DNA of 60,000 bases from Bolinopsis microptera (taxonomy: Eukaryota > Ctenophora > Tentaculata > Lobata > Bolinopsidae): assembly GCF_026151205.1 (NCBI RefSeq), contig NC_087082.1:10674901-10734900 (forward strand), written 5' to 3'. The position numbers and the translations under genes were made by a program. Of this stretch, positions 1 through 60,000 are shown in pieces. Each line of letters starts with the position of its first letter. Position 1 is the first letter of the stretch. Under the pieces are notes generated by a model. The model did not search any database. It was not told where the DNA came from and saw only the letters and a list, made by a program, of their open reading frames with translations.

Positions 1-252
1 TGACATTCTACCAATCTCCACCACTTTGATTCCCGGGAACAAGCTTCCACTTAAAGGTAGACCCAGGCGCTGGTGGGTGTATTTCCCAAAACAGGCTTCA
101 CATCGGCACATATTCCTGGTCTCGGCGTGCAGAATATCCCTCCCGTCCAGCTGGATTCCCTTTTCCGTATATTTCACTGCATCACTGAGCAGTCTCGTCA
201 ACTGTGGTTTGAGTGAAGATGATGGTTTCAGCCGCGCTAGTCCGAATAACAT
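1..252 (-). CDS. Gamma-butyrobetaine dioxygenase-like gene, copy A, 5' part of exon 1 (cut by window edge)
   Basis: The minus-strand frame opens with ATG at 252-250 and runs without a stop to base 1 (84 codons). It matches the N-terminus of copies B to D in this window, including the zinc-site pattern CRCEACF and the downstream PGIKV and EIGRMS stretches. In the BBOX1/TMLHE family this N-terminal domain (GBBH-like N) holds a structural zinc and precedes the iron/2-oxoglutarate (TauD) domain. That catalytic domain would lie left of the window, so activity cannot be judged. Changes from its paralogs are seen (for example Gly for Asp before LPLSGS). It is the first of four tandem copies. Confidence 0.75.
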   Translation of the reverse strand, partial: MLFGLARLKPSSSLKPQLTRLLSDAVKYTEKGIQLDGRDILHAETRNMCRCEACFGKYTHQRLGLPLSGSLFPGIKVVEIGRMS

Positions 253-428
253 TTTTCCTGGATCTGGTTACAAGTGATTTAGTTTTTAACTAGGAAAAAA
301 ATAGGAAAGAAATAAAATCCTTAATAGAAAAGGGCCAACTTTTTTATTAGGGTTTCTAAAAATTTTGGGGAAAAATTGGTCCAGTATATGTACATATTTT
401 ATCCTGTGACTCGGACCGAAAATTTTGG
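253..428. other. Upstream flank of dioxygenase copy A
   Basis: The AT-rich flank just upstream of the copy A start resembles the sequence just upstream of copy C (14668-14720), so the duplication included some 5' flank. No promoter element is recognised. Confidence 0.4.
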
Positions 429-938
429 AAGGCAGGCCTCCTTTTTGTAGTACGAGCTCGGAAGCGGGAGCTACGTATCGGGAATGACTTGGGCCGAAAA
501 TTTTCTAATTCAATATTTTTCTGGAAACTACTTCAGTTCATGTTCATGCTACCCTGATCATTATGAGCTGAACAAATATTTTTTCGGTTTTCGAAGTCCA
601 CACCTACCCTTTGAATTTTGATATACGATTTTGGACTCGAGAGTTCCCCCTTGTAATGCGATCTCTGAAGACAGGCCTCCCCTTCGCAGTACGAGCTCGG
701 AAGTGGGAGCTCGGAAGCGGGAGCTCTTCCTTCAGAGGTACGTATCGAGAATGACTGGGACAGAAAATTTTCGTCCAAATCTTTCAAAGTTTTTCTGGAG
801 ACTACTTTTGTTCATGTTTCATGCTACCCTGATAATTATGAGCCGAAAATATTTTTTCGGTTTTCTGAACTCCACACCTACCATTTGAATTTCGATATAC
901 GATTTTGGATTCGAGGGTTCCCCTTGTAATTGGAAAAG
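429..938. repeat. Diverged tandem duplication, unit about 240 bp
   Basis: The unit beginning with a GGCAGGCCTCC-like motif near 429 recurs near 667. Both contain a GTACGAGCTCGGAAG core, an ATGCTACCCTGAT stretch and a CCACACCTACC stretch in the same order. The second copy has an extra internal GGGAGCTCGGAAG duplication. No coding potential is evident. Confidence 0.6.
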
Positions 939-1073
939 CGAGCGATCGATTTCATTCTCGGTCACATTTTGCATTTGCAGACAGTCATTCAAATTAATAA
1001 CATTTCTTTTGTTTGGGAAAGAGACACGCTGGCAGCGGTCCATTCTACCCAATTATGGGTTTTGGTCAAATTA
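939..1073. repeat. Half copy of the palindromic repeat Y
   Basis: This stretch matches one arm of the palindromes at 37785-38113, 50135-50638 and 53161-53468: GGGAAAGAG, CTGGCAGCGG and ATGGGTTTTGGTCAAA-like blocks in order. Only one arm is present, so it cannot form the full hairpin. Confidence 0.6.
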
Positions 1074-1135
1074 AAGGTCGAAATAACTAACATCCGGTGT
1101 AAAAACAACCGTCTGGGCTAATTTTAAAAGTACAT

Positions 1136-1236
1136 CATAATATCTGAATAATGTACTTTTGAAAGCACGGGTTTAATAAATAATGTACTTTTAAAAGTAC
1201 GGGTTTAATGAATAGTGTACTTCTGGAGGTACGTTA
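1136..1236. repeat. Short tandem repeat with GTACTTTTAAAAGTAC cores
   Basis: About three imperfect units of roughly 35 bp carry the pattern AATAATGTACTTTTAAAAG followed by TACGGGTTTAAT. Each unit contains a small palindrome. Confidence 0.5.
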
Positions 1237-1505
1237 GTTAATTAAACAGAAACTCAAGGTCAGATAATAAAACTAAAAGCCCTTGTCAGAATGGATGAAT
1301 AAAATTTAAACAATACCATACAAAATTTAACACTAAACAAATCATGACGGTAGGAACAGCTATACTTATAAACTACTATCATAATTCCATTTACCAATTT
1401 ACTAGAATTTTACGAAAATCTTCAGGTTTTGTGCTTTTTACTCTAACTGATCATAAGGCTTAAAACAAAGCACACAAAGTGCAACGTCACACAATTCGCA
1501 CTTAG
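1237..1505. other. Unassigned AT-rich stretch
   Basis: No gene, RNA or clear repeat is seen. The last bases (TTCGCACTTAG) could be a splice acceptor for the open frame that follows. Confidence 0.3.
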
Positions 1506-1982
1506 CCAGAAGCGTTTCAAACCTTAAAGAATACCGAAAATGGTGAGAATGAGAAGAGAGTAGCAGAGGCTGAGACAATTCTAGAGGAACAGACGAGAGT
1601 AGCAGAAGCTGAGAGAGTTCTAGAGGAGCAGAAGAGAGTAGCAGAAGCTGAGAGAGTTCTAGAGGAACAGAAGAGAGTAGCAGAAGCTGAGAGAGTTCTA
1701 GAGGAACAGAAGAGAGTAGCAGAAGCTGAGCGTATTCTAGAGGAACAGAAGAGAGTAGCAGAAGCTGAGCGTATTCTAGAGGAACAGAAGAGAGTAGCAG
1801 AAGCTGAGCGTATTCTAGAGGAGCAGAAGAGAGTAGCAGAAGCTGAGCGTATACTAGAGGAACAGAAGAGAGTAGCAGAAGCTGAGCGTATTCTAGAGGA
1901 GCAGAAGAGAGTAGCAGGATCCGGTTTTGCTTGCCATGCAAGTTCACAGAGAGGTTCTCTTATCATTGGAATAATGAATTAG
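1506..1982 (+). CDS. Possible exon encoding a 13-residue coiled-coil repeat
   Basis: A plus-strand frame is open for 158 codons from just after a TAG at 1503 to a TAG at 1980. It has no usable start Met, so it is either an internal or last exon (an AG precedes it at 1504-1505) or a remnant. A 39-bp unit repeated about 9.5 times encodes 13 residues read as EEQKRVAEAERIL or RVL. The pattern is rich in Glu, Arg and Ala with regularly spaced Leu/Val, as expected of a long alpha helix or coiled coil. The tail (GSGFACHASSQRGSLIIGIMN) is unrelated. The other strand is also open because the unit is 39 bp and low in complexity, but its Leu/Ser-rich product looks unnatural. No family is recognised. Confidence 0.45.
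   Translation, partial: PEAFQTLKNTENGENEKRVAEAETILEEQTRVAEAERVLEEQKRVAEAERVLEEQKRVAEAERVLEEQKRVAEAERILEEQKRVAEAERILEEQKRVAEAERILEEQKRVAEAERILEEQKRVAEAERILEEQKRVAGSGFACHASSQRGSLIIGIMN
1555..1917. repeat. 39-bp minisatellite, about 9.5 copies
   Basis: The unit contains GAGGAACAGAAGAGAGTAGC followed by AGAAGCTGAG and CGTATTCTA or AGAGTTCTA. The two variants (CGTATT and AGAGTT) sit in separate blocks, which suggests block-wise expansion. The period is a multiple of three. Confidence 0.85.
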
Positions 1983-2087
1983 GAAGTTTATCAAGAATTG
2001 TGATGGACTTTGTATGACAAATAATCACTAAATACGATAATACTTATCTGATAATCACAGTTCTTGGCACAAATCGAGTTAATTAAC

Positions 2088-2345
2088 TTAGATTTTGGGG
2101 GAATGAACTTGGAGAGTATATCGAAGTACTGTACGTGTTTTGAGAGGTTTTTGTTGATTGGAGCAGTTCCATTTGCTATACAGCTTATCACAGTGCTGAC
2201 AAGCATGACCGCCGCCATTATACTCACTACAGTATTCCCCCCTATACTATTATACCCTCTTTACTGTTTTTCAGGCATTAAGACTCACCGAAAGTAGTTC
2301 AGCAGGCATATTTTAAGTTCAAAACATTCTAATTCAATGTCAAAG
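2088..2345 (+). repeat. 5' fragment of repeat family Z
   Basis: The stretch TCACAGTGCTGACAAGCATG and the sequence after it (CCCCCTATACTATTATACCC, then CAGGCATTAAGACTC and AAAACATTCTAATTCAATGT) match copies at 36341, 48012, 52129 (minus) and 59350. This copy stops at about 2345. Confidence 0.6.
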
Positions 2346-2371
2346 ATATCATTTACAAAAGTAAATGATAT
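2346..2371. repeat. Perfect hairpin, 11-bp arms
   Basis: ATATCATTTAC pairs with GTAAATGATAT around an AAAA loop. It sits at the broken end of the Z fragment and has no U-tract or known partner gene. Confidence 0.6.
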
Positions 2372-3345
2372 TTCTTTGATTAAAAATGGAAAACGGTTCA
2401 AGACGGGAGTGATGAGGTGTAATAGTCGTGGTACAGGGTGTACGCACCTATGATCATGGAATGTGGTGCCTAATAATGACTTAATTATGCACGAGAAAGA
2501 ACTGATTATGCGATTATGTTAAACTAGTGTAACCCGTGCCTACGGCCGGGACTACACTATCGCAGTTGAAATGCAAGAGTATACACCCGCATATTCTATT
2601 TGAAAACACGCATAACATTGTCGTATGAAAGTATGAACTATTTCTCTACAGACCAAACAGACCACCGCGCAATCAGTGCCCTCCACCCCTAATCAGCTTA
2701 TAGTATTAATTGCGGCTAACCTTATCATGATTAATGTACCAACGCTACATAATATGCAGTAATGAAAGAGAGAGAGCGAAGAGGGGGAAAAAGTGAGCCA
2801 TTTTATGTCACATTTGTGGTACAAAACCATCAATTAAACCACTTACCACCAGCCGATTTTTGTTTATTGGCTTCGCCAGAGTTTTGTCGGCACTATACCG
2901 AAAAAACCAGTCCCGTAACTTTAGCCGTTTTTTTAATAAAGCCGCTCGAAAATTTCCCGCACACACACACAGATTTATTGAGATTATTGTTTAAGACAAT
3001 TGAAACAAATTAGTTTGAAAATAATTGAAGATAAACACCGCAAACGAATCAAAATAATTTTTTTTTTTTGTTTTTTGCTGTTTTTTCAATTTTTGATCCT
3101 TTTTTAAAGTAAAAAATATTCCAATTGTTCTCTAATGTTTTTGAGTGAAAAATCAATTAACCAATAACTAGTCGTGTTGAATTAACTTACGTCAGAGACT
3201 TCTATTTCCGTAGATAACGGAAAATGATTGATCCGAAGCAAACAAATTAATATTCAAATAACAAATAAAGATGAAACAATCAATTTTTTTGTATTTTAGT
3301 TTTTGTCCCTGTGAATGGTCTTCCAAATTACAATTTTCTCAAAGA
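2372..3345. other. No gene recognised
   Basis: The stretch holds a short open frame at 2762-3013 without recognisable motifs and a T-rich run near 3059-3070. It may be the 3' flank of the GPCR exon on the minus strand. Nothing can be assigned. Confidence 0.3.
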
Positions 3346-3960
3346 TCAGCAATCCGTTGACTTAGTCTTCACAACATCCTGGACCGGTCCCCTCCGCAAA
3401 CTGCATACCCTTTCCTTAACAAACTCTCTGAAGCTCGTGATGGTAGCGTAGTAAATAATGGGGTTAGCGCTGTTGTTCAGGAACTTCAGCATCATTCCAT
3501 ATCTGTACAATTTGGAGTAGAGAAAGTCCTCGTGTTTATCCTCGCCTGCTGCCTCGATAATCCACTTCTCTGCAACGAAGTACACTCCAACTGGTGCATA
3601 GGAGACACAGAAGACCAGAGACACAGTCAACATTGTTATGACTGCTTGCTTGTGGATTCCCACCATCTTATGTGTGTAAACCAGGAGCCAGATGGCCGTT
3701 ACAATTACAATAATGTTTGGTATTAGCAGAAATATGAAAATGCTCAGAGGGTCCAACCACTCCCATTCGTCAAGCGTGTGGAGATACGCGCACCGGTATG
3801 ACCTGTAATCGAAATAGACCGTTCGGCACATCACAGCATAATGCAGTGGGTAGATATTGGCTCCGTGTTTTAAGTACTGTTCGGAAATACCAATAGCTCC
3901 AGTCGATGCCGAGGACTCCTCCACAGTTAACATCATTCTACTGACTCGTCTTAATTTCAT
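3346..3960 (-). CDS. Rhodopsin-family GPCR, C-terminal half (partial)
   Basis: The minus-strand frame encodes extracellular loop 2 with paired cysteines (CRTVYFDYRSYRC), then TM5 (PNIIVIVTAIWLLVY), a short third loop with basic residues, TM6 with an FCVSYAPV stretch where class A receptors have CWxP, and TM7 with NPIIYY, a match to NPxxY. A basic C-tail with Cys near the membrane follows. Helices TM1 to TM4 are absent. The frame is open only to about 4002, where a TGA lies upstream, and no other receptor exon is found between here and dioxygenase copy B. It is therefore the last exon of a spliced receptor whose other exons lie far away, or a truncated copy. The general layout resembles peptide receptors, but the ligand cannot be named. 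The Met at 3960 need not be a real start. Confidence 0.7.
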   Translation of the reverse strand: MKLRRVSRMMLTVEESSASTGAIGISEQYLKHGANIYPLHYAVMCRTVYFDYRSYRCAYLHTLDEWEWLDPLSIFIFLLIPNIIVIVTAIWLLVYTHKMVGIHKQAVITMLTVSLVFCVSYAPVGVYFVAEKWIIEAAGEDKHEDFLYSKLYRYGMMLKFLNNSANPIIYYATITSFREFVKERVCSLRRGPVQDVVKTKSTDC

Positions 3961-4002
3961 GATGCTCGCTGAATCAGCTGGTCCCGCTGCTGCCGTAATT
4001 TT

Positions 4003-5010
4003 TCACATTGACTCAACTATCCGTTAGTAACTCCATTCTTTGTTCACTGTCATCTTCTAAATTTTAAAATTGAGTGTGTCTTTGAATGACAATCTTGAAT
4101 TAGTAATCTGTAATAGTATATATATTGAGAAAGGAAAAGTCTAGAAAAATATACGGAAAAAACATGATGTATTAATAAAGAGAACATTTTAATATTTACA
4201 CCCCTTACCTGAGCCGGGGCCGCTGGGATGGACTTATTTATATCGTATACAAACGAAAAAGAACGAAATTGGGAGGAGAAATAACCGACACTTAGGATGC
4301 TGAAAGAATGAGTACCTCTGAAGGTGGCACGGTGTCATGTAAATCGTTAGAGAACGTCTGCAGAAGAACAGCAGAATTTTCTAGAACCGAGCAAAAGAGG
4401 AGGCACCTAGACACTAAAAGCCAAAGACCTACATAACAGCCTACAAAAGCTACAATGATACAGTTACCTCAGCCACAGCTACAACAACAACAAACGACGT
4501 TATACCTTTATACATGCGAATAAAAAATACTACAAAAGTCATAGTCTTCAGAAAATTGGCGCGGTAGCAGCGGTGCAGGACTAGTATTCTTTTGATAAGA
4601 GTACCAATAACACTACCTGCAGGAAACGGAGTCACGTGACATGAATATAGACACAATTTAGATTCTATCTAAATAAATAGACGATATTTAATATTTATTA
4701 TGTAGATAATAATATCATCTCTAGTCTCATTCTGTGAGCAAGCTGAATATCGCTAAACGCAGCTCACGTCTGAGTATCGATTTAAATACTGGCCGCTTAA
4801 CTTATTCCATCTCACACCCTCGAGAAGAGGGCGTGCTTATGGAAATTTAAATTTAACGTCCCGTTAGAAATAGACCCGTTTCAGGTTATTTCGGCCACAC
4901 TGACCTCCGCCGATTACAATTTACAAATAGGCGTTTTTGAGGTCTTCCATAAAAGTCAAACCCAGTATTCATCTCTCTTCAAATTGTGTAATTTAATTAA
5001 AATTATAATT
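4003..5010. other. No gene recognised
   Basis: AT-rich sequence between the GPCR exon and the 10-bp satellite. Short open frames here (for example 4450-4656 on the minus strand) lack family motifs or GPCR helices. Confidence 0.3.
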
Positions 5011-5130
5011 ATACATTGTTATACATTGTTATACATTGTTATACATTGTTATACATTGTTATACATTGTTATACATTGTTATACATTGTTATACATTGTT
5101 ATACATTGTTATACATTGTTATACATTGAT
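5011..5130. repeat. 10-bp satellite ATACATTGTT, 12 copies
   Basis: Twelve head-to-tail units, perfect except for the last one (ATACATTGAT). It lies about 155 bases past the stop codon of dioxygenase copy B. Confidence 0.95.
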
Positions 5131-5285
5131 CTCGATTACATCTAAACGCTGGATAACTATTTACAATATCATGCAATTTAGTCTTACTCAATGCTAATCA
5201 AGCTCAATGATAAAGTTGTGACAAGCCAAGTGTGCTGCTGATGCCTGTAAACAGTTTAAGCTGCAATTATTAAATCGCTGGCTCT

Positions 5286-6950
<1,665 letters not shown>

Positions 6951-7365
6951 TCTGCCTGGATTAAGTTACTAGGATGAGCGCTAAATTTATTTTAATTTTG
7001 TAATCACTTGTTTTTTATGATTATCATAATTGTTATTGCTAACAATAAATACAAATATTGGAAACTTTCGCGGGGTTGATGATAAAGTGGCTGATTGGAC
7101 TGCTTGCCAACCCGAGTCAGAAGGTATTAAATTCGATCCCCACCATGTACCTTCAATATTAAAGTAAGGGGTGTAAGGGGTACAAAAGAAACTCGTGGTT
7201 AAAATCGGATATATAAACTGTATCAAGAGTAATACAGTAAGAAATCCGTACCAAAGAAAGAGTCCCGACAGTCTCCCTGACTCCCTCTAAATACTCCTAT
7301 TCACGTGACACGTATGCTGGTCACGTGATAAGATCTTAAACTAATATCAACTAAATATTATTATC
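6951..7365. other. Upstream region of copy B
   Basis: No gene is seen. Bases 7083-7150 have a weak tRNA-like look (GTGGCTGATTGGACTG, then ATTCGATCCCC) that could be an old SINE, but they lack good box A and box B matches. Confidence 0.25.
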
Positions 7366-7615
7366 GGCCAGGTAGCGCAGTTGGTTAGAACGCCAGCGTT
7401 GCAATCGTGAGGTTGCGGGTTCAAATCCCACTGTCTGCCTGGTCGTGGGGTGACCGTCGTTGACGTTCAGCTAAGGATCCTAAGTGGTCTATGCAGCCCC
7501 CCGGTCTACTCAGCCGAATACTCGAGAAATCGGGTGTGAGGGTTAAATGAGGAGCTGCACATTGCAGCAAAGTCTCGGGCGAAGAAAGTATGATACACAC
7601 TACCTTAACCGTCAC
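7366..7615 (+). mobile_element. tRNA-derived SINE
   Basis: The head has a perfect RNA polymerase III box A (TAGCGCAGTTGG, 7373-7384) and box B (GGTTCAAATCC, 7418-7428) at tRNA spacing, with a seven-base loop TTGCAAT where an anticodon loop would be. The acceptor-stem halves do not pair and one T-stem pair is broken, so it is not a working tRNA. A GC-richer tail of about 175 bases ending near CCGTCACTGGCTAAAA is the likely SINE body. No flanking duplication was identified. Confidence 0.65.
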
Positions 7616-8185
7616 TGGCTAAAAACAAATCCTTCGGCTTCCTGTAATTGGCTGGTTGCACTTGTGTAACAATGTGGCTGTTGGAATACTCCGAAGTAAA
7701 ATAAGTGTCTAGATAAAATAGGGTACAACTCAACATGTCAATCTGTAGAGTAAACAAAAGAGGTGACAAATAAGCCTAATTAAGGAAAGTGAGGTGGAAA
7801 CAGCCTGCTAACCGTGAGTAATCAGGTTAATAACAAAAGGTCAATAACCACAAAGGATTAGGAAGAAGAACTAGTAGTCTAAAATGACGTGTACACTCGT
7901 GAAAGGAGAGTACAACAATATCTGGGATGATACTTTAGTTCGGTCGGTCAACCAATAGTTCAACCCAAAGATTAAGGCTTATTCCCCTCGTTTATAAATG
8001 CTAGACGTAAGAAATACATAAATGCTACTTTTAATAAGTGCTTATTCCTGAAGTCTGAACTTGTATAAGAAAATACCATGAAAACAACGATTTCAAGGAA
8101 ACGACAATTTTATTTAGTATTAATTATCAATATATTATATAATATATCAGAGGCAGGCTACGCATCCTCATACTGTTATATTATA
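7616..8185. other. No gene recognised
   Basis: AT-rich sequence with no open frame or repeat that I can name. Confidence 0.3.
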
Positions 8186-8187
8186 TA

Positions 8188-9324
8188 CAGGATGGGCCAA
8201 AAGTCAGTACCCATACGTTGGCCTTTATAGCTCAGTCACTGAGTGCCCAATTGAAATAATTATTTCTGGTTTAACTTAGTACCACCACTGGTTCGAGGAA
8301 TTTGTCAACTCGAAAAATATTCGTGTTCATTTTTTTCAAATGAAGATTCGTTTTCTCATTTATTTGATAATTTGGATAGTAGAATTGTGTTTGGCCATTC
8401 GAATTACGTTTGTCCTGAAAAATTAGAGTTATAGCTTCTCAGATGACCGAGACAGTGATGCACGCCGCCGCCGGACGCCGCCGCGCCGGCATATTTTCAC
8501 ACGCCGCCACGCCGATACCTCTCAAGTCGGCGTGGCGTGAAAGGAAATAGAAAGAGTATGGAGCCAGTCGGGGTTGATTTTAAACTTTAGGAGATCCAAA
8601 TTGTCCAACGACAATGTTAAGAATTTGATTTTTCTTAAATATAATTGTAAAAACCACCAAATATAATTGTAAAAATCACACTTATTACATCATTATTTCA
8701 TGCACGCACGTACGCCACAATTTTTGTGGGCCTGGAAATTCAAACCTAAATTTTGACAAAATTATGTTCCACGCCGCCGAACGCCGCCACGCCGGGCCAT
8801 TTTGGGCACGCCGCCGCCGGTTGGCGAAAAATGAACCGGCGTGCATCACTGGACCGAGATACGAAGCATAACGAGTTTATTCATTACATGTGATCAGGTG
8901 ATTGGCTTACCTAATCATGTGATAAGGTGACCCCGTTAACTACCCCGTTAAACATTATGGGAATCGTTAAGGCTGCCCAATTAAGGTGTCGTATCACGGT
9001 GTCACATAATCACCCAATCAATTTTGCTAAAGAGATACACAAATCGCTTGATAACTTCGTCATTTCTAATCAGGTGCAAAATGTAATAATCTACCGTCTC
9101 AAAAACGATTAGGCGTCCAACATGTTCAGAGAGAACAATATAGGTGTTTTAATATTGAATGGGCGTGGTCTAAAATATTACAATTTTCAAATTTTGGCGA
9201 CGGAATCCTCGAACAAGTAGGTACACTGTACAGTATGCCATCTGCAAAGCAACAACCCTCAAAAATAAAAGACAGGCGGAGGTATAAGACCCAACGTATG
9301 GATACTGACTTTTGGCCCACCCTG
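8188..9324. mobile_element. Degenerate mariner/Tc1-like DNA transposon
   Basis: The ends are inverted repeats: CAGGATGGGCCAAAAGTCAG at the left and CTGACTTTTGGCCCACCCTG at the right, extending further through CATACGTTGG. TA dinucleotides flank both ends (8186-8187 and 9325-9326). The TA target and a CAGGGTGGGCCAAAA-type terminus fit the IS630-Tc1-mariner superfamily. No intact transposase frame survives. The 399-bp element at 8453-8851 is nested inside. Confidence 0.7.
8453..8851. mobile_element. hAT-like MITE with GC-rich termini (nested)
   Basis: The ends CAGTGATGCACGCC and GGCGTGCATCACTG are inverted repeats, and the 8-bp duplication GACCGAGA sits at 8445-8452 and 8852-8859. An 8-bp target duplication and a CAG-starting terminus are typical of hAT. 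CGCCGCC motifs recur inside both ends. It is related to 34920-35198. Confidence 0.85.
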
Positions 9325-9420
9325 TATATATCCTCTCGTGGGCCATATATCCTCTCGTGGGCCATCTAGGTCAAGCCTCTCTTTTTAAAAATTATATTTT
9401 TTATAGAACTTTTAGGTTTG
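9325..9420 (+). repeat. Possible LINE 3' tail fragment
   Basis: TCGTGGGCCATCTAGGTCAAG followed by CCTCTCT and an A/T-rich run resembles the tails at 54765-54830 (plus) and 57965-57985 (minus). TCCTCTCGTGGGCCATATA is repeated twice. Confidence 0.4.
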
Positions 9421-10170
9421 ATGTCTTAAGGGACTTGGATTGTGGTTAGAAGTCATATACCTTTTACAAGAATACTTGGAGAATAATCCAGGGTGATACG
9501 GGATCGTGCAGACTGTGAAGATTATTTCTCCTCAATTCTTGATTGGATAATTAATGTTTAGTATTAATGCAAACTTGGACGTTTATGCTTCAAGTCCCTT
9601 TGTCGAAAAACTAATTTTTAATTAATCTCAGGAGTAAACTTTATTCAGCAATCATCATCTGATCAAAAATTTAGAAATCGAGATAATAATTTAAACGTTT
9701 CATCAAGCGATTAAAAATGATCTGAGAAAATTGATCCAGCCCGTAGTAAAATCATAAGTATTTGACTTTGAATAGCCCGTAGTTGAGCCGCTGCAACTAG
9801 ATAACTTCAATTTACCAATTTAAGAATGTTACTTTACCGGTCTTATAAACTTCAGTAAACTCGATCGGCAACCAAAATCTAATCATAAACCCACGATACA
9901 TGTTTATTCATAGCTTTATAGCATTAATAAGTAACATTCTTGTGCACACCTTATTCCGGAAACCCTCTTAGGGTTCCTTGACCTTAAACAATAAGTCAAT
10001 CAAGATGACATACCAATGATGGGAGATTACAGTTAAAAATTTTGGCTATCCTTGCACTCCAGAGATTGCAACAAGCGAAATACTTGGAAAAATGGAGAAA
10101 TGTAGTTTTTAGGAAAAAATATTACATTACTAAGAGGAAAGGTATGAAACTGAACTAGGTAAACCACACT
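9421..10170. other. No gene recognised
   Basis: AT-rich. From about 10080 it matches 15000-15080, the start of a duplicated flank block. Confidence 0.3.
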
Positions 10171-10171
10171 A

Positions 10172-10741
10172 CCTTATCGGACCTTATTTGGACGGACATT
10201 AATTGAACGCTAGAGGCCTTAACGTTCATCTCAATGTCCGTTCAAATAAAGTCCGTTCATTTAAGGTCCGTCCAAGTTAAAGTCCGTTGCATTTTTTTTT
10301 TAATTCGAACTTCTTGTCCAGAATATGACAACTATGAAAACTTTATTGTGCCGTAAGTTAACGACGGAAAGGTTCTCCTTGGTCTGCCGGAGGCACAGAA
10401 AACTCTACTAGTATATATGATGTTTTCAAGGGGCACTTTGCGGAAAAAGTCAACGAAATTATGGCACTCAACAACATAGTTCATGAGCTAGTCCCCGCCA
10501 ACATTACAAACTTGTTCCAGCCTCTACATATATTACGGTAAATCGTGTTGCCAAGGACATAGTCTATTAGACGAGACTAAAGAGTTTCTCGAATATAAAA
10601 TTGATTTATAGATTGCAACGGCCCTTAAGCGCTTGGTACATCGACTTTAATTCTATTTTAAGTCTATATGATTATCTGCACCCGGGAATTTAAAACTGCA
10701 AAATCTTGCAGCTTCGGGAAATTAAATTACCACAATGATAA
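10172..10741. mobile_element. CCTTATCGG-family transposon, copy 1 (one end only)
   Basis: Starts with CCTTATCGGACCTTATTTGG after TA. The duplicate at 15070-15085 reads ACCACACTATATAATC without the element, which marks the left insertion point. The inner part matches 16352-17000. The right end is missing: at about 10741 it joins sequence equivalent to 15430, implying a deletion. Confidence 0.75.
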
Positions 10742-12350
10742 TCAAACACAGTATCAAGAACGATTCAAATAATACGGTTTTAAATGCATATTAGGGCCTG
10801 CAAGCAGCTCTTGTGAAATAAGTGTAGTTCGAAAAAGGGATGCATATTGTATTCTCTCGGAAAAATTTTAGGAAATTTGCTTCCAGAATTGAAATCTAGC
10901 AATTTGAAATGATAAATACAGCAAGATTTTATTGTGCCGATTTAACTATTCAAGGGTTAAAGATAAGTCCTGCAAACTTTGAAAAATATGCTTACAGTAA
11001 TAGATCTCACTCTCAAAGATGGTGCCACATGCAAGTAAGGAGAATCTGGAACAATTTTTGGAAAATTTGTTTTTTTAAGGAATGAATTCTAGCAATGAGG
11101 AATGTAAATTTGGGCTACAAGTGGCAAACTGTGTCCTGCTAATTTACTTGAAAATACTGAACACGGCATAAAAGAGTAATCAGCAATGTTATCTGAATTT
11201 TATAAATGGCAACTATCGTGCAGGTAGACAGGATAGGCCAAATGAGGCCAAAAAAGTTGGCCCCTTTTCGCCCCTTGTCAGATTTTATGGAGGGGGCGGT
11301 CGCCCACCCCCCCCCCCCCCCCCCCCCCTTCCTACACCCCTGTCTCCAACTACAAATATTGGTGATTTTAGTATTTCCCGAACGAAAATTTTTTTCTGAA
11401 TAGCATTCTTCTCCATGTTTCAAGCGATTTGATCACTTTCGGCGGAGAAGCATATTTTCGAAATTTTCCCGTAAGTCTCGAAAAAAAATTCAACGTTTTT
11501 CTAAAAACTACATTTCTCCATGTTTCCTGCTATTTCGATCATTTTAGCCAATCAAAATCTTTTTCATTTTTAATTTTGGTAATTAGCTTATTGGTAATTA
11601 TCCAATTAACTGATTGTCTGACGAAAAAATTTGACTAATGTGACTGACTAATGGAAACGAGCTCTTTTGGCAGAACTAAATTTTTATTTATCTGACCTTC
11701 AAAGCCAATCAAAATCTTTTTCATTTTTGGTAATTAGCTTATTGGTAATTATCCAATTAACTGATTGTCTGACGAAAAAATTTGACTAATGTGACTGACT
11801 AATGGGAACGAGCTCTTTTGACAGAAATACATTTTTATTTATCTGGTCTTCAAATCCTTTATGTCAATTAAGATGGTTCTCATTAGCTAAGAGATGACAT
11901 ATCTAATTCTAAGCGACCACCTATTAACCCATCTTATGATACACTCAGTATCTCAAAATTAAAATAAGATAGGATAAAATAAAACAAAAATCAATAAACG
12001 CGATGGGAAATAAATCCAAGAAATTTAGTGTTGACTTGCAACTCGTTTAAGAATTTTATTATGTTTGGGGACCGGTTTTTGGTACACCGGCCAATGTTTA
12101 CAAAATCATTATATGATACATAACAATATAATTTTATTTAATATGCGTGAATATGATAATTGAAAACATTTATATATGTTAAATGTTATTAGAAGTATTA
12201 CAGGTTATATATTATGAATATCATCATTACCAAAATTGAAAACCAGATTCGAAAGAGTCAAATTCTAAATCATCCATATTATCTATAATTCGTCAGTTTT
12301 ATCTGAGGTCTTTCTCGATCCGATAATGCACAATATAACTATTTCCGGGA
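10742..12350. repeat. Segmental duplication, copy 1 (pairs with 15430-16351 and 17857-18170)
   Basis: The order GCATATTAGGGCCTGCAAGC, then GGTGCCACATGCAAGTAAGG, then a poly-C tract and TACACCCCTGTCTCC recurs almost base for base at 15430-16345 and resumes after the insertion at 16352-17856. Within this copy, 11555-11700 is also tandemly duplicated at 11704-11850. Confidence 0.8.
11307..11330. repeat. Poly-C tract
   Basis: A run of about 20 C. Equivalent tracts are at 15978-15994 in the duplicate block, and G runs lie at 12593-12614 and 24432-24443 in another block. Their lengths vary between otherwise near-identical copies. Confidence 0.9.
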
Positions 12351-13193
12351 ATTATATGCACTTAAACTCGTCGACACCGTGAGCTGATAATTTGAAGATT
12401 TTTCCCGCAAGGAACCGAAGGTATTATGAGCACATACTGCGAGTCACCTCAGACTGGCTGGCGGGAAGTTTCAAAACAAATAACAGTGGCGCACTATATC
12501 ATATGTATATCTTACTATACACACTATATTGTATCATGCGAACGTATCACATTACACATCTTACACGAGCCCCCGTCAATAGTTATAACAAAGGGGGGGG
12601 GGGGGGGGGGGGGGTAACATTTTTTTTGTTTAGGTAAAAGTAGTTTTTTTGAAAAAACGAAAATAAAATAAACTAAAAACCAACAAATAATACCTTCGCT
12701 TCTTCGGGCCGCAAATTTCCTCCAGCAAGCCCTCAAAAGCGAAGGTATTATTGTATTATAATTAATTTCCTAATTCAAAAATATAATTTACACCGAATGT
12801 TTTTACGAAAGTTTTTACGTTGACGTTGAGCCCAATAAGATGCACATTTGAATTAAGTTAAGCTTTATATTATTATCTATTTTACTTTATATTATTATTT
12901 ATTGCAGATGTTCAGGTTATTAAACCTACTAAACTAGTTAGTTTGGATCCTGTATATCTTGATAGAATTAGTTAATTACTGGTCTGGTATCTCTTTGAAT
13001 TATAATCTTAAGTCTCGTCAAATAAAGTAGTGTTATAAAGATTAAATATTCTGGTAACTCCATATAATGACGTTTAATAGCTCGGAAGTAAAAATAGAAA
13101 CCCTCGAAGATGAAGACAATATTATAACTCGATTGTTTAGTTTGTAGTCCGTGCTAATGGATAGCCGCGAGTGTTAATTGAATTGCTGACTCC
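12351..13193. repeat. 3' flank of copy C, duplicated at 24190-24995
   Basis: The block contains a copy of the palindromic family P (GAAGGTATTAT, GGCCGCAAATTTCC, CCTCCAGCAAGCC), a poly-G run, and AT-rich sequence leading to the stop codon of copy C. The same order precedes copy D, so gene and 3' flank were duplicated together. Confidence 0.75.
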
Positions 13194-13748
13194 TCAATGT
13201 TGATCTATCTCTAAGAATATTGAGTTTTTCTTGTCCGGGGAGAGGATCCTGTTGACCATAATCTGCCAATCCATGTAAGAAGTAGCAACTATCCTATCTT
13301 GTTCGGGAGCTGTCTTTTTGAACATCCTTCGAGCGTGGTAGACTCTCCAATTATCAGTGATTACAAACTCTCCCGAATTCAATCTTTTTGTGTAGTGCCT
13401 ACTAGGATCCTCCACTAGTCCTCTGTAGTACGTGTACGCTTCCCAAAACTTCTCTCTGGTTCCCGTGTCCGTGAAACGGGTGAACATGGCCGAATCCAGG
13501 TTGAACGGTTGATCAACCGTTTGCCAAATGTCCTTCCCGAGCATATTCACCACACAGTGGTGAGTTATCTGGAATATTCCTGTTCCTGGTGGCGTGTATC
13601 TGTAGGTCACTGGAACAGTTTTCAGCACTTCCAGAAGGTCGGGTCTTTTCTCTGACATCTCTTTGATCGCTGAGAATGAATCTACCCAGAAACTCTCGCC
13701 ACCCTCAACAGTGTTCTTCACACAGTGGAAAAACTGCACGTGCGGTGT
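13194..13748 (-). CDS. Dioxygenase copy C, exon 2
   Basis: 555 bases, with acceptor ATTTTCAG|ACACC. It encodes the C-terminal part of the catalytic domain with the distal His. Confidence 0.85.
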   Translation of the reverse strand, partial: TPHVQFFHCVKNTVEGGESFWVDSFSAIKEMSEKRPDLLEVLKTVPVTYRYTPPGTGIFQITHHCVVNMLGKDIWQTVDQPFNLDSAMFTRFTDTGTREKFWEAYTYYRGLVEDPSRHYTKRLNSGEFVITDNWRVYHARRMFKKTAPEQDRIVATSYMDWQIMVNRILSPDKKNSIFLEIDQH

Positions 13749-14667
13749 CTGAAAATATGATTGGAAAAGTAATCTTACAGACCTCACAAAATAGCCCGTT
13801 TCCTCTTACCACCGTTTTTATTTATCTCAGCCATGAAGTAGAAAAGTTCCACATTAATGGTATCTGACATAATAGTATACCAATAATAAGTTCGCCATTT
13901 ACCAATTATTAAATTCGAAAAGTTTGGGGTTATGCTATGACGATACACAATTCATGGGCTAGATTTATTACCTGATAAAAATAGGAGAGGTCAAGGTGAA
14001 GTGCAAGTTCATCGGCGCCATATCCTGAGTTGATAGGGTTTGGCTTGTACTTTACCAGATCCACCGTCTTAAACACAGTCCTCCGCAAAGGACTCATCTT
14101 TAGACCCTCCTCTACGACGTCCAACATGCCCTCTTCAGCCGGTATTCCTGTCAGAAACACTATACCATATCTCATGTAGTGGGTCAGGAACTCTCTGGTG
14201 TTATCAACGTCCTTTATTACCCAGGAGTAATCCCACAGCTTGGAAACTTCTGCGTCTGGCTCCGCCCAGAATTTCTGTTCTACGTTTTTCCTTCTTGTCA
14301 GTTCTTGCAACTTTTCCATACGAGAGTGTATGGGGTTAGGTCCGTAGTCTCCCCTCAAGGTCCGCGCAATTAGTCCTTCATGTCCATCACTCCACTTCAA
14401 TCCAAGATAATGCTCTGACATTCTACCAATCTCATCCACTTTGATTCCCGGGGACAAGCTCCCACTTAAAGGTAGATCCAGGCGTGAGTGGGCGTGTTTC
14501 CCAAAACAGGCTTCACATCGGCACATATGACGGGTCTCGATGTGCAGCAAGTCCCTCCCGTCCAGCTGGATTCCTTTTTCCGTATACTTCACAGCATCAC
14601 TGAGCAGTCTCGTCAACTGTGGTTTGAGTAAAGATGATGGTTTCAGCCGCGCTAGTCCGAATAACAT
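13194..14667 (-). CDS. Gamma-butyrobetaine dioxygenase family protein, copy C (two exons, intact)
   Basis: Exon 1 is 14667-13972 (232 codons) and exon 2 is 13748-13194 (184 codons plus stop), joined in phase 0 to give 416 residues. It carries the zinc pattern CRCEACF plus DGHEG, the iron ligands His224 and Asp226 (LHLDLS) and His370 (DNWRVYHAR). Exon 2 differs from that of copy D at only a handful of residues (for example Pro/Ser, Ile/Met, Arg/Met and Lys/Glu), much less than from copy B, so C and D are the youngest pair. The role is as in copy B: an iron and 2-oxoglutarate dependent hydroxylase of the carnitine-synthesis family. The exact substrate is not decided. Confidence 0.85.
13972..14667 (-). 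CDS. Dioxygenase copy C, exon 1
   Basis: 696 bases from ATG to the donor CAG|GTAATA. The intron to exon 2 is 223 bp. It matches the copy D intron apart from the 675-bp insertion there. Confidence 0.85.
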
Positions 14668-14723
14668 TTTTCCTGGATCTGGTTACAAGTGATTTAGTTT
14701 TTTAATTAGGAAAAAAATAGAAA

Positions 14724-14780
14724 AGTAGTTATGGAGCAGTCTTGTCAACGTGGGATTGACTGAGATGACTTGTTGCCAAT
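14724..14780 (-). pseudogene. Relic of a second dioxygenase N-terminus upstream of copy C
   Basis: On the minus strand the segment reads NPTLTRLLHNYF, matching YPTLARLFRNYC near the N-terminus of copy D. Copy C itself starts downstream with a different leader. A piece of D-like exon 1 therefore lies just 5' of copy C, left by unequal exchange or gene conversion. Confidence 0.5.
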
Positions 14781-15429
14781 TTTGTATCTCACAGAAACAC
14801 CACATTTTCCACTTTTTCCACCTTTCTTGTTTGTCCAATATCTTTAGTTGTGAACAGTATATTGTAGAAGGTTGCAAATTAATTGAGGTTGTGTAACTTA
14901 TACAACTTTTGTACAAAAAATGTTTACGTCAGACAATCATTTAATTGGATAATTACCAAAAATATTAAAAATGTTTATTGGCTCAAAATGAAATAGCTGG
15001 AAACATGGAGAAATGTAGTTTTTAGGAAAAAATATTACATTACTAAGAGGAAAGGTATGAAACTGAACAAGGTAAACCACACTATATAATCTAGTTTCAT
15101 GATTAATTACAGCACAGCCTTTAAATCAATTCAACTTAAAGAAACTGCACCCAAGGCTCATTCAAGATCAAACCGATAACCTGCTGTACTGTCATTTTAT
15201 TGATTTCAATGATTAATCAGTTGGGTTAAGATCATCACATTTGTAAGTGAATAAAACCTCTCTACACCGTCAATCGGTGTAGAGAACCATGGGTGTAGGA
15301 ATGATTTTCTTCGTGAGGGGGCCAAAATCTTATGGTTTTTCAAATTTAGCACACGCTTTGGCCACAGCCTGAATTTCAGAACAGCAAAACGTGTAAAAGG
15401 CCTAGCAATTTGGCAATATAGATCATTTT
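14781..15429. other. No gene recognised
   Basis: Includes the unoccupied version of the 10172 insertion site (near 15080) and TACACCGTCAATCGGTGTAG, a short palindrome near 15263-15282. The minus open frame at 15206-15436 has no recognisable motif. Confidence 0.3.
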
Positions 15430-16351
15430 CAAACACAGTATCAAGAACGATTAAAATAATACGATTTTAAATGCATATTAGGGCCTGCAAGCAGCTCTTG
15501 TGAAATAAGTGTAGTTCGAAAAAGGGATGCATATTGTATTCTCTCGGAAAACTTTTAGGAAATTTGCTTCCAGAATTGAAATCTAGCAATTTGAAATGAT
15601 AAATACAGCAAGATTTTATTGTGCCGATTTAACTATTCAAGGGTCAAAGAAAAGTCCTGCAAACTTTGAAAAATATGCTTACAGTAATAGATCTCACTCT
15701 CAAAGATGGTGCCACATGCAAGTAAGGAGAATCTGGAACAATTTTTGGAAAATTTGTTTTTTTAAGGAATGAATTCTAGCAATGAGGAATGTAAATTTGG
15801 GCTACAAGTGGCAAACTGTGTCCTGCTAATTTACTTGAAAATACTGAACACGGCATAAAAGAGTAATCAGCAATGTTATCTGAATTTTATAAATGGCAAC
15901 TATCGTGCAGGTAGACAGGATAGGCCAAATGAGGCCCCTTTTCGCCCCTTGTCAGATTTTATTGAGGGGGGCGGTCGCCCCCCCCCCCCCCCCCTCTTCC
16001 TACACCCCTGTCTCCAACTACAAATATTGGTGATTTTAGTATTTCCAATAAGTCTCGAAAAAAAATTCAACGTTTTTCTAAAAACTACATTTCTCCATGT
16101 TTCCTGCTATTTCGATCATTTTAGCCAATCAAAATAGTTTTCATTTTTGGTAATTAGCTATTTGACTAATGTGACTGACTAATGGGAACGAGCTCTTTTG
16201 GTAGAAATAAATTTGTATTTATCTGGTCTTCAAATCCTTTATGTCAATTAAGATGGTTCTCATTAGCTAAGAGATGAAATATCTAATTCTAAGCGACCAC
16301 CTATTAACCCATCTTATGATACACTCAGTATCTCAAAAATAAAATAAGATA
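15430..16351. repeat. Segmental duplication, copy 2
   Basis: Near-identical to 10742-11970, with a shorter segment where the first copy has an internal tandem duplication. Confidence 0.8.
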
Positions 16352-17856
16352 CCTTATCGGACCTTATTTGGACGGACATTAATTGAACGCTGGAGGCCTT
16401 AACGTTCATCTAATGTCCGTCCAAGTTAAAGTCCGTTGAATTTTATTCAAAAATTCGAACTTTTTGTCCAGAATATGACAACTATGAGAACTTTATTGTG
16501 CTGTAAGTTAACGAGGGAAAGGTTCTCCTTATGGTCTGCCCGAGGCACAGAAAACTCTACTAGTATATGATGTTTTCAAGGGGCACTTTGCGGAAAAAGT
16601 CAACGAAATTATGGCACTCAACAACATAGTTCATGAGCTAGTCCCAGCCAACATTACAAACTTGTTCCAGCCTCTACTTATATTACGGTAAATATTACTA
16701 TAAGACGAGAATAAAGAGTTTCTCGAATATAAAATTGATTTATAGATTGCAACGGCCCTTAAACGCTTGGTACATCGACTTTAATTCTATTTTAAGTCTA
16801 TATAATTATCTGCACCGGGAATTAAAAACTGCAAAATCTTGCAGCTTCGGGAAATTAAATTACCACAATGATATCAGAGTTCAGACTACGCAATATGTAA
16901 GTCAACGAAAATAAATCCCATGGAAAAAGCGCTCTTGATGAATCGCTAATGTCAATGAGAGCGGGAACTGGAAAAAAGGACGGTCAAGCGAAACCCTTGC
17001 AAATCTTATCGAAGATATTCCCTCTAAGAGTTACTCCCAAGCTCCCACACTGTAATACACTAAATCATGTCGAGTCCTAAATAATGGTGATCAGTGCAGA
17101 CCAAACAGCAAAGCCAAAAAGGAAAAAAATTGGGGACCCCCAACCCATGTAGGCGTAGCTGAGACACCTCACAGCAAGTATACCAAAGTGGCTCTTGCTT
17201 GGTTCAGCTAGGCCTGATGGAGTTCTCTTCCAATTATTCAATTAAAGAATTAAACAGTTGAAGCAGCCCACAAGTGAGCCAGAAAGAAAATTAACTTGTT
17301 TTATTCCAGCTGTTGTGAGCCTAATGATCATTGTGAAAGTCTGAAAATAGAGATCAAGTTTCTAGCTGACTCGTTGAAACTAAAAAGAAGTTGAAACTGG
17401 GATAAAAAACATTACACGAACGCCCAAAAAGATGAACCAATTGATATGAGCAACGTTTAAAATTGAACAGCGTTTTAACGTTGTATTTAATTTTAGATTG
17501 TGAATGAAAAGTTCTTAAAAGTTTTATAGGCCAACGTTGGTTAATTTTAAAGGTTAATTTTTAACGTTGAACTATTTCATGCACAAAAACCCATTTGATG
17601 AAGATGATATGCGATATTAAACACTGATCATGTACATTGTACACATCTTTTAACATTTTTACTGCTTAACGACTGCTTTTCTTACTTACTGTATAAAAAA
17701 TGGATTTAAAAATCATTTTCTGGAATAAAAAACTTTTTAAAAAATGAAAAAAATTCGGATTTTTGATGGTTCTGAGTGCCTTCTAGCGTTCATATTAATG
17801 TCTGTTCATAATTATGTCCGTTCATTTAATGTCCGTCCAAATAAGGTCCGATAAGG
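16352..17856. mobile_element. CCTTATCGG-family transposon, copy 2 (full-length, non-autonomous)
   Basis: The termini CCTTATCGGACC and GGTCCGATAAGG are inverted and flanked by TA (16350-16351 and 17857-17858). The paralogous block at about 11970 reads AAGATAGGATAAAA without the element, which proves both ends and the TA duplication. Both ends carry several copies of GTCCGTYCAA-like motifs, probably transposase sites. No transposase frame is present in 1505 bp. Confidence 0.85.
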
Positions 17857-18170
17857 TAGGATAAAATAAAACAACAATCAATAAACGCTACGGGAAATAA
17901 ATCCAAGAAATTTAGTGTTGACTTGCAACTCGTTTAAGAATTTTATTATGTTTGGGGACCGGTTTTTGGTACACCGGCCAATGTTTACAAAATCATTATA
18001 TGATACATAACAATATAATTTTATTTAATATGCGTGAATATGATAATTTATTAAATTGAAAACATTTATATATGTTAAATGTTATTAGAAGTATTACAGG
18101 TTATATATTATGAATATCATCATTTCCTAAATTGAAAACCAGATTCGAAAGAGTAAAATTCTAAATCATC
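17857..18170. repeat. Segmental duplication, copy 2 continued
   Basis: Resumes the match to 11970-12290 (GGATAAAATAAAAC, GGTTTTTGGTACACCGGCC and onward) directly after the inserted element. Confidence 0.8.
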
Positions 18171-18463
18171 CATATCTTACTATATATAAAGCGAGACGAT
18201 ATATATGGATGTGTTTATCCGTACCATTTTACGCAAAAACCGTAAAAGATATACAACTGAAACTTTTTTGATTGGGTCAAATGCTTTAATGACCTTCAAA
18301 TCAGCATGAAAAAATAAAAAATTGGCCAAGGAATAGGAGTTTTAGAGCCCAAAATTTGGACCACCAAGTGGTGTCAAAAACGCGAATTAAATAGGTAATA
18401 ATTATTTTAGTCTCTTGAGTCTTGACACCATTTTAGGGTTATACGGGTTCCTGCTAGTTATCT
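18171..18463. other. Unassigned repeat-like stretch
   Basis: Begins with TATATATAAAGCGAGACG and interrupts the duplicated block between CATCCATAT and the next P-family segment (TTAATTCGTCAGTTTTAT). It may be a further insertion. No ends were defined. Confidence 0.35.
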
Positions 18464-18800
18464 TTAATTCGTCAGTTTTATCTGAGGTCTTTCTCGATCC
18501 GATAATGCACAATATAATACCTTCCGGGAATTATTTCCACTAAAAGTCTCGGACACTGAGAGCTGATAATTTGCACATTTTTCCCGCAAGTGAAGCCAAG
18601 GTATTATCAGCATAGACTCAGACTGGCTGGCGGCAAGTATTAAAATACAATAATACCTTGGCTGCTTCGGGCCGCTCGTGATAATTCCCGACAACTTGCT
18701 GGAGGGAATTTGCGGCCCGAAGCAGCCAAGGTATTATTGTATTATAATATTTTCCGGTTCCGAATTCGAAGGGGTGTAATCCGATACGTGCGCATGATAC
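18464..18800. repeat. Palindromic repeat family P, left of the Penelope element
   Basis: Carries GGTCTTTCTCGATCCGATAA, CTTCCGGGAATTAT, GAGAGCTGATAATTTG, CAGACTGGCTGGCGGCAAGT and then a perfect hairpin. The same blocks occur inverted at 23630-23770 and 23965-24090. Related copies lie at 12300-12760 and 24100-24560. Confidence 0.7.
18644..18743. repeat. Perfect 32-bp inverted repeat with 36-base loop
   Basis: Arms at 18644-18675 and 18712-18743 are exact reverse complements (AATACAATAATACCTTGGCT and on to GGGCCGC). The loop holds AATTCCCGACAACTTGCTGG. Degenerate versions are at 23755-23865 and 24088-24195. Confidence 0.9.
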
Positions 18801-18814
18801 AATATAGTGTCTAA

Positions 18815-20329
18815 AAAAAATTGTATCTCAAGACAAGTGGCAGATGTGACGATGCATTGGCTATTGTTTAAACAGATCAAAGGAAAGATGAAAAACTGGA
18901 GTTTGGTAGACCTCTGGAGGAGATTTATTGATGATGTACTTGGGGTGTGGTTAGGAACAGTCCGACAGTTCAATCTATTCGTGGAGCAACTGAACAAACT
19001 GGCAGAACCATTTGGAATCAGATTTGCTGACCAACAAATCGGTAAAACTGTTAATTTCCTTGACATCACTCTAACCTTGGATACTTACAACCAGATCCAA
19101 TATAGACTCTACAGAAAGGAGACAGATGCTAGGAATTACTTGCGAACGGATAGCTTTCATCCTCACCATGTATTCGAATCTGTGGCGTTTTCCCAGATGA
19201 TACGAATCATAGAAAGGAACTCGCAAGACTCAACCTGTGTAGAAGACTTAATGGAGCTGAAAGCAGATTTATCTAAAAGCGGACATAACAGCGTTAAGTT
19301 AGAGGAGATCGAGCCGAGAGCAGTTGTCAGAGTACTGGAGAACACCCACGGAGCCAACAGGTCTAAGGAGAGTGAGAACGCTGATAACTTAGTCTTTTCA
19401 GTACAACACTCTTCGGACAACATTCAGCTGAAGAAGTTGATTCACGAACTTGGACCGGACATCAGGAGGATATGTGGAGATATACGTGTGATATTTGCCA
19501 CACGAAAACATCCTTCAATCGGGAAACAGGGTAGTGAAGAATCGACAACTTGGAAATAAGGCTGAATGTCCCCAAAAAACATCACAGAAGTGCTCAGCCC
19601 CTGGATGCAAGACTTGCCCGGTATTGTTCGATCTTGACTCTAAGATCATGGTCAACGGCATGGAGCTTAATCTAGACGAATCCCTCACGTGCAAAGATAA
19701 GCACATTATTTACGTTGCACAATGCCAGCAGTGTAGGGCTATTGAGGGATCTGAGGACACTTACTTTGGGCAGACGTTGACTCCATTCCACATTAGGCTC
19801 AATGGGCACCGGAACAAGTTCAACATTGACGACCGTGCCCTCTACGAGCACTCAGCCTTATCAATGCATTGTTACGATGTACACAAGGACACTTTCAGTT
19901 TTGACTGTTTCAAATTCGGGATTGTGACAAAGACTAAACCTTCCCTATTAGATAGGGAAGAGGCTAGATTTTGTGCTAAGTTTAGAACTAATGTTTGGGG
20001 TTTAAATAGGATGGAAATTAAAAGATAGTTTTACCAATATCTGTAATTAATTAATTTTAACAATTTTGTGCCAATTTTGCGTAATTTTTCTTTATAAATT
20101 TTATCTACCACGCTATCAGTGAAACAATTTTATCGTATTCCAATTTCTGATCGACTTTCATGATATTCTCTAATCATGACCTTTTTATAAATTTTTGAAT
20201 CTCTTTGACTGAGTATTATGATTGATTTTATCTGACTAATTTATTTCTTTTTTGTAGGCTCTAGCGATGTAATAAACGAAGTTTCCAAGCCAAATTTGTG
20301 TGTTTCCCTTCGTGTCCAAAATCAATCAT
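18815..20329 (+). mobile_element. Penelope-like element, 5'-truncated upstream copy (pseudo-LTR)
   Basis: Starts within the reverse transcriptase, at the point equivalent to 22073 (AAATTGTATCTCAAGACAAG), and runs to the same 3' end (CGTGTCCAAAATCAATCAT) as the full copy, which begins at the next base. Partial-plus-full head-to-tail pairs are a known Penelope arrangement. AGTGTCTAA at 18806-18814 recurs at 23595-23603 right after the full copy, a likely target duplication of the whole pair. Confidence 0.8.
18818..20028 (+). pseudogene. Penelope-like RT and GIY-YIG fragment with frameshift
   Basis: The translation is the C-terminal 400 or so residues of the full copy, but an extra G (TCAATCGGGAAACAGG here, TCAATCGGAAACAGG at 22772) shifts the frame near 19521 and splits the reading into 18818-19559 and 19495-20028. 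It starts inside the RT domain just before the catalytic FIDD motif and includes the GIY-YIG domain. It cannot make a full enzyme. Confidence 0.85.
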
Positions 20330-23300
20330 TTTACGGAACAGACAAGACACCATTGACATGAGGGGGAACACACGCGGGATGCACGAAGAGATAACTACAG
20401 TTTAAATCTCTCTGAAAAGCTCGTCAAAAGAGAATTGCAACTAGGACTACTCAACCGAGTGAAGGAGGACAGCGTCCTCCTAAGCACTAAAATACTTCCC
20501 AGTATCCGCCCCAAGATCGGCAAATCATTCCATCACAAAGACTTAGACCAGAAGTCCCAGTCCATCTTACTCCAGGCTAGGGTTCAAATCTTGGAGCAAT
20601 GCGCTATTACAGAGGCTCAACGTGACACGAATAAATTACAACTTGGTCTTAGTAAAGCACTAGATAGATACGGAGATCGAGAGAGGATAGAAAAGCTTAT
20701 TGACGACCAGAATCGTAGGTTAAGGACAACGAACCTAAAGAGGCTGGACAAGAAAGTCAAATTCCATCTTGATAAGGCAAAACAAGAGCGCCAAAACTCT
20801 CATCCTCAACCCAACACTAACAGGATCAGCAAACGGAAACGGGATGCTGACCGAAGAGGAGCGGAAAGAAAGAAATACCGTGCATCAAAAGCCGCCAAAA
20901 AGGTTGAGTGGATGAAAAACCATGTGGAACGGAACATCAAGGGTAAATTGGTTATAAACCTTTCTTCACAAGAAGTACCGGACATCGCGTACATGTATTT
21001 AGCAAAAGGTCTCAACTTTGTTGAGAGTAGACCAGTAGCAAAAGAAGATTTACTCTTTGACGTTAAAGAGTTCCTGCGAAAGATGGAACGGAAAGCATAC
21101 TTCCACCAAACCCAAACAGATACAGCCGGTGATACTGAAGATATCCACAAGGATTTGCGACTACGGTCTAGAAGGCATCCGCAAGACTACAGTCATCCCC
21201 TGTTCGATGAAATCAAAACAAGATTGACGGGATTCGTCACAAACCCAAATCCTGACGAACCACATTCAAACCTTACTGATGCCGAACAGAGAGGAAAGGG
21301 CTGGGTCTTGAAATCAATAGAGGATCAAAGTATATTCGTCACGAGTGCGGACAAAGGTGGAGCTACGCTGCTTTTGGACTATAGGACCGTGATGGATACA
21401 GTTAAATCTGAACTGGAGAAGGAGACAAAATTTACAAAATTTGAGATAAGTGTAGGAGTGAAAATGGAGCAGACTCAATTGAAAGTGAAGGAAGCAGTCC
21501 TCAAACATCATCATCTGAACATCATCTCTGAGGAGGTAAAGAAGCGAATCACAGGTATAAATGACAAGGGGAACATGGTCCACGCACCTGAAATCCGCCC
21601 TGAAATACCATATGCGTACCCTTTATACAAGGTTCACAAACTATCTCAAGAACAAATCGAGGCAAAGACTATACCACCTGTCAGATTAGTTCACGCAACT
21701 AAAGGAGGGCCCCTTTATCGTTTAGAGAAGTTTGTGAGCCCGTACGTCACTCAGATCAGCAGAAAATACTGTGAGGAGGAGTTCATCTTGGATACCCCAG
21801 ACATTATTTCTCAGATCAACAGCTACAACAAGGAGACGCTAAAGGGCGCTTCTAGAAACTTGCAGCTCTTTACTCTAGACGTGGCAGCATTATATCCTAG
21901 CATCAGGCCTGAACTAGCGCTTACTGCTCTTGAGGATGCCCTCAATAGTGATACCAACTTCTCACAAGAGCTAAAAGCGGCTTTGCATGAGTTCACTGAC
22001 CTGATTTTCCGGGAGTCCTTTGTCACTTATCAGGGAGAGGGATACATTAACAAGGAGGGTATCCCGACGGGAAATTGTATCTCAAGACAAGTGGCAGATG
22101 TGACGATGCATTGGCTATTGTTTAAACAGATCAAAGGAAAGATGAAAAACTGGAGTTTGGTAGACCTCTGGAGGAGATTTATTGATGATGTACTTGGGGT
22201 GTGGTTAGGAACAGTCCGACAGTTCAATCTATTCGTGGAGCAACTGAACAAACTGGCAGAACCATTTGGAATCAGATTTGCTGACCAACAAATCGGTAAA
22301 ACTGTTAATTTCCTTGACATCACTCTAACCTTGGATACTTACAACCAGATCCAATATAGACTCTACAGAAAGGAGACAGATGCTAGGAATTACTTGCGAA
22401 CGGATAGCTTTCATCCTCACCATGTATTCGAATCTGTGGCGTTTTCCCAGATGATACGAATCATAGAAAGGAACTCGCAAGACTCAACCTGTGTAGAAGA
22501 CTTAATGGAGCTGAAAGCAGATTTATCTAAAAGCGGACATAACAGCGTTAAGTTAGAGGAGATCGAGCCGAGAGCAGTTGTCAGAGTACTGGAGAACACC
22601 CACGGAGCCAACAGGTCTAAGGAGAGTGAGAACGCTGATAACTTAGTCTTTTCAGTACAACACTCTTCGGACAACATTCAGCTGAAGAAGTTGATTCACG
22701 AACTTGGACCGGACATCAGGAGGATATGTGGAGATATACGTGTGATATTTGCCACACGAAAACATCCTTCAATCGGAAACAGGGTAGTGAAGAATCGACA
22801 ACTTGGAAATAAGGCTGAATGTCCCCAAAAAACATCACAGAAGTGCTCAGCCCCTGGATGCAAGACTTGCCCGGTATTGTTCGATCTTGACTCTAAGATC
22901 ATGGTCAACGGCATGGAGCTTAATCTAGACGAATCCCTCACGTGCAAAGATAAGCACATTATTTACGTTGCACAATGCCAGCAGTGTAGGGCTATTGAGG
23001 GATCTGAGGACACTTACTTTGGGCAGACGTTGACTCCATTCCACATTAGGCTCAATGGGCACCGGAACAAGTTCAACATTGACGACCGTGCCCTCTACGA
23101 GCACTCAGCCTTATCAATGCATTGTTACGATGTACACAAGGACACTTTCAGTTTTGACTGTTTCAAATTCGGGATTGTGAAAAAGACTAAACCTTCCCTA
23201 TTAGATAGGGAAGAGGCTAGATTTTGTGCAAAGTTTAGAACTAATGTTTGGGGTTTAAATAGGATGGAAATTAAAAGGTAGTTTTTTTGTGGTTTTTACC

Positions 23301-23594
23301 AATATCTGTAATTAATTAATTTTAACAATTTTGTGCCAATTTTGCGTCATTTTTCTTTATAAATTTTATCTACCACGCTATCAGTGAAACAATTTTATCG
23401 TATTCCAATTTCTGATCGACTTTCATGATATTCTCTAATCATGACCTTTTTATAAATTTTTGAATCTCTTTGACTGAGTATTATGATTGATTTTATCTGA
23501 CTAATTTATTTCTTTTTTGTAGGCTCTAGCGATGTAATAAACGAAGTTTCCAAGCCAAATTTGTGTGTTTCCCTTCGTGTCCAAAATCAATCAT
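20330..23594 (+). mobile_element. Penelope-like element, near-full copy
   Basis: Extends from the junction with the truncated copy to TCAATCAT at 23594. It has one long frame plus a 3' region of about 310 bases nearly identical to that of the upstream copy, so the two copies are young. Confidence 0.85.
20357..23281 (+). CDS. Penelope-like reverse transcriptase with GIY-YIG endonuclease
   Basis: One uninterrupted frame of about 975 codons. In order: a basic N-terminal region with NRISKRKRDADRRGAERKK, RT motifs including ADKGGATLLLD, ALYPSIRPELAL, IPTGNCISRQVA and the catalytic RRFIDDVLGVW, then a Cys motif (CSAPGCKTC), and a C-terminal GIY-YIG-type nuclease (IIYVAQCQQC, TYFGQT, RLNGHR). This combination defines endonuclease-bearing Penelope-like retroelements. 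The first in-frame codons after the TGA at 20354 contain no ATG. The position often given as a start (20435) is TTG, so the true start is probably in an upstream exon or has been lost. The frame is otherwise intact, which suggests recent activity. Confidence 0.88.
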   Translation, partial: HEGEHTRDARRDNYSLNLSEKLVKRELQLGLLNRVKEDSVLLSTKILPSIRPKIGKSFHHKDLDQKSQSILLQARVQILEQCAITEAQRDTNKLQLGLSKALDRYGDRERIEKLIDDQNRRLRTTNLKRLDKKVKFHLDKAKQERQNSHPQPNTNRISKRKRDADRRGAERKKYRASKAAKKVEWMKNHVERNIKGKLVINLSSQEVPDIAYMYLAKGLNFVESRPVAKEDLLFDVKEFLRKMERKAYFHQTQTDTAGDTEDIHKDLRLRSRRHPQDYSHPLFDEIKTRLTGFVTNPNPDEPHSNLTDAEQRGKGWVLKSIEDQSIFVTSADKGGATLLLDYRTVMDTVKSELEKETKFTKFEISVGVKMEQTQLKVKEAVLKHHHLNIISEEVKKRITGINDKGNMVHAPEIRPEIPYAYPLYKVHKLSQEQIEAKTIPPVRLVHATKGGPLYRLEKFVSPYVTQISRKYCEEEFILDTPDIISQINSYNKETLKGASRNLQLFTLDVAALYPSIRPELALTALEDALNSDTNFSQELKAALHEFTDLIFRESFVTYQGEGYINKEGIPTGNCISRQVADVTMHWLLFKQIKGKMKNWSLVDLWRRFIDDVLGVWLGTVRQFNLFVEQLNKLAEPFGIRFADQQIGKTVNFLDITLTLDTYNQIQYRLYRKETDARNYLRTDSFHPHHVFESVAFSQMIRIIERNSQDSTCVEDLMELKADLSKSGHNSVKLEEIEPRAVVRVLENTHGANRSKESENADNLVFSVQHSSDNIQLKKLIHELGPDIRRICGDIRVIFATRKHPSIGNRVVKNRQLGNKAECPQKTSQKCSAPGCKTCPVLFDLDSKIMVNGMELNLDESLTCKDKHIIYVAQCQQCRAIEGSEDTYFGQTLTPFHIRLNGHRNKFNIDDRALYEHSALSMHCYDVHKDTFSFDCFKFGIVKKTKPSLLDREEARFCAKFRTNVWGLNRMEIKR

Positions 23595-23603
23595 AGTGTC
23601 TAA

Positions 23604-24189
23604 TATATAGAACGCCAGTGTTATTTGTTTTACAACTTGCCGCCAGCCAGTCTGAGGTCTATGCTGATAATACCTTGGCTTCCCTTGCGGGATATATCGG
23701 CAAATTATCAGCTCTCAGTGTCGGAGACTTTTAGTGGATATAATTCCCGGAAGGTATTATAATATAATAATGCCTTCGGCTCTTCGGGCTCCGCTTGATA
23801 ATTCCCGACAGCTTGCTGGAGGGAATTTGCGGCCCGAAGAACCGGAGGTATTATGTATTATAATATTTTCCGGTTCCGAATTGGAAGGGGTGTAATCCGA
23901 TACGTGCGCATGATACAATATAGTGTCTAATATATAGAACGCCAGTGTTATTTGTTTTACAACTTGCCGCCAGCCAGTCTGAGGTCTATGCTGATAATAC
24001 CTTGGCTTCCCTTGCGGGATATATCGGCAAATTATCAGCTCTCAGTGTCCGAGACTTTTAGTGGATATAATTCCCGGAAGGTATTATAATACATAACACC
24101 TTGGCAATTTCGTGCCCGCGCGTTCCCTCCAGCAAGCTGTCGGGAATTATCGCGCTCAGCACTCAACAGCCAAGGTATTATTATATTAT
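23604..24189. repeat. Palindromic repeat family P, right of the Penelope element (two copies)
   Basis: GAACGCCAGTGTTATTTG, CAACTTGCCGCCAGCCAGTC and TGATAATACCTTGGCTTCCC occur at 23611-23760 and again at 23936-24090 in direct orientation, opposite to the copy at 18464. Each is followed by an imperfect hairpin. The Penelope pair was inserted into this repeat. Confidence 0.7.
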
Positions 24190-24995
24190 AACTATTTCAG
24201 GGAATTATATGCACTTAAACCCGTCGACACTGAGAGCTGATAATTTGCAGATTTGTCCCGCAAGGAACCGAAGGTATTATCATCACATACTGCGAGTCAC
24301 CTCAGACTGGCTGGCGGCAAGTTTCAAAACAAATAACAGTGGCGCACTATTATATATTACACACTATATTGTATCATGCGCACGTATCACATTACACATC
24401 TTACACGAGCCCCCGTCAATAGTTATAACAAGGGGGGGGGGGGTAATTTTTTTTTTGTTTTGTTTAGGTAAAAGTAGTTACCTAAACAAAAAACCAACAA
24501 ATAATACCTTCGCTTCTTCGGGCCGCAAATTTCCTCCAGCAAGCCCTCAAAAGCAAAGGTATTATTGTATTATAATTAATTTCCTAATTCAAAAATATAA
24601 TTTACACCGAAAGTTTTTACGTTGACGTTGAGCCCAATAAGATGCACATTTGAATTAAGTTAAGCTTTATATTATTATCTATTTTACTATATATTATTAT
24701 TTATTGCAGATGTTCAGGTAATTAAACCTACTAAACTAGTTAGTTTGGATCCTGTATATCTTGATAGAATTAGTTAATTACTGGTCTGGTATCTCTTTGA
24801 ATTATAATCTTAAGTCTCGTCAAATAACGTAGTGTTATAAAGATAAAATATTCTGGTAACTCCATATAATGACGTTTAATAGCTCGGAAGTAAAAATAGA
24901 AATCCTCGAAGATGAAGACAATATTATAACTCGATTGTTTAGTTTGTAGTCCGTGCTAATGGATAGCCGCGAGTGTTAATTGAATTGCTGACTCC
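24190..24995. repeat. 3' flank of dioxygenase copy D, duplicate of 12351-13193
   Basis: Nearly identical to the 3' flank of copy C, with a shorter poly-G run and a different insertion and deletion pattern near 24440-24500. Confidence 0.75.
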
Positions 24996-25550
24996 TCAAT
25001 GTTGATCTATCTCTAAGAATATTGAGTTTTCCTTGTCCGGGGAGAGGATCCTGTTGACCATAATCTGCCAATCCATGTAAGAAGTAGCAACTATCATATC
25101 TTGTTCGGGAGCTGTCTTTTTGAACATCCTTCGAGCGTGGTAGACTCTCCAATTATCAGTGATTACAAACTCTCCCGAATTCAATCTTTTTGTGTAGTGC
25201 CTACTAGGATCCTCCACTAGTCCTCTGTAGTACGTGTACGCTTCCCAAAACTTCTCTCTGGTTCCCGTGTCCGTGAAACGGGTAAACATGGCCGAATCCA
25301 GGTTGAACGGTTGATCAACCGTTTGCCAAATGTCCTTCCCGAGCATATTCACCACACAGTGGTGAGTCATCTGGAATATTCCTGTTCCTGGTGGCGTGTA
25401 TCTGTAGGTCACTGGAACAGTTTTCAGCACTTCCAGAAGGTCGGATCTTTTCTCTGACATCTCTTTGATCGCTGAGAATGAATCTACCCAGAAACTCTCG
25501 CCACCCTCAACAGTGTTCTTCACACAATGGAAAAACTGCACGTGCGGTGT
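24996..25550 (-). CDS. Dioxygenase copy D, exon 2
   Basis: 555 bases, open throughout, with acceptor ATTTTCAG|ACACC. The distal iron-binding His is kept (DNWRVYHARR). It is almost identical to copy C exon 2. Exon 1 is broken by a LINE, so this exon may be reached only by unusual splicing. Confidence 0.8.
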   Translation of the reverse strand, partial: TPHVQFFHCVKNTVEGGESFWVDSFSAIKEMSEKRSDLLEVLKTVPVTYRYTPPGTGIFQMTHHCVVNMLGKDIWQTVDQPFNLDSAMFTRFTDTGTREKFWEAYTYYRGLVEDPSRHYTKRLNSGEFVITDNWRVYHARRMFKKTAPEQDMIVATSYMDWQIMVNRILSPDKENSIFLEIDQH

Positions 25551-25658
25551 CTGAAAATATGATTGGAAAAGTAATCTTACAGATCTCACAAAATAGCCCG
25601 TTTCCTCTTACCGCCGTTTTTATTTATCTCAACCACGAAGCAGAAAAGTTCCACATTA

Positions 25659-26333
25659 AGGGGACTAATGTTAAAAAATGAGTCAGTAATGTTTGAACAT
25701 TACTGACTAAAAGATTAGTCTTATCAAGCTGATTACGATTATGTAAAAATTATTTCAAAAAACTGATACTTTTTGAGTTATAGGCATTTTAAGCCTTAAA
25801 TCTGCCATTTTTTGCCCTTTTTTACGATGAATTTTACTAAGTCGTTTGAGGCCACATTTCATAGCCTAAAACTCAAATCTGAGAGAAATGCTACTCCAAA
25901 AAGTTTGATATGATCATCAGCTACACTTACAAGAATTTTTAAAGCGATATCTGCTGACCCGGCCCGGGTGATTGCTAAAATGTACAACTTTAGAAGTAGG
26001 CAAAAATTTCAATTTTTCTTTTTTCGACCTTGTTCGGTCTGCAACTTCGTCATTTATTGTTTAATTATATAATCCTTTCAAGGGCCTCTTGTCAGTAATA
26101 TTCAAAAAATTTTCAAAAACCGTTTAAAATGACTGAAATATCGGTATTACAGTGACAGACTTCTCAAAATTTCCAAAACTTTCGAAAAAGAAAATATTTA
26201 TTTCTTCGAAAGTGAGTGCTCTCAAAAATAATTTTTATTGTATCAAATCTTATTGTTTTGATGTATACTTTCTTAATATGAAGTTAACTACAGGGCCCCG
26301 GCATAAAAGCTTTTTGTACATAATATGTCCCCT
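25659..26333. mobile_element. Non-autonomous DNA transposon in copy D intron
   Basis: Compared with the copy C intron (CCACATTAATGGTATCTGAC, uninterrupted), 675 bp are inserted between CCACATTA and TAGTGGTATCTG. The ends are AGGGGAC and GTCCCCT, flanked by TA on both sides. Only about 7 bp of terminus are clearly inverted. A perfect 13-bp-arm hairpin lies near the left end. No transposase frame. Confidence 0.8.
25681..25708. repeat. Perfect hairpin, 13-bp arms, 2-base loop
   Basis: AGTCAGTAATGTT, then TG, then AACATTACTGACT, close to the left end of the intronic transposon. Confidence 0.9.
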
Positions 26334-26626
26334 TAGTGGTATCTGACATAATAGTATAACAATAATAAGTTCGCCATTTACCAATAACTCGAAAAGTTTG
26401 GGGCTTCTTCTATAACGATACCCAAAAATATTCTTGGGCTAGATTTAGTACCTGATAAAAATAAGAGAGGTCAAGGTGAAGTGCAAGTCCCCCGGAGCCA
26501 TATCCTGAGTTGTTAGGATTTGGCTTGTACTTTACCAGATCCACCGTTTTAAACACAGTCCTCCGCAAAGGACTCATCTTTAGACCCTCCTCTACGACGT
26601 CCAACATGCCCTCTTCAGCCGGTATA

Positions 26627-27698
26627 TAAACAAAAGCTCTAAGAAACAGATAGTAAACAAAGTAAACATTTCTGTCCCCTAATCTTTCTCAAACAAAAGT
26701 CATGCAATTTGCATACTTCTCCATTTAACTCTATTCTGAGCGATTAAAGTTAAATTGTTTAAATCACATAAATTATTTAACGATAATTTTCGAACACTAA
26801 GGTCGTGTAGAATCAGTGAGAAAAGGTTTGACTGCGGTCTTCCACGCCGCCCTTGAAGCTGTAAAGTGTTAACAGCAAAAACAAGCGACGAATAGGCTGG
26901 ACCATCTGTAGGCCCACGCAGTACATGTCCGAGCATCCTCCACCGACTACGAGCCACTTTAGCTGACAATGGTTCGCTATTGCAGCGTTTATACAAGTTC
27001 TTGTTGGAAATGATGTGAGGGTATTTGTAATTCAAAATTGATCGCAGATGACGTCTGTGAGCAATATCTAGTTTTTCCAATACTGATTTAGGAGCAGCCC
27101 AGCAAGATGAATTGTACATTAAAACGGATACTACCAGAGCCTCATACAACAGAAGCCTCTTGCTCAGAGGGATCTTATGGTTCCAAGCTTTCTTGTATTT
27201 GTTAAACGCGGCATATCCCAGACATATCCTTCTAGAGATGTCCTCCTTACTACAAAGCATGGAGCCAAGCGTGATACTCTTTCTCCAGAGCTCGTTCCCT
27301 GCAATTGGCTTACCCTGATCGTCTATAGCTCCCTTTTCAGCTAAGTACACATGAGTGAAATCAGTTTTGTCTTCGTTAACGAAGAGATTCCAATCTTTAA
27401 GGACTTCTGTTGCAATAGGCAACAGCTCCCTCAAATTGTCCTCATCTTCATCATTGAAGTCGATATCATCAGCATACTCACTGTCAAGTGGAAGACCGAT
27501 ATCGGTGATAGGTGGGTTAGGCCTATTCATTGCAGTTTCAAGCCTGTTACGGAGGTCACGCAAGGCACCCGCTAAGACAAGTGTGAACAAACATCCAGAC
27601 AGACAGTCACCTTGGAATGCACCGAGAAAACTCTGGAATTCAGCAGACAGTGTACCGTTGATATTGACTTTGAGCTTGGTGTTGGAAAGCTCAACACC
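26627..27698 (-). mobile_element. 5'-truncated LINE fragment inserted in exon 1 of copy D
   Basis: The 10-bp duplication AGCCGGTATA flanks it at 26617-26626 and 27699-27708. The content is the second half of a non-LTR reverse transcriptase: FQGDCLSGCLFTL (motif B), SEYADDIDF (motif C), then RRHLRSIL and RWRMLGHVLR, typical of LINE RT C-termini. The stop is at 26700-26702 and a 73-base 3' UTR follows without a poly-A tail. The orientation equals that of the host gene. Confidence 0.85.
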
Positions 27699-28268
27699 AG
27701 CCGGTATACCTTTCAGAAACACTATACCGTATCTCATGTAGTGGGTCAGGAACTCTGTGGTGTTATCAACGTCCTTTATTACCCAGGAGTAGTCCCAAAG
27801 CTTGGAAACTTCCGCGTCTGGCTCCCCCCAGAATTTCTGTTCTGTGTTCTTCCTTCTCGTCAGATCTAGCAACTTTTCCATACGAGAGTGTATGGGGTTA
27901 GGTCCGTAGTCTCCCCTCATGGTCCGTGCAATTAGTCCCTCATGTCCATCACTCCACTTCAATCCAAGATAATGCTCTGACATTCTACCAATCTCCTCCA
28001 CTTTGATCCCCGGGAACAAGCTCCCACTTAAAGGTAGATCCAGGCACTGGTGGGCGTGTTTCCCAAAACAGGTTTCACATCGGCACATATGACGGGTCTC
28101 GATGTGCAGCAAGTCCCTCCCGTCCAGCTGGATTCCCTTTTCCGTAGACTTGACCGATTTACAGGGCCTACAAGAGTTAGTGCAAGTTTTGCAGTAGTTA
28201 CGGAACAGTCTTGCCAACGTGGGATAGTGCTGAGATTTCGGTTTCAGCCGTGTCAACCAGGATAACAT
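26700..28268 (-). CDS. Fused reading frame: dioxygenase N-terminus plus LINE reverse transcriptase
   Basis: A single 522-codon frame starts at the dioxygenase ATG, runs about 190 residues through its zinc domain and the beginning of the catalytic domain, crosses the left target duplication (GIPAG) and continues in frame into 330 or so residues of the LINE reverse transcriptase up to the LINE's own stop. There are no frameshifts or stops. The RT lacks its first motifs (including the first catalytic Asp) and the dioxygenase part lacks all three iron ligands, so neither enzyme should work. Expression is unknown. It is an insertion by-product unless shown otherwise. Confidence 0.7.
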   Translation of the reverse strand: MLSWLTRLKPKSQHYPTLARLFRNYCKTCTNSCRPCKSVKSTEKGIQLDGRDLLHIETRHMCRCETCFGKHAHQCLDLPLSGSLFPGIKVEEIGRMSEHYLGLKWSDGHEGLIARTMRGDYGPNPIHSRMEKLLDLTRRKNTEQKFWGEPDAEVSKLWDYSWVIKDVDNTTEFLTHYMRYGIVFLKGIPAGVELSNTKLKVNINGTLSAEFQSFLGAFQGDCLSGCLFTLVLAGALRDLRNRLETAMNRPNPPITDIGLPLDSEYADDIDFNDEDEDNLRELLPIATEVLKDWNLFVNEDKTDFTHVYLAEKGAIDDQGKPIAGNELWRKSITLGSMLCSKEDISRRICLGYAAFNKYKKAWNHKIPLSKRLLLYEALVVSVLMYNSSCWAAPKSVLEKLDIAHRRHLRSILNYKYPHIISNKNLYKRCNSEPLSAKVARSRWRMLGHVLRGPTDGPAYSSLVFAVNTLQLQGRRGRPQSNLFSLILHDLSVRKLSLNNLCDLNNLTLIAQNRVKWRSMQIA

Positions 28269-29104
28269 GTTTCCTAGATCGGGTATGGGAATGAGCTCAA
28301 ATTATGCATATGCCTCAAAATATGCATTTATCTGGTCTTAAAATCTTTTATGTGAATTAAGATGGTTCTCATTAGCTAAGAAGAAATTTTAATGACATAG
28401 CTAATTCTAAACGATTACTTAATAACCCGTCTTATGACATACTCAGTATAAGGAAAAATGAAATAAGATAGAATAAAATAAAACAAAATGAATAAACGGA
28501 AAATAAATCCAAGAAATTTAGTGATGCATTGCAACTCGTTTGGGAATTTTATTATGTAAGTTTTTTTTACGTATTACAGGTTATATATTATGAATATCAT
28601 CATTACCAAAATTGAAAACCAGATTCAAAAGAGTTAAATTCTAAATCATCCATATTTGATAATTCGTCAGTTTTGTTTGAGGTCTTTACTCTTTCTCGAT
28701 CCTCTAATGCACAATAAAAATAATTTACGCCGGAATTTTTTACGTTGACGTTGAGCCCGATTAGATGCACGTTTGAATTAAGTTACGCTTTATATTATTA
28801 TTTATTTCATTATTATTTAGTGCAGATGTTCAGGTAATTAAACCTACTAAACTAGTTAGAACTTGTATCCTGTATAGTTAATGACTTGGTTTTGGCTGAG
28901 CCTGCTCGAACGTGACTAAATTTATCTGTTCGTTGGGCGACAAATTTTAATATTCTGATCGAATTGACTTTAAAGCCAAAGAATAATACCGGTTTAGATA
29001 AGGTCTCATGTTTTCCTTAGTAAGATGCATCAAGCATGTAAGAAGAGTCTAAGATGATAATTATTAGAAATTTAGCTCCAAAATAACATTAAAAATTGTT
29101 TCAG
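28269..29104. repeat. 5' flank of copy D and start of the synthetase region
   Basis: 28330-28620 resembles 11850-12290 (AAGATGGTTCTCATTAGCTA, ACTCAGTAT, AATAAGATAG, GAAAACCAGATTC), and 28720-28860 resembles 12780-12950. No upstream exon of the tRNA synthetase is detectable here. Confidence 0.6.
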
Positions 29105-29270
29105 ATTTTGGAGTATTGCACAGGAACGAGTTATCCGGTGCACTGTCAGGACTGACGCGTGTGAGGCGCTTCCAGCAAGACGACGCGCACATCTTCTGTA
29201 CAACCGACCAGATTGTTGACGAGATCAGAGGATGTCTTGAATTCATGCAGGCTATATATTCAGTTCTAGG
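29105..29270 (+). CDS. TARS1: Threonyl-tRNA synthetase exon with motif 2
   Basis: Acceptor TTTCAG|AT and donor CTAGG|GTAAGG. Encodes [18 protein letters not shown] through [11 protein letters not shown], the class II motif 2 that contacts ATP and the tRNA end. Confidence 0.9.
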
Positions 29271-29826
29271 GTAAGGATTACACGTGAATAAAATAGGTAT
29301 TTTGGTTTCCGTAGTTGCAAACATTGCGCCGAGTTAGAACGTCGGAATTGTATTTCAGAATGATTACAGCTTTGAAAATAGTTTTACGTAACTTTGTATA
29401 ATGGGGTATAATGTTACTTTTTGCAGCAGATATTTATATTATTACCACACAATATATAAAATAAATATAATAAAATATAAAATAAACTTATGACTATTCT
29501 ATAATATTATACTATGATAGTATACTATGATTATCGAACTTGACACAAATATAACGTATTTAACAATAAATATTCTAAAGATCTGTTTTATCAGACTTAT
29601 AAGACCGGTAAAACATGCATATTACAATATTTATATATATTATTTATATATAATATATAATTATCTATTTCACCAAATTTACGTACGCATTTTTTGATGT
29701 GATTAAAACTTTTCTTCAAAGAATACTATAAGATTCCTAAGATCTCTGTTGCCACGGGATTTTTAGTATATTATATGTACATTTATTCCTAAATATACCT
29801 GTATCATAATATGATATCATTATCAG
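29271..29826 (+). other. Synthetase intron, very AT-rich
   Basis: Intron between the first two visible exons. It contains ATAT-rich runs near 29440-29480 and 29620-29660 and nothing else recognisable. Confidence 0.5.
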
Positions 29827-29957
29827 ATTCACGTACGAACTGGAGTTGTCTACCCGGCCGGACAAGTATCTGGGAGAGATAGAGGTTTGGGAGGATGCGG
29901 AGAGTAGACTGAAACAGGCTTTGGACGAGTTCGGGGCTCCTTGGAAACTTAACCCCG
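29827..29957 (+). CDS. TARS1: Threonyl-tRNA synthetase exon
   Basis: Acceptor TATCAG|ATT and donor CCCCG|GTTAGA. Encodes FTYELELSTRPDKYLGEIEV and the helix after it, ending KLNP, in phase with both neighbours. Confidence 0.88.
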
Positions 29958-30061
29958 GTTAGAGACTAAGAGACAGTGGAGACTTGGTTTCCGTAGATTG
30001 TAGGGATATAAGATTATAAGTGACAATGGATACTTTGTAAAATGTAGAATTATCAATTGTA

Positions 30062-30282
30062 ACAGTGGAGTTCCCACCTACGAGTGGTGGCTGAGAGGTG
30101 GCGCGCCTGAGAGGTGGCGCGGTGTATGCAAAGTATGATAATGTCAGCCGCGCCGTGGACGTGATAATTCAAACGTAATGAAAGCTAATGTCAGCCGCGC
30201 CGCAAGGCTGACATTATCATACTCTGCATACACCGCGCCACCTCTCAGGCGCGCCACCACTCGTAGGTGGGAACTCCACTGT
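30062..30282. mobile_element. Foldback MITE in synthetase intron
   Basis: The ends ACAGTGGAGTTCCCACC and GGTGGGAACTCCACTGT are inverted repeats that extend to about 78 bp per arm (through GTATGATAATGTCAGCC). TA flanks both sides (30060-30061 and 30283-30284). The left arm has an extra 11-bp duplication (TGAGAGGTGGC). The loop is about 50 bp. Tc1/mariner-type MITE by its TA target. Confidence 0.85.
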
Positions 30283-30403
30283 TATGGTGTAAAATTTAGG
30301 TAATTGTCATCTTGAGAATTTTGATATCCAATTTTCAACATAATATTATGATATTATGAAGCGTCGATGTGGCTGATTTCGGAAATAACTGTTCTCTTTT
30401 CAG

Positions 30404-30508
30404 CTGACGGTGCATTTTACGGCCCCAAGATTGACATTATTGTAAGCGACGCACTACGAAGGGCCCACCAGTGTGCTACCATCAGCTAGACTTCCAGCTC
30501 CCTCTAAG
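30404..30508 (+). pseudogene. TARS1: Threonyl-tRNA synthetase exon carrying a frameshift; seed of the minisatellite
   Basis: Acceptor TTTTCAG|CTGAC and donor CTAAG|GTAAGG. Encodes [12 protein letters not shown] and then [13 protein letters not shown]. The next codons should read CAG CTA GAC, but one T is missing (ACCATCAGC rather than ACCATTCAGC), so the frame hits TAG at 30487. The 45 or so bases before the donor, plus the donor, are the unit of the array that follows. Confidence 0.85.
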
Positions 30509-30869
30509 GTAAGGGCCCACCAGTGTGCTACCATTCAGCTAGACTTCCAGCTCCCTCTAAGGTAAGAGCCCACCAGTGTGCTACCATTCAGCTAGCCTTC
30601 CAGCTCACTCTAAGGTAAGGGCCCACCAGTGTGCTACCATTCAGTTTGACTTCCAGCTCCCTCTAAGGTAAGAGCCCACCAGTGTGCAGCCATTCAGCTA
30701 GCCTCCCAGCTCCCTCTAAGGTAAGAGCCCACCAGTGTGCTACCATTCAGCTAGACTTCCAGCTCCCTCTTAGGTAAGGGCCCACCAGTGTGTTACCATT
30801 CAGCTAGACTTCCAGATCCCTCTAAGGTAAGGGCACACCAGTGTGCTACCATTCAGTTTGACTTCCAGC
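30463..30869 (+). repeat. 53-bp exon-donor minisatellite, block 1 (about 8 units)
   Basis: Each unit is the exon end coding [16 protein letters not shown] followed by GTAAGAG or GTAAGGG, the splice donor. The first unit is the end of the exon itself. Variants include TGTGCAGCC for TGTGCTACC and CAGTTTGAC for CAGCTAGAC. Confidence 0.93.
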
Positions 30870-31989
30870 CAGAGGCACATATTAGGTGCGGTAAAAAAAT
30901 CGAAAATATGCGGTACCGCACCCGACTATCTTATCAAAAATAGGTCTGTTTATGTGTTACTGAGGGTGTAGTTCTTTACTAAGACCATGATTGAACCTAT
31001 ATCTCTATATTGAGATTCAGTTATCTGAGAACAGTGACTTGATCTGGTAGAGATCAGGAGACAGTTATTTGAAGACGCCTCTTGATAGAGTCGATCAGAT
31101 CCGATGCCTGATCGCAAATATGTGACACGCTTGTTGGCATTGATCGTCAGTACTTGTAAACCATTTGATCCAAGATCCATTAAGCCCACTATAAAGCCAA
31201 CGCTACAACGAATCGAGCTCATTACCCGATAAAAAGGGCTGCAGGTATGATCGAAGTTCGGTAACGACGAGGGTTCCATAACGGCCTGGGTCACGGTCCC
31301 GAAAGGGCCTGGGTAACGGTCCCGAAAGGGCCTGGGTCAGGGTCCCGAAAGGGCCTGGGTCACGTGGTAACTGGGTCACGTGGCCTAGGTAAGAGTTCCA
31401 AAAGGGCCTGGGTCACGGTCCCGAAAGGGCCTGGGTAACGGTCCCGAAAGGGCCTGGGTCAGGGTCCCGAAAGGGCCTGGGTCACGTGGTAACTGGGTCA
31501 CGTGGCCTAGGTATGAGTTCCAAAAGGGCCTGGGTCACGGTCCCGAAAGGGCCTGGGTCAGGGTCCCGAAAGGGCCTGGGTCACGTGGTAACTGGGTCAC
31601 GTGGCCTAGGCATGAGTTCCAGAAGGGCCTGGGTCACGGTCCCGAAAGGGCCTGGGTCACGTGGTAACTGGGTCACGTGGCCTAGGTATGAGTTCCAAAA
31701 GGGCCTGGGTCACGGTCCCGAAAGGGCCTGAGTCACGGTCCTAAAAGGGCCTGAGTCACGGTCCTAAAAGGGCCCGACTTTTAACATATTTTGGTTTTTA
31801 CACTCGAAACTCTTAACGCGAAAATTTCAAAGTTATGCGAAATTACGCGGAAAATGCTAGATTATGCGGAAATATGCAGAAAATTACAAAATGTGCGGGA
31901 GTGTGCGGAAAACAATAAATTATGCGGAAATGTGCGGAAAACGGTAAATTGTGCGATCCCGCACCCATCGCACCTAATATGTGCCTCTG
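30870..31989. mobile_element. hAT-like non-autonomous transposon inserted in the minisatellite
   Basis: Perfect terminal inverted repeats (CAGAGGCACATATTAGGTG at the left, CACCTAATATGTGCCTCTG at the right, each extending 2 bases further) with the 8-bp target duplication CTTCCAGC at 30862-30869 and 31990-31997. TGCGGAAA-type motifs cluster near both ends, like subterminal hAT transposase sites. There is no transposase frame in 1120 bp. The middle is a second minisatellite. Confidence 0.92.
31275..31775. repeat. Higher-order minisatellite inside the hAT-like element
   Basis: Basic unit AAAGGGCCTGGGTCACGGTCCCG (about 23 bp, given here with variants TAACGG and TCAGGG). It is grouped in larger units that also contain GTGGTAACTGGGTCACGTGG and CCTAGGTATGAGTTCC. 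About four larger units, the last ones shortened. Confidence 0.88.
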
Positions 31990-33548
31990 CTTCCAGCTCC
32001 CTCTAAGGTAAGAGCCCACCAGTGTGCAGCCATTCAGCTAGCCTCCACAGCTCCCTCTAAGGTAAGAGCCCACCAGTGTGCTACCATTCAGCTAGCCTTC
32101 CAGCTCCCTCTAAGGTAAGAGCCCACCAGTGTGCTACCATTCAGCTAGACTTCCAGCTCCCTCTAAGGTAAGAGCCCACCAGTGTGCTACCATTCAGCTA
32201 GACTTCCAGCTCCCTCTAAGGTAAGAGCCCACCAGTGTGCTACCATTCAGCTAGACTTCCAGCTCCCTCTAAGGTAAGAGCCCACCAGTGTGCTACCATT
32301 CAGCTAGCCTCCCAGCTCCCTCTAAGGTAAGAGCCCACCAGTGTGCTACCATTCAGCTAGACTTCCAGCTCCCTCTAAGGTAAGAGCCCACCAGTGTGCT
32401 ACCATTCAGCTAGACTTCCAGCTCCCTCTAAGGTAAGAGCCCACCAGTGTGCTACCATTCAGCTAGACTTCCAGCTCCCTCTAAGGTAAGAGCCCACCAG
32501 TGTGCTACCATTCAGCTAGACTTCCAGCTCCCTCTAAGGTAAGAGCCCACCAGTGTGCTACCATTCAGCTAGACTTCCAGCTCCCTCTAAGGTAAGAGCC
32601 CACCAGTGTGCTACCATTCAGCTAGACTTCCAGCTCCCTCTAAGGTAAGAGCCCACCAGTGTGCTACCATTCAGCTAGACTTCCAGCTCCCTCTAAGGTA
32701 AGAGCCCACCAGTGTGCTACCATTCAGCTAGACTTCCAGCTCCCTCTAAGGTAAGAGCCCACCAGTGTGCTACCATTCAGCTAGACTTCCAGCTCCCTCT
32801 AAGGTAAGAGCCCACCAGTGTGCTACCATTCAGCTAGCCTTCCAGCTCCCTCTAAGGTAAGAGCCCACCAGTGTGCTACCATTCAGCTAGACTTCCAGCT
32901 CCCTCTAAGGTAAGAGCCCACCAGTGTGCTACCATTCAGCTAGACTTCCAGCTCCCTCTAAGGTAAGAGCCCACCAGTGTGCTACCATTCAGCTAGACTT
33001 CCAGCTCCCTCTAAGGTAAGAGCCCACCAGTGTGCTACCATTCAGCTAGACTTCCAGCTCCCTCTAAGGTAAGAGCCCACCAGTGTGCTACCATTCAGCT
33101 AGACTTCCAGCTCCCTCTAAGGTAAGAGCCCACCAGTGTGCTACCATTCAGCTAGACTTCCAGCTCCCTCTAAGGTAAGAGCCCACCAGTGTGCTATTAT
33201 TCAGCTAGACTTCCAGCTCCCTCTAAGGTAAGAGCCCACCAGTGTGCTACCATTCAGCTAGACTTCCAGCTCCCTCTAAGGTAAGAGCCCACCAGTGTGC
33301 TATTATTCAGCTAGACTTCCAGCTCCCTCTAAGGTAAGAGCCCACCAGTGTGCTACCATTCAGCTAGACTTCCAGCTCCCTCTAAGGTAAGAGCCCACCA
33401 GTGTGCTACCATTCAGCTAGCCTCCAGCTCCCTCTAAGGTAAGAGCCCACCAGTGTGCTACCATTCAGCTAGACTTCCAGCTCCCTCTAAGATAAGAGCC
33501 CACCAGTGTGCTACCATTCAGCTAGACTTCCAGCTCCCTCTAAGGTAA
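31990..33548 (+). repeat. 53-bp exon-donor minisatellite, block 2 (about 29 units)
   Basis: A continuation of block 1 after the hAT-like element. Most units are identical. Variants include CTATTATTC, GCTAGCCTCC and one CTCTAAGATAAG, in which the donor GT is changed to AT. The block ends at 33548 where AAGGTAAATCATCG begins unique intron. Confidence 0.93.
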
Positions 33549-34106
33549 ATCATCGATTTTAACAGGGTTTATCTATATTTTCAGCATTTATGCAAAATAT
33601 GTTGAATACGAATGAATATTGAATAGCATAGTACTATGTTGTATGTATACATTGCACTACAATGTAAATTTACAGAAGGGGTATCCTAAGAAGATTATTG
33701 ATTTTTTGGCAGAATGTGGAAGCTCTACCCACTAGGCCAACTATACTAGGCCACCTAGCCACAAAAGCACTTTTACCAAATTTCTCGAGCCCCGCTGGTC
33801 TCCATATGCCGGGAATTGTTAGCTTCCCCGAAAGATTGTTAAACGAAGGTTTTACTCCACTTTTCTAATGGTTTATTTTGTCGTGATTTGCTTACTTTTT
33901 TATTACAGTCTAAATACATTGTCCCGGCAATATTAGCTATCTTTGATAAACATAATTAGTATCATTATAAATAGTATTAACGCTTTAACTTGTAAACTAT
34001 TATAGAACCCTGCCATACTAGATGAAGGGAAAATAACGTAAATAAAAAGCCAGTTATGAGTATGACCCAAGTGTTTTAAGTGCGAACACTTATTATATAA
34101 AGTAGT
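33549..34106. other. Intron sequence; possible old tRNA-like fragment
   Basis: Mostly AT-rich. On the minus strand near 33760-33705 there is TGGCCTAGTGGGTAGAGC, which resembles a box A and D-arm, but no matching box B follows. Too weak to call a SINE. Confidence 0.25.
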
Positions 34107-36330
34107 TTACTGATTGGACTTGACGTGAAATCCTATTGATTGATTTATTGATTGAAAGCCCCTCGTAAGGGGATTGTCTCTAAGGACTAATTTATTCATA
34201 TTGTTTACATCATTAGATTTAGCAGCAAAAACAATTAAAGAATTAAGAATTTCTATTGGACCTAGGGAGGCCGCTGATTTCGTGGATGAGAAATTTACTC
34301 GTGGACCACTCATTTACATTATCAACCCCCTTTGCAGCTTCAGTATTGCTCTCTTGCATTGTGATTTGAACGACGCCAGCGATTGGCATGACACTGAATT
34401 AAATACTTCGTCTATCGATGCGTCTAAAAACAGGAGTGGGCCGTTGAAGAATAATGAATTTCTATGTGTGGCAGTATTGCAATCATTGAACCACTCATAG
34501 TTTAAAGCCTCTGTGATAACTCCTGAGTTTCGAGACGGCATATTTTCGTGAATAGTTTTTGCACGGGTGGAGGGAGCTGATTAGGGATTTATGGAAAATT
34601 TTATTCATGAAGATAAGTGAATTCAATAAGATTATGCTGTGTATAATTAAGATCGAATGGCCGTTGAAAAAATATTTGGTGCCAGTAGAAGGTTTCCCAT
34701 CTTTATAAAAATAATTCACAAATCCTGGGATTACGGCTATCGTAACTTTTTTTGTCGACGGAATAACTTATTCCCGATAAGCACTCAATTTTGGCCTTAG
34801 ACGTGAAGCCCCAGACCAAGGATCAATAGATTAGGTGTGACTGAATAAAACTGTGGTAGATTTAAATTCTCACTTCTAAGGGAATGTATGATTTAATTTT
34901 GTACAGTATGCCAACATATCAGTGCTGCACGCCGCCGTTTTTTTTCAAAACTGCGGCGGCGTGGTTAAAATCGGCGGCGGCGTAATCGGCGTGAGTTCAC
35001 GTGATTTCGCAGATTAAATTTTCCTTTAGAATAATACCATGTGGAGAGCAATTTTTAACAGTTTTGAATTTTGACACGAGGCTCGTAATATCTAGTAGAC
35101 AGTAGTATATAGTATAAACAGTTTCACGCCGTGTACGCCGTTTAAAAACGGCGGCGGCGGCATGGCCGGGAAATCATCGGCGGCGGCGTGTAGCACTGCA
35201 ACATATCGGGCCATTTTACACTTTAGAGCTTTTATGTGAGATGACCAAGATAATTTTTCATCAAGAATCACACCCAAGAACTAAGCCACACTTAAGCGCA
35301 AAATATTCACGTTCTTTATAATAACTGGGGAGAGATTAGGTATCTTCTGTCGGGAAAATATCATATAATTTGTTTTTTTGAGATTAATAAGTAAGCCATT
35401 GGCATCAATCCAGTTCAACAACGATTGGGACAGCAAATTTAGTTGAAAAAATACACTCTAGTAAAAGCCACACTCATCGAGCACTGATATGTCTTCAGTA
35501 TGAATTGTCCCTCCTTTGATGTAGTGGTGCTTGTTTGGCTCAGCGTTCTTCTTCTTTTGCAAGTTTTGAACAAGAAGTCTATGGTAAACTCGATTAAACA
35601 AGGCGAGATAAGAATTAGAAAGCAGATAAGAGAGCGAATTAAACAAACGTATGCTATTAGTGTAGGGCTGAACCAAGAGTAGAGGTCCTAGGATGCTGCC
35701 TTGTGGTACTCCATACTCCATATCCCTGCACGAGGAGTCAGTGCAATTAACATAATGTTTCATATTTGTAGGGTATGACTTAAACCATTTATTAGCGATA
35801 CCTCTTATCCCGTAATGATTAAGCTTGTTTAGAAGTATATCGTGATATACTATATCGAAAGCCTTAGAAAAGTCGATGAGGAGAAGAAGATCCATAAGTG
35901 CATGTTCACAAGATCTACCTGCCCTAAATCCATACTGCCGTTCGTATAAACTTGAATTTTGAGTCAAGAATTCAACAAGACTAGCGTGCATAACTTTTTC
36001 ATAAATTTTGGAAAATGATGGAAAATAATTAGACACTTCTGTTTTGTTTCTGTATAGGAACAACTCTAGCAACTTTAAGTGTCAGTGGGAAAACTCCCTC
36101 TTGTAGCGATTGTGAGACCTAAATTATTTATAGATACATCATTAGGGAGCACCAACACAAATCTATATCCTGGAGTTTTTAATATGTTTTCAACGTCATT
36201 TTCACTAAGGTTATAGCTACATTTGTAGTGTTTAACTTGCCTACACATGTCGCATATTAGATTCTGACGAGATACCGAGCACTTATTACATTTGACCGTC
36301 TTGCTGGATGTTAGCACCAGGTTTGGTGTC
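34107..36330 (-). mobile_element. Decayed LINE (CR1/L2-like), minus strand
   Basis: Reading from the right: a Cys/His finger (CNKCSVSRQNLICDMC, HYKC) like those before LINE RTs (36317-36075); RT motifs FSKIYEKVMHASLVEFL, RQYGFRAGRSCEHAL, DFSKAFDIVYHDILLNKLN and YGVPQGSILGPL (36072-35458); an RT C-terminal piece MGVILDEKLSWSSHI (35277 down); and a C-terminal domain ending SLASFKSQCKRAILKLQRG (34541-34314). The catalytic YADD region and the endonuclease are missing. The 3' end has TTGATTGATT-type repeats near 34137-34156, as in CR1/L2 tails. A MITE interrupts it. Confidence 0.8.
34920..35198. mobile_element. hAT-like MITE with GC-rich termini (in the LINE)
   Basis: The ends CAGTGCTGCACGCCGCCG and CGGCGGCGTGTAGCACTG are inverted, with target duplication CAACATAT at 34912-34919 and 35199-35206. 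Same family as 8453-8851. It has an AT-rich centre and blocks of GGCGGCGGCG on both sides. Confidence 0.88.
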
Positions 36331-36340
36331 TACTGTTAAA

Positions 36341-36775
36341 TCACAATGCTGGCAAGCATAACCGTTGCCCTTATATTCACAACACTATTTACCCCCTATA
36401 CTATTATATCCACTTTATTGTTTTCCAGGCATTAAGATTCATCGAAGGTAGTTCAGCAGGTATATTTAAGTTCAAAACATTCTAATTCAATGTTAAAAAT
36501 GACAGGAATAAGAAATGGTTATGTGGAGGTTTTAAAGAAATTTGCGCAAAATACGCGCCAGCATGTTATACGAAATTAGGTAAAAAACCCAAAATCGCCA
36601 TATTCAGGTGCCTTAAAAACCATGTTAAAATTGAGTTAGAGATCTGAAACTTTGCAGGGCGTCTAGACCTTGTCCAAATCGACTGTAAAAAAATTTTCAT
36701 GTTTCAGGAGTATCGGGAAGTGGGTTTTCTGGAACCCCTGTTTTACAACAGATTGTCGTGAAGGATATATATATA
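36341..36775 (+). repeat. Repeat family Z
   Basis: Starts A|TCACAATGCTGGCAAGCAT and contains CCCCCTATACTATTATA, TTCCAGGCATTAAGATTC, CAGGTGCCTTAAAAACC, CTTTGCAGGGCGTCTAGAC and TGTTTTACAACAGATTGTCG. Other copies are at 48012, 52129 (minus) and 59350, and fragments elsewhere. No coding potential. Confidence 0.8.
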
Positions 36776-37784
36776 TGTATGTATAGACGCTTTGGCAGTC
36801 AATTGTAGCCTACGTTTAAGTGTCCGTAGATTCAAAAGTATAAAAGATACAGTCATTTGGAACCACAGGTTTTAAAGATAATTGTTTATACTTTAGTTTA
36901 CATTATATCGAAAAATAATTTATCGTCATCATCATCACTTGATGACGTCATCAATTTAAGTGTTTTTAAAACTTGATTTTTGACAAAATAACAACTTTTC
37001 AAATCGATTTTAAACCATTAAGAAGTAATTTTATTCAAAATTTGAGGACATTTTCATCTTAGATAATTGTTCAAGCATTCTGAAAATCTACCGGAAAAGT
37101 TTCCTACCTTACTCCTTCATAAAGATATTTGCTATTGAAGTTAGTGCTTTTTTGAAGAATAATTTTATAAAAACACAAAAGTTGTGAATTAGTATTCTCT
37201 GATGTTGGACCATCCCTTGGGTTGTGGAGCTCAATTTTGCTTCTTAAAGGTCTAAATTGTGTTATAGGCTAGTTTTAAAGTTGAAAATCGAAAATTTGCA
37301 CACGTGGGGACACGCCCAAATTGATTTAAAATAGCTTATATCACTGAAAATTGTTATTTTCACGATTTTTATCAACTTTGGAGTCCCGTTGTGATCCAAG
37401 TTCTTTTTGAAATCTTCTGAAACTTTGCATGCTTATCAAACTATATATTAAATACCACTATACAAAAATTTACGATGATTCAATATTGTATGCGCACGCA
37501 ACGTCCGCTCAAAGTTTGCACGTGCGAAAGGTGAGAATTTTGCTCATTTGTGATTTCGAATATATTCTGCTTTCCCACGATATTTAAATGGCATTATATA
37601 TGAATTAAATGCCAACTTGAATGAGTAAGAAGTGCCATATTCAGTCTGTTATCGACAGATATACCTACCTAAACACAAGGAAATGTTTTCAAAGGTAAAA
37701 TTTCGAAATCGTTGAAATTACCTCCTTATTAATGAAGTTTCGACTGTGTAAATTATCCTGACATTATAATCAAAAAGAGATGAT
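36776..37784 (+). repeat. Arm of the Z-arm-Y repeat
   Basis: Homologous to 52131-53160 in the same orientation and to 50639-51672 inverted. Marker blocks: ACTTGATGACGTCATCAA, CATCCCTTGGGTTGTGGAGC, GCGCACGCAACGTCCGCTC. Confidence 0.8.
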
Positions 37785-38113
37785 ATTTGACCAAAACCCA
37801 TAATCATGGGTAGAGTGAACCGCTGCCAGTGTCTCTCTTTTCCAAACAAAAGGAAATGATATTAATTTGAGGAACCGTCCGCAAATGCAAATTGATACCG
37901 AGAATGAAATCGGTCGCTCGCTTTTACCATTCATTCACGGCTTACGAATTGTAATAAAGCTTATTGAGTGGGAAAAGCGAGCGACCCATTTCATTCTCGG
38001 TATCAATTTGCATTTGCGGACGGTTCCTCAAATTAATATCATTTCCTTTTGTTTGGAAAAGAGAGACACTGGCAGCGGTTCACTCTACCCATGATTATGG
38101 GTTTTGGTCAAAT
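37785..38113. repeat. Palindrome Y (about 130-bp arms)
   Basis: ATTTGACCAAAACCCATAAT at the left pairs with ATTATGGGTTTTGGTCAAAT at the right. The match continues through CTGCCAGTGTCTCTC, ACCGTCCGCAAATGCAAATT and GATACCGAGAATGAAAT. Very few mismatches. Confidence 0.92.
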
Positions 38114-38269
38114 TATTAATAGATAATAACCGTAACATGAGCTAAATGCTATGATGTGAAATAAAATAATAAGATAACTAAGTTAACGTGACGTAACGAG
38201 TTCCTGTATAATATAATTTAGAGTTTTTCTGTAACCTGCTAACGTAATCTAGCTTGTTACAACACAAGA

Positions 38270-38690
38270 TAAAGTTGTGATAATTGATCATGTCGAAACC
38301 GGTTTTATCTAACAATTGACGAGTTTCCGAGGAATCTAGAAACTGGTCAAATCCACATACTTATGTTATTGTTTCCTTGCCAATATTTTTTTAAAACAAG
38401 ACTTAGGACAGGTAAATTTTACAAGTTGTTGCGTTTATCACATCAGGAAGTGAAAAAAACGCACTGACCCAGGCCAGCTTAGAAAACCAGTTATGAACCA
38501 AAATAAAGTTTTGATAATTCTTGACCATATCAAACCGGTTCTATCTAACAATTGACGAGATTACGAGAAAATCTAGAAACTGGTCAAATCCACATACTTA
38601 TGTTATTGTTTCCTTGCCAATATATTGTTAAAACAAGACAGGTAAATCTTACGAGTTGTTGCGTTTATCACCTCAGGAACTTAATAACAC
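38270..38690. repeat. Tandem duplication of about 230 bp
   Basis: ATCTAACAATTGACGAG, AACTGGTCAAATCCACATAC and GAGTTGTTGCGTTTATCAC-type blocks occur at 38310-38460 and again at 38535-38690, just before a synthetase exon. The second copy has diverged slightly. Confidence 0.8.
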
Positions 38691-38702
38691 GTACTAACTC
38701 AG

Positions 38703-38850
38703 GTTTGAGCTGACGTATAACGCCCCTGACGGCACGGAGAAACGACCAGTTATTGTACACAGGGCTATACTGGGTTCTATTGAGAGGATGACCGGTATTC
38801 TGACCGAGCACTTTGCTGGAAAGTGGCCTTTCTGGCTCTCACCTAGACAG
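38703..38850 (+). CDS. TARS1: Threonyl-tRNA synthetase exon with motif 3
   Basis: Acceptor ACTCAG|GTTTGAG and donor AGACAG|GTTTGA. Encodes [15 protein letters not shown], then [12 protein letters not shown] (motif 3, ATP site) and [10 protein letters not shown]. Confidence 0.9.
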
Positions 38851-39178
38851 GTTTGATGTAGGGAAGATAGAATGGTGGGAATGTGGAGTTGCATACTGTG
38901 TAGGAGTGGAAATTATGTGAAATATCTGTTGAATATATAAGGTTAATGGTAATAGGTTGAAGAAATTGACCATTGTATGCTGATAGGCCTACTTCATCCG
39001 CAAACATTAACAACATCACTGCTCTATGAAGACTTAAAAGAGGTTTCGTTGCTTCGGTAATGGAAATTAATTAACCCTTCTAAAATTTGAGCCATTAAAA
39101 TTAAATTCAACCGACTAAAATCCACCTTGATTACATCTCAAATATTTTGAATTTCTAAATTTGTAACCCCTCCGACAG

Positions 39179-39282
39179 GTGATGGTGGTACCAGTAATGC
39201 CCATGTTTAACGACTATGCTATAGAACTACAGAAGGAACTGAAGCTTCAAGGAATCGAAATAGACACTGATCTCGACGATGG
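39179..39282 (+). CDS. TARS1: Threonyl-tRNA synthetase exon, start of anticodon-binding domain
   Basis: Acceptor CGACAG|GTGATGG and donor GATGG|GTCAGT. Encodes VMVVPVMPMFNDYAIELQKE through EIDTDLDDG. Confidence 0.88.
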
Positions 39283-39384
39283 GTCAGTTAAAAACGTGAA
39301 ATTAGATCAGTTTAAATAGTAATAAACTTCAAAGTTAATTGAAAACTTCAAAGCTATAATATAATATAGAATACTTGGCAAGAT

Positions 39385-39601
39385 AGATTGCTGCGATAGA
39401 TTGCTGCGATAGATTGCTGCGATAGATTGCTGCGATAGATTGCTGCGATAGATTGCTGCGATAGATTGCTGAGATAGATTGCTGAGATAGATTGCTGCGA
39501 TAGATTGCTGAGATAGATTGCTGAGATAGATTGCTGAGATAGATTGCTGCGATAGATTGCTGCGATAGATTGCTGCGATAGATTGCTGCGATAGATTGCT
39601 T
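39385..39601. repeat. 13-bp minisatellite GATAGATTGCTGC, about 17 copies
   Basis: Two variants, GATAGATTGCTGC and GATAGATTGCTGA, alternate in blocks. It lies in the intron between synthetase exons ending at 39282 and starting at 39854. Confidence 0.95.
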
Positions 39602-39679
39602 TCTCTTTTAGATTTATTGTTTGACAGCTCTCAAACCACATAACCTGCCAAGATGTCTTTACCTTTAGTGCACCTGTTA

Positions 39680-39746
39680 CCGGGGGGGGGGAGGAGGATC
39701 AGGTACTAAGTGTATGATTAGCCCCCCCCCCCCCCCCCCTTCCCCC
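39680..39746. repeat. Paired G and C homopolymer tracts
   Basis: A G run near 39681-39690 and a C run near 39722-39739 are complementary and could pair across about 30 bases. Confidence 0.7.
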
Positions 39747-39853
39747 CGCTGTTACCTTTATTAGCTTTTCCTGAAACAATCTGGGAGCCGGGAGAGTTCA
39801 TGTATTTTATGTCAATTAATATTTTCTCTGCTCCAATACTCAAACAATTTCAG

Positions 39854-39939
39854 ATCGACTCTGAATAAGAAGGTCCGGAATGCTCAGTTAGCTCAATACA
39901 ACTTTATCTTCGTAATCGGTGAAAAAGAAAAGACCTCTG
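39854..39939 (+). CDS. TARS1: Threonyl-tRNA synthetase exon, anticodon-binding domain
   Basis: Acceptor TTTCAG|ATCG and donor CTCTG|GTAAGT. Encodes STLNKKVRNAQLAQYNFIFV and IGEKEKTSG. Confidence 0.9.
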
Positions 39940-41263
39940 GTAAGTTTTATGAGCATGTTGTTAAATGCGAATGGGATGTTAACAAACGTTAAAACCCCAA
40001 TTCAATTAACAAAATCGTTGAATCATATGTTGCTTTTGCTTGGGTTGATAATTGATATTTGATATAGCCAAATTGGGGAACATCGTCATCATTCTGTTGC
40101 AACACAAGAAGAGCGCCACACATAATCTCAGATATTAGTCTTTTGTTCCCTTTTTTTCCCCTGTTTTTTCTAAATAATTTCTAAACTACGGGAACTTTAA
40201 TTCACTCTACAACGTAGTTAGTCACTCGTGTGATCGCCTGTCTAGGGAGGTGCCAAATTTAACATTATAAGCCTACACTAATTCCGATCTACACAGTGTG
40301 GCATATTTCTATTAAGAGTGCAGTGCCCTAGTGATCTGAGGGATTATTACCATTTTTTCCATATCTTTTTCAAATAATTTGTTAAGATTAAAATTTGTCA
40401 TTAGAACCACCCGGGCCGGGCACCGTCCCGGTTTTCAATCAATCCCTCATTTTGAGTGGACAAACCGCCCGGCCCTGATATAACTAATAATAATCAGCAG
40501 AGTACAGACTGCAGATAATTGCACGATAGAATTACACATCCAGCAGTGGTGCTCAGTTTCCATATTTCCATGGGGCCGGGTGTGTAGTGTGGTGTTCAGT
40601 GACACACTTAGTTTACCGGGCATCCTTACACGTTGCATGTACACAATATGTTTCTTCCACTGAACGACAGCCTTTCTGTGTTCTTAGTTCCTTCCACCCC
40701 CTTTCCATGAACACCCCTCAGTGTACTTTGGACCCTTGCTCTCATAGAATTATGAGTTTTGAAGCTACTTGAGTTATTTTATTTCTGCCTAGACCTATCT
40801 TGTTCGAGCTTTTAGTCCTAGTAGGACGATTTCCCGGACCTGACGACCATACTTTTTGTGATACTTAGACAATGGTTAAAATGGTGTAACAATCTGTTTT
40901 GCAGGTTTGCGTTTAGCTATTACAGATAAGTTTAATGGTTTCTTATCTTAAACATTTTACACAGTTGATTATTAAATTACAGGATTGCGGACCACCTTTG
41001 TTTTCTGTTTATTCGCTATTTTGTTGGTGGCTATGCCTTCTGGTATCCACCATAAGTCATGACACATAATATTTCCCAAAATTTGAGTTTAACCGGGTTC
41101 GGAACGTGACGTTCCTGAAAATCATATCAAAAGAATTTTCGAACATCCCACCGAATCAGGAAATGATAGTTCACAGGTATAGTGAGATAACTGATCTTCT
41201 TGTACCCCCGTACTTAGTGCTGTATGCGTGATGTTGTTTATTAAACGTACTCCCCTCGCACAG
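39940..41263. other. Long synthetase intron, no repeats recognised
   Basis: About 1.3 kb between the last two exons. Short open frames (40447-40772) lack motifs. Confidence 0.4.
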
Positions 41264-41382
41264 GTACAGTGAACGTACGTACTCGTGATAACGTAGTTCA
41301 CGGAGAGTTCAGTGTGGAGGATATCACTGAGAAACTGATACGATTACGGGATAGCAAGTCTAATGAGGACAAACTCGAGTAG
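41264..41382 (+). CDS. TARS1: Threonyl-tRNA synthetase last exon
   Basis: Acceptor GCACAG|GTACAG. Encodes TVNVRTRDNVVHGEFSVEDI and a Lys/Arg/Glu-rich end, with stop TAG at 41380-41382. Confidence 0.9.
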
Positions 41383-41390
41383 CGTTGTAA

Positions 41391-41570
41391 TGTGACGTCA
41401 TCAGCGGTTCTGTGACGTCATCAGCGGTTCTGTGACGTCATCAGCGGTTCTGTGACGTCATCAGCGGTTCTGTGACGTCATCAGTGATTCTGTGACGTAT
41501 TCAGTGATTCTGTGACGTCATCAGTGATTCTGTGACGTCTTCAGTGTATCTGTGACGTCGACGTCCAGAG
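41391..41570. promoter_or_regulatory. 20-bp tandem repeat, nine copies, each with a TGACGT core
   Basis: Unit TGTGACGTCATCAGCGGTTC. Six of the nine units carry the full palindrome TGACGTCA (CRE/ATF type) and the rest keep TGACGT. It starts 9 bases after the synthetase stop codon and ends about 260 bases before the selenoprotein F start, so it is either 3' UTR of one gene or promoter of the next. The regulatory role is inferred from the motif only. Confidence 0.7.
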
Positions 41571-41833
41571 ACCAGACGCGATTTGCGATCTTGTTTTATT
41601 TTTCTTATGTTTAGGTCTATTATTTAGTTTTATTTGACCCTCCGAAAATTGAAATTGTATCACTGCTTTTCATCGAATTCAGCAAGAAACGAATCGCAAT
41701 GCAGAAAAAATTCAAAATCATATCAGTACTTTGAAAATTTCAAAGTTTTGTTTTCATTTCTATTTTAACTAATTAATTTTAATAAAATCAGCTTTAAAAT
41801 CCGAATCACTAATATCTCTCCCTTGCAAAAGCA

Positions 41834-41986
41834 ATGAGTAGGTGGGTCACAATACCCATCTTTCTCTTCCTCTTCCTGGATTGGGTCAAGGCCAACAGCT
41901 GCGAAGAGAGCGGCTTCACTTCCGGTCTTTTGTGCTCCTCTTGCGATAAGCTCGCCGACAACAATCTCGACCTTCTCGAAGGATCG
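41834..41986 (+). CDS. SELENOF: Selenoprotein F exon 1
   Basis: ATG to GGATCG|GTAAGT, 51 codons: signal peptide and first half of the Cys-rich domain. Confidence 0.92.
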
Positions 41987-42557
41987 GTAAGTTTGTGGTG
42001 TGACGTTACGCGAAGGAGATTGTGTGCGTTTTCTTGGTTTGATTAATATTATGTAGCAGCTATTGTAAAAATAATCTATTACAGAATTTATAAACCCATG
42101 AAAGGAAATATTGTAGTTATTCCAATTTCAATCGCAGTGCCACGCTTGCTGTGAGAAGGATCAGGTAGAAGATGCTGTGGTCAAGTACTCTTCTGCTCTC
42201 CTCAAGGTCTGCGGATGAAAATTAGGTCGTTTCCCTCAAATTAAGGTACGTGAATATACAATTGATAATATTATGTATAGATGTAACGTCTAATTACGAT
42301 GCAATTTTTTAAATAGTGTTATTGCTCAGCAATCAGCGCTATTGGTTCCCGGAAATAACACCTGCACCTTGCAGGCATTTGTAACAGAAGAAAAGAAAGA
42401 ACACAAGTACGCGAACCTAGTTATCGAGTACGCGCGCGGAGCGTCCCCCACCCTGATCCTCAAAGATGGGGAGGGAGAGGATGTGGAGTCCCTGTCTATT
42501 GACAAGTGGGATACGGACACCATCAGAGAGTATCTCACTGAACATCTCCAAGCTTAG
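41834..42557 (+). CDS. SELENOF: Selenoprotein F (15-kDa selenoprotein), three exons, in-frame UGA
   Basis: Exons 41834-41986, 42138-42245 and 42375-42557 are all in phase 0 with GTAAGT or GTACGT donors and CGCAG or TTGCAG acceptors, giving 147 residues (the human protein has 165). Residues 1-20 are a signal peptide (hydrophobic IPIFLFLFLDWV). A Cys-rich segment follows (CEESGF, LLCSSCDKL, CHACCEKD), which in this family binds the ER folding sensor UGGT. The thioredoxin-like domain has the redox motif Cys-Gly-Sec, with Sec at residue 78 encoded by TGA 42216-42218 within KVCG-U-KLGRFPQIK. The C-terminus ends EYLTEHLQA, not a KDEL signal, as is normal for the family, which is retained through UGGT. 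A SECIS candidate lies 515 bases past the stop. Ordinary gene prediction would stop at the TGA. Confidence 0.93.
42138..42245 (+). CDS. SELENOF: Selenoprotein F exon 2 with the Sec codon
   Basis: 36 codons between ATCGCAG| and ATTAAG|GTACGT. It reads CHACCEKDQVEDAVVKYSSA, then LLKVCG, TGA (Sec) and KLGRFPQIK. Confidence 0.92.
42216..42218 (+). other. SELENOF: Selenocysteine codon (UGA)
   Basis: The TGA lies in frame between Cys-Gly and Lys-Leu-Gly-Arg-Phe-Pro. Reading it as stop would cut the protein to 77 residues and remove the conserved third exon. Confidence 0.92.
42375..42557 (+). CDS. SELENOF: Selenoprotein F exon 3
   Basis: 60 codons plus TAG after acceptor CCTTGCAG|. It starts AFVTEEKKEHKYANLVIEY and contains LSIDKWDTDTIREYL, the conserved C-terminal helix. 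Confidence 0.92.
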   Translation, partial: AFVTEEKKEHKYANLVIEYARGASPTLILKDGEGEDVESLSIDKWDTDTIREYLTEHLQA

Positions 42558-42592
42558 ACGAGTGAAGGACTGTGTCACGTGTGTGGCAGATT

Positions 42593-42668
42593 GGCGTGAC
42601 GACCGAGTCGTGTGACGTCACCACCGAGTCGTGTGCCGTCACCACCGAGTCGTGTGACGTCGCGTGAG
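42593..42668. repeat. Short tandem repeat in selenoprotein F 3' UTR, three units
   Basis: Unit about 21-23 bp, CGTGTGACGTCACCACCGAG. It again contains TGACGTCA, as does the array upstream of the gene. Confidence 0.8.
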
Positions 42669-43069
42669 TTATAGATTGAAGCTCTCAAGGCCAACTAGAT
42701 TTTCTTTATGATGGCTTTTGCCGGTGTAAATTGATTGATGATGATGATAAACTATAAATTTGTTATAAAATTTAATGGGTTTTTAAAAATTTATTTTTCG
42801 TAGTAAATTTATATTACTGTACTAGTTCAGTTGCATTTCTATTTTGATGACTTAATGACAGATCGTGTGCATTTTATTACGCACTTAAATACATTCAAGT
42901 TTAACCAACCTTTATAATGTTTGGGATATCTTACATTCTTTTTTAGACTTCCATTTTAGGAATTCTGATGAACAGGTTCTAATTAAATGCCTTTGAGGGA
43001 AGGCAGAAAGAGTTTGACCAACTCAGAACTTCAGCATTTTAGAATTTGACCTTTTCTAGAATGCTGCTT

Positions 43070-43129
43070 CAGCTGTGTATGACAACGATTAGTGAAACTG
43101 TTTCAGAGCTATTGGTTTGATAGCAGCTG
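43070..43129 (+). promoter_or_regulatory. SECIS element (form 2 candidate)
   Basis: Lower helix CAGCTG (43070-43075) pairs with CAGCTG (43124-43129). Then ATGA (43079-43082) faces TGAT (43118-43121), giving the non-Watson-Crick quartet. A 12-base upper helix strand (CAACGATTAGTG) with two mismatches leads to AA at 43095-43096, and CTG TTT CAG can form the extra mini-helix of form 2. Distances fit the eukaryotic SECIS consensus. It recruits SBP2 and the Sec-specific elongation factor to decode UGA. Confidence 0.85.
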
Positions 43130-43633
43130 TTGTTAAAACTCATCATTATTACTTTTTAAAAGTCTGAAAGAGTGTTTTGGTTTTATGGTTTTGAAGGTGC
43201 GCCTATTATTGATTATCAATTATTCAAACTGAAAAATAACAAAATAATAATAGAAATGAAAGAAAAAAATAACAAATAGAAAGAAAACTTCTTGCTTCCA
43301 GCGACATAACTATAAGTATAAGAGCTCATTTTATTAATTTACGCCGATAAGCTGCGCGACTATATTCGGCATTTGTGCCCTTAAGCTGTTTAGTAGTAAA
43401 TCACACTTACAGCGTACGTAATCGAACTGATGTGGCAAGTTAAGTAAGTTGGGCGTACCCATACCCTAACTACGGCCATGTACAACTACAGTTATTTAGT
43501 CCTAACGAAAAAAAGGTGAAACAAATACAAAAATGATCGAACGAGAAGTAGTGTTCCGAAATCCGATGTGGATGTCAGATTGCAGATGTAAAAAACGTCA
43601 AAGAGAGAAGATCAATAATGTCTCACTATCTTA
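43130..43633. other. End of selenoprotein F 3' UTR and intergenic
   Basis: AT-rich, with no clear AATAAA close to the SECIS and no other gene. Confidence 0.35.
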
Positions 43634-44889
43634 CTTACTGTGCGGCGCTCAGCCTGTCATTCCACCGAATCTCTATTCGGCGTTCATGAACATGATAGCC
43701 TGAGGTCACCAGGTAATATTTTACTATCATGTATCAGAAACAGAAAAGGAGAGTAGTGTGTTTCAACAATTTGGTCGTATCAGCACTCAGAAGTATCTCT
43801 GATACAACTTAACTGTAACAACATAAACAATAACAACGCAATAGCGAGGAGTAAAGAGTCTGTCCCACTTGTAATTGTATCACGTCATGACCCCCATGCA
43901 TTTTCGTTTCACTAACTTTTCCTAAAATTGCACGAGAAATCGATTAAACTTGGTTTCAGAGCTCAACAATGCTTCCTTATGCCTTAAAATCCATGTTTTA
44001 TCGATACAATCAACATTATTCACCTAACCATGTACTTTTGCGCCACTCCGGGCGCGCTTGTTTCACAAGTCAAGAAAATGACAAAGGTGGTAGCTTAGCT
44101 TAAAATCTTTTGGAGTAAAGTATCTATAATCAATAATTTAACACAAAAGAATTTAACACGAAAAAAAAAGTTTGAGTGTTTTCGAGAATCATGGGCATTC
44201 GGCAGTGTAAAGAAACAATGCAGTACAACTAAGTGATCTTTCTGAAAATTTGATAATATTAATCTCAAATATTATCCAACGAGAAATTTGTTAACGGGTG
44301 ATACTCGTAAAATATCTGTTCCGTATATTAGGACCGTCGACGAGTACAACTCGGCGTGCGTCCTGGTAGGTAAACCTACAAGAAATTTGTCGAACAAAAC
44401 GGCTAACAAATTTGAAATGACTAAAACGCCACGTGGGGTGTCGGATATGAGGACTAAAGCGTGGGAAATTTTGGCTCCCTATATATGGGTGCCAAAATCG
44501 TTGGGTGGGTTGATGGCTAGAGCCGTGAGGCGGGCACGCGCGCGCCGCCGCCACTGCTAGCGCAAGGGCTCTGGATAGAGCAATCAACATTATGATCCTG
44601 TTGATTAATTAGTATTAGTAACAGGTAACAAATACGCAAAAACAATCATCAGACCTACATTGCATTCTTAACAATAACGGGTCGATTTCGAGTGACCAAT
44701 AATCGTCGTGATGATACGTCATGTGTTCCTGATAATCATAAGCAATCAAGAAACAGGAGCGGCAAGGTCAAAAGGAAATCGCGGCACGTGCAGAATCGCG
44801 ATTTTTCCCATTCCCTGCGACGAATCGCGATTTTTGACGTTTGCCGAGACAAATAGATCTTCGCGACAAATTACGATTATTCCATTTTC

Positions 44890-45130
44890 TGAGGCCGACC
44901 CAGAAACCCTTACTGGCCAGGGCCTAACTTCAAAATTAAAAGAGATATTCAACTTCCGGTTTTTTGCAACATGTTCGTCTTGTAAAATTAAGGTTTCCCC
45001 CAGAGGGAACATTTAAAACAACGTAGATTTGGACCCAGAAAACTTTACCGGTAGGGGCCTAACTTCGGAAGTGAAAGAGATAGAAAGTTTTGGGTTTTCA
45101 ACAGAATGTTCGTCTCGTAAAACTAAAAGT
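44890..45130. repeat. Diverged tandem duplication of about 130 bp
   Basis: GACCCAGAAA, CCTTACTGGCCAGGGCCTAACTTC-like and ATGTTCGTCTTGTAAAA-like blocks occur twice in order (44899 onward and 45031 onward). Confidence 0.6.
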
Positions 45131-45193
45131 AAAGTTAGCTCCCCGGCCTTGTATCACGTGGTGACCCCCACGGTCGCTTCACTATAGCGTCTT

Positions 45194-45262
45194 CCTGTAG
45201 CGTCTTCGACGCTACAGGGGGAGCCGCGCACTTCGTGCGCGGCGGGTCATACAACGTATGAC
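45194..45262. repeat. Three consecutive perfect triloop hairpins
   Basis: CCTGTAGCGTC-TTC-GACGCTACAGG (45194-45218), GCCGCGCAC-TTC-GTGCGCGGC (45223-45243) and GTCATAC-AAC-GTATGAC (45246-45262). All pair without mismatch, and the gaps between them are 4 and 2 bases. Confidence 0.92.
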
Positions 45263-45562
45263 AACCCCGGCCCAGGACAGGAGCACAATTTGGGACAACG
45301 TAGATTTTGAATTATCCTGAAAAGTACAGTATGATTTTGGACCAAATTAAAGATCGCAGCTTTTTAACTTTGCAAATTAATTTGGTTGCCATGACTCCAT
45401 GGCTGAGCCTGAATTGTGAATAATCCAGATTCAAGATTGTAATTCACGCGTGCGATCAGTGAACATTACGTCACGCGCACTGACACGCGTGATATTGAAA
45501 AACGACCACCTCTAGTGTTTAGTAAAACTGCCAGCTGTTGATTGAAGATATCAATCCGTCGA

Positions 45563-45593
45563 GATCGTTGCTCTGCAAAGCAGAGCAACGATC
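45563..45593. repeat. Perfect triloop hairpin, 14-bp arms, loop AAA
   Basis: GATCGTTGCTCTGC-AAA-GCAGAGCAACGATC. The same stem with loop TTC is at 46889-46919. Confidence 0.93.
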
Positions 45594-46289
45594 GACGAAG
45601 AATGCTAGTTTGCGCGGCGCGTCGAAGCGGCGAAGTCCTCCAATGCCAGCTGGTAACTTTTGCTGGGTTAGGGTATATCAAGTCGCATGACTGATGACTG
45701 CAGGTGACAAAATACCCTATTAGAGCTAGAACAGGCCAAACACAACTCCCATATCCATCAAATTTTTCGGACAGTTGTAAAAGCCCTATTGGAAGGTTCA
45801 TGTCGCTAATTTTCAAAATGATCTCATTCAAGGAACCGAAGATTTATCCGAATAATACGACAAAAATCAACGAATTTTGTCAAATTACGTGATTTTTACA
45901 ATTATTTATCAAAATGGGGCAAAATACGCTGCTTTTAGCTGTAACATAATGTCTGATGGTTGGATATGCTTCACATTTTTCGGACACTTTCCTTGTAAGT
46001 CTATGAATAAGCTCACCAATTTTTGTTGCAATTTAAGGTCGGGAAGGATACTTAATATTTATTTGTTTGAAGAAAATTGTGCTGGCCGAAATTAGCGCTA
46101 AAAAACCATTATACAGTCGGCACGCGCGGCTCACTGTCGATGGCGCACTACCTAATGTCAATTCATCGGAGCTCGGCGCGGCACAGTTATAAGTAGCGCA
46201 TATCTCGCCGATCGAGCGAGAGAAGCCTCATTAAGTGCGCGGCACGGCACAGTAACGCATCGCGATACAAGTTACCTTGTAGCGCAATG

Positions 46290-46382
46290 CACTACTGGGT
46301 CGCGCGCATCAAATAATGCTTCTCGCAACCACGTATGCAGATCGGCGAGATGCAAAGGATTGACATCGTGAATCAACAAGTT
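46290..46382. repeat. Direct repeat of about 90 bp (second copy 47164-47268)
   Basis: GCGCGCATCAAATAATGCTT, CTCGCAACCAC and AGATCGGCGAGATGC with GATTGACATCGTGAATCAA are shared. The second copy has a short internal duplication (CGGCAACCACA). Confidence 0.8.
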
Positions 46383-46888
46383 ACCTGTTGACGGATGTTA
46401 CTCGTCTAAATTTCTTCGAAGTAGCGCGCGCCGCTTTCTTCTCGAAATATTGGCCCGACGGCAAGTGCTTTGCTCTAACCAGAGCCCTCTCGCTTGCAGT
46501 AGCGCGCGACCGCCGTGTGAAACAAGCGCCGTGTGAAACAAGCGCGTCACGCAGTACGCGTAGACACATGGCTATGTGAAGCAAGTGCTACGAAGTAGCG
46601 CGCGCCGGGCCAGACCATTAACAATGGCTTGGTCAAGTTACCTGGGGACCTCAGGCTATTATGTTCAAAAACGAATAGAGATTCGGTGGAATGACAGGCT
46701 GAGCGCGGCCCAGTAAGCTACAAGAAATAAAAATACTCATACATAGAGGCCGCAGAATTATGAGGACAACCAGATCCTGGTGGAACCTAAGCGATCCATG
46801 ATATTTTGGAGGACTTCGCCGCTTCGACGCGCCGCGCGAACTAGCATTCTTGCTTCGCATCGAATTCTTGCTTCGCATCAAATGCTTC

Positions 46889-46919
46889 GATCGTTGCTCT
46901 GCTTCGCAGAGCAACGATC
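46889..46919. repeat. Perfect triloop hairpin, 14-bp arms, loop TTC
   Basis: GATCGTTGCTCTGC-TTC-GCAGAGCAACGATC, the partner of 45563-45593 in the inverted duplication. Confidence 0.93.
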
Positions 46920-47268
46920 TCGACGGATTGACATCGTCAAATAACATGATATCATGTTAGGTCCAAGCAATAAGGTTAAAATGCTCCCCTGACGAGATAT
47001 TGCAGCAAAAAAACTGTCTCGATCACGTGATATGAGCGTATAAGACAATTAGTATAATTTCTCGTTAGGGTTACTGTTAGGGTTTCAGCATATATGCTTT
47101 TGTTGAGGATTGTGTTAGGGTTACGGTTGGGATCAAATTAAAGGGTTATGGTTTCGAATTGTAGCGCGATGCACTACTGGGTCGCGCGCGCATCAAATAA
47201 TGCTTCTCGCAACCACAAATCGGCAACCACAGATCGGCGAGATGCGAAGGATTGACATCGTGAATCAA

Positions 47269-47814
47269 GGTTTCGAATAGTCGTTCAGGACCAGCTAACG
47301 AACGGGTTGAAAAACAAAAAAGTCACGTGGCAATCGAGTGTAGATCAAAGTGATTAATCATTATCCTCATGCACGGTTTCATTAATAATTAATATAAAAT
47401 TAAATGAAATGAAATGAGGATCGCGACGTGAGACACTGCAACAAGCTAAATGCAAATAAAACTTTATGATTTAGTAAAAAATGTTATAAAAACCTTACTA
47501 TCAAACTTTAAACAAATCCAAAGTAGTTACTAAGAACATCCTAAAGACCTGATATGTGATAAGTCTACTTAAAAGACTTGCAGAACTAAAAACTAAAAAC
47601 CTAAACAAATAATAAAAAAATCGCAACACGAGACTAGTTATTTTGCTTTTTAAACTTCGATAATAAAGCTATCGTTGTTTAAATTTTATACAACTGCAGC
47701 CATGTTATAAATATAAAGATATTATCTAACTTGCTAGTAGCTATTGCTCGCTTCTCTCAGGAAGCTTGAAAAGAGCACCGCACAGAAACTGGCGTGCCAG
47801 GTAAATTAAGTTAT
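47269..47814. other. No gene recognised
   Basis: AT-rich, without long frames or named repeats. Confidence 0.3.
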
Positions 47815-48005
47815 TGTTTTAAAAATTTAGATTTTCAACAGTTTATTATATTTCCGCGTATTTTAATTTGCTCAGGTAGTTGTACTCTTATCAGCCAAAT
47901 GTTTATATTACTGTATTTGTGATTTGGCTGATGACCAGAATATTTTTCCAGTTATACTTATATAACAGCAACTTTATAATTATAGTTGGGTCCATGCCGG
48001 GAATA
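47815..48005. repeat. Unnamed repeat, also at 54192-54400
   Basis: ATTTAGATTTTCAACAGTTT, GCGTATTTTAATTTGC, TCAGCCAAATGTTTA, GATTTGGCTGATGACC and TCCATGCCGGGAAT in order. CAGCCAAAT and ATTTGGCTG form a hairpin. Here it is directly followed by a Z copy. Confidence 0.75.
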
Positions 48006-48011
48006 CAATAA

Positions 48012-48559
48012 TCACAGTGCTGGCAAGCACGAGCGGTGTCTTTATTGGGGGTATACTATGTACCCCCTTTACTATTGTACTCCCTTTACTTTTATACCCC
48101 CTTTACTATTATAACCCCTTTACACCCCCTTTGGTACACGTCGGAAGCCTCTTTCGTGCACGCGAAGCGTGCACTCCGGCCGGAGGCGGCGGCCGAAGGC
48201 CGCCGCCTCCGGCAGGAGTTTTTCAGGCATTAAGACTCATCGGGAGTCGTTCAGCAGATTTATTTTTAGTTCAAAACATTCTAATTTGATGTCAAAGATG
48301 ACAGGAATAAAAATAGTTATGTTGAGATTTTTAAGAAATTTGCATAAAATACTCGCCAGCACTGTTATACGAAATTCGGTAAAAAACCCGAAATCGCCAT
48401 ATTCAGGTGCCTTAAATACCATGTTAAAATTGAGTTAGAGATCTGAAACTTTGCAGGGCGTCTAGACGTTGAACAAATCGACTGCAAAAAAAGTTTCAGG
48501 TTTCAGGAGCATCTGGAAATGGGTTTTCCCTGTTTTACGACAGATTGTCGGGACATATA
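48012..48559 (+). repeat. Repeat family Z with a GC-rich hairpin insertion
   Basis: A|TCACAGTGCTGGCAAGCA start and the usual Z order, but about 95 bases at 48130-48220 replace the normal link between the CCCC-rich stretch and CAGGCATTAAGACTC. The 3' end is cut by the CCTTATCGG element at 48560. Confidence 0.75.
48156..48213. repeat. Two adjacent perfect GAA-loop hairpins
   Basis: GTGCACGC-GAA-GCGTGCAC (48156-48174) and a 16-bp-arm hairpin GCCGGAGGCGGCGGCC-GAA-mirror (48179-48213). There are no mismatches. They are far more GC-rich than their surroundings. Confidence 0.93.
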
Positions 48560-50112
48560 CCTTATCGGACCTTATTTGGACGGACATTAAATGAACGGAC
48601 ATAAGTATGAACGGACATTAATATGAACGCTAGAAGGCACTCAAAACCATCAAAAATCCGAATTTTTTTCATTTTTTTAAATGTTTTTTTATTCCAGAAA
48701 ATGATTTTTAAATCCATTTTTATACAGTAAGTAAGAAAAGCAGTCGTTAAGCAGTAAAAATGTTAAAAGATGTGTACATGATCAGTGTTTAATATCGCAT
48801 ATCATCTTCATCAAATGGGTTTTCGTGCATGAAATAGTTCAACGTTAACAAATTAACCTACGTTTGCCTATAAAACGTTTAAGAACTTTTCATTCACAAT
48901 CTAAAATTAAATACAACGTTAAAACGCTGTTCAATTTTAAACGTTGCTCATATCAAATGTTTCATCTTTTTGGGCGTCCGTGTAGTGTTTTGTTTCCCAG
49001 TTTCAACATATTTTCAGTTTCAACGAGTCAGCTAGAAACTTGATCTCTATGTCCAGACTTTCATAATGATCATTAGGCTCACAACAGCTGGAATAAAATA
49101 AGTTAACCTTCTTTCTGGCTCACTTGTGTGCTGCTTCAGAAGGCTATACTATATATAAAGATATAACTGTCTAATTGAATAATTGGAAGAGAACTCCATC
49201 AGGCCTAGCTGAACCAAGCGGGGAGTTGGTACACCTTTTACAAGCAAGAGCCACTTTGGTATACTTGCTGTGAGGTGTCTCAGCTACGCCTACATGGGTT
49301 GGGGGTCCCCCCTTTTATTTTCTTTTGGCTTTGCTGTTTGGTCTGCACTGATCACCATTATTTAGGACTCGACATGATTTAGTGTTTTACAGTGTGGGAG
49401 CTTGGGAGTAACTCTTAGAGGGAATATCTTCGATAAGATTTGCAAGGGTTTTGCAGTTCCCGCTCTCATTAGCGATTCATCAAGAGCGCTTTTTCTATGG
49501 GATTTATTTTCGTTGACTCACATATTGCGTAATCTGAACTCTGATATCATTGTGGTAATTTAATTTCCCGAAGCTGCAAGATTTTTCAGTTTTTAATTCC
49601 CGGGTGCAGATAATTATATAAACTTAAAATAGAATTAAAGTAGATTTACCAAACGCTTAAGGGCCGTTGCAATCTATAAATCAATTTTATATTCGAGAAA
49701 CTCTTTAGTCTCGTCTAATAGACAATGTCCTTGGCAACACGATTTACCGTAATATATGTAGAGGCTGGAACAAGTTTGTAATGTTGGCGGGGACTAGCTC
49801 ATGAACTATGTTGTTGACTGCCATAATTTCGTTGACTTTTTCCGCAAAGTGCCCATTGAAAACATCATATACTAGTAATGTTTTTTGTGCCTCCGGCAGA
49901 CCAAGGAGAACTTTTCCGTCGTTAACTTACGGCACAATAAAGTTCTCGTAGTTGTCATATTCTGGACAAAAAGTTCGAATTTTTGAAAAAAATTCAACGG
50001 ACTTTAACTTGGACGGACCTTAAATGAACGGACTTTATTTGAACGGACATTGAGATGAACGTTAAGGCCTCCAGTGTTCAATTAATGTCCGTCCAAATAA
50101 GGTCCGATAAGG
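48560..50112. mobile_element. CCTTATCGG-family transposon, copy 3
   Basis: Inverted termini with TA at 48558-48559 and 50113-50114. The interior matches 16352-17856 in reverse orientation (CCTACATGGGTTGGGGGTCC, GCAACACGATTTACCG). 1553 bp, no transposase frame. It lies in a Z repeat on its left and next to a Y palindrome on its right. Confidence 0.88.
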
Positions 50113-50134
50113 TACATATATATATATATATATA

Positions 50135-53100
50135 TTTGACCAAAACCCATAATCATGGGTAGAGTGGACCGCTGCCAGTGTCTCTCTTTCCCAAACAAAA
50201 GGAAATGATATTAATTTGATTGACCGTTTTCAAATGCAAAATGATACCGAGAATGAAATCGGTCGCTCGCTTTTCCCATTCATTCACGGCTTATACGAAT
50301 TGCAATAGGTTTCGATAAATTACATCGATCACATGCTGTAATAATCTCTTTGGGTTGCGTTCGGGTCGATACCTAGTATTTCGGGATAAGGGTGGTAGTT
50401 AGTGAATTAGCTGAAGTTTATTGAATCTTTATTGCCGAGTACAGCTGTCTTCGGGTATGGTAGTTCTTCTTAATCTATTACATTTGTAAATGAATGGGAA
50501 AAGCGAGCGACCGATTTCATTCTCGGTATCATTTTGCATTTGAAAACGGTCAATCAAATTAATATCATTTCCTTTTGTTTGGGAAAGAGAGACACTGGCA
50601 GCGGTCCACTCTACCCATGATTATGGGTTTTGGTCAAATATCATCGCTTTTTGATTAATGTCAGGGTACTTTATAAAGTCGAAATATAAACTGATATCTT
50701 CATTAATAAGGAGGAAGTTTCAACGATTTCGAAATTTTTCCTTTGAAAACATTTCCTTGTGTTTGGGTAAGCATATCGGTCGATCACTGACTGAATTTGC
50801 CACTTTATACTCATTCAAGTTGGCATTAAATTTATATATAATGACATTGAACTGTCGTGGTAAAGCAGAATTTGTTCGAAATCACGAATGAGCAAAATTA
50901 TCACCTTTCGCACGTGCAAACTATGAGCGGACGTTGCGTGCGCATCCAATATTGAATCGCCGTAAAATTTTGCGTGTTGGTGTTTTATATATAGTTTGAT
51001 AAGCATGCAAAGTTTCAAAGTATTTCAAGAAGAACTGTAATCACAACGGCACACCAACGTTTACAGAAAATGGTAAAAACAGCAATTTTCAGTGATTTTA
51101 GCAATTTTTAATCAATTTGGGCGTGTCCCCACGTGTGCAACTTTTAGATTTTTAACTTCAAAACTAGCCTAATACACAATTTATACCTATAGGAAGCAGA
51201 ACTGAGCTCCACAACCCAAGGGATAGCCCAACACCAGAGAATACTAAATCGCAAAATTGACGTTTTTATAAAATAATTCTTCAAAAAAGCACTAACTTCA
51301 ATGGCAAATATCTTTATGAAGGAGCAAGGTAGGGAAACTTTCCGGTAGATTTTCAGAATGCTTGAACAATTATCTAATATAAAAATGTCCTCAGATTTTG
51401 AATAAAATTACTCCTTAATGGTGTAAAATCAGTTTGAAAAGTTGTTATTTTGTCAAAAATCAAGTTTTAAAAACACTTAATTTGATGACGTCATCAAGTG
51501 GTGATGATGACGTTAAATTATTTTTTGATATAATTGAAACTGAAGTGTAAACAATTATCTTTAAGACCTGTGGTCGGAAATTGCTGTATCTTTTATACTT
51601 TTGAATCTCCGGACACTTAAATACAGGCTACAATTGACTACATTTGACTGGCAAAGCGTCTATCCCTGAATATATGTATCACGACAATCTATCGTAAAAC
51701 AGGGGTTCCAGAAAACCCATTTCCCGATACTCCTGAAACACGAAATTTTTTTACAGTCGATTTGGTCAACGTCTAGACGCCCTGCAAAGTTTCAGATCTC
51801 TAACTCAATTTTAACATGGTTTTTAAGGCACCTGAATATGGCAATTTTGGGTTTTTTACCGAATTTCGTATAACATGCTGGTGCGTATTTTGCGCAAATT
51901 TCTTAAAAACCTCCACATAACTATTTCTTGTTCCTGTCATTTTTAACATTGAATTAGAATGATTTGAACTTAAATATACCTGCTGAACTACTTTCGATGA
52001 GTCTTAATGCCCGAAAAACAATAAAGGGTTATAAAAGTAAAGGGGGTAAATAGTAAAGGGGGTAAATAGTAAAGGGGGTAAATAGTATTGTGAATATAAG
52101 AGGCACGGTCATGCTTGCCAGCATTGTGATTCAGGGATAGACTCTTTGCCAGTCAATTAAAGGCTATATTTAGGTGTCCGTCGATTCAGAAGCTTTAAAG
52201 ATACAGCCATTTCGGACCACAGGTCTTGAAGATAATTGTTTAAACTTTAGTTTACATTATGTTAAAAAGTAATTTAACGTCATCATCACCACTTGATGAC
52301 GTCATCAAGTTAACCATTTTTAAAACTTGATTTTTCACAAAGTAATCATTTTTCAAATCGATTTTACGCCATTAAGGAGTAATTTTATTTAAAATTTGAG
52401 GACATTTTCACCTTAGATAATTGTTTAAGCATTCTGAAAATCTACCGGAAAGTTTTTCTAGCTTGCTCCTTCATAAAGATATTCGCTATTGAAGTTAGTG
52501 CTTTTTTAAAGAATAATTTTATAAAAACGCTAATTTTACGTTCTAGTATTCTCTGGTGTTACACCATCCCTTGGGTTGTGGAGCTCAATTTTGCTTCCTA
52601 AAGGTCTAAATTGTGTCATAGGCTAGTTTTAAAGTTGAAAATCAAAAAGTTGCACACGTGGGGTCACGCCTAAATTGATAGAAAATTGCTAAAATCACTG
52701 AAAATTGCTGTTTTCACCAATTTCCGTCAACTTTGGAGTGCCGTTGTGATAACAGTTCTTCTTGAAATACTTTAAAACTTTTCATGCTTATCAAACTATA
52801 TATAAAACACCATCATGCAAAAATTTACGGTGATTCAATATTGGATGCGCACGCAACTTCCGCTCAAGGTTTGCACGTGCGAAGGTCCAAATTTTGCTCA
52901 TTCGTGATTTTGAACAAATTCTGCTTTGCCACGACAGTTCAATGTCATTATATATGAATTTAATGCCAACTTGAATGAGCATGAAGTGGCATATTCAGTC
53001 AGTGATCGACCGATATGCTTACCTAAACACAAAGAAATGTTTTTGAAGGAAAAATTTCGAAATTGTTGAAATCACCTCCTTATTAATATTAATGAAGTTA

Positions 53101-53468
53101 TGAGTTTACATTTCGGCTTTGTAAAGTACCCTGACATTATATAATCAAAAAGAGATTATATTTGACCAAAACCCATAATCATGGGTAGAGTGGAGCGCTG
53201 CCAGTGTCTCTCTTTCCCAAACAAAAGGCAATGATATCAATTTGAATGACCGTTATCAAATGCAAAATGATACCGAGAATGAAATCGGTCGCTCGATTTT
53301 CCCATTCATTTACAATTGAAATAGATTACATGTTATAAATCGAAACTTATTACAATTCGTAAGCCATGAATGAGTGGGAAAAGCGATATTGATATCATTG
53401 CCTTTTGTTTGGGAAAGAGAGACACTGGCAGCGCTCCACTCTACCCATGATTATGGGTTTTGGTCAAA
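50135..53468. mobile_element. Large foldback element: Y palindrome, 1-kb arms, Z core
   Basis: Layout: palindrome Y (50135-50638), arm (50639-51672), core Z on the minus strand (51673-52130), arm inverted (52131-53160), palindrome Y (53161-53468). The inner arm ends are mirror images (GTCTATCCCTGA and TCAGGGATAGAC). The flanks are TA-rich runs, so no target duplication can be fixed. No long frame codes for a transposase. Confidence 0.85.
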
Positions 53469-53650
53469 TATATATAATATATTATTAATTATAATAATAT
53501 AATATAATAATATTCCCGGCAACATTGAACATATTTTTAAAACATTTCGATGTTCGGGCGTAAAATGATTTTTGCACGCTCGTGATGTTTTAGTTTAAAG
53601 TTAAATATACCTATCGGTTTACGTTGTTAAAATTGTATTTAAAACGTGTA

Positions 53651-54192
53651 GGGGGCCATCTACTTAGGACGTCTGGCAAATAGCCATAGGGAGGGGGATG
53701 GTTTTGGAATTTCGGACAAATGTGGACAGGGGCCGTAGGGGGTGGTTTCTGAAAATGTTGGCAGAATTAACAAAAAAGTCCCATTTATTTTAACTCTTTG
53801 ACACTGATTACTTTGTAAGTTTAAATCCCTATATTTTGAACGAGAAATCGATTCCCAGAGCAGATCATGAGAGCCGAGACACTCGCATATTCTCCTACTG
53901 CCTTAAAACTTATTCGAATGGATGGTTACTTAATTACTTAAATTTAACTGTGCTATTGCTAAACTTGTTCGACACTAAATGTATTATATTGTCTATTTTA
54001 ACTTTAAGTAACTTCACATTTTTATATTAATAATGGATTTGAGTTGGTTATATTTGTACTTTTAAAAGTAGCTGGAAATCCGGACATCCGGGGGAGGGGG
54101 CTGGGGTGGTTTTGAAAATTCGGACACACCCGGACAGGAGGGGGTGGTCTGAAAATTTGCGATTTTGGCGGACGTCCTAAGTAGATGGCCTC
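53651..54192. mobile_element. MITE with GGCCATCTACTTAGGACGTC termini
   Basis: GGGCCATCTACTTAGGACGT at the left and ACGTCCTAAGTAGATGGCC at the right are inverted. The flanks TAG and TAA might be a 3-bp target of PIF/Harbinger type. The same repeat at 47815 lacks the element next to TTTAGATTTTCAAC, supporting insertion. Inner sequence repeats GGACAGGGG/GGTGG motifs near both ends. Confidence 0.65.
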
Positions 54193-54400
54193 TAATTTAG
54201 ATTTTCAACAGTTTGTTATGTCCGCGTATTTTAATTTGCCCATGTGACTTATTTTGAATTGCATAAACGTTGTGGTGCTGTACTTTTATTAACCTTATCA
54301 GCCAAATGTTTACTGTATTTTTGATTTGGCTGATGACCAGAATATTTTTCCAGTTATAACAACAAGTTTATAATTATAGTTGTGTCCATGCCGGGAATCA
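54192..54400. repeat. Unnamed repeat, second copy of 47815-48005
   Basis: The same block order as 47815-48005, with an extra 25-base stretch after TTAATTTGC. Confidence 0.75.
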
Positions 54401-54850
54401 CAAGTGCTTGTCCTATGTGCGTTGACCGAGAGGACTGTCTCACACTTTGATCTCGGACAGTGCCCGGCTATTGCCCAAATTAGAGGTCAATATTATTTCC
54501 GGGACTACAACCTCTCCGTCAATATATTAGTATAAGTGCCAGAGGAGCTGGACCAGACTGGTGTAACATAGCGACTACTCACGAGTCACGAGTCGTCTTA
54601 GTTCGCCTTTCTCTTCTACTTCACTATATACACCCAGCCACCACTTAAGTGTTCATCTATGACACATCCCACCACACTTACCATCATCCTTGATTACACA
54701 TTCTGATTCCACTGGCATCCTCCCATAGGACTGCCATACCCCAGAGGTAGGCAAAGCATCCTTTCGTGGGCCACCCAGGCCAGCCTCTCTAAAAAATTGT
54801 TAACATATTTTTTAAATGCCGGGAATAATATGTTACTGAGCGGGCTCAGC
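54401..54850 (+). repeat. Probable LINE 3' fragment
   Basis: TGCCATACCCCAGAGGTAGG, AGCATCC, TTCGTGGGCCACCCAGG and CCTCTC resemble, in the opposite orientation, the end of the LINE at 57965-58564 (GCCACACCCCAAAGG, TTGTGGGCCACCTAGGTCCC on its strand). No RT motif is seen in this copy. Confidence 0.45.
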
Positions 54851-54860
54851 CTGCTCATTC

Positions 54861-54921
54861 TTTATGAACATAATCTTTAAGAACATAATCTTTATGAACA
54901 TAATCTTTATGAACATAATAA
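54861..54921. repeat. 15-bp tandem repeat, four copies
   Basis: CTTTATGAACATAAT units, one with CTTTAAGAACATAAT. Confidence 0.85.
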
Positions 54922-54952
54922 ACTGGGGTGAGGGGTCCCCTGGTAAGGGCCA

Positions 54953-55353
54953 AGGGGTGAGGGGTGAGGGGTGAGGGGTGAGGGGTGAGGGGTGAGGGGT
55001 GAGGGGTGAGGGTGAGGGGTGAGGGGTGAGGGGTGAGGGGTGAGGGGTGAGGGGTGAGGGGTGAGGGGTGAGGGGTGAGGGGTGAGGGGTGAGGGGTGAG
55101 GGGTGAGGGGTGAGGGGTGAGGGGTGAGGGGTGAGGGGTGAGGGGTGAGGGGTGAGGGGTGAGGGGTGAGGGGTGAGGGGTGAGGGGTGAGGGGTGAGGG
55201 GTGAGGGGTGAGGGGTGAGGGGTGAGGGGTGAGGGGTGAGGGGTGAGGGGTGAGGGGTGAGGGGTGAGGGGTGAGGGGTGAGGGGTGAGGGGTGAGGGGG
55301 GGGTGAGGGGTGAGGGGTGAGGGGTGAGGGGTGAGGGGTGAGGGGTGAGGGGT
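54953..55353. repeat. 7-bp satellite GGGGTGA, about 57 copies
   Basis: Nearly pure (GGGGTGA)n with one unit lacking a G near 55010 and one G-run expansion near 55298. It is followed by looser GTCCCCAGGTAAGG repeats to about 55445. Runs of four G every 7 bases could form G-quadruplexes. Confidence 0.95.
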
Positions 55354-55511
55354 CCCCAGGTAAGGGGTCCTCAGGTAAGGGGTCCTCAGGTAAGGCGTCC
55401 CTAGGTAATAAGGTAAGGACTAAGGGGTGAGGGTCCCCAGGTAAGGAATGTATGTGTCATACTAAGACTAGAAGTATGTGACATATCACATGAGACATCC
55501 TATTCCTACCA

Positions 55512-55878
55512 TTACCAACGTATCAGGCTCAACTGGATACATAACCGGAATTGGTACTGAGCAGCAACTTGATCATCCGCATCGAGTCGATAGACTTGCA
55601 GTTTTATTCCCCGCCTGATTAATTTCGTGAAGCGATATTTGCAATTTGCATAGTCAAACTTCGGTAAATTGTTACAATTTCCAGGCCGCCTCCCATGGAC
55701 GTGGGCCACGTTGATCCCAGCTCCTCTTCAGTTGCAGTTACACTCTGTCCCAGCCCCTACTTATGTGAACCGCGTATTAACTGGTCGAAGCCTTAGTATT
55801 AATGCTTTTCATGCAAACAAGTTAAAACGAATCTTTTATGTCATGTATCCTGGGTTTGGACAGAATATGCCCGCTTAA
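55512..55878 (+). other. Possible 3'-terminal exon, unassigned
   Basis: An acceptor-like TTACAATTTCCAG at 55671-55683 is followed by GC-richer sequence open in two frames: one ends NKLKRIFYVMYPGFGQNMPA, the other starts at a well-placed ATG and ends PRINWSKP. AATAAA near 55911 could be its poly-A signal. Neither translation resembles a known family and nothing supports one over the other. Confidence 0.25.
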
Positions 55879-56041
55879 AATACTTCCATCGCGTTACATT
55901 ACATAATTCTCAATAAATGTATAATAGATTTGTAGTGTTGTAATTAGTATATTTCACCTTATCTCTTTAAAATTTTGTACGCGTCAGACTGATCATCATT
56001 AATTTACTTAAACCCTTTACTAGGATCATTATAAATGCAAC

Positions 56042-56908
56042 ATGGCAAGATTTCTGTCGAAGCTAAAGCACGTGATAAAGATCAATGACATAACCCCAGC
56101 ACTCCTTGAGAAATGGGGGCCCGAGGAGTGTGCCACGAGGAGTGTCTTGGCCACAGCCTATCGTCTGACTCATTACCTGAACTGGGATGATCTCATATAC
56201 GGCCACATAACCACCAGGATCCCAGGAAACGAGGACCATCTCCTTATTAACCCGTACGGGATACATTACACCGAGGTCACAGCGAGTAACCTTATAAAAA
56301 TCAATTCTGCAGGCAAGCTGGTTGATCAGGGGTCCGCTAAGTTCCCGTTTCAACCCACAGGAGCTGTCATTCACTCAGCCATCCACACAAACAGACCTGA
56401 CCTTGGGTGCCTGATGCACATTCACTCGGAGCCTGGTATAGCCGTGTCTGCAGCAGTGGAGAAAATCGAGCCCATCATTCAAGCGAATGTGGAGTTGGGG
56501 GAAATCAGCTACCATGACTTTAGAGGAGTGATATTTAATTCGGAGGACAAGGAACCACTAAGCAAGGACTTCCCAGCTCCCTCCAAGACTTTGATAATGC
56601 GAAACCACGGCCTCCTCACAGGAGGAGAAACTATCGAGGAGGCGTTCAACAAGATGCACTTCCTCCACCAAGTGTGCCAGTGTTATGTTAACTGTGGATA
56701 CATTCACACCCCCATACCGGCTAGCAAACTCATCAACCAGCAAATTCTGGAGAGTTCCGTCTACGGGAATGAAGAGTGCAGGTACGATACAGCTCCAGGT
56801 GTGCAAGAATTCGAGGCATTGGCTCGATTGCTTGATTACCAAGGCTTGGAAACTGGGTATCCGTACAGCGAGGCTTCCAAACATATCCTCGAACGAAACA
56901 TAAAGTGA
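56042..56908 (+). CDS. Class II aldolase/adducin-fold protein (adducin head-like), single exon
   Basis: A 288-residue frame from ATG at 56042 (context CAACATGGCA). Residues about 30-240 form the class II aldolase/adducin N-terminal domain: LIYGHITTRIPG, LINPYGIHYTEVTASNLIKI, HSAIHTNRPDLGCLMHIHSE, ELGEISYHDF and RNHGLLTGGETIEEAF. The wording is closest to the head domain of adducins, but the neck, tail and basic C-terminal segment of adducin are absent. The zinc ligands of class II aldolases appear kept as His126, His128 and His189, while the usual catalytic Glu region reads GAVIHSAIH. It could be a cytosolic enzyme of sugar-phosphate type or a structural relative. Having no intron, unlike the neighbouring genes, it may come from a retrocopy or simply be a compact gene. 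Confidence 0.85.
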   Translation: MARFLSKLKHVIKINDITPALLEKWGPEECATRSVLATAYRLTHYLNWDDLIYGHITTRIPGNEDHLLINPYGIHYTEVTASNLIKINSAGKLVDQGSAKFPFQPTGAVIHSAIHTNRPDLGCLMHIHSEPGIAVSAAVEKIEPIIQANVELGEISYHDFRGVIFNSEDKEPLSKDFPAPSKTLIMRNHGLLTGGETIEEAFNKMHFLHQVCQCYVNCGYIHTPIPASKLINQQILESSVYGNEECRYDTAPGVQEFEALARLLDYQGLETGYPYSEASKHILERNIK

Positions 56909-57000
56909 GCACAAAAAGTACACGAGATGAATACTGAACAGTAACATTTTAATGAACAGATCACAGTTACAATGCATTCGTTTGGTTTAAAATCTGAAAA

Positions 57001-57030
57001 TGAATAAAAACAATATCTAATAAAAAGTGT
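57001..57030 (+). terminator. Poly-A signals of the adducin-like gene
   Basis: AATAAA within TGAATAAAAACAATATCTAA and again in TAATAAAAAGTG, about 95-115 bases past the stop codon. Confidence 0.6.
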
Positions 57031-57217
57031 TCGGAATTCGGATTCGATTTGAAGCTTTAAAGGTTTAAGCCTAGAAAATTTGATTGTTTAAAACTGATGA
57101 CTAATAACTGCTCATAACTGATATTTGTTGCATGTCTTTACCTTGATTTAAATCTTGGTGTTGTTGATAATGTAATTTTTACTGGAAGAAAATGACAGCG
57201 AACTGTTTTTGGTTCTA

Positions 57218-57645
57218 CCTTATCGGACTTTATTCGGACGGACATTACTTGAACGCTGGAGGCCCTAGCCTTCATCTTAATGTCCGTTCAAATAAAGTCC
57301 GTTCAATTAATGTCCGTCCAAGTTAAAGTCCGTTGAAATTTGTTCAAACATTTTTTCCATTTCGAACTTTTTGTCCAGCATATGACAACTTTTTAATGTC
57401 AGTCAATTTCAATAGCTATCATTAAACTAAACAATATCGTTGAATCAATAAAAACAAGGTATTTTTCTTCCTTGCGACTATTTTTTTTCTTCCTTAATCA
57501 TTTGCTAAAATTAAAAAAACCTCAAAAAAAAGATGAAAAAAATTCGGATTTTTGATGGTTTTGATCGCCTTCTAGCGTTCATATTAATGTCCGTTCATAA
57601 TTGTGTCCGTTCAAGTAATGTCCGTCCAAATAAGGTCCGATAAGG
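57218..57645. mobile_element. CCTTATCGG-family transposon, copy 4 (428-bp short form)
   Basis: The termini CCTTATCGGACTTTATTCGG and CCAAATAAGGTCCGATAAGG with TA on both sides (57216-57217, 57646-57647). Both ends have repeated GTCCGTYCAA-like motifs. The middle is shortened relative to copies 2 and 3, so this is a deletion derivative. Confidence 0.88.
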
Positions 57646-57964
57646 TAGTCATTCAGGTCCACCAAGAGAACGTGTTTAAAAAGTCAACTGACAGTCGAGT
57701 ATTATAATCATCATCCCGACTTTTACGCACCAAAAGGAAACTCACTAATCATTCCAAAAAGGTATAACAAATTTGGTATTGTAAAATTTGGTATTGTGAA
57801 GAAGCTCACATTTTCAAAAAAACAATGATACAAAAATGTTGAAAATCCGATCAAGTTTAATTTTATTGTGCACCTCTTATCAAATTTAAATTTAGTACAT
57901 GTCAGGATCAACACAATAGTTTTTTCTGCTCAGTATAAGCTAATTATTTTCCTTTTTTAAATAG
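57646..57964. other. No gene recognised
   Basis: AT-rich. A short duplication of AAATTTGGTATTGT occurs near 57768-57797. Confidence 0.3.
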
Positions 57965-58564
57965 AGAAGCGGGACCTAGGTGGCCCACAAAAGGATAGTA
58001 TGAAGATGCTCTGCTGCCTTTGGGGTGTGGCAACCCTCCAGGAATTAGAAGATGCCGGGGGAATCTATGAACAGCTACGAGTACGAAGGGGTAAAGTGGC
58101 AAGTAGAATGAGGGGAAATTGATAAAATTAAATATCCGAATGCTGCGCCGAGAGGATGATAAGTATAACCACTACCAGTACCAGAGATAATGAGCTAAAA
58201 CAGCACGAGAAAATGCATTAGGTCATTTCGGTTTATATTAGTCCAGTTCCTCGGGCAGTGGGCACAAGAAGGTGCTTAGTGCGAGTTGGCAATAGTATTA
58301 ATATGTTGGTTGTCAAAGACGTCGTTGGTGGTGAGGTAATATTCTAAAATAATCCTGAAAGTATTGCCCTGGCAGTTGTGCAATACAGTACCCAGCTTGA
58401 GCTTTTGCTAAATGTGCAATATCTGGGTACTGTCCAAGAAAGTGCGAGACAGTCTCTTCTTCATTGCCGCACGTAGGACAGGCAATTATGGTGATTGATT
58501 TGCAAATGGTACGGAGGTGATTGTTCAGACCACCGTGTCCCGCGCTTGATAAGGTGCAGTACAA
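57965..58564 (-). mobile_element. 5'-truncated LINE, C-terminal zinc knuckle and 3' UTR
   Basis: The minus frame 58564-58313 contains GHGGLNNHL, then ACPTCGNEEETVSHFLGQYP, the Cys/His pattern found at the C-terminus of R1/Jockey-type LINE proteins (the last Cys is replaced by Gln). The 3' region continues to the GGGCCACCTAGGTCCC stretch near 57970. No RT domain remains. Confidence 0.65.
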
Positions 58565-59150
58565 TTTTGTATATCTGTTGTTCTTACTGAGGATGGTGGC
58601 ATCATCAGTAAGCTATTTTAGGTTCAAAACTCATTAAGTGTTTGAGTAGAGTGTTACTGTTAGTGTTAGGGTTTTAAATAGTCTCTCAGGGCCATATACT
58701 TCTATTTTGGAAAACGTGTTTAAGTCAGTCACGTGATAGTCGAGTGTAAAGTTATTAATCAGATCATCCTTGGGCAGCGTTTGACTATTTAATTTAAGTC
58801 AGCTTTAATCTCAGTAAAAAGCATAACATTTTAACTAACAACCAAATGAACATTTTCAATTTTATACTTATACTTATAAAGGGCTTCTTTGGAGCCATAT
58901 CATGCAGCAGAGTGTCAATAATAATAATATTAGCGTGTCACGCGCAATCGCATATTCGTAATATCAGCTTTAAGCTATAACTCTATTACTATGCGTATAA
59001 AATAAACAAATGCGAATAATAAACGGAGAAACATCACTGAAATCTTATTACATATAGTTATACCTTGAGCCCTTGAGAAAGAAAAGAATTTAGACCTGAT
59101 GGCGATTTTTCTCACCAAGTTAACAGAGCCTGTCATCCCCATTTTATTCG
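58565..59150. other. No gene recognised
   Basis: AT-rich. GTTACTGTTAGTGTTAGGGTTTT near 58650 resembles 47050-47120 and is too short to be telomeric. Confidence 0.3.
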
Positions 59151-59349
59151 CATTATGATATTAGAGTTAGACGAGACTAAATAGTGCCTCCAATATTCAA
59201 TTTATTTATACTTTTATAGATTGCAACGGCCCTTAAGCGCTTGGTACATCGACTTTAATTCTATTTTAAGTCTATTATATAATTATCTGCACCCGGAAAT
59301 TAAAAACTGCAAAATCTTGCAGCTTCGGGAAATTAAATTACCACAATGA
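59151..59349. repeat. Internal fragment of the CCTTATCGG-family transposon
   Basis: AGATTGCAACGGCCCTTAAG, TTGGTACATCGACTTTAATT and CTTGCAGCTTCGGGAAATTA match 10615-10735 and 16740-16870. It is cut at CCACAATGA, where a Z repeat begins. Confidence 0.8.
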
Positions 59350-59790
59350 TCACAATGCTGGCAAGCATAACCATTGCCCTTATATTGACAACACTATTTA
59401 CCCCCTATACTATTATATCCCCTTTATTGTTTTACAGGCATTAAGACTCATCGAAAGTAGTTCAGCAGGTATATTTAAGTTTAAAACATTCTAATTCAAT
59501 GTTAAAGATGACAGGAATAAGAAATAGTTATGTGGAGGTTTTTAAGAAATTTGCGCAAAATACGCGCCAGCATGTTATACGAAATTAGGTAAAAAACCCA
59601 AAATCGCCATATCCAGGTGCCTTAAAAACCATGTTAAAATTGAGTTAGAAATCTGAAACTTTGCAGGGCGTCTAGACCTTGTCCAAATCGACTGTAAAAA
59701 AAATTCATGTTTCAGGAGTATCGGGAAATGGGTTTTATGGAACCCCTGTTTTACAACAGATTGTCGTGAAGCATATATATATATATATAG
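59350..59790 (+). repeat. Repeat family Z, nearly identical to 36341-36775
   Basis: Starts TCACAATGCTGGCAAGCATA directly after the A of the interrupted transposon fragment and runs through GTTTTACAACAGATTGTCG to an AT microsatellite at 59775-59790. What follows (GCCGGTGGCACATACTGG) is not the usual arm. Confidence 0.8.
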
Positions 59791-60000
59791 CCGGTGGCAC
59801 ATACTGGATGGCGGTTAGATGAGTACACTACTCTCACAAGCATCTCGAGTCTCTCGGTGATCCTGCCTCCACACCACACTCAGTCTGGACTCCCTTCCGG
59901 CCGACCGAACTATTTTCCTAATATCTCCTAATATAACTTTGATCGAACAAGCCTAAATTCATGATGCACTATAAACTTGATTTGAGACAGAAATTTTAAA
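59791..60000. other. Unassigned end of window
   Basis: Slightly more GC than its surroundings, with no frame or repeat recognised. Confidence 0.3.

Follow-up and report, generated by a model that had tools for sequence, protein, structure and literature searches.

A minisatellite of exon end and splice donor at a threonyl-tRNA synthetase exon of the ctenophore Bolinopsis microptera, with arrays of the same kind apparent at other exons of the genome

The stretch of DNA analysed here (the window, 60,000 nucleotides of contig NC_087082.1 of Bolinopsis microptera) carries exons of a threonyl-tRNA synthetase (ThrRS) gene. Positions without a contig name are those of the window, and contigs of the genome are written C1, C2 and so on. 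Searched by tblastn with the E. coli ThrRS, the gene is laid out in order from C11:10654191 to a stop codon ending at window position 41382, and a 47-kb intron precedes the exon at 29105. Several of the end exons match weakly when taken alone (E 0.1 to 5) and were accepted on order and frame. The exons from that point on are as follows.

29105 to 29270, plus strand: ThrRS exon (tblastn with E. coli ThrRS, E 1.5e-16, 57% identity; boundaries read)
29827 to 29957, plus strand: ThrRS exon (FTYELELSTRPDKYLGEIEVWEDAESRLKQALDEFGAPWKLNP; tblastn E 3.7e-5)
30404 to 30508, plus strand: ThrRS exon that seeds the array; encoded motif matches ThrRS; its ATCAGC, in the unit-1 part, is one T short
38703 to 38850, plus strand: next ThrRS exon after the array (tblastn; the acceptor AG ends at 38702)
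39179 to 39282, plus strand: ThrRS exon (VMVVPVMPMFNDYAIELQKEL..), read by eye without a tblastn match of its own, included in the joined-exon score
39854 to 39939, plus strand: ThrRS exon (tblastn weak alone, E 0.84, in order)
41264 to 41382, plus strand: last ThrRS exon, stop TAG (tblastn weak alone, E 5.1, in order)

When joined, with the broken tail left out and at least one exon yet to be identified, the exons reach 581 bits, the thrS cut-off being 384. All six matches of a genome family search fall at this locus, and the search revealed no second ThrRS gene; it recovered only six of the gene's own exons, so a very divergent second ThrRS could escape it. The earlier note on this DNA had suggested that the locus may no longer be under selection, which these results do not bear out: apart from the array exon, the exons identified are open, in order and conserved, and with no second ThrRS in sight relaxed selection is unlikely. 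That note also held that a repeat unit failing to match the exon of an intact synthetase gene elsewhere in the genome would count against its reading, a comparison that does not apply because this is the only ThrRS gene seen.

The 47-kb intron holds, in antisense, three tandem minus-strand genes resembling gamma-butyrobetaine dioxygenase (5286 to 6965, 13194 to 14682, and 24996 to 25607 with 26700 to 28301). A Pfam search with both pieces of the second copy gave TauD (4e-24) and, just below the cut-off, the N-terminal domain, and the frame of the first exon of the third copy runs into a reverse-transcriptase segment (RVT_1, 2.7e-7). An open frame of 974 amino acids (20357 to 23281, plus strand), accompanied by a partial second copy at 18798 to 20028, has no Pfam match at 0.001; we take it to be related to Penelope-type retroelements. 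Nested intronic genes have been reported to be common in a ctenophore (PMC8527503). Close to the ThrRS exons are a long fold-back inverted repeat at 30070 to 30290, whose end lies some 115 bases before the array exon, a 13-bp minisatellite (39382 to 39600) 100 bases after an exon, and a 20-bp minisatellite (41391 to 41559) just after the stop codon; another, of 21 bp (42595 to 42661), follows the apparent stop of the next gene. Domain searches of the genome also returned 111 homeodomain matches, some of which cluster locally with equal scores (five at C9:1549413-1563968, for instance, or four at C4:15747925-15955173), and no match to PF00105, the nuclear-receptor DNA-binding domain, in a search run without a positive control. 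To our knowledge this domain is lacking in ctenophores. A search for COX1 gave no match.

From 30459 to 33548, a 53-bp unit is repeated 37 times head to tail, as determined by TRF and by cutting the array into units at CACCAGTGTG; the count refers to one haplotype. Each unit consists of about 50 bp of ThrRS exon end and 2-4 bp of donor. Unit 1 is formed by the exon's own last 50 bases together with the first intron bases, and the other 36 units are intronic. The parts of the array are listed below, with a slash at the splice boundary.

30459 to 30869, plus strand: left, more diverged part of the array (TRF: 53 bp, 7.8 copies, 91% matches; unit 1 to the left part of unit 8)
30509 to 30514, plus strand: first donor, AAG/GTAAGG, exon to intron (read from the sequence)
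30870 to 31989, plus strand: putative non-autonomous hAT-like insert of 1,120 bp, splitting unit 8 (8-bp target duplication CTTCCAGC, terminal inverted repeat CAGAGGCACATATTAGGTGCG)
31990 to 33548, plus strand: right, nearly uniform part of the array (TRF: 53 bp, 29.4 copies, 98%; right part of unit 8 to unit 37)
33545 to 33550, plus strand: last donor, AAG/GTAAAT, with unique intron beyond (read from the sequence)

The donor is GTAAGA in 31 units and GTAAGG in four, so that GTAAGR is found in 35 of the 37; the exceptions are ATAAGA in unit 36 and GTAAAT in the last unit. Units end in ..CTTCCAGCTCCCTCTAAG/GTAAG, the AG/GT being preceded by a pyrimidine-rich stretch, and a unique intron runs from the last donor to an acceptor AG that ends at 38702. 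The array grew from this last donor, GTAAAT at 33545, and the duplication junctions read GTAAGG or GTAAGA. TRF, unit cutting and the match of the encoded motif to ThrRS thus agree with the earlier note, coordinates included, which had described about 37 copies of a 53-bp minisatellite made of exon end and donor, the exon itself as first unit, a strong donor in nearly every unit and an acceptor at 38702. Its point on the reading frame is right in principle, as a further unit, if included, would meet a stop (the donor reads TAA in the intact exon frame); it was silent on a frame-breaking deletion in unit 1, on the inserted element and on the recurrence of such arrays in the genome.

Units 2 to 7 differ from the consensus at one to four places each, unit 8 at four (by reading) and unit 9 at four with an additional gap, whereas 21 of the 28 units from 10 to 37 show no difference at all and none of them more than two mismatches. 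Near-identity of this degree excludes an origin of the array by chance. The pattern of differences on either side of the insert indicates that the array predates the insertion and that its far part was homogenised or expanded later. The insert has hAT-like ends, with perfect terminal inverted repeats of 21 bp and a target duplication of 8 bp, and contains a 23-bp internal minisatellite of its own. It is multi-copy: a search with a query starting at 30876, six bases inside the element, gave 90 aligned pieces, and the best near-full-length other copy among the 40 of 245 candidates scored is 92% identical. No transposase-sized frame is present in the insert, the largest stop-to-stop frames being 128 amino acids (minus strand) and 112 amino acids (in the internal repeat), and judged by its ends it would be a non-autonomous hAT-like element at most.

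Unit 1 is contiguous with the ThrRS exon of a gene that is otherwise intact in the exons found, and as assembled it is one base short: it measures 52 nt, with ACCATCAGC in place of ACCATTCAGC, one T missing. The exon consequently reads ...RAHQCATIS and then a TAG at 30487-30489. Lacking this T, the array exon is out of frame, and no full protein results by the plain route from the assembly. The earlier note had assigned an exon-end peptide to the unit, and the later units do encode it; the exon as assembled does not. Repair by splicing, through an in-register join to a later unit (with GT before the gap and AG at the matching place), was considered by eye and rejected, because the unit has its AG/GT at the end and both candidate joins within CCACCAGTGTGC leave the frame one base off. 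The Bolinopsis microptera assembly in print was made with wtdbg2, gap closing and Pilon polishing (PMC10232365). A consensus error or a private allele most likely accounts for the lesion; if the sequence is that published assembly, a leftover one-nucleotide error at the edge of the repeat is the simplest account, and a private null allele the next. We infer that the deletion is a sequencing or allelic defect and not the state of the working gene.

A genome search was made with a pattern of three donors at regular spacing, each unit being required to hold MAGGTRAG. We opened 16 arrays outside the window: six among the first 100 of 4,917 matches, three and five new ones from subsamples, and two among the first 100 of 306. 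In half of these (8/16) the first unit is the end of a coding exon with an open frame, and the other eight are without a proven coding exon.

C1:428573, C8:5353272, C3:17254892 and C11:2019725: exon-end arrays, open exon ending at the donor
C1:669300, C3:12053487, C5:7848311 and C3:2231514, minus strand: exon-end arrays, open exon ending at the donor
C1:934773, C1:1305879, C1:1468539, C1:1998053, C3:618407, C11:6077362 and C1:22440181: donor arrays without a proven coding exon
C2:990732: donor array with a possible exon, unproven

In all eight exon-end arrays the exon unit is in frame, unlike that of ThrRS, and in six a plain acceptor precedes the array exon. Pfam places one array exon, together with the exon preceding it, above the cut-off (PH, 5.7e-8) and another below it (sushi, E 0.002); in a third case it is the exon preceding the array exon that has a match, to thyroglobulin-1 (7.8e-7). 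Five of the eight array exons match no Pfam family and are recognised by an open frame ending at the donor; one of these we presume to be glutaminase-like, which Pfam did not confirm. The strong donors throughout these eight arrays are a circular result because the search required MAGGTRAG, whereas the ThrRS array was found independently. From their anatomy, arrays of the same kind appear to have arisen in this genome at no fewer than eight exons besides that of ThrRS.

Two of the arrays without a shown coding exon (C1:934700-936200 and C1:22440700-22441550, both minus strand) have a 31-32-bp unit that combines a donor, a CTAAC branch-like motif and AG; by motif content, this unit is a complete putative miniature intron. 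At C1:1997200-1998300, a 28-bp AAG/GTGAGT array immediately precedes the start codon of an open frame that runs antisense and that we take to be methyltransferase-like.

The share of coding exons (8/16) is by itself no proof of an excess, because the motif selects a fair share of real donors by chance. Across the genome the donor pattern gave 4,917 matches and the reversed motif 475, and subsamples gave 28 versus 9, 27 versus 0 and 306 versus 198; such match counts are a poor proxy for numbers of arrays, and array statistics rest on the pattern counts together with the individually opened arrays. Counted as arrays, there were six with donors in the first 2 Mb of C1 (one of the six a single-match array) and eight with the reversed motif on the whole of C1 and C2 (four of the eight single-match). 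Extrapolation to the genome gives 96 and 192 donor arrays when based on the subsamples and about 790 when based on the start of C1, against about 43 for the control. By our own estimate, real donors alone lift the ratio of donor to control to roughly 2. An excess of donor arrays is probable.

The intron part of each unit was read by eye from the left flank, the junction and the right end. It measures 2-4 nt at ThrRS, 6 in the sushi-like array, 2 at C1:669300, 3 at C3:12053487 (right end ambiguous) and 3-4 at C3:17254892; at C5 it is 3 (11 with microhomology), at C3:2231514 it is 4 (10) and at C8 it is 15 (21 with microhomology), and in the PH array, read without its right end, it is at least about 22. 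Microhomology at the breakpoint is present in five of the nine exon-end arrays (AGCCAGGG, GACATG, ATGAGA, AA and A, that is, 8, 6, 6, 2 and 1 nt) and absent in two, one being ambiguous and one without a right end read; the pattern fits a presumed duplication by slippage or end joining. In three of the eight arrays with the right end read, the donor of the last unit is weaker than the array donor (GTAAAT, GTTCGC, GTAATC), and the donor made at the junction is the better one (GTAAGR from GTAAAT, GTAAGA from GTTCGC, GTAAGC from GTAATC). This improvement counts as evidence for the ThrRS array only, because the search selected strong donors elsewhere.

Seven of the nine arrays allow a breakpoint only 2-6 nt into the intron. 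Under a uniform model, breakpoints within 6 nt have a P of 0.0002 (7/9), or 0.0009 without the ThrRS array (6/8), 0.005 with four non-coding donor arrays added as misses, and about 0.07 if microhomology is assigned to the far end (4/9). Deeper breakpoints would keep the donor for free and be easier to tolerate, yet the intron parts are short, and this shortness is the one hint of a mechanism in which the splice donors themselves direct the duplications. We regard such a mechanism as unlikely. If true, the donor would be the site where a break or a template end arises in the course of transcription or splicing, and exon-donor satellites would be a by-product of the splicing machinery and a genome-wide source of new intron sequence and spare donors.

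Arrays of comparable structure have been described in lancelet genes as "mirages", minisatellite-like tandem duplications of exon-intron boundaries at both the 5' and 3' sides, in hosts including Adh3, the globins BflGb6 and BflGb9, troponin C and PGBD5 (PMC3087553, PMC3902484). Their units are 10-160 bp long, AG/GT is kept in many but not all, and one copy is the authentic boundary; splicing was reported to be undisturbed, and length instability and concerted evolution were noted (PMC3087553, PMC3902484). The ThrRS array, too, is built of a tandemly repeated unit straddling an exon-intron boundary. It differs in that it is found in a ctenophore and has 37 units, in that splicing is predicted here and was reported in lancelets, and in that nine exons of one genome are involved, all on the donor side, as follows from a search directed at donors. 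Apparently, an exon-donor array of mirage type is new for the ctenophore phylum: the word minisatellite is absent from the main text of the ctenophore papers PMC11797021, PMC8527503, PMC11184263 and PMC10232365, ctenophores and minisatellites never having been queried jointly.

Intron gain by tandem duplication of AGGT-containing segments is a second known system (the Rogers model, ATP2A1, 24-bp arrays of fission yeast, and potato RdRp; PMC4974935), and here too tandem AG/GT copies can become intron with the protein unchanged (PMC4974935). In gain of the Rogers type the new intron is made of the copies, with GT from one and AG from another. The ThrRS array instead extends an existing intron at its 5' end and creates no new one, the ancestral donor and acceptor remaining, and we rejected this type of gain for it, as the intron beyond the last unit is unique sequence up to the acceptor at 38702. 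Recursive (ratchet) splice sites consist of a pyrimidine-rich stretch followed by AG/GTRAG. The likeness of the ThrRS unit to such sites would be a side effect of its pyrimidine-rich exon end.

Very probably, then, the array is a minisatellite of mirage type, in which an exon-intron border was duplicated in tandem, expanded, and was tolerated since the first donor was kept or rebuilt. The process would have begun with a short tandem duplication that started within the ThrRS exon and reached a few bases beyond the donor, the probable primer being a 2-nt match (AA) shared by exon and intron. GTAAGG, created at the junction, would be at least as good a donor as the old GTAAAT. With the first donor still closing the exon, the extra copies would be intronic and of low cost. 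As long as the first donor is kept or rebuilt, a duplication across an exon end should do no harm, since all that follows this donor belongs to the intron. Two copies may then have grown to 37 by unequal exchange or slippage, the hAT-like element would have inserted into unit 8, and homogenisation of the part beyond it would be more recent than that of the part before it. Selection is expected to keep the first donor while later units drift, as in units 2 to 9, and use of a later donor would be selected against because the extension meets a stop at once (the donor reads TAA in the intact frame). We infer that the first donor is the one used and that the array is neutral or nearly so.

It is highly improbable that the array is an assembly artefact, a repeat collapsed or over-expanded. 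Assemblies made with wtdbg2, gap closing and Pilon (PMC10232365) do err at arrays, and the single-base deletion in unit 1 is suspicious, but the differences between units depend on position, an element of 1,120 bp with its own target duplication sits inside the array, and eight other exons have the same anatomy with different units; the copy number may be off even in a real array. There is equally little chance that the ThrRS gene is dying, the unit-1 frameshift being real and the array a product of relaxed selection. Unit 1 as assembled does read ATIS and a stop, yet the remaining exons that were identified have open, well-conserved frames, the search revealed no second gene for an enzyme that is indispensable to an animal, and the eight other exon-end arrays all begin with an in-frame unit.

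Very unlikely, in our view, is a regulatory device in which the donor stack titrates U1, or in which the share of transcripts lost to nonsense-mediated decay tracks copy number, with ratchet splicing from unit to unit able to restore the junction. Such a device would accord with the 35 of 37 donors that are GTAAGR, with the immediate TAA met by an extension in the intact frame and, in the ratchet form, with unit ends reading ..CTTCCAGCTCCCTCTAAG/GTAAG; against it stand the drift of units 2 to 9, the same anatomy at other exons, and the report of lancelet mirages without disturbance of splicing (PMC3087553, PMC3902484).

The array and its counterparts are of interest for splicing and for the evolution of introns. 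Exon-end copies with their donors may serve as natural competition assays among identical 5' splice sites, and many independent arrays in one genome would offer a test of how the spliceosome chooses the first among equal donors. Exon-end arrays would also provide a route for intron growth and for possible new splice sites. With the mirage kind present in lancelets and at nine ctenophore exons, such arrays would be either ancient or repeatedly arising.
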